Shown here piece after piece: positions 1 through 20,913 of a stretch of 20,913 nt of DNA. The notes below the pieces were generated by a model. The model ran no database searches. It was not told where the DNA came from and worked only from the letters and a program-made list of their open reading frames with translations. This stretch comes from a virus. Both the position numbers and the translations under genes were made by a program. The first letter of the stretch is position 1; each line of letters begins with the position of its first letter. Where the stretch lies: the IMG/VR virus record IMGVR_UViG_3300031758_005256, positions 1-20,913 of that record; one strand, written 5' to 3'.

Positions 1-717
1 CTCTTCTGCTGAACCTGTTGTTGGTGTTAAACTAGCTGTTACAAATGATATATCATTCCAAACTACTTCTAATTTTGGTTGATAAATTGTATTAGTTTCT
101 TTTGAAAAGAATTTAAGTAGTCCATAATCGGATGTATCGTTTTCAGCCTCTAAGCTATGATGAAGTATAAATCCATTATTTGATACTGAGCCACTTAACC
201 ATATATTAACAATGTTTGTAACATCCATTCTTATATCAGCTTCTTCATAATTATAAGATTGAGATGCTGAGCCGCTTAAATACCACACCCCACCTTCAGC
301 GTTTGCTGAACCTGTTGTTGTGTTTCCGGATGTAACATAAACCGCTCCGCCCGCTGTTGTATCATATGAAACCCATTTATTACTTCCATTTCTATATTTC
401 CAACTAACACCATCTGAAGTTATATTATCAAATTTAGTACCCGTTCCCATTGTCCAACTTTGAGAAACGGCGTTGGCATATATTGTATATTCCAATGGAA
501 TTTCTTCGGCTTGTGCTGATTTTAAATTTAAATACACAGTCGAACCGCTTGGTATTCCCATATTGGAAACATCAAATTTTATTAAGGTTCTTGCAATATC
601 TTTTATAGAACCATAATATAGTTTACCAACCTCTAATATCTCATCTCTACCTGCGTTTTGTTCAGGTTGTTGTAGGTAGATACTGGCATCGTATGATGAT
701 GTGAAAAATTTATGCAT
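1..717 (-). CDS. DNRLRE-like beta-sandwich protein, partial (likely virion/baseplate periphery)
   Basis: The reading frame is open from an ATG at 717-715 to the left edge, giving 239 codons; the C-terminus lies outside the window. The protein opens with MHKFFTSSYDASIYLQQPEQ, and then has the pattern of DNRLRE-type domains: an 'NAGRDEILEVGK' segment, a segment like 'RTLIKFDVSNMGIPSGSTVYL', then a beta-rich region with Trp/Gly motifs and 'DIRMDVTNIVNIWLSGS'. Such domains are beta-sandwiches found in secreted and surface proteins; in phages they may serve as adhesion or structural modules (family knowledge plus inference). It directly follows the gp6 homologue in transcription order, one base beyond its stop, so it belongs to the baseplate operon and could be a wedge-periphery or fibre-associated protein. 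The exact role is unknown. The domain call is from pattern memory, not a search. Confidence 0.72.
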   Translation of the reverse strand, partial: MHKFFTSSYDASIYLQQPEQNAGRDEILEVGKLYYGSIKDIARTLIKFDVSNMGIPSGSTVYLNLKSAQAEEIPLEYTIYANAVSQSWTMGTGTKFDNITSDGVSWKYRNGSNKWVSYDTTAGGAVYVTSGNTTTGSANAEGGVWYLSGSASQSYNYEEADIRMDVTNIVNIWLSGSVSNNGFILHHSLEAENDTSDYGLLKFFSKETNTIYQPKLEVVWNDISFVTASLTPTTGSAEE

Positions 718-718
718 A

Positions 719-2746
719 TTATAAAGCTCTTCCTTTTATATCTTTGTTAGGGTATTTTACTTCGAAGATGCAAGGGTCTAAAGATGGATAAATTATCTTA
801 CCTTTAGTTGCTTCATCTATATTGTATTTATTTGGAGAATAGTTTCCATCTCCTCCACATAAGTTATATATCTTAACAGATGGTACACTCATTACACCTT
901 CAACATTTGCGAGTATCAATTCTATTTCTGAAATGTTTATTGGTTTGTTAAATGTCCAATTATCTATGTTAAAATAATTTTGAATTTCTGTTAAACAATT
1001 TGCTACAACCTCTCTTTTGTTATAATTTGAATATACTACAACTTCAAAATCAACTCCTATGTTTACAATGAATCCATCTATAATGTTTACCGCATCGGTA
1101 ATCATTCTATATTCTCCTATGTATGTTTTTAGGTTTTGCTTAACGGCTTGGTTTATTTGAGTTAGTTTCTTATTAACATCGTATCCTAAAACGTACATAT
1201 TTATAGCAAATGGATTATTTACTTCTGCTATATTTGTTTTCTTTTGTGTAAGATATTTAACTAATTCTTTTTGTATGTCTTGCTTTGATTTATCTTTTAA
1301 CCCCTCAACTAAACCAACAAACTCTGCTATATTTTGTGGGTTTGCAAGTATTGATGCCGGTGAGTTATTATCAACTTCTCCATCTGGACTTACATAAACT
1401 TTTGCAACACTACCATATCTTTCCGGCATTGATAATGCTCTAACTACATAATCTTGTCTAGTTACTGCTCTATTTTGAGAACCAAACATTGCTAATGCGT
1501 TTTGTCTGATTTCTTCTATTGATTCAGCCCCTCTACCACCGACTGCTGCTTCTAAATTTTCAACAGCAACAGTTCCTTTTGCGGCATTATATGAATTTAA
1601 TTCATCATTTGTATTAAAAGATAATAAATCTTCTTCAAATTCAATTCTACGGATAGATGTTAAATCACCTTGGTTTATATTTGATGCTATACCACCACCA
1701 ACTAAATACTTAACAGTTAGAGTGGTATTTACAGGCACTACTCCAAATGTATTTGTTTTTAAAAAATTAGATGGGTCTATTCCTTGATTCAATCTTTGAA
1801 CTGAATTAGCTAATCCTAATCCCACATTTTTTGTATTTGGTAATAATTTTTCATCTTCGTATCCGGCTGAATTATTTCCACTACCAAATTGTAAAGTTAT
1901 TGTATTATCAGAATTAACTTTTGCAGAAAATCTATGTGGAACTTTTTGTACTTCTAAAATGTATGGTACAATCGATGATGATTCACTTAGAGTTCCACCA
2001 TTAGCTTCAGTATTTGGTTGCTCTACAAATATACTTTCTTGTGCTAAATAAGGAACTTCATAGTATTTTGTTCCAGAACCATCGGTAACATTTGTTATTG
2101 AAATGATATCCGTATCGGTTAATACGGCATTTGGATATTCTTCATATGAGCCAAAACTAATTGTAGTCGATACTTCTCTAGCAGAAATTGCTTTTACTTT
2201 TTTTGTAATTAAGTATTGTAGTGGTACACCATTACCATCTCTTTCATAAACATCAATTTCTCTATCAGTTGAATTTGAAAAATCTACCGTATCTACCGTT
2301 CTAAATACAACCGAATTATTTGTAGCCGATTCTATTTCCATACCATCTTTTATCTTTAAATAGTATGCTTCATTTGGTTCATAATTAGGTGCTCCTTTAG
2401 ATGGAACTAATTGATATACAGTTATTGTAGTGATTGCCGGTGATGTAACTTTTGGTTTATACCCCATAGATTGTGCTAATGCTAAAACGTTCTTACGTTC
2501 TGTAGCATGTGCTAACATAGATTCTTTTAATTGAGTGTCCTGATAAAAGGATAGTATATCTCCAATTGCTGCGGCTTGTTCGATAAATACCATACCTGGA
2601 GATGCCTCATTAAAATCTGAATATGAATTTGGAAAATATGTTTTTGTATAATCAATAAGATTCTGCTTGAAAGAATCGAAATCCTTTCCTAAATAATTCA
2701 AAGTCTTTTTTTCTCCAAAGGTTTTTTTAATAGGATTTATTGCCAT
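719..2746 (-). CDS. 6: Baseplate wedge protein, T4 gp6-like
   Basis: This 675-aa protein is close in length to T4 gp6 (about 660 aa). It carries the recognisable N-terminal gp6 signature: NEASPGMVFIEQAAAIGD at about residues 46-63, followed by FYQDTQLKE and AQSMGYKP. The C-terminal half contains a baseplate-J-like stretch around residues 405-445 (GGRGAESIEEIRQNA, then TRQDYVVRA). gp6 forms the inner ring that joins baseplate wedges around the hub in contractile-tailed phages. The start is one base from the gp25 stop, so the two are co-transcribed and probably coupled. The gene symbol follows T4 usage. Confidence 0.93.
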   Translation of the reverse strand: MAINPIKKTFGEKKTLNYLGKDFDSFKQNLIDYTKTYFPNSYSDFNEASPGMVFIEQAAAIGDILSFYQDTQLKESMLAHATERKNVLALAQSMGYKPKVTSPAITTITVYQLVPSKGAPNYEPNEAYYLKIKDGMEIESATNNSVVFRTVDTVDFSNSTDREIDVYERDGNGVPLQYLITKKVKAISAREVSTTISFGSYEEYPNAVLTDTDIISITNVTDGSGTKYYEVPYLAQESIFVEQPNTEANGGTLSESSSIVPYILEVQKVPHRFSAKVNSDNTITLQFGSGNNSAGYEDEKLLPNTKNVGLGLANSVQRLNQGIDPSNFLKTNTFGVVPVNTTLTVKYLVGGGIASNINQGDLTSIRRIEFEEDLLSFNTNDELNSYNAAKGTVAVENLEAAVGGRGAESIEEIRQNALAMFGSQNRAVTRQDYVVRALSMPERYGSVAKVYVSPDGEVDNNSPASILANPQNIAEFVGLVEGLKDKSKQDIQKELVKYLTQKKTNIAEVNNPFAINMYVLGYDVNKKLTQINQAVKQNLKTYIGEYRMITDAVNIIDGFIVNIGVDFEVVVYSNYNKREVVANCLTEIQNYFNIDNWTFNKPINISEIELILANVEGVMSVPSVKIYNLCGGDGNYSPNKYNIDEATKGKIIYPSLDPCIFEVKYPNKDIKGRAL

Positions 2747-2747
2747 T

Positions 2748-3179
2748 TTACTTTTCTACATTTATTTGTACTGAGTCTGATAGTGATGGGTTTGATTGTA
2801 ATGAAAACTTTATATCCAAAGATACTTTGTTTGTATCTATATCATTTTCATCATAATCGAATATTATTTCGTTTATATTTAAATAAGGCAACCATATTGA
2901 AACCGCATTTATTATAGAATTTTCTATTGATACTTCTATATTATCAATTGGTTCAAATAATACTTTCCAAACATCACAACCAAAATCAGGTTGCATTAAT
3001 CTTTCTCCTTTTTTTGTAAGAATCAGACTTTTTAAATTATTTTTAGCTTGTTGTAATGTTGTGAAATTAGTTGAAAAAACCCCATTAGAATTAGATGATT
3101 GGTTTATACCAATACCTAAAACTTTATAGTCATTTTCAACTAAATCATCTACTTTTACTTTACCAAGCTCTATTGCCAT
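2748..3179 (-). CDS. 25: Baseplate wedge protein, GPW/gp25 family
   Basis: The 143-aa product has the gp25 hallmark at residues 54-77: a LTKKGERLMQPDFGCDVWK segment followed by VLFEP. This fold is shared by contractile injection systems and sits at the wedge-sheath interface, where gp25 helps nucleate sheath assembly. Its length matches the family (T4 gp25 is 132 aa). Its start overlaps the upstream gene's stop by one base (TAATG), and gp6 follows one base after its own stop, the usual gp25-gp6 adjacency in T4-like phages. Confidence 0.93.
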   Translation of the reverse strand: MAIELGKVKVDDLVENDYKVLGIGINQSSNSNGVFSTNFTTLQQAKNNLKSLILTKKGERLMQPDFGCDVWKVLFEPIDNIEVSIENSIINAVSIWLPYLNINEIIFDYDENDIDTNKVSLDIKFSLQSNPSLSDSVQINVEK

Positions 3180-3685
3180 TATTTAAATCTCTTTACTAAT
3201 TCTGAATAATCTCTTGTCAATGCTTTAACAGTTGCATCTTGCAATGCATCTCCTGTTGATTCAAAGTTTGGTGTGTTTTGTGGAATATCATGTATCATTC
3301 TGTAATCCATAGTTTCCCACTCATCTTCCATACTTTGTTGTGGTTGTAGCATATCTAACACACTACCACCTGCTCCAGGCACACCACTTTCTGCTCTTTG
3401 TGCGGCAGTGAATGGTGTTGTTTGACTCAATACCTCATTTAGTATTGGGTTTTTTGTAAATTCTTTTACTTGTTGAGGTTTTTGTTGTACAATTGGTTGC
3501 TGTTTTTTAATATTTTTAGGAGCAACTTCTGTCATCTCTCTCAATGTTGGAGTAGATGTTTTCTTTTGTGAATTTAATGTAACTGCACCGGATTTGATTA
3601 GCTTTGCTAATTCTTCTTTAACTTGTTGTTTAACTTCACTCTTAACAACCTCCTTAATTAATCCGACTAATAATTTTGAATCCAT
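3179..3685 (-). CDS. Hypothetical Gln-rich protein in the baseplate operon
   Basis: I do not recognise this 168-aa protein. The N-terminal 35 residues are a charged amphipathic helix (KEVVKSEVKQQVKEELAKLI), likely a short coiled coil. It is followed by a low-complexity Lys/Gln/Pro linker (KKQQPIVQQKPQQVKEF), a Gly-rich turn (SGVPGAGGS) and an acidic then basic C-terminus ending in DYSELVKRFK. There is no signal peptide or membrane segment. It is one-base coupled (TAATG) to gp25 and preceded by a 57-bp gap. A small baseplate-associated linker or assembly factor is plausible from position only. Confidence 0.7.
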   Translation of the reverse strand: MDSKLLVGLIKEVVKSEVKQQVKEELAKLIKSGAVTLNSQKKTSTPTLREMTEVAPKNIKKQQPIVQQKPQQVKEFTKNPILNEVLSQTTPFTAAQRAESGVPGAGGSVLDMLQPQQSMEDEWETMDYRMIHDIPQNTPNFESTGDALQDATVKALTRDYSELVKRFK

Positions 3686-3728
3686 AATAATTTGTATATG
3701 TTTAATAATAAATATTGAAAGAATAAAT

Positions 3729-3746
3729 TTAATACGATTGTATTAA
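3729..3746 (-). repeat. AT-rich inverted repeat at the end of the 410-aa unknown gene
   Basis: The arms TTAATAC and GTATTAA are perfectly complementary around a 4-base loop and overlap the stop codon at 3743-3745. On the minus strand the hairpin is followed by a T-rich but interrupted stretch. It could be a weak terminator or an RNA-processing hairpin in the only real gap (57 bp) of the baseplate operon. The stem is AT-rich, so chance is a serious alternative. Confidence 0.3.
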
Positions 3747-4975
3747 CCTATGATTTTATAACCACTCCAATTGAGTATTGCCGGAGCGGGTGGAGCGGGT
3801 GGTGGATATTGTGCCATAACGGACATAATTCCACTAACTCCCATTAAATGGGTTTTAGCCACATTAACAAATGGGTTAATCATTATATTTGTTTGAAAAC
3901 TAAATTTAATGGTTGGTGGTATAAAAAATATATTAGGAATTTGTGGTATTTTATCTTTAATCAAATCATAAGCCATTGCCAATAATTCCTCTTTGGTTGG
4001 TATTTTTTCTTCTACCATTTTCTTTAACTCTTCCTTTGTTGGTACTTTTGGTATATTGATGCCCGGCAGTTGTATTTCGGGAACTACACCATCTATTGTA
4101 TCCTTTACAAATTTTTTAATTTGTTGTGGAGTTGGTTTTGGGTTTGGAATATTGTTAGATATTTCAACTGCGGTTTGTATGGCTGATATTATTGGTGCTA
4201 ATATAGTTGCTTCTATTGGTATAATTAATTGAGCTTTTAATTGTTCAACTGCAGCTTCTAATAATTTATTCTTAGCTTTTTCTATAATTTCTTTTCTTTT
4301 TGGTAATGGTGGAAATGGAAATTTAATTGCTTTTTTTAATTGAGAACCTATTGATGGTTTTTTCTTTTTAGCCTGTTTTGCTTTTTGTATTATATTTTTT
4401 CCTGCTTTTATCGCAGGATGATTGGATATTTTAGAATCAACTGGTTCTTTTTTTAATATTTTTTGAATTACTTCATATACATTTACTTCACCAATTGGTG
4501 GTATATTAATAGTTTGTTCTTTTAATTTATCTTCTAATGCTTTTGTAGCTTCTACTTCAGCTTTATGTAGCGCAGCTGAGGCTGCTAACATTATTGGGTT
4601 TGGACCAATATTCATAATTGTTCCTGGTGCTGGTGGAGTTGATTGCCATCCGGCAGGCTTTAGTAATGGGTTTGGTATTGGTGCCATTTCAGCGCCTTGC
4701 CAATATGCATCGAATGCGGATGGGTATATTTCTTGTAGTATATTAAAATTTTCACCATCACTATCTTGTCCTTTTTTTAATGCTCTTTTAATAACATCAG
4801 CCATTCCGCTAACGTTACCATTTATAACAGGAACACCATATAACATATCACCACCTCTTTTTATACATTGGTCATATTCTTTAGCATAAAAATCAGCAAA
4901 TGCATCTGTATCTTTTGCGAATTGAAAAGATACCATAGATTTTAAAACATTTATTTTAAATAGTGTCCAAGACAT
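3743..4975 (-). CDS. Hypothetical Lys/Pro/Ile-rich protein of the baseplate operon
   Basis: This is a 410-aa protein of no family I recognise. The N-terminal 70 residues look globular (FADFYAKEYDQCIKRGGDML). The middle, about residues 140-340, is dominated by Lys/Glu-rich amphipathic helices broken by proline segments, including a tandem PTKEEL repeat (KVPTKEELKKMVEEKIPTKEE). The C-terminus is Pro/Ala-rich (YPPPAPPAPAILNWSGYK). The gene lies between the gp5-like hub and gp25, and its start overlaps the gp5 stop by one base (TAATG), so a virion or tail-assembly role is likely from context. No transmembrane segment is convincing, although the region around 250-275 is quite hydrophobic. Confidence 0.75.
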   Translation of the reverse strand: MSWTLFKINVLKSMVSFQFAKDTDAFADFYAKEYDQCIKRGGDMLYGVPVINGNVSGMADVIKRALKKGQDSDGENFNILQEIYPSAFDAYWQGAEMAPIPNPLLKPAGWQSTPPAPGTIMNIGPNPIMLAASAALHKAEVEATKALEDKLKEQTINIPPIGEVNVYEVIQKILKKEPVDSKISNHPAIKAGKNIIQKAKQAKKKKPSIGSQLKKAIKFPFPPLPKRKEIIEKAKNKLLEAAVEQLKAQLIIPIEATILAPIISAIQTAVEISNNIPNPKPTPQQIKKFVKDTIDGVVPEIQLPGINIPKVPTKEELKKMVEEKIPTKEELLAMAYDLIKDKIPQIPNIFFIPPTIKFSFQTNIMINPFVNVAKTHLMGVSGIMSVMAQYPPPAPPAPAILNWSGYKIIG

Positions 4976-6207
4976 TATGATTTACTTAAAAAGTTCTTGG
5001 CAGATAATAAAGTATTTAATTTTCCTTTTATCGCTTTGAATGCTGCTATATTTACTGGGCCAGTTGCTGTTGGTCCAACTGGTGTTGCATATATTTGCTT
5101 CGTTATTTCATCTATTAACTCACCCATTATTTTTACTAATTCGCCACCCATAACCATCTTCTGAACAGCTGCACCAGCTGCTCCTTCACCTTTATCTTTA
5201 CCCAAATATATTTTACCATTATCTGAATTTAAAAAGATATTGTTAGAACCTTCTGAATGAATTGTTATATTTTTCTTATTATGAAAGTATATTTCTTTTT
5301 CAGCATCAATAGAATAATTACCATCGGTAATAACACCCGTATTACCTTTACCAAATATAATAAATTCTTTTGCTTTAGCTGATAATATAATTCTATCTGA
5401 ATTTACAAATAACTGGTCTCCACTTAAATCTTTAGAATTGGGATAATCTTTAAATCCTTTCTTTTCTTTTTTTATTTCTTCTTTAAATGGAACTTTTATT
5501 TTATTAGATGTGATGTAAATAGATGTACCATCTTTATTAATATCCTCATCAATCAATTCACCAATCTTTTTAGAATCTAACTCTGGGTTTTGTTTATTAC
5601 GAATGAATATACCAGGTGATGATGTTTTACCATCTTCGGTTAAATGAAATTCACTAAAGCGAATCGTATTGCCAACTCTACCACTTATGATAGTATCGCC
5701 TTGCTTTGGTTTTAAGAATTTAATTTTTTCGTTTACTTTATATTCTTCCGTAGAACTTTTTTTATTTTCAGAATTAGTTTGACCACCCGAATCTTTTGTT
5801 TCTCTTAAACTCTGACCATTACCGCTTGATTCTTTTGGTTTATTGTTGCTGGTTGGTTCTAATGCTTTATATGTAACATAATCTCTTCTATAATTAGAAT
5901 ATGGTGTTACTGAATATGGTAGCCAAAATATATTAGATTTATCTATTTCGATTATCAATACAGTTTCTCCCTTAATTGGTATTGTGAAATTATTCTTATC
6001 GAATGGATAAGCATAATATTCGGTAGTCATATCTGGGTATATAAAAGTTATAGCCCCATACATTCTTGCATCTTTATCAGAAAAATCTTTGTTTTTATTA
6101 TATACAGACACAAAATCTGCATCTTCACCCTTTTCATATGGAGTTAAATCCACATCAATAGGAAATACTTTATCTACCGTTGCTAAATATGATTCAATAC
6201 TAGCCAT
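4975..6207 (-). CDS. 5: Baseplate hub / central spike protein, gp5-like without lysozyme domain
   Basis: The 410-aa product has three parts. Residues 1-115 look like an OB-fold, gp5/VgrG-like N-terminus (MYGAITFIYPDMTTEYYAYP, then IPIKGETVLIIEI). Next is a polar Ser/Lys/Gly/Asn linker to about residue 160, then a segment of the T4-like gp5 type (GRVGNTIRFSEF, then SPGIFIRNKQ). From about residue 265 come short beta-strand repeats typical of the triple beta-helix spike: SDRIILSAKAKEFIIFG, GNYSIDAEKEIYFH and NNIFLNSDNGKIYLG. The C-terminus ends in an Ala/Gly-rich tail. The needle would pierce the outer membrane during injection. The T4 lysozyme domain is absent, as in many marine T4-like phages. 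The function assignment is family-level inference. Confidence 0.85.
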   Translation of the reverse strand: MASIESYLATVDKVFPIDVDLTPYEKGEDADFVSVYNKNKDFSDKDARMYGAITFIYPDMTTEYYAYPFDKNNFTIPIKGETVLIIEIDKSNIFWLPYSVTPYSNYRRDYVTYKALEPTSNNKPKESSGNGQSLRETKDSGGQTNSENKKSSTEEYKVNEKIKFLKPKQGDTIISGRVGNTIRFSEFHLTEDGKTSSPGIFIRNKQNPELDSKKIGELIDEDINKDGTSIYITSNKIKVPFKEEIKKEKKGFKDYPNSKDLSGDQLFVNSDRIILSAKAKEFIIFGKGNTGVITDGNYSIDAEKEIYFHNKKNITIHSEGSNNIFLNSDNGKIYLGKDKGEGAAGAAVQKMVMGGELVKIMGELIDEITKQIYATPVGPTATGPVNIAAFKAIKGKLNTLLSAKNFLSKS

Positions 6208-6611
6208 TAAATTTTTGATTTAATATCATCTAATTCTATTTGAATATCAACCAATTTTTCTTCATTTTTCTTTTCAATTTCGTTTACTGTATCTTCTAAT
6301 TCAGTAAGTAATTGATTTTTTTCATGCTCACTTAACCAACCATCTTCACCAATACCCTTTGCCTCTGCTGCTGCTAATCTTTGTGCAATTGTTGCAAGTT
6401 TAATAAGATGGTCATCGTTCTTAACCGATACCTCTATTAAGTCTTTGATAATTGGAGCAATAACAGTTGCTTCACCAACATTCTTAATTAGTTTCCTCAA
6501 TGATTCAATCAAATCGGAAATGTTTTTCTTTTTGTTTTGTTGGTTTTCGTATATATCTTTAAATAATGATGATAAATTTTTACCATCAAATAGTTGAAAT
6601 TCTGATGCCAT
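6207..6611 (-). CDS. Hypothetical helical protein next to the gp5-like hub
   Basis: This unrecognised 134-aa protein appears almost entirely alpha-helical. A Lys/Asn-rich helix (residues 20-45) is followed by an Ala/Ile-rich helix (RLAAAEAKGIGEDGW) and a C-terminal coiled coil rich in Glu/Lys (LEDTVNEIEKKNEEKLVDIQ). It overlaps the neighbours at both ends by one base (TAATG junctions at 6207 and 6611). It could be a tail-hub partner or assembly chaperone, but nothing in the sequence decides this. Confidence 0.7.
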   Translation of the reverse strand: MASEFQLFDGKNLSSLFKDIYENQQNKKKNISDLIESLRKLIKNVGEATVIAPIIKDLIEVSVKNDDHLIKLATIAQRLAAAEAKGIGEDGWLSEHEKNQLLTELEDTVNEIEKKNEEKLVDIQIELDDIKSKI

Positions 6612-7384
6612 TATATTATGTTGTTATCTACTATATAATTATAAAGTTCTTCACTTATTAGATTATAACCATTTTCATTGGGGTGTTTTGATGGTATTTC
6701 TTCAAATGAATTGGGGTATTCCCAAGCTGATTCATCTGATGTTTTAACTAAGAAATCCCTAATGGTTTGTTTAGCGAATCCCCAATAATTTTTTTTATTT
6801 ATCAAATGTGTAATATCATCTTCTCTATTTAAATCTTGCACCATCATATCAAAAGCATCTAGCATTAGATATTTAACGCCATATTCTTCTAACATCTTTT
6901 GTAAGAAAACAATATAATTTTGATTTATTATATTATAATAGTTTTGATTAAACATATTTTCTAAAAAAAACTTTTTATATTGTTCTAAAAATCCGTTGTA
7001 CTTATCATCACCATATTTGTAAGATTCAAAAAACTTATGTGGTAATAGTGCTAGTTCTTTTACAGACCAACTAATCCATTCACCCTTTGGTAAAAAATGT
7101 ACGTGGTCTCTTAATGATGAACTCCACATTATAATAACCAAATCTCCTTTGTGTATTTTCCCATTTCTTAAATCTGCAATTACATCGTTAAAAATTAAGT
7201 TATTCGCTCTACCACTCCATCCATTATTTTCGTGGTCACATCTTAATTTACTAGCTAATTTTATTGGCCAAGAATATTTGTTTCGAAAATCTTTAAGATA
7301 CATTCTATCTTTTATAGAATTTTCTTCATCCAATCTACAGCCTTGACCTTCTGTCCAACTATCTCCGTATGCGTATAATTTCAT
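6611..7384 (-). CDS. SGNH/GDSL-fold protein coupled to the carbamoyltransferase
   Basis: The 257-aa product begins with block I of the SGNH hydrolase fold (GDSW at residues 7-10, in KLYAYGDSWTEGQGC). Block II is probably WSGRANN, block III is replaced by IIMWSSSLRD, and block V is SKHPNENGY. Family members hydrolyse or transfer acyl groups, often acetyl groups on polysaccharides. In its three relatives near 17-19 kb the catalytic His is preceded two residues earlier by Asp (DWH, DSH, DGH); here that position is Ser (SKH), so the triad may be incomplete. The start overlaps the carbamoyltransferase stop by four bases (ATGA), implying coupled expression. A role in glycan modification is inferred from that partner. 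Confidence 0.8.
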   Translation of the reverse strand: MKLYAYGDSWTEGQGCRLDEENSIKDRMYLKDFRNKYSWPIKLASKLRCDHENNGWSGRANNLIFNDVIADLRNGKIHKGDLVIIMWSSSLRDHVHFLPKGEWISWSVKELALLPHKFFESYKYGDDKYNGFLEQYKKFFLENMFNQNYYNIINQNYIVFLQKMLEEYGVKYLMLDAFDMMVQDLNREDDITHLINKKNYWGFAKQTIRDFLVKTSDESAWEYPNSFEEIPSKHPNENGYNLISEELYNYIVDNNII

Positions 7385-9084
7385 TTCTTATCAATTAAAT
7401 AATTACCCAATACTAAATAATCCATATCTGAATTTAAGAATGTCCAAATTGCTTTTTGTGGGTCATTAGTCATTGTATGTCCTCTTAAATTAAACGATGT
7501 GTTTAATAGTATTGGTGTACCACTAACCTTTTTAAATTCTTTAAGTAGCATATGGTAAAGTGGGTTTTGCTTTTTCGTAACTGTTTGTATTCTCGCTGAT
7601 TTATCAACGTGGGTTACAGATGGTATTGATTTATAATCGGTTACTTTAACAACCTGATTCATATATGGAACTTCTCCTTCGGAAGTAAAGTATTTTTCAT
7701 ATTCTTCAAAAACTACCGATGGCGCAAATGGTCTAAACAATTCTCTCTTTTTAACTACTCTATTTATCCTATCTCTTACATCTGATAAGTGTGGGTTAGC
7801 CAATATAGAACGATTGCCCAATGCTCTTGCACCAAATTCAGTCCTTCCTTGAAACCAACCGATTACAGAACCTTCATTTATAAGTTTAGCAACTTCTTTA
7901 CATAACTCTTTTTGAGTATCGTAAAATTTTATATTTTTTGTTGGTACATCTTCTCTTAATAATGTATTTAAAAATTGGTCATTATTCCATTCAGGTCCTA
8001 AGTATGGTGATTGGTTATCCCCACCTTTTACTTTTGCATTACCTAATATGTTATGCCAATGATATAAACATGCTCCAATTGATGAACCCGCATCGGATGG
8101 GGCAAATGGAATCCATATTTGTTTAACTGATGTATGCTTTTGTATTTTTCCATTGGCTGTTCCATTGTAGGCAGAACCTCCTCCTAATACTAAATTACCA
8201 GTATCGTATTGCTGCATTGAGTGATTTATAAAATAATAAAAGCAGCTTTCGTACCACTTTTGTAAAGCGGCTGCCAAATCCATATGATGTTGTTCTATTT
8301 TTGATTCAGGTTCTCTTGGTTCGAATCCAATTAGTTTAACTAATTTGTATGTGTACATATCGGTATTCGAATATTTCCAAGTAAAATATTTTTGATTTAT
8401 TTTTATATTTCCACCTATATCAAAATTAGATATTTTATCAAAGATATCTTTAAATTTTGTTGAATCACCATATGGTGCTAAACCCATTACTTTGTATTCT
8501 CCATTATTTGGTTTGAACCCTAAGTATGAAGTTATTGTTGAATAGACCAACCCTAATGAATTTGGAAATGTTAGTGAATGAATATCTTCAAATGTATTTT
8601 CACTACATTTTGTAACTAATGCAGTTTCCCATTCTCCTACCCCATCTATTGAAATACCAACTGCCTTATCAAATGGTGAAGTATAATATGAAAAAGCTAA
8701 ATGTGAATGATGGTGTTTTATGTATTGAATATCTTTTACATAATTTAATCTTTTAGCCAAATACATTGAAAGATTTCCCTCTGCTTCTTCAAATTCTTTT
8801 TTAAAAGCTTTCCAAGTCTTTCTGTTTTTCCACCAGTATTTTCCTAAAGTGTTTTTTACTCTATCATATTTTAAATTCGGGTTTTCATACCAACATATTG
8901 TATCTATATCAGATATTGTTTTGTTGGAATATTGTAATAACCATTTTATTGCTTTAATTGGAAATGAATTATCGTGCTTAATGCCTGATAATTTTTCTTC
9001 CTCTATTGCTGCTATTACTTTTCCGTTCTCAAATAAACAAGCGGCAGAATCGTGATAGAATGCCGATATACCTAATGAAACCAT
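7381..9084 (-). CDS. Carbamoyltransferase, NodU/CmcH family
   Basis: This 567-aa protein has the family's usual length and two-domain form. The N-terminal Kae1-like ASKHA domain starts with LGISAFYHDSAACLFENGKV, carries the metal-binding HxxxH at residues 124-128 (HHHSH), SIDGVGE with Asp147, GGGSAYNGTANGK at 301-313 and Asp331 in FAPSDAGSS. The C-terminal YrdC-like domain has GRTEFGARALGNRS from residue 413, then ELFRPFAP and LLNTSFN. In the family these enzymes move a carbamoyl group from carbamoyl phosphate through carbamoyl-AMP to a hydroxyl, often on a sugar (Nod factor, antibiotics). The usual GEPI motif after NTSFN reads RGHTM, a difference worth noting. The acceptor is unknown; a surface glycan is the best guess. 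Confidence 0.92.
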   Translation of the reverse strand: MVSLGISAFYHDSAACLFENGKVIAAIEEEKLSGIKHDNSFPIKAIKWLLQYSNKTISDIDTICWYENPNLKYDRVKNTLGKYWWKNRKTWKAFKKEFEEAEGNLSMYLAKRLNYVKDIQYIKHHHSHLAFSYYTSPFDKAVGISIDGVGEWETALVTKCSENTFEDIHSLTFPNSLGLVYSTITSYLGFKPNNGEYKVMGLAPYGDSTKFKDIFDKISNFDIGGNIKINQKYFTWKYSNTDMYTYKLVKLIGFEPREPESKIEQHHMDLAAALQKWYESCFYYFINHSMQQYDTGNLVLGGGSAYNGTANGKIQKHTSVKQIWIPFAPSDAGSSIGACLYHWHNILGNAKVKGGDNQSPYLGPEWNNDQFLNTLLREDVPTKNIKFYDTQKELCKEVAKLINEGSVIGWFQGRTEFGARALGNRSILANPHLSDVRDRINRVVKKRELFRPFAPSVVFEEYEKYFTSEGEVPYMNQVVKVTDYKSIPSVTHVDKSARIQTVTKKQNPLYHMLLKEFKKVSGTPILLNTSFNLRGHTMTNDPQKAIWTFLNSDMDYLVLGNYLIDKK

Positions 9085-9088
9085 ATTA

Positions 9089-9778
9089 TTAAATTTTTAT
9101 ATCACCATCTCTATCAAACTCATTATATAACTCCATCTGTCTTTCTTTCATTTTGTTGACAACTTTAGTTATATAGTGTGTAGGATAGCCGGTCATTTCT
9201 CTAATAAGTAGATACAATGATTTTTTATTGAAGCTTTCAATGTAATTTGCTCTTCTAAAGAGCTCTAATACTGCATCTGCAATTTGGATATCTCTTTTTT
9301 TCTGAAAGAAGTTTTCTAAGTGAGTATCCCAATATTCTAACATTCGTTCATTAAAAGTTCTATGTTCTGCATTACGAACTTCTTCTGCCCAATTATTTTC
9401 CGTATCCCAATTATCCGGCAGAGAGGACATTACATCTGTATCTTTATATCTTTTGTAGTTGGAATTATTGTTTAGAATAAGATAGTTTCTGGCAACAATA
9501 GTAAAGTAAGAGAATGCTTTTCCCTTACCCTCTTGGTACATATGAATCTTCTCAATCATAAAGGCAACTACTTCTGCCATTACATCTTGTGGGTCATCAT
9601 CGAAGTATGTGAACTTCCATTTGTTATAAACAATTTCAGCCAGCTTTTCAAATGAATGCTGAATTCTATCTTTGTATAATCTATTTTTTATACGCTGGTC
9701 ATCGGTTTTATTATATTCGATGATAGCATCTTCTGTATCTTTTGTAAAATATATTCTGGGTACTCTTTTTCTAGGCAT
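9089..9778 (-). CDS. 55: Late-transcription sigma factor, T4 gp55-like
   Basis: The 229-aa product has a sigma region-2-like core at about residues 60-112: DDDPQDVMAEVVAFMIEKI, then GKAFSYFTIVARNYLI. A basic stretch follows (NNSNYKRYKD). A helix-turn-helix-like segment near the C-terminus (REMTGYPTHYITKVVNKMKE) resembles a reduced region 4. It is somewhat longer than T4 gp55 (185 aa). gp55 proteins direct host RNA polymerase to late promoters, so this gene probably switches on the structural genes. The basic N-terminus (MPRKRVPR) and its position just before the baseplate block fit that role. The homology is judged by eye. Confidence 0.82.
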   Translation of the reverse strand: MPRKRVPRIYFTKDTEDAIIEYNKTDDQRIKNRLYKDRIQHSFEKLAEIVYNKWKFTYFDDDPQDVMAEVVAFMIEKIHMYQEGKGKAFSYFTIVARNYLILNNNSNYKRYKDTDVMSSLPDNWDTENNWAEEVRNAEHRTFNERMLEYWDTHLENFFQKKRDIQIADAVLELFRRANYIESFNKKSLYLLIREMTGYPTHYITKVVNKMKERQMELYNEFDRDGDIKI

Positions 9779-9780
9779 TT

Positions 9781-10020
9781 TTAAAATTGTTTGAAAAGTT
9801 CGATTGTATCCTTTACTTGTGTAAATAAAGAACCTACTTCATCATCCTTCTCAAACATTTGCTTAGAATCAATTTCACGCAATGTCTCCAGTAATGTTAT
9901 ATTATATTGTTCTTGTTGTTCTATAAATTCTTCATATCTCTCTAATTTACTTAGAAGATTATAAATTGTATATCCAGCAACTGCTAAGCATACAACTAAA
10001 AATATTATTACTATTTCCAT
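9781..10020 (-). CDS. Small single-pass membrane protein with coiled coil
   Basis: The protein is 79 aa. Residues 2-24 (EIVIIFLVVCLAVAGYTIYNL) form one transmembrane helix, followed directly by a heptad-like coiled coil (LSKLERYEEFIEQQEQYNI) and an acidic tail ending in ELFKQF. There is no signal-peptidase site, so it is likely membrane-anchored with the coiled coil on one side. It sits two bases from the sigma factor gene and one base from peptide deformylase. I do not recognise the family. Confidence 0.75.
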   Translation of the reverse strand: MEIVIIFLVVCLAVAGYTIYNLLSKLERYEEFIEQQEQYNITLLETLREIDSKQMFEKDDEVGSLFTQVKDTIELFKQF

Positions 10021-10021
10021 A

Positions 10022-10657
10022 TTATACTACTTCATATCCTTTTAAAAAATAATCGTTTGCTTTTTTATACTTTACTTCCACTAATTCACCATCCGGTGCT
10101 TTCATAACAATCTTATCATTTCTACCATATGTTTGCTTTTTAACAACAGTTGTAGAATATACTCTATCTTTAATTGTAATACCATCTAGGTGGTCTATTT
10201 CATGCTGAACCACTACTGTTTTCATAGTATCATCCGATACTTTTTCTCCCTTTCTATCTTCTTCTGGATTTATTTCAAATCGTAATTCACCCAAATTATC
10301 AGTTTGTACAACAACGTATGTAGCACGAATAGTTCTTACAGGCTTTTTTATTGTATCTGGAATAGATAAACAACCTTCATAGAAAATAAACCCATCATTA
10401 GAACGTTCTTTAATAACAGGGTTTAATAGAAATAGTTCAACATCGTTAAATTTAATAACACATGCTCTTTTATTTACACCAATTTGGTTTGCAGATAATC
10501 CAACTCCGCCTAATCCTTTGAGTGCTGCAAATAATGTATCTTTTAATACATCTGCTTCAAATTGAGTCAGTTCGGATTTAGGAACTGGGTTTTTTAAGAA
10601 TTTTGCAAAATCCGAATTTGGCATTCCGGTTTGTTTTTTATCAACTATTAATTTCAT
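10022..10657 (-). CDS. def: Peptide deformylase
   Basis: All three peptide deformylase motifs are intact in this 211-aa protein: motif 1 GVGLSANQIG (residues 51-60), motif 2 EGCLS (94-98, metal ligand Cys96) and motif 3 QHEIDH (151-156, two His ligands and the catalytic Glu). The enzyme removes the N-formyl group from nascent proteins. Phage copies are known in cyanophages and vibriophages and are thought to support production of particular proteins late in infection. The C-terminus extends about 50 residues beyond motif 3 and is Lys-rich. The gene lies between two tiny membrane-protein genes, two genes upstream of the sigma factor. Confidence 0.95.
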   Translation of the reverse strand: MKLIVDKKQTGMPNSDFAKFLKNPVPKSELTQFEADVLKDTLFAALKGLGGVGLSANQIGVNKRACVIKFNDVELFLLNPVIKERSNDGFIFYEGCLSIPDTIKKPVRTIRATYVVVQTDNLGELRFEINPEEDRKGEKVSDDTMKTVVVQHEIDHLDGITIKDRVYSTTVVKKQTYGRNDKIVMKAPDGELVEVKYKKANDYFLKGYEVV

Positions 10658-10662
10658 AATAT

Positions 10663-10773
10663 TTAATTTGTTATTAAAATAATTCCTAATGTTATTATTA
10701 ATCCAATAATAGCATAAAAGGATACATCTTGTGAGAATTTAATTTGTTCTGGTCTTTTGCCTTGATTTTCCAT
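10663..10773 (-). CDS. Tiny single-pass membrane protein (36 aa)
   Basis: ATG at 10773-10771, TAA at 10665-10663. The short polar N-terminus (MENQGKRPEQIKFSQDV) leads into one hydrophobic helix (SFYAIIGLIITLGIILIT) and the protein ends with Asn. The gene fills the gap between DUF2061 and peptide deformylase. Its start is one base from the DUF2061 stop and is preceded by the same AAATAAAATG-type leader seen at other starts here. The family is unknown; the call rests on position, leader and the clear membrane segment. Confidence 0.6.
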   Translation of the reverse strand: MENQGKRPEQIKFSQDVSFYAIIGLIITLGIILITN

Positions 10774-10774
10774 T

Positions 10775-10987
10775 TTATTTTTGTTTTTTTAATCCGTATT
10801 TTATATATTGATACCAAACTCTTTCATGTAAAAAATAAATAATAGGTTTAAACAATAATTCACCCATTCCAACCATTCCTGCCCACTTTAATGGTAATCC
10901 TGCGGCTAATGTTAGTAATATAGTTGTTATTGTTCCAACGAATCTATAACTTATACTCTTAGCTATGTGTCTTTTTACTAATGGCAT
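10775..10987 (-). CDS. DUF2061 small membrane protein
   Basis: This 70-aa protein matches the DUF2061 pattern: a basic N-terminus (VKRHIAKSISYRFVGT), a TT-containing hydrophobic helix (TITTILLTLAAGLPLKWAGM), then GELLFKPIIYFLHERVW. The 'YxxHER.W' ending is diagnostic. The function is unknown. From memory, DUF2061 genes sometimes neighbour sulfate-activation genes in bacteria; if so, the sulfotransferases elsewhere in this phage make the link interesting, but that is inference. The oxygenase gene ends directly upstream at 10988. Confidence 0.85.
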   Translation of the reverse strand: MPLVKRHIAKSISYRFVGTITTILLTLAAGLPLKWAGMVGMGELLFKPIIYFLHERVWYQYIKYGLKKQK

Positions 10988-11521
10988 TTATAATATATTT
11001 TTTTTAATTACTTCTGTGTTTTTTATGTGAATTATCAATGAGTTTCTAATACCTTTGGTTATTTCTTCAACTTCATGTTCTATTGTAGATTCAAATATAT
11101 AACAATTTCCTACAACTTTATTTAGTGTTAATACTTTATTGTTCATAGTATCATATACTTTTAAATCGCCGCCTTCAAACTCATCACTTAGTAAAACACC
11201 TAAAGTATATATTCTTGGATTTGTATCATTTGGAGATAAATCTATATGTTTTGAAAATTTATCACCAGCTTTATATGTTAAAATATTAGAATCTAAATTA
11301 AGCTTTGTTGTTTCTATATAAATTGATTCGTATATGAATTTTTTTATAATATCTAAGAACCAACTATTATCTTCGTTATCTAATACTTTATATTCATCAA
11401 ATGAAGCTTTTACACCATTTTTATTATACAAAAGAAATCCATCTAATTTTGGAGCAGTTGTTACTATTTCTAATATTTTAGAACATTCGCTTTTTGTAAA
11501 TATTTCTTTTTGTATAAACAT
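10988..11521 (-). CDS. 2-oxoglutarate/Fe(II)-dependent oxygenase, prolyl-4-hydroxylase type
   Basis: The 177-aa product shows the double-stranded beta-helix iron site: HxD at His92 and Asp94 (FSKHIDLSP), distal His149 (STIEHEVEE) and a 2-oxoglutarate-binding Arg159 ten residues later (GIRNSL). FEGGDLKVYD is the typical strand between them. Such enzymes hydroxylate protein or nucleic-acid substrates using 2OG, O2 and Fe(II), and are common in T4-like cyanophages with unknown targets. The start begins MFIQKEIFTKSECSKI, a normal N-terminus for the family. A nine-base gap separates it from the nucleotidylyltransferase gene upstream. Confidence 0.88.
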   Translation of the reverse strand: MFIQKEIFTKSECSKILEIVTTAPKLDGFLLYNKNGVKASFDEYKVLDNEDNSWFLDIIKKFIYESIYIETTKLNLDSNILTYKAGDKFSKHIDLSPNDTNPRIYTLGVLLSDEFEGGDLKVYDTMNNKVLTLNKVVGNCYIFESTIEHEVEEITKGIRNSLIIHIKNTEVIKKNIL

Positions 11522-11530
11522 AAAAATAAG

Positions 11531-11899
11531 TTATTTTGTGGTAGTTTCATTACCATTGGAATCAATAACTCCTTTTCTAATTTTAGTACCACTTATTTCC
11601 GCAATTTCGGTTGGTGGTTCGTGGAAAATAACATCGTATCCAACGCCTCTACCATAGTTTACTGATTCAATATCAGGGATAATTGATACAAATAATTTAT
11701 CCCAATTGTTTTGAAAAAATGGTTCGTTTTGTAACATAGTTAAAACTTCTTGAGCTGATTTAGGATTGTTCTCATCTTTTGGAACATCTCTAATTGCAAC
11801 CCATACATTTTTTCCTTTATCCATTTGCTGGCGGATTAACCATTCATGTCCTTTATGCCAATTCTGCCATCGGCCTATGAACAATGCGTACTTTTTCAT
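11531..11899 (-). CDS. Small HxGH-type nucleotidylyltransferase
   Basis: The product is 122 aa. It opens on strand 1 and the nucleotide-binding loop of the cytidylyltransferase superfamily: FIGRWQNWHKGH, with HKGH at residues 15-18. It also has the C-terminal ISGTKIR motif (102-108), the ISxTxxR signature that contacts the ATP phosphates. This resembles NMN or pantetheine-phosphate adenylyltransferases but is shorter than most, and Trp replaces the usual Phe at two places (GRF-P-FH becomes GRW-N-WH). The substrate cannot be told from the sequence. The start lies 47 bases inside the uvsE gene and cannot move inward without losing the first strand, so the overlap is real. Confidence 0.8.
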   Translation of the reverse strand: MKKYALFIGRWQNWHKGHEWLIRQQMDKGKNVWVAIRDVPKDENNPKSAQEVLTMLQNEPFFQNNWDKLFVSIIPDIESVNYGRGVGYDVIFHEPPTEIAEISGTKIRKGVIDSNGNETTTK

Positions 11900-12797
11900 T
11901 TATACTTTTTTTTAAATAAGGTAATATGGCTAACTCCTTACCTTTAGCTTCTACCATAACATCAATATCTAATCCGTATGTATTTGGTAGTGAGTTGATA
12001 TATAATGAGTGAGCTTGTGGTTTTTCTTTTGGATTATTTTCGTGCAATGCTTTTGATTCTGAATAATGAACCTCTTGTCTGATATCTAATGGCCAAGTGG
12101 TTGCTGCAAGTTTAAGAGCTTGTTCTTCTGATAAATCACCTGTACAAAATTGGTGATGATGGTAATCAAATACAATTGGAATGCCTGTATGATTATGAAT
12201 ATACATAAGGTCTTTAACTGAATACATTGAAGCCTTATCATCATTCTCAATTGTGAGCCTATTTTGAACCGATTTAGAGAGTCTTTTGAAGTTAGTGATA
12301 AATCTATCCATAGCGGATTGTTTATCTCCATAGACACCATTACAATGAATATTAATGTTATTGTATGTGGTTTTAGATAAACCCATCATATCAAATATCT
12401 TACCATGTAGTTCTAAATCTGCAATTGCGTTAGTTACAACAGTTTCATTTGGCGAAGTAAGTACACAAAATGGGCCAGGGTGTGAATTTATACGCATTTC
12501 CCAAAACTTAGCGAAATCACCTGCTTTTTTGAGTTCTGATTTGATTTGTTTGTAGTCTTTGAGTTGGGTTAAATCGATATGGTCGCCCCACGGAATTATT
12601 GCTGAAGATAAACGGAAAAAGTTGATACCATTTAATCTATTCCATTCTAATATTTTGATAATATCACTTGCATTAGCTAATGCCAGTTCGGATACATAAT
12701 CTAACCCTTTAGATTCAAAGGTTCTTTTAACCATTGTACGATTAGTAGATACTTTCTTACCCATCGTCATATTAATACAAGCGTATCCTAAATTCAT
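11853..12797 (-). CDS. uvsE: UV damage endonuclease UvsE/UVDE
   Basis: This 314-aa TIM-barrel endonuclease has every metal ligand expected from the bacterial UVDE family: His106 (NSHPGPF), His151 (NIHCNG), Glu184 (TIENDD), Asp211 with His213-215 (FDYHHH), His244 (EVHYSE) and Glu283 (VEAKGKE). The N-terminus (MNLGYACINM, then FFRLSSAIIPWG) is also typical. The enzyme nicks DNA 5' of UV photoproducts and starts repair without a glycosylase; in a lytic phage it would protect genomes under sunlight. A host-like promoter lies just upstream (12820-12852). The last 47 bases overlap the next gene. Confidence 0.95.
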   Translation of the reverse strand: MNLGYACINMTMGKKVSTNRTMVKRTFESKGLDYVSELALANASDIIKILEWNRLNGINFFRLSSAIIPWGDHIDLTQLKDYKQIKSELKKAGDFAKFWEMRINSHPGPFCVLTSPNETVVTNAIADLELHGKIFDMMGLSKTTYNNINIHCNGVYGDKQSAMDRFITNFKRLSKSVQNRLTIENDDKASMYSVKDLMYIHNHTGIPIVFDYHHHQFCTGDLSEEQALKLAATTWPLDIRQEVHYSESKALHENNPKEKPQAHSLYINSLPNTYGLDIDVMVEAKGKELAILPYLKKSINEKVRIVHRPMAELA

Positions 12798-12819
12798 ATT
12801 TAAAGTTTATTAGTTATAT

Positions 12820-12852
12820 TCAAATATAAACAAAAAATATGAGAAAACCAAA
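12820..12852 (-). promoter_or_regulatory. Bacteroidota-type promoter for uvsE
   Basis: On the minus strand TTTGG (12852-12848) is followed after 19 bases by TATATTTG (12828-12821), matching the Bacteroidota primary sigma consensus TTG / TAnnTTTG. It is centred in the 59-bp gap before uvsE and would give a leader of roughly 15-20 bases. The same elements with the same spacing occur at 15453-15485 and 15815-15846. Confidence 0.7.
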
Positions 12853-12856
12853 TAAA

Positions 12857-13969
12857 TTAATATGTTTTTACGTTTTCTTGTTCGCTTCGGATTCTAGCTA
12901 ACTCTCTAACTGTACCTTTTTTGTTATTTAACCAATAGTTAACCGCTTTTGGGTTATTTATCCACAAACTACGATTATTCCATGGAAATTCGGGATGCAT
13001 ATATTCTTCCCATTTTAAATCTGGCATTTCTGTTGTGGTTTGTTGGTTATTTTCCACATTAAGTACATTTTCTTCCTCTAATGTTGATTTTTTTCCACTA
13101 TCTTCGATATTTTGTGAATTATTTTCCACTATATCCTCTTTTTTATCACCATATACCTCATATAACCCCAATTTTTCATCATTTTCCATCATTTCTATCA
13201 GAGCTTCTCTTTGTTTACGCTTTTTATCAGAAATTAATCCGTTAAAAGCGATAATTAAAGCAACTGCGAGTGGGTCAAACACCAAAACTATCAAAAATAT
13301 GAAAAATTTCACTACTTGAGCCAATTCTACATTGAATGCTTCGGCTACAAATCGGAATCCACCCACTTCTTTCTCTATATCAATGTTTGCGTTTTTAATT
13401 TTATTGATTTCTTCGTAATTTTTGTTATTTTCTTCAGTTAAAGTATTAATTTTTGCTGAAATTTGAGTAATTTCCTTATCAGCATTACGAACCATTTGAG
13501 AAAGACGTGATGTTGAACCATTTCTTTCAACAACTTTTGAAATATTTTGCTCTTGTGAGTTACGAATGTTTTGTTGATTGGTTAATTGAGTGGTATAACG
13601 AGCAATTTCACTCTCATTTTGCTTAATTTTTGTATCAAAAACGGAAATTTCTCTTTCAATCTGCATCAACTGAATGTTTTGTTGTTGGAATGCGTTTGAA
13701 AGGTAACCAAAAATACCGGCAGAAGTGATTAACATCAATACACCAACGGAAATCGTTATGTACCATTTATTAAATCCACTAATTTCATCCCATTTTTGCT
13801 TCAAATAAGTAGCCGCAACTAACTTTGCCAGTTCTAATGCGGAAGCCATTATCATTACCGATAGTGAAGCACCAGCGAATAATACACCTAGTCCCGTTAC
13901 GGAGAAGTAAGCCGCACATCCTGCGATAATTAGTGCGGATAGACCCACTAAAATCTTAAGCCAATTCAT
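12857..13969 (-). CDS. Multi-pass membrane protein with a large coiled-coil loop
   Basis: I do not recognise a named family for this 370-aa protein. It has hydrophobic helices at about residues 3-32, 34-55 and 70-90, then roughly 105 residues of Gln/Asn/Glu/Lys-rich coiled coil (95-200), a fourth strongly hydrophobic helix near 216-243 (VVKFFIFLIVLVFDPLAVAL) and a hydrophilic 125-residue tail. The tail ends in an aromatic stretch (WEEYMHPEFPWNNRSLW, then NYWLNNKKGTVRELARI). The layout suggests an inner-membrane protein with a periplasmic or cytoplasmic coiled-coil domain between helices 3 and 4. Superinfection exclusion, a membrane sensor or lysis control are possible, but none is supported by a motif. 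It starts three bases after the stop of the 58-aa gene, with which it is probably co-expressed. Confidence 0.75.
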   Translation of the reverse strand: MNWLKILVGLSALIIAGCAAYFSVTGLGVLFAGASLSVMIMASALELAKLVAATYLKQKWDEISGFNKWYITISVGVLMLITSAGIFGYLSNAFQQQNIQLMQIEREISVFDTKIKQNESEIARYTTQLTNQQNIRNSQEQNISKVVERNGSTSRLSQMVRNADKEITQISAKINTLTEENNKNYEEINKIKNANIDIEKEVGGFRFVAEAFNVELAQVVKFFIFLIVLVFDPLAVALIIAFNGLISDKKRKQREALIEMMENDEKLGLYEVYGDKKEDIVENNSQNIEDSGKKSTLEEENVLNVENNQQTTTEMPDLKWEEYMHPEFPWNNRSLWINNPKAVNYWLNNKKGTVRELARIRSEQENVKTY

Positions 13970-13970
13970 A

Positions 13971-14147
13971 TTATCTGATAATTGATACTAATTCAGAAGT
14001 ACGCTCTACTATTTTTCGAGCATCTTCAATTGTTTTATTAATATCTGATGGTGATAGTTGTTGGGCACCATTTGCTACGTTTTGTATGATGCGTAGTTTA
14101 CCATCTAATGATTCTAACAATGTTTGTATTTTTTCTGTATAATTCAT
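13971..14147 (-). CDS. Small helical protein (58 aa)
   Basis: ATG at 14147-14145, TAA at 13973-13971. The protein reads as two amphipathic helices (NYTEKIQTLLESLDGKLRII and DINKTIEDARKIVERTSELV) joined by a loop, NGAQQLSPSD. It contains no cysteine or membrane segment. It ends one base before the membrane-protein start, suggesting the two products are made together and may interact. An 18-bp dyad overlaps its start codon and a terminator lies 20 bases upstream. The family is unknown. Confidence 0.65.
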   Translation of the reverse strand: MNYTEKIQTLLESLDGKLRIIQNVANGAQQLSPSDINKTIEDARKIVERTSELVSIIR

Positions 14148-14164
14148 AATAATAAGTATTATTA
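14147..14164. repeat. 18-bp dyad overlapping the start of the 58-aa gene
   Basis: TAATAATA and TATTATTA are perfectly complementary around AG. The dyad sits between the hsp20 terminator and the coding start of the 58-aa gene, covering the first base of its ATG. It could be an operator or a start-site hairpin. The AT-only composition makes chance possible. Confidence 0.35.
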
Positions 14165-14167
14165 AAT

Positions 14168-14195
14168 AAAAAAGGTGGTAACTTTCGCTACCACC
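14168..14195 (-). terminator. Intrinsic terminator after hsp20
   Basis: On the minus strand the stem GGTGGTAGC / GTTACCACC (nine pairs, one G-U) closes a GAAA tetraloop and is followed at once by six T residues (14173-14168). It begins 26 bases past the hsp20 stop. This is the most GC-rich, best-formed hairpin in the window and the only clear rho-independent terminator. The plus-strand side has no T-run, so it should act in one direction only. Confidence 0.88.
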
Positions 14196-14221
14196 CTATA
14201 AATATACAATAAAAAAATGAA

Positions 14222-14620
14222 TTAACCAACTTTTATTGAAACTTTCTTTGGCTTAGATTCTTCTTTTCTTTCTATAACCAATGTAAGAATACCATTTTTA
14301 AATTCTGCTATAGCGCTTCTACCATCTAAATCTTTACCTAAAGTAATTCTTTCATCGATATTAGCTACTAATTCATCAAACGGCGTTTTTTCTTCCTTAC
14401 TTTCTTTTTTTGCTTTGATTTCAATCTTATCCTCATAGCAATTGATATCAATGTTTTTAGGTTCGTGTCCTAATACCGATAGAGCTATGTAGGCTTTTTC
14501 ATCCTTTACATCAACTGCAAATTTAGAAGGAACAAATGTTCTCGAATGTGTTTCCCAAAGTGGTTTGTTATCAGCCACTAATAATTTCTCAACGAATTTG
14601 TCAAAATCTGAATAAAACAT
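14222..14620 (-). CDS. Small heat-shock protein, Hsp20/alpha-crystallin family
   Basis: The 132-aa product has an alpha-crystallin domain at about residues 33-120. The diagnostic AxxxNGxL motif appears as AEFKNGILTLVI, and a C-terminal IxI-like motif (SIKV) is present for oligomer contacts. The N-terminal arm is short (FYSDFDKFVEKLL). Hsp20 homologues hold unfolding proteins; they are common in T4-like cyanophages, where they may help capsid or tail assembly. The gene stands alone between a 124-bp upstream region with two dyads and its own terminator, so it looks like a separately controlled unit. Confidence 0.92.
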   Translation of the reverse strand: MFYSDFDKFVEKLLVADNKPLWETHSRTFVPSKFAVDVKDEKAYIALSVLGHEPKNIDINCYEDKIEIKAKKESKEEKTPFDELVANIDERITLGKDLDGRSAIAEFKNGILTLVIERKEESKPKKVSIKVG

Positions 14621-14641
14621 AATTAAATAATTTTTAAGTTA

Positions 14642-14661
14642 AACAATATACCCTATATGTT
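14642..14661. repeat. Imperfect dyad upstream of hsp20
   Basis: AACA-A-TATA and TATATGTT form an inverted repeat with one bulged A around CCC, about 22 bases upstream of the hsp20 ATG. It overlaps a degenerate -7-like element (TATATTGT on the minus strand) that has a TTGG 22 bases further upstream. It may be an operator or part of a non-canonical promoter. Confidence 0.3.
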
Positions 14662-14683
14662 CAACTTTTATACCAACCCTCTT

Positions 14684-14727
14684 TTTGTAACAATTTACTG
14701 ACAAAATTACATTAACTTTGTTACAAA
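14684..14727. repeat. Paired palindromic sites between the HD and hsp20 genes
   Basis: TTTGTAACAA (14684-14693) and its exact complement TTGTTACAAA (14718-14727) are separated by 24 bases. Each copy is itself a near-perfect palindrome (TTGT-W-ACAA). That is the form of a two-site operator for a dimeric repressor; together they could also form one hairpin after the HD gene. No regulator gene for them is recognised in the window. Confidence 0.4.
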
Positions 14728-14744
14728 TCGGAAAATTAGTCAGA

Positions 14745-15392
14745 TTAAATTTCGTTACTTTGTGATTCTATTACTGTGGATATATGGTCCGCCCAATGCA
14801 TTATATATGGAATCTTATATTTCATTCTCTTACTAATATCAAATACCTTTAAGTACTTCATATTATCTTCATCATATAATCCATCAGTAAGTTTCATACC
14901 AAAATATTCGGCCTCTGAAAAAGTAATACCATATTGTTGTAATACGAATATAGTTCTATCCGTATGAGTCATATGGTGTAATTCTGGGTTAGCTGTATAT
15001 ACTTTACCTTGGTTCTTAATATGCCAATCCGAAGGATTTGGGATGTAGTATGGTTTATTTTTTAAACCCAATTTACCTAAGTCGTGATGTAATGCGACAA
15101 ATATTAATTCTTCGTCTGTAAAATCTACTTTACCGCCCAACTGAACAAATAATTCTTTAACTTTAAGTGCGTTTTTACAAACATTGAAAATGTGGTCAAT
15201 GTAACCACCTGTATAACAATTATGGTATCCTGCATTACCACTTGCTGGCGCAATTGCAAGATTTTGCCCTAACTCACCTTCAGAATACATATGTAAAAGC
15301 CTCTCTAATCTTTCACCTGTAAAATACTTCTTAACTACTGCTATGAACTTATCGTAGTTTTCTTTCAATTCTTTTTCTGTCTTTTGTTTCAT
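14745..15392 (-). CDS. HD-domain phosphohydrolase
   Basis: The 215-aa product contains the full H...HD...D metal-binding set of the HD superfamily: His67 (GGYIDHIF), His103-Asp104 (ALHHDLGK), a further His cluster at 139-143 (HHMTH) and Asp202 (HWADHIS). HD proteins hydrolyse phosphate esters of nucleotides, cyclic nucleotides or (p)ppGpp. The substrate is not evident here; nucleotide-pool or alarmone control during infection is a reasonable guess. A promoter at 15453-15485 precedes it with a leader of about 55 bases, the longest in the window. Confidence 0.88.
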   Translation of the reverse strand: MKQKTEKELKENYDKFIAVVKKYFTGERLERLLHMYSEGELGQNLAIAPASGNAGYHNCYTGGYIDHIFNVCKNALKVKELFVQLGGKVDFTDEELIFVALHHDLGKLGLKNKPYYIPNPSDWHIKNQGKVYTANPELHHMTHTDRTIFVLQQYGITFSEAEYFGMKLTDGLYDEDNMKYLKVFDISKRMKYKIPYIMHWADHISTVIESQSNEI

Positions 15393-15452
15393 ATTTAAGT
15401 TTTAATTTTCTAGTGCTGTCTGCTTTCTGTTTAAGTATTATAAAAAGATACC

Positions 15453-15485
15453 TCAAATATACAAAAATTTTTTCAAATTTCCAAA
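15453..15485 (-). promoter_or_regulatory. Bacteroidota-type promoter for the HD gene
   Basis: TTTGG (15485-15481), 19 bases, then TATATTTG (15461-15454), with A following as in the uvsE promoter. It lies in the 93-bp gap upstream of the HD gene. The TTTGG box touches the region just after the stop of the preceding gene at 15486. Confidence 0.7.
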
Positions 15486-15809
15486 TTAATACAGGTCTTT
15501 TTTTGTCAAAATTTTGTAAAGTATTTCCACTTCCTCTTCTGTGGTTAATTCTGGCAGGTCCTCATCGAATAATCGCATGGTATATAAGGTAACCCCTTCT
15601 TCGGATTCAAACTCTGTTGATTCGGATGACCACAATGATGGGATTGATTCTAAATTATTTTCTAACTCTTGTTGTGTTACATCAATAAGTGGTATGATGT
15701 AGTAATGGTAAGTATCTTCTAAATTTTCATCCTTCACCTCTAATTTGATGCATGGATTCCATTTAGTAAAACTAACGTCTGTTATCGGAGTTTCTGGTAC
15801 AACTATCAT
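15486..15809 (-). CDS. Hypothetical acidic protein (107 aa)
   Basis: This 107-aa protein is markedly acidic, with Glu/Asp runs in ESTEFESEEGVTLYT and LFDEDLPELTTEEEVEILYK. It starts MIVVPETPITDVSFTKWNP. There is no cysteine-rich motif, membrane helix or known domain. Small acidic proteins made early by phages often bind host DNA-binding proteins or nucleases, but this is only a guess here. A consensus-like promoter ends five bases before its ATG, so its mRNA may have almost no leader. Confidence 0.7.
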   Translation of the reverse strand: MIVVPETPITDVSFTKWNPCIKLEVKDENLEDTYHYYIIPLIDVTQQELENNLESIPSLWSSESTEFESEEGVTLYTMRLFDEDLPELTTEEEVEILYKILTKKDLY

Positions 15810-15814
15810 AACCG

Positions 15815-15846
15815 CAAATATAAGAATAATATTTGATTAAACCAAA
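15815..15846 (-). promoter_or_regulatory. Bacteroidota-type promoter for the acidic 107-aa gene
   Basis: TTTGG (15846-15842), 19 bases, then TATATTTG (15822-15815). Only five bases (CGGTT) separate the -7 box from the ATG at 15809, so transcription would begin at or very near the start codon. The box pair fills the 39-bp gap after the sulfotransferase stop at 15849. Confidence 0.7.
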
Positions 15847-15848
15847 TA

Positions 15849-16427
15849 TTATACTAATTTTTTAGATATGGGTATTTCTAATATATTTGTTTTTTTATAT
15901 CTGTATTTTGAATTTAACATAGCATCGCATTTTGGATTACTTATATTCAAATAATTCATCAACTTAATTCTATCTATGCCGGTTTCGAAAATACCCTCAT
16001 ATGTTATAAATAATTCTATATGTGGGTTATTTAAAATATCATTTTGCATTACATTGATATCTGATTCAATTGATTTTATTTTATCTTCATTTTCAATAAC
16101 CCAATTTAAGTCTACCAAATAATTACTATGCCAAACATTTGTTTCTAATGCAATGGCATTACTTTCTGCACATTCTCTTACGTTTGTACGAGTTATTCCT
16201 ATAATTTTATCCCAATGAAAATGTTTTACTCTATTCCACTCTTCACCCGGAAATACTTTAACAACCATCGGGTCATTTTCTTTTCTCAATTTATTTAAAA
16301 ATATATTAACATCATTTCTCCATTCTGAAAATGGTTCGTGCATATATTCTATATTGGTTTCATATCCAATCCATTCACCAATTCTAGTACCACCAACTCT
16401 GCCTGCGGCAATTAATAATATTCTCAT
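15849..16427 (-). CDS. Sulfotransferase-like protein 1
   Basis: The 192-aa product begins with a phosphosulfate-binding loop after strand 1 (LLIAAGRVGGTRIGEWI; loop residues 9-15). The second PAPS-contact motif appears at Arg80 to Ser89 (GITRTNVRECAESNAIA). EPFSEW after strand 2 is also common in the family. Such enzymes transfer sulfate from PAPS to hydroxyls or amines of sugars or other molecules. The loop is Gly-Gly-Thr where the next gene has Thr-Gly-Ser-Thr, so this is the more diverged copy. It is shorter than typical sulfotransferases (about 250-300 aa). It starts one base after the stop of sulfotransferase 2. Confidence 0.72.
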   Translation of the reverse strand: MRILLIAAGRVGGTRIGEWIGYETNIEYMHEPFSEWRNDVNIFLNKLRKENDPMVVKVFPGEEWNRVKHFHWDKIIGITRTNVRECAESNAIALETNVWHSNYLVDLNWVIENEDKIKSIESDINVMQNDILNNPHIELFITYEGIFETGIDRIKLMNYLNISNPKCDAMLNSKYRYKKTNILEIPISKKLV

Positions 16428-16428
16428 A

Positions 16429-16956
16429 TTAAATCATATTACGTTTACCATTTCTATACTTCTTAGAATTATCTAATTTTAAAACAGTCGATATTTTTAA
16501 ATAATCTTTTACTGATTTTAAACCATTACCATAATATAAATCCTCATATGTAATGTGTAAGCAATTTTCACACTTACTTAGTATCTGATTTTCTTCTTTT
16601 ATAATTTGCTCCATACGATTTAATTCATTGGTATTTTCTTTTAAGAATGAATCATCTATTGTATATGGAGAAAAATATTTTTTAACATGTTCTGCGTATA
16701 ACCTACTTTCAGCTTGCTCTTTTAGATTATTTCTGACAAGAACAATACACTTATCAAAACTATTTCTAACTAAATCATATTTAGCTTCCGATGGAGTTAA
16801 TTTTATTATAATATTTTCTACATCATTTATTATTTTTGAAAAATTTTTATTGTTATAAAACCCTTCTCTTTGATAATCACATTTATAATGGGTCATCAAC
16901 AGTTGAGCTAACGATGTTGAACCCGTTCTGTGAGTTGTGTATATTAGTAGTTTCAT
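16429..16956 (-). CDS. Sulfotransferase-like protein 2
   Basis: The 175-aa product has a classical 5'-phosphosulfate loop (YTTHRTGSTSLAQLL, residues 7-20), a 3'-phosphate motif (VLVRNNLKEQAESRL, Arg75 and Ser84), then TYEDLYYG and the C-terminal KYRNGKR that corresponds to the family's basic RKG-type PAPS contact. It should therefore bind PAPS; the acceptor is unknown. The first 74 bases, which encode the phosphosulfate loop, overlap the 3' end of the preceding SGNH gene in another frame. The start cannot move inward without losing that loop. Confidence 0.8.
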   Translation of the reverse strand: MKLLIYTTHRTGSTSLAQLLMTHYKCDYQREGFYNNKNFSKIINDVENIIIKLTPSEAKYDLVRNSFDKCIVLVRNNLKEQAESRLYAEHVKKYFSPYTIDDSFLKENTNELNRMEQIIKEENQILSKCENCLHITYEDLYYGNGLKSVKDYLKISTVLKLDNSKKYRNGKRNMI

Positions 16957-17743
16957 TTTTAATAAAATTTATAATAAAATTTGCTATATTAATATGCCCA
17001 TCATAACTAGGATGCCAATCGTTTATCCAACCATTAGTATCCGCATATATTGTTAGGTTTAATTCGTCCACAAATCCGAACATCCCTCTCGGATGTATTT
17101 CCATTAGATTAGTTGGTTTCGATAAATATTTTGGCCAAATATCTTCATTTATAATATATGTAGTTATTCCCATTGATTTTAAAATCTTTGTAAATTCTAC
17201 AATTCTCCAAATACTACGTTCATAATATTTTTCAGTCATAATAAATTCTGAAAAAAAATTGCGAATTGTATCGTATTTGGTTTTATTTAACTTTAAATTA
17301 TTATTTTTTAAATCCTCTTGACTGTTTACATATTTTAATATATTTTCAGATTCTTTACGATACTCTTTTAGTAAACTAGTAACAAATATAGGTTTAAGAA
17401 AATAAGGAGAATCAAACATATTAGTTCCCATTAAAGTATTTTGTTTTAAAAAAGGAAAATCAAATCTACCAATGGTAGATGTTTGTATTATAACAATGTC
17501 GGATGGAGTGATAGTTGATGTATGTTCCAATAATGTATCAAAAATAGTATCAGTAGTAATACCATTTTTGGATAAATCCACTAACTCTAATGATAACGAG
17601 TCTGCGACAATCTCATTCCAAATTTTTTTACCAGCTACTATATAGTTTTTAAAAGGACTAAGATAGTTATGAGCCGGATTATCAAAATATTTACATCCAT
17701 GTCCTGCAGTAAAGCTATCCCCAAATGTCCAAAGTTTACTCAT
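16883..17743 (-). CDS. SGNH/GDSL-fold protein, tandem copy A
   Basis: The longest of the tandem trio (286 aa). It has block I GDSF at residues 8-11 (KLWTFGDSFTAGHGC), a central IIQTSTIGRFDF in place of the usual GxND block, and block V with Asp and His (NDWHPSYDGH). Nucleophile Ser10 and the D-x-H pair are present, so this copy looks potentially active. Likely activities are esterase or acyl transfer on glycans (family knowledge). About 30 residues beyond the catalytic His the reading frame continues into the sulfotransferase gene (74-base overlap). The start overlaps the stop of copy B by four bases (ATGA). Confidence 0.8.
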   Translation of the reverse strand: MSKLWTFGDSFTAGHGCKYFDNPAHNYLSPFKNYIVAGKKIWNEIVADSLSLELVDLSKNGITTDTIFDTLLEHTSTITPSDIVIIQTSTIGRFDFPFLKQNTLMGTNMFDSPYFLKPIFVTSLLKEYRKESENILKYVNSQEDLKNNNLKLNKTKYDTIRNFFSEFIMTEKYYERSIWRIVEFTKILKSMGITTYIINEDIWPKYLSKPTNLMEIHPRGMFGFVDELNLTIYADTNGWINDWHPSYDGHINIANFIINFIKNETTNIHNSQNGFNIVSSTVDDPL

Positions 17744-18411
17744 ATTAAAAATTTATAAAAATAATCTGATTGAATAAATTGTCCTTTTTCACCAAAATGA
17801 CTATCGATTAATTTACCCCCTGTCTCTGTAGTTATATCTTCTGCGCCCAGCCTTATCAAATCTTCCCTAAAATTATTTGTTGATAAATAATGGGGTTTGT
17901 TTAATTTTTTATCAAATGTCCAATAGATTAATTTAAATCCAATTAATTTAGATAATAAATTTATAATTACCTCCCAATTATAAACTTCATTAATCCATTG
18001 AGTGTTAGTTCTATTATACAGAATTGAATTAACAACATCTATATTTATACCATTTAATAAAACAGGATTATCAATGTGTTCCGGTTTAAATTGATTGGGC
18101 CTTATTGTAACAAATCCATTCGTTGTTTCATCTACTAATCTAAATCTTTGAACGTAACCCCAACCAATGATAACAATATCGTATTTTTGTATTTGCTCCA
18201 CACATCTACAAAACATATCAAATATATCATAGTTGGATTGGCCTGAAACAGCCATATTTTTTAGTTCCGTTCCTAATTCTTTTGATAGTAATTCGGACCA
18301 GCTTTTTGGGAAAGTACCACCCCTATATTCTTTGTAATACTTAAATCTTCTTTCTTTAGTTTTACCAAAGATAGCTGAATTGTTATCACCAAATACCCAT
18401 AACTTATTCAT
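17740..18411 (-). CDS. SGNH/GDSL-fold protein, tandem copy B, nucleophile replaced
   Basis: The 223-aa protein starts MNKLWVFGDNNSAIFG: the same N-terminus as copy C, but the block I nucleophile Ser is Asn (GDN). It shares with copy C the segment IVIIGW-x5-RFRL followed by FVTIRPN. Block V reads DSHFGEKGQF, keeping D-x-H but losing the following aromatic/Pro-Gly-His pattern. By sequence this may be a catalytically dead partner, or may use Ser12 instead. It is coupled to copy A by an ATGA overlap and lies three bases from copy C. Confidence 0.8.
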   Translation of the reverse strand: MNKLWVFGDNNSAIFGKTKERRFKYYKEYRGGTFPKSWSELLSKELGTELKNMAVSGQSNYDIFDMFCRCVEQIQKYDIVIIGWGYVQRFRLVDETTNGFVTIRPNQFKPEHIDNPVLLNGINIDVVNSILYNRTNTQWINEVYNWEVIINLLSKLIGFKLIYWTFDKKLNKPHYLSTNNFREDLIRLGAEDITTETGGKLIDSHFGEKGQFIQSDYFYKFLI

Positions 18412-18414
18412 AAA

Positions 18415-19092
18415 TTATTTTTTAGATATTAAATCATAAAAATATTCAGATAATATTTTGTGGCCGTTCTCACTATAATGTCCATCGTTTATATATCCAT
18501 TAGTTTCATCTGATATCTTTTCTAAATCTTTTATACATTCAATTTTAATAATATTCATATTATTATTAATAAATTGAAATGGAGACCAATGAATTACCTT
18601 ACATTTATTATTTAAATAAAGATTTATTATTTTGATAAATCTATTTACTTCATATTGAAATAACGCATTATCCCTATTAATCAGTAATTCGGTTATAGTT
18701 TTTAATGATATATTTTCAAATTCTTCTGTATTTGTTAGTGTACTTTGGGAGAACGATACGGTATCCAAATTGAAATTATTTGGTCTAATTGTTACAAAAG
18801 AATTGTTTTTACCAACTAATCGAAATCTAAGGGTAGATGACCAACCAATAATTACAATATCATTTTCTTTTATACTATCTATAACATCCAATATTGTTTC
18901 AAATATAGTATAATTATCGATACCACCTATTGCACAATTAATTAACCTATGTTGGATTTTTAAACTTAAAAAATCTCCCCAAACAAGTGGGGTATATCCT
19001 TTCCAATTTTTATACTTTAATCTCCAACTTTCTAAATTATTTAATTTATTTGTTGCAGAGAAGGAATCGCCAAATACCCATAACTTATTCAT
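18415..19092 (-). CDS. SGNH/GDSL-fold protein, tandem copy C
   Basis: The 225-aa protein starts MNKLWVFGDSFSATNKL with an intact GDS nucleophile (Ser10). It carries IVIIGWSSTLRFRL and SFVTIRPNNF in the middle and ends with block V NDGHYSENGHKIL, giving Asp and His. It resembles copy B closely in length and shared segments, so the two look like a duplication followed by divergence. The substrate is unknown. It follows the 31-aa gene after a 10-base gap. Confidence 0.82.
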   Translation of the reverse strand: MNKLWVFGDSFSATNKLNNLESWRLKYKNWKGYTPLVWGDFLSLKIQHRLINCAIGGIDNYTIFETILDVIDSIKENDIVIIGWSSTLRFRLVGKNNSFVTIRPNNFNLDTVSFSQSTLTNTEEFENISLKTITELLINRDNALFQYEVNRFIKIINLYLNNKCKVIHWSPFQFINNNMNIIKIECIKDLEKISDETNGYINDGHYSENGHKILSEYFYDLISKK

Positions 19093-19102
19093 TCAAATAT
19101 AA

Positions 19103-19198
19103 TTAAGAATGCTTTGCCTTAATGGCTGCGAATAAGATTTGTAATAATGATAAAGAAGCCGCTTTATCGGAAGGAGTAGCTGATGTTTTTGTGCTCAT
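19103..19198 (-). CDS. Tiny protein/peptide (31 aa) next to the Hint protein
   Basis: ATG at 19198-19196, TAA at 19105-19103. The product is a Ser/Thr/Lys-rich head (MSTKTSATPSDKAASLS) followed by a short hydrophobic helix (LLQILFAAIKAKH) and Ser. It fills an otherwise empty 117-bp gap and has the same A/T-rich AAATAAAATG-type leader as other genes here. It could be a small membrane-active or regulatory peptide. Its position beside an ATP-grasp/Hint protein also makes a substrate peptide conceivable. Confidence is limited by length. Confidence 0.5.
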   Translation of the reverse strand: MSTKTSATPSDKAASLSLLQILFAAIKAKHS

Positions 19199-19209
19199 TT
19201 TATTTAAAT

Positions 19210-20901
19210 TTATTTTTGTTCATCATATACTAAAATACCATTAGCATAAAAATTATGATTATTTTCTACAAATAAGTTATATGTTTGAATAGGTGATACT
19301 ATTTCTGTTATAGATTCAATTTCAACTTTGTTACCATTAATATCAATACATACACTACTAATATCCATTTTAAGGATTTCACCATTATACCATTCTTTTG
19401 TTTTTTCTGGACTATATGATATTAATGTACCATCTATATTATAATATGGATGGTCAAATGTGTTTAAAATGGATGTACCATTTTTGAATTTAATTTCTAT
19501 AATATCATTTTGTATTGGAGAAACTATTTCTAATACTTTATTTAATTCTTTTTGGTTTGTATTGAAATTGAAAGACCAAACTAAATCACCCACTACTACA
19601 TCTTTTATCTCTTTCTCAATTCCATCCATTGATATTAGTGTATCTTCCGAAAAACAACAATAAGGGTATGTGTGACATTTATTGTGTAATAATATATTAC
19701 CAACATTATTTTTGGTAATATCATTATGCGTTGTACCGGCAACAAATACATCATCAGGCTCTATGTCTAAAATAGTAATACTACCGGAATACCATACATT
19801 TTCTTTAGATATTATTGGTAGAGCAATTTGATTTGTAGTTACTATATAATCATTTAAGTTAACATCAGCCGCACTTACGAATCGTATATTATTATCAACC
19901 GAACTACTTATTACTAATAATTCACTATTAGATAATATACTAGAACCACTAATTGTATCATTACCATATACTATATTAACTAACCAACCCTCATAAGCTT
20001 TGTTAGTAATAAAATTTACCGAAGATGTTTCGTATGTGATAGTATTCAATTCAGATGATGATATATACCAATCCAATGTTTCTTCCGCTGAAGCTGTCAA
20101 ACTTAAATTAGGGAATCGAACCGATTTTATAGTATCTCCCATTGATAGCGTTTCTATGTTAACCACTTCTTCAATACCATTGACTATTTTAACAACTTCA
20201 TAGCTGCCGGGTACACCAAATGATAAATAATTTGGGTTAGAGAAGTACATAGCTCTCCATTTATTATCAAGTCTATTGTTTGTATAGGTTATAATAGATG
20301 TATCTAATGGTAATTGATTGTTGGTGATACTAATACCAATTGGTATCATAGTTTCAACATCTGATAATAAAATAACATTTAATCGTATTATATTACTAAT
20401 TTTACCAGCAGCATTTAAATTTGTATTTATTTCAAATTCTTGTATCATATAATCATCCGCTAATTCGGATTTTAAAGTATCCAATTGCGTTGATGATGTA
20501 ATATTATAAAAAGCTGGATAGTCAATTCTATCAAAATCTGGCAAAGACTTCTTTACTATTACATTTGGTGATAATCCATTATCAACTAAATTAGTTAGAT
20601 TATCTAAAATTGAATCATCGTCTGTATATTTAACATATGTCTTTGGTAGTATATTTTCATTATTCGAATCAAACAACAATTTTGCAACAGCCGATTTATC
20701 TCTACAATATGTATCATCTATAATAGCTGTTGCATCATATGAACACCTTAAATAAAATGTATTAGGTTCATCTGTTATAGATGGTGCAACCACACTATTA
20801 TTATTTACCCAAATAGTTGAAAATTCTATTGAAAATTCATTACATTTGGCTTCAAACAAATTTAATACCGCATCAACAACGTGCTTCTTTTTATATATCA
20901 T
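19210..20901 (-). CDS. ATP-grasp-like / tandem Hint-like fusion protein
   Basis: The 563-aa product reads as three parts. (1) Residues 1-225 show an ATP-grasp-like order of short motifs: DKSAVAKLLF...ILPKTYV (68-90), NVIVKK (113-118), DYMIQEFEI (150-158) and IRLNVILLSD (172-181). This is suggestive only. (2) Residues about 232-409 look like a degenerate Hint domain: VVNIETLSMGDTIKS, ending DVFVAGTT...NILLHNKC with the intein-type His-Asn at 406-407 but no clear N-terminal Cys. (3) Residues 416-563 are a good Hint domain: CFSEDTLISMDGIEKEIKD with Cys416, block B TFDHPYYN (His484) and block F YNLFVENNHNFYANGILV, ending YDEQK instead of His-Asn. Hint domains cleave or splice proteins at Cys. The function here is unknown. 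ATG at 20901-20899 is the first in frame; 12 bases remain to the window edge. Confidence 0.75.
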   Translation of the reverse strand: MIYKKKHVVDAVLNLFEAKCNEFSIEFSTIWVNNNSVVAPSITDEPNTFYLRCSYDATAIIDDTYCRDKSAVAKLLFDSNNENILPKTYVKYTDDDSILDNLTNLVDNGLSPNVIVKKSLPDFDRIDYPAFYNITSSTQLDTLKSELADDYMIQEFEINTNLNAAGKISNIIRLNVILLSDVETMIPIGISITNNQLPLDTSIITYTNNRLDNKWRAMYFSNPNYLSFGVPGSYEVVKIVNGIEEVVNIETLSMGDTIKSVRFPNLSLTASAEETLDWYISSSELNTITYETSSVNFITNKAYEGWLVNIVYGNDTISGSSILSNSELLVISSSVDNNIRFVSAADVNLNDYIVTTNQIALPIISKENVWYSGSITILDIEPDDVFVAGTTHNDITKNNVGNILLHNKCHTYPYCCFSEDTLISMDGIEKEIKDVVVGDLVWSFNFNTNQKELNKVLEIVSPIQNDIIEIKFKNGTSILNTFDHPYYNIDGTLISYSPEKTKEWYNGEILKMDISSVCIDINGNKVEIESITEIVSPIQTYNLFVENNHNFYANGILVYDEQK

Positions 20902-20913
20902 TACAAATTTAGT

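What the first reader, a model, noticed from the sequence alone, without database searches (positions are those of the whole stretch)
19210..20901. ATP-grasp-like domain fused to two Hint-like domains in a phage
The C-terminal Hint domain is clear (Cys416, TFDH, NHNFYANGILV). Immediately before it lies a second Hint-like segment ending in His-Asn-Lys-Cys. The N-terminus carries a motif order resembling ATP-grasp ligases. A ligase-like head joined to a self-cleaving module would be an unusual architecture and could release or activate the head, or attach it to another molecule. The second Hint lacks the terminal His-Asn needed for splicing, which favours N-terminal cleavage or transfer, as in hedgehog or BIL domains.
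Basis: partly seen in the sequence, partly recalled or inferred. Interest (0 to 1): 0.75.

Follow-up and report, generated by a model that had tools for sequence, protein, structure and literature searches.

The report
Phage ligase-Hint fusion with disulfide peptide
Hundreds of uncultured phage sequences carry a gene that joins a probable peptide-bond-forming enzyme to a protein-cutting domain and, usually, a fast-changing peptide with paired cysteines, with a tiny second gene behind every complete copy examined; this looks like an undescribed phage system for making or displaying small peptides, but its function is untested.

Summary
The finding is real, and larger than reported. The window cuts off 54 N-terminal residues; the complete protein (617 aa) is on a second contig. 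AlphaFold2 and PDB searches give three domains: a circularly permuted ATP-grasp of the glutathione synthetase/GspS/YgiC class (1-280), a Hint fold (283-461) and a second Hint (470-617). At least 277 viral stretches encode relatives.

In 152 complete proteins (122 distinct heads) D9, E21, N23 and K171 never vary. Hint1 has no Cys1 or TxxH but keeps Asn461 in 152/152, its only invariant residue. Usually a hypervariable Cys-rich tail follows; all 98 unique plain tails hold an even number of cysteines, which points to disulfides. Some proteins add a Hint2 with Cys1 and TxxH (as in the window) or an S74-like domain. A conserved 24-52 aa ORF (pN/pS 0.21) lies just downstream in 151/151.

Best reading: a self-processing peptide system. 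Hint1 cleaves after Asn461, Hint2 or S74 trims the far end, and the ATP-grasp makes an amide bond, with the mini-peptide as likely substrate. Fold, conservation and linkage are computed; cleavage, disulfides and ligation are inferred. Six tail-less members that keep Asn461 are the main difficulty.

The parts
20224..20913 (-). Circularly permuted ATP-grasp domain (full-protein residues 51-280; residues 1-50 lie beyond the window end)
   Evidence: AF2 of residues 1-280 pLDDT 90.1; Foldseek to YgiC 1.2e-7 and human glutathione synthetase 5.3e-7; VIA Z 10.3 to yeast glutathione synthase, rmsd 4.8, 232 aligned
19681..20217 (-). Hint1, residues 283-461 of the full protein: Hint fold without block A Cys or TxxH, ending His460-Asn461
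   Evidence: VIA Z 15.3 to RadA intein; Asn461 152/152, His460 150/152, Cys in residues 278-295 0/152, TxxH in residues 365-395 0/152
19681..19686 (-). His460-Asn461 codons, predicted C-terminal cleavage site of Hint1
   Evidence: conservation; cleavage inferred
19657..19680 (-). Two-cysteine octapeptide KCHTYPYC (residues 462-469) between the two Hints; the window's short version of the Cys-rich tail
   Evidence: aligned family tails
19213..19656 (-). Hint2 (residues 470-617): Cys1 = Cys470 (window Cys416), TFDH, no terminal HN (LVYDEQK)
19103..19198 (-). Small ORF, 31 aa (MSTKTSATPSDKAASLSLLQILFAAIKAKHS), directly downstream; proposed substrate or partner
   Evidence: translation; small ORF after 99/99 and 52/52 family genes; pN/pS 0.21; reverse search with another mini-peptide group 27/27 testable

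Best explanation
The gene and the tiny ORF behind it form one phage unit for making a small processed peptide. (1) Shown by predicted fold and conservation: the head is a permuted ATP-grasp of the class that joins a peptide carboxylate to an amine (glutathione synthetase, GspS, YgiC/YjfC), with its Mg and ATP residues kept. (2) Shown by sequence: Hint1 lacks Cys1 and TxxH but keeps the C-terminal His-Asn; the segment after it has an even number of cysteines and changes fast around them; in some members it is followed by a Hint with Cys1 and TxxH or by an S74-like domain, both of which would cut on their N-terminal side. (3) Inferred: Asn461 cyclises and cuts the chain, so a disulfide peptide is freed from the head (in the window the octapeptide KCHTYPYC, bounded on the far side by Hint2 Cys470). 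(4) Inferred: the ATP-grasp spends ATP on an amide bond; the most likely carboxylate donor is the C-terminus of the dedicated 24-52 aa peptide. The amine is unknown (the freed N-terminus, a lysine near the C-terminus, or a polyamine). Disulfides would form after lysis or on the virion: I saw no secretion signal by reading, but ran no signal predictor.
For: ATP-grasp; D9, E21 and N23 have the D-x11-E-x-N spacing of E. coli gss D318/E330/N332 (that these are its Mg ligands is recalled); E21, N23, K171 and R227 152/152. YgiC and YjfC are named peptide-spermidine ligases in RefSeq and in a reference title. Hint1: fold; Asn461 is the only invariant of 181 Hint1 positions and block F carries D or H in 141/152. 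Tail: even cysteine count in 98/98 unique plain tails and in the segments bounded by Hint2 (12/12, one without Cys) or S74 (4/4 unique, one without Cys); 46 spacing patterns including the cysteine-free one; cysteines kept 202/205 against 532/820 for other tail residues in 32 pairs. Repeated joining of Hint2 and S74-like domains. Small ORF: 99/99, 52/52, also in L204, 27/27 in reverse, and after 58/58 testable tails of the dominant type.
Against: No biochemical evidence for cleavage, ligation or disulfides. Six of 152 members have only 3-5 residues after Asn461 and still keep it, so it may not be there to release a peptide. The ATP-grasp resemblance is structural: profile comparison with YgiC gave probability 0.83%, E 0.067, there was no PDB sequence hit, RimK was the only ATP-grasp family among the Pfam rows shown, in 4 of 65 members at best E 0.012, and the glycine-rich loop after the ATP lysine of YgiC is replaced by a P175/P183 segment. 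Tail pN/pS (single-change codons) is 0.13, so no positive selection is shown. The S74 label is weak: Pfam gave no family at E <= 1 for the two S74-type members scanned. The small ORF could be a structural partner rather than a substrate.
Confidence: 0.4

Rival explanations
1. Virion protein: the whole chain is part of a fibre or other surface appendage, the hypervariable disulfide tail is a receptor-binding tip, and the ATP-grasp and Hint1 are uncut scaffold domains.
For: Hypervariable C-terminal tip; S74-like domains in 5/152, two of them matching phrog_6121 'virion structural protein' and one a Microcystis phage S74 structural protein at E 4e-2; such domains serve tail-fibre and tail-spike assembly (passages of PMC7824862 and PMC8326128); tail-less members keep Asn461.
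Against: ATP-grasp catalytic residues invariant; in the window 23 listed genes separate it from the baseplate wedge gene; the mini-ORF is unexplained.
Confidence: 0.25
2. Peptide or protein ligase that modifies host or phage targets, as proposed for R2K ATP-grasps; Hint1 and tail are regulatory or anchoring, and the mini-ORF is a subunit or the tag that is attached.
For: Conserved active site; phage R2K precedent; mini-peptide more conserved than the tail and conserved at its C-terminus.
Against: Does not explain why Hint1 with Asn461 is in all 152 complete members or why 144 of 152 carry a cysteine-containing segment after it.
Confidence: 0.2
3. Polymorphic-toxin-like: Hint1 (PT-HINT-like) releases the tail as a toxin and the downstream ORF is its immunity protein.
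For: Order enzyme-Hint-variable C-terminus-small ORF; PT-HINT profile hits in Hint2 of several members.
Against: The mini-ORF stays 86% identical where tails are 54% identical (54 pairs), so it does not track the tail; no secretion domain seen by reading.
Confidence: 0.05
4. Ordinary inteins inserted in a phage gene, with no special role.
For: Hint folds; phages carry inteins. Residue +1 after Asn461 is Ser or Thr in 50/152.
Against: No host protein continues after Hint1; block A Cys and TxxH absent in Hint1; +1 is not conserved (Lys in the window, never Cys); Hint1 is present in all 152 complete members.
Confidence: 0.03

Closest known systems
E. coli YgiC/YjfC and GspS (peptide-spermidine and glutathionylspermidine ligases), eukaryotic glutathione synthetase
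   Same: Same predicted permuted ATP-grasp fold in sequence order; same D...E-x-N spacing as gss
   Different: Sequence homology not detected beyond motifs; different loop after the ATP lysine; fused to Hint; the Arg two before the Mg Asp (gss R316) is Gly7 here
R2K clade of phage ATP-grasp peptide ligases (PMC4431377, PMC7824862)
   Same: ATP-grasp peptide ligases predicted in phages
   Different: 'Hint' and 'cysteine' do not occur in the main text of PMC4431377; no R2K family among the 25 of 30 Pfam rows shown for 65 members
Bacterial intein-like (BIL) and PT-HINT domains
   Same: Hint2: fold, Cys1, TxxH; where HN is kept the next residue is Lys or Phe
   Different: Hint1 lacks Cys1 and TxxH; Hint2 of the window lacks the terminal HN
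S74 intramolecular chaperone (ICA) domains of phage fibres
   Same: Short C-terminal S74-like domain with Ser and Lys five residues apart in five members
   Different: Placed after a Hint and usually a Cys-rich peptide; no Pfam hit in the two scanned; not in the window's own copy
Graspetides and other RiPPs with ATP-grasp enzymes (recalled)
   Same: ATP-grasp enzyme beside a short peptide gene
   Different: No leader or core motif recognised by reading; head of the glutathione-synthetase type and fused to Hint

Membership tests
ATP-grasp superfamily | ATP-grasp fold | tested here: met
   first 12 Foldseek rows and first 27 VIA rows are glutathione-synthetase-like ligases (top Z 10.3, rmsd 4.8, 232 aligned)
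ATP-grasp superfamily | Mg and ATP residues conserved | tested here: met
   D9, E21, N23, K171, R227 152/152 and K123 151/152; D9, R106 and the 109-123 motif are partly selected by the search patterns
Glutathione synthetase/GspS (permuted) class | Circular permutation, Mg motif at the N-terminus | tested here: met
   Model 1..276 aligns in order to 1m0w 122..484; TTL rows align only from model residue 50 on
Glutathione synthetase/GspS (permuted) class | Sequence homology by profile | tested here: inconclusive
   Profile against YgiC probability 0.83%, E 0.067; no GSP_synth among the Pfam rows shown
Glutathione synthetase/GspS (permuted) class | Peptide-amine ligase activity | not testable with these tools
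   needs assay
[quoted passage not shown]
   Only a Pfam scan (25 of 30 families shown); motif not compared
Hint superfamily (Hint1) | Horseshoe Hint fold | tested here: met
   Z 15.3, rmsd 2.0, 139 aligned
Splicing intein (Hint1) | Block A Cys1 and block B TxxH | tested here: not met
   Cys 0/152 in residues 278-295; TxxH 0/152 in 365-395. A Ser1/Thr1 is not excluded: the column of residue 1 is unsure and Thr stands at column 288 in 27 of 99
Splicing intein (Hint1) | C-terminal His-Asn | tested here: met
   150/152 His, 152/152 Asn
BIL / PT-HINT (Hint2) | Cys1 and TxxH | tested here: met
   TxxH 12/12; Cys1 12/12, but the class was picked by a pattern holding this Cys
BIL / PT-HINT (Hint2) | Terminal His-Asn | tested here: not met
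   9/12 have HN; the window copy, L059 and L126 end in YDE(Q/E)K
S74/ICA domain | Ser-Lys dyad five residues apart | tested here: inconclusive
   5/5 S74-type members (4 unique), but picked by a pattern with this spacing; PHROG 2.1e-7 and 4.4e-6, Pfam none; absent from the window copy
Disulfide-rich peptide | Even cysteine number and conserved Cys framework | tested here: met
   98/98 unique plain tails even; Cys kept 202/205
Disulfide-rich peptide | Oxidised disulfides | not testable with these tools
   needs mass spectrometry
Graspetide/RiPP | Precursor peptide modified by the ATP-grasp | not testable with these tools
   small ORF adjacent in every complete member; modification untested

The most novel reading that the evidence does not exclude
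A phage two-part peptide ligation system: Hint1 cuts after Asn461 and gives the disulfide peptide a free N-terminus, the ATP-grasp joins to it the C-terminus of the separately encoded mini-peptide, and Hint2 or S74 sets the far end, so that hundreds of phages make conotoxin-like, fast-diversifying peptides that are released at lysis or shown on the virion.
Probability: 0.12. Interest if true: 0.95.

Novelty: categorically new. Interest (0 to 1): 0.8.

Why it matters
The parts are known folds, but I found no description of the assembled unit (permuted ATP-grasp, Hint without Cys1, hypervariable Cys-rich peptide, dedicated mini-ORF) in the open-access library by the terms searched; subscription papers and preprints were not searchable. 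It is common: at least 277 viral stretches. It would give phages their own peptide-processing and peptide-ligating machinery, a natural source of diverse disulfide scaffolds and of a Hint that may cut only at its C-terminal side, and every step can be tested with one protein and one 31-residue peptide.

Tried and rejected
Single-sequence searches: tblastn of the N-domain, of a second family member and of an S74-type member against INPHARED phages found no relative of the head; the Hint1 segment alone gave only hits at E 2. Two viral scans and one genome scan with single proteins found only the same phage or nothing; the junction pattern found one contig. PHROGs gave for the window protein only weak Hint-region matches of unknown function (phrog_21587 at 5e-4), nothing for the heads of six relatives that I take as real, and nothing for five of six mini-peptides (the sixth E 0.32). 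The BFVD fold search gave nothing at E <= 1e-3. The pdb_via list of the full model is filled by Hint2 and says little on the other domains, so I folded the N-domain alone. Immunity-gene idea rejected: the mini-ORF does not track the tail. Flavobacterium phage immuto and Microcystis phage Mel-JY01, among the best matches of the window's baseplate wedge protein, lack the gene in the 41 kb stretches fetched; their whole genomes were not scanned with the profile. The parity control on neighbour proteins is not informative: the small Cys-rich neighbours are mostly one kind with 6 Cys.

Rows left out of counts: two non-family loci and five copies of the same contig or window (L002-L006); 18 incomplete proteins (117 against 99); two reps without a complete gene. 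Identical copies are counted among the 152 (122 distinct heads).

Full report
The reported ORF is real but incomplete. Its frame runs off the window end. A 41 kb viral contig carries the same protein at 100% identity with 54 more residues, 617 in all. I number residues on that full protein (window + 54). The window is a virus record of 20,913 bases. One of 24 listed window genes has a Shine-Dalgarno-like motif, and the baseplate wedge protein has its best named matches in a Microcystis phage (40%) and Flavobacterium phage immuto (38%), with an unnamed metagenomic phage scoring best. A Bacteroidota host is therefore a guess that rests also on recalled knowledge of that phylum.

Relatives. Two non-family hits (L044, L096) were dropped; with the L001 copy 117 proteins remained, 99 of them complete. 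A profile scan found 277 viral stretches that encode a relative (E-values relative to the candidates only), 80 kept. Of the 79 new loci, 77 gave a usable ORF and 52 sequences had not been seen before. The bacterial and archaeal genome collection gave one, in a 3.7 kb contig of a Pelagibacterales MAG (L204), possibly a phage contig. Counts below are on 99 + 52 + L204 = 152 complete proteins, with 122 distinct heads, unless said otherwise. In 17 records searched with the profile, 16 have one copy and one has two.

Head. AlphaFold2 on 65 relatives gave pLDDT 86.6 for the whole protein and 90.1 for residues 1-280 alone. The first 12 Foldseek matches of the domain are YgiC, YjfC, glutathione and homoglutathione synthetases, GspS and, at 4e-3, a glutathione-synthetase-like effector of a nematode (best 1.2e-7). 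VIA ranks 27 entries of this group first (top Z 10.3, rmsd 4.8, 232 aligned), model residues 1-276 in chain order, and tubulin tyrosine ligase complexes next, from model residue 50 on. That is the circularly permuted order. D9, E21 and N23 have the same spacing as D318, E330 and N332 of E. coli gss (their role as Mg ligands is recalled). D9, E21, N23, K171 and R227 are 152/152 and K123 151/152. D9, R106 and the 109-123 motif were partly selected by my search patterns, the others were not. Sequence homology is below profile detection.

Hint1. Residues 283-461 match an intein at Z 15.3. No Cys stands in residues 278-295 and no TxxH in 365-395 (0/152 each), while block F has D or H in 141/152, His460 is 150/152 and Asn461 152/152. 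Asn461 is the only invariant of the 181 positions 281-461. A Ser or Thr in the place of Cys1 is not excluded, because the exact column is unsure. The next residue is Ser or Thr in 50/152, never Cys, and Lys in the window, so a +1 nucleophile is not conserved. Cleavage after Asn461 without splicing is what this pattern best allows (inference from intein chemistry).

Tail. In 129 of 152 proteins Asn461 is followed by a plain Cys-rich tail of 26-55 residues. All 98 unique ones hold 6, 8 or 10 cysteines, none an odd number. The segment up to Hint2 Cys1 or to the S74 serine is also even: 12/12 and 4/4 unique, with one cysteine-free case in each. There are 46 spacing patterns including the cysteine-free one. 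Altogether 144 of 152 carry cysteines there (129 + 11 + 4). Shared descent means these are not independent events, but the spacing varies widely. Between near relatives (32 pairs) cysteines are kept in 202/205 aligned cases and other tail residues in 532/820; mean identity is 0.91 in the head, 0.89 in Hint1 and 0.70 in the tail; pN/pS from single-change codons is 0.10, 0.09 and 0.13. A fixed cysteine frame with free loops points to a disulfide peptide. In the window copy the segment is KCHTYPYC.

Modules after the tail. Hint2 occurs in 12/152 (TxxH in all 12, terminal HN in 9) and an S74-like domain in 5/152, with Ser and Lys five residues apart as in the autocleavage dyad described in PMC8326128 (passages). 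I sorted these classes by patterns that include the Cys1 and the Ser-Lys spacing, so those two features are not independent tests; no protein fell outside the classes. The S74 label rests on PHROG and tblastn matches; Pfam gave nothing for the two scanned. On the tree Hint2 needs at least four label changes and each of the four S74 rows its own, although some of these rows (L204, L038, L129, L008) sit on long branches of unsure place. Both modules would cut on their N-terminal side, so both would give the peptide a free C-terminus.

Mini-ORF. A 22-50 aa ORF starting within 300 bases after the gene was found in 99/99. In the second set the script listed one in 52/52, but for L142 it listed a chance ORF; the true one, read by eye, is 52 aa. 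L204 has a 49 aa ORF right behind the gene. In a 700-ORF control, 93 had a 22-50 aa ORF within 70 bases, so presence alone is weak; the case rests on their likeness, judged by eye in groups, and on pN/pS 0.21 over 26 independent pairs. In one search the C-terminal residue is Ser in 72 of 112 unique peptides; that set includes one wrong ORF (from L126). In reverse, a DNA pattern for one mini-peptide group gave 36 stretches: 28 real, 8 chance; of the 28, one has no sequence upstream and the other 27 lie directly after Hint1, 25 with the head in reach. A pattern for the dominant tail gave 59 stretches, all 59 in family proteins (57 with the head in reach), with the mini-ORF after all 58 that could be tested. 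These sets overlap with the earlier loci.

Against my reading. Six proteins have only 3-5 residues after Asn461 and keep it, two of them with Tyr for His460. Asn461 could thus have another role, for example structural. S74 domains are used in tail-fibre and tail-spike assembly (passages of PMC7824862), which supports the virion rival. The head matched no solved structure by sequence.

Neighbourhood. In 64 loci the commonest neighbours are a zinc-ribbon protein (51 loci), 2OG-Fe oxygenase-like proteins (45) and sulfotransferase-like proteins (34); the last two names rest on Pfam hits below cut-off to the window contig's own neighbours and on reading. In the window 23 listed genes lie between the gene and the baseplate wedge gene.

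Literature. What I saw: search listings; passages of PMC12568646, PMC8326128, PMC7824862, PMC3556154 and PMC4431377 and the abstract of PMC4431377. R2K ATP-grasps are predicted phage peptide ligases; I found no held paper on this fusion by the terms searched.

Verdict. Architecture, family, even-cysteine tails and the ever-present mini-ORF are shown by computation. Cleavage after Asn461, disulfides, ligase activity and the mini-peptide as substrate are inferences that one protein and one synthetic peptide could settle.

Noticed in passing
   Followed up: yes
window 16883-19092: Three SGNH-hydrolase-like genes in tandem by reading (FGDSFS / FGDNNS starts), no Pfam hit at 0.01 and only weak PHROG hits; a fourth at 6611-7384.
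   Followed up: no
window 15849-16956; L001 4187-4807: Sulfotransferase-like proteins by reading; of the three scanned only one has a Pfam hit (Sulfotransfer_3 2.9e-4, below cut-off).
   Followed up: partly
L001 3336-3572 and 51 of 64 loci: Small zinc-ribbon-like protein (CGxCGCPxxKKxF), hit phrog_13558 of unknown function at 4.2e-6; the commonest neighbour of the unit.
   Followed up: partly
family C-termini: 54 of 122 unique proteins end in Lys plus a hydrophobic residue (I, L, V, A, F), against 35 of 852 neighbour ORFs; meaning unknown, possibly an acceptor lysine or assembly signal.
   Followed up: no
record of L080 (G006, 211 kb): Two copies of the ATP-grasp head gene in one phage record, 38 kb apart.
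   Followed up: no
loci: Tryptophan-halogenase-like (8 loci), radical-SAM-like (18) and adenylylsulfate-kinase-like (12) genes near the unit, named by reading only.
   Followed up: no
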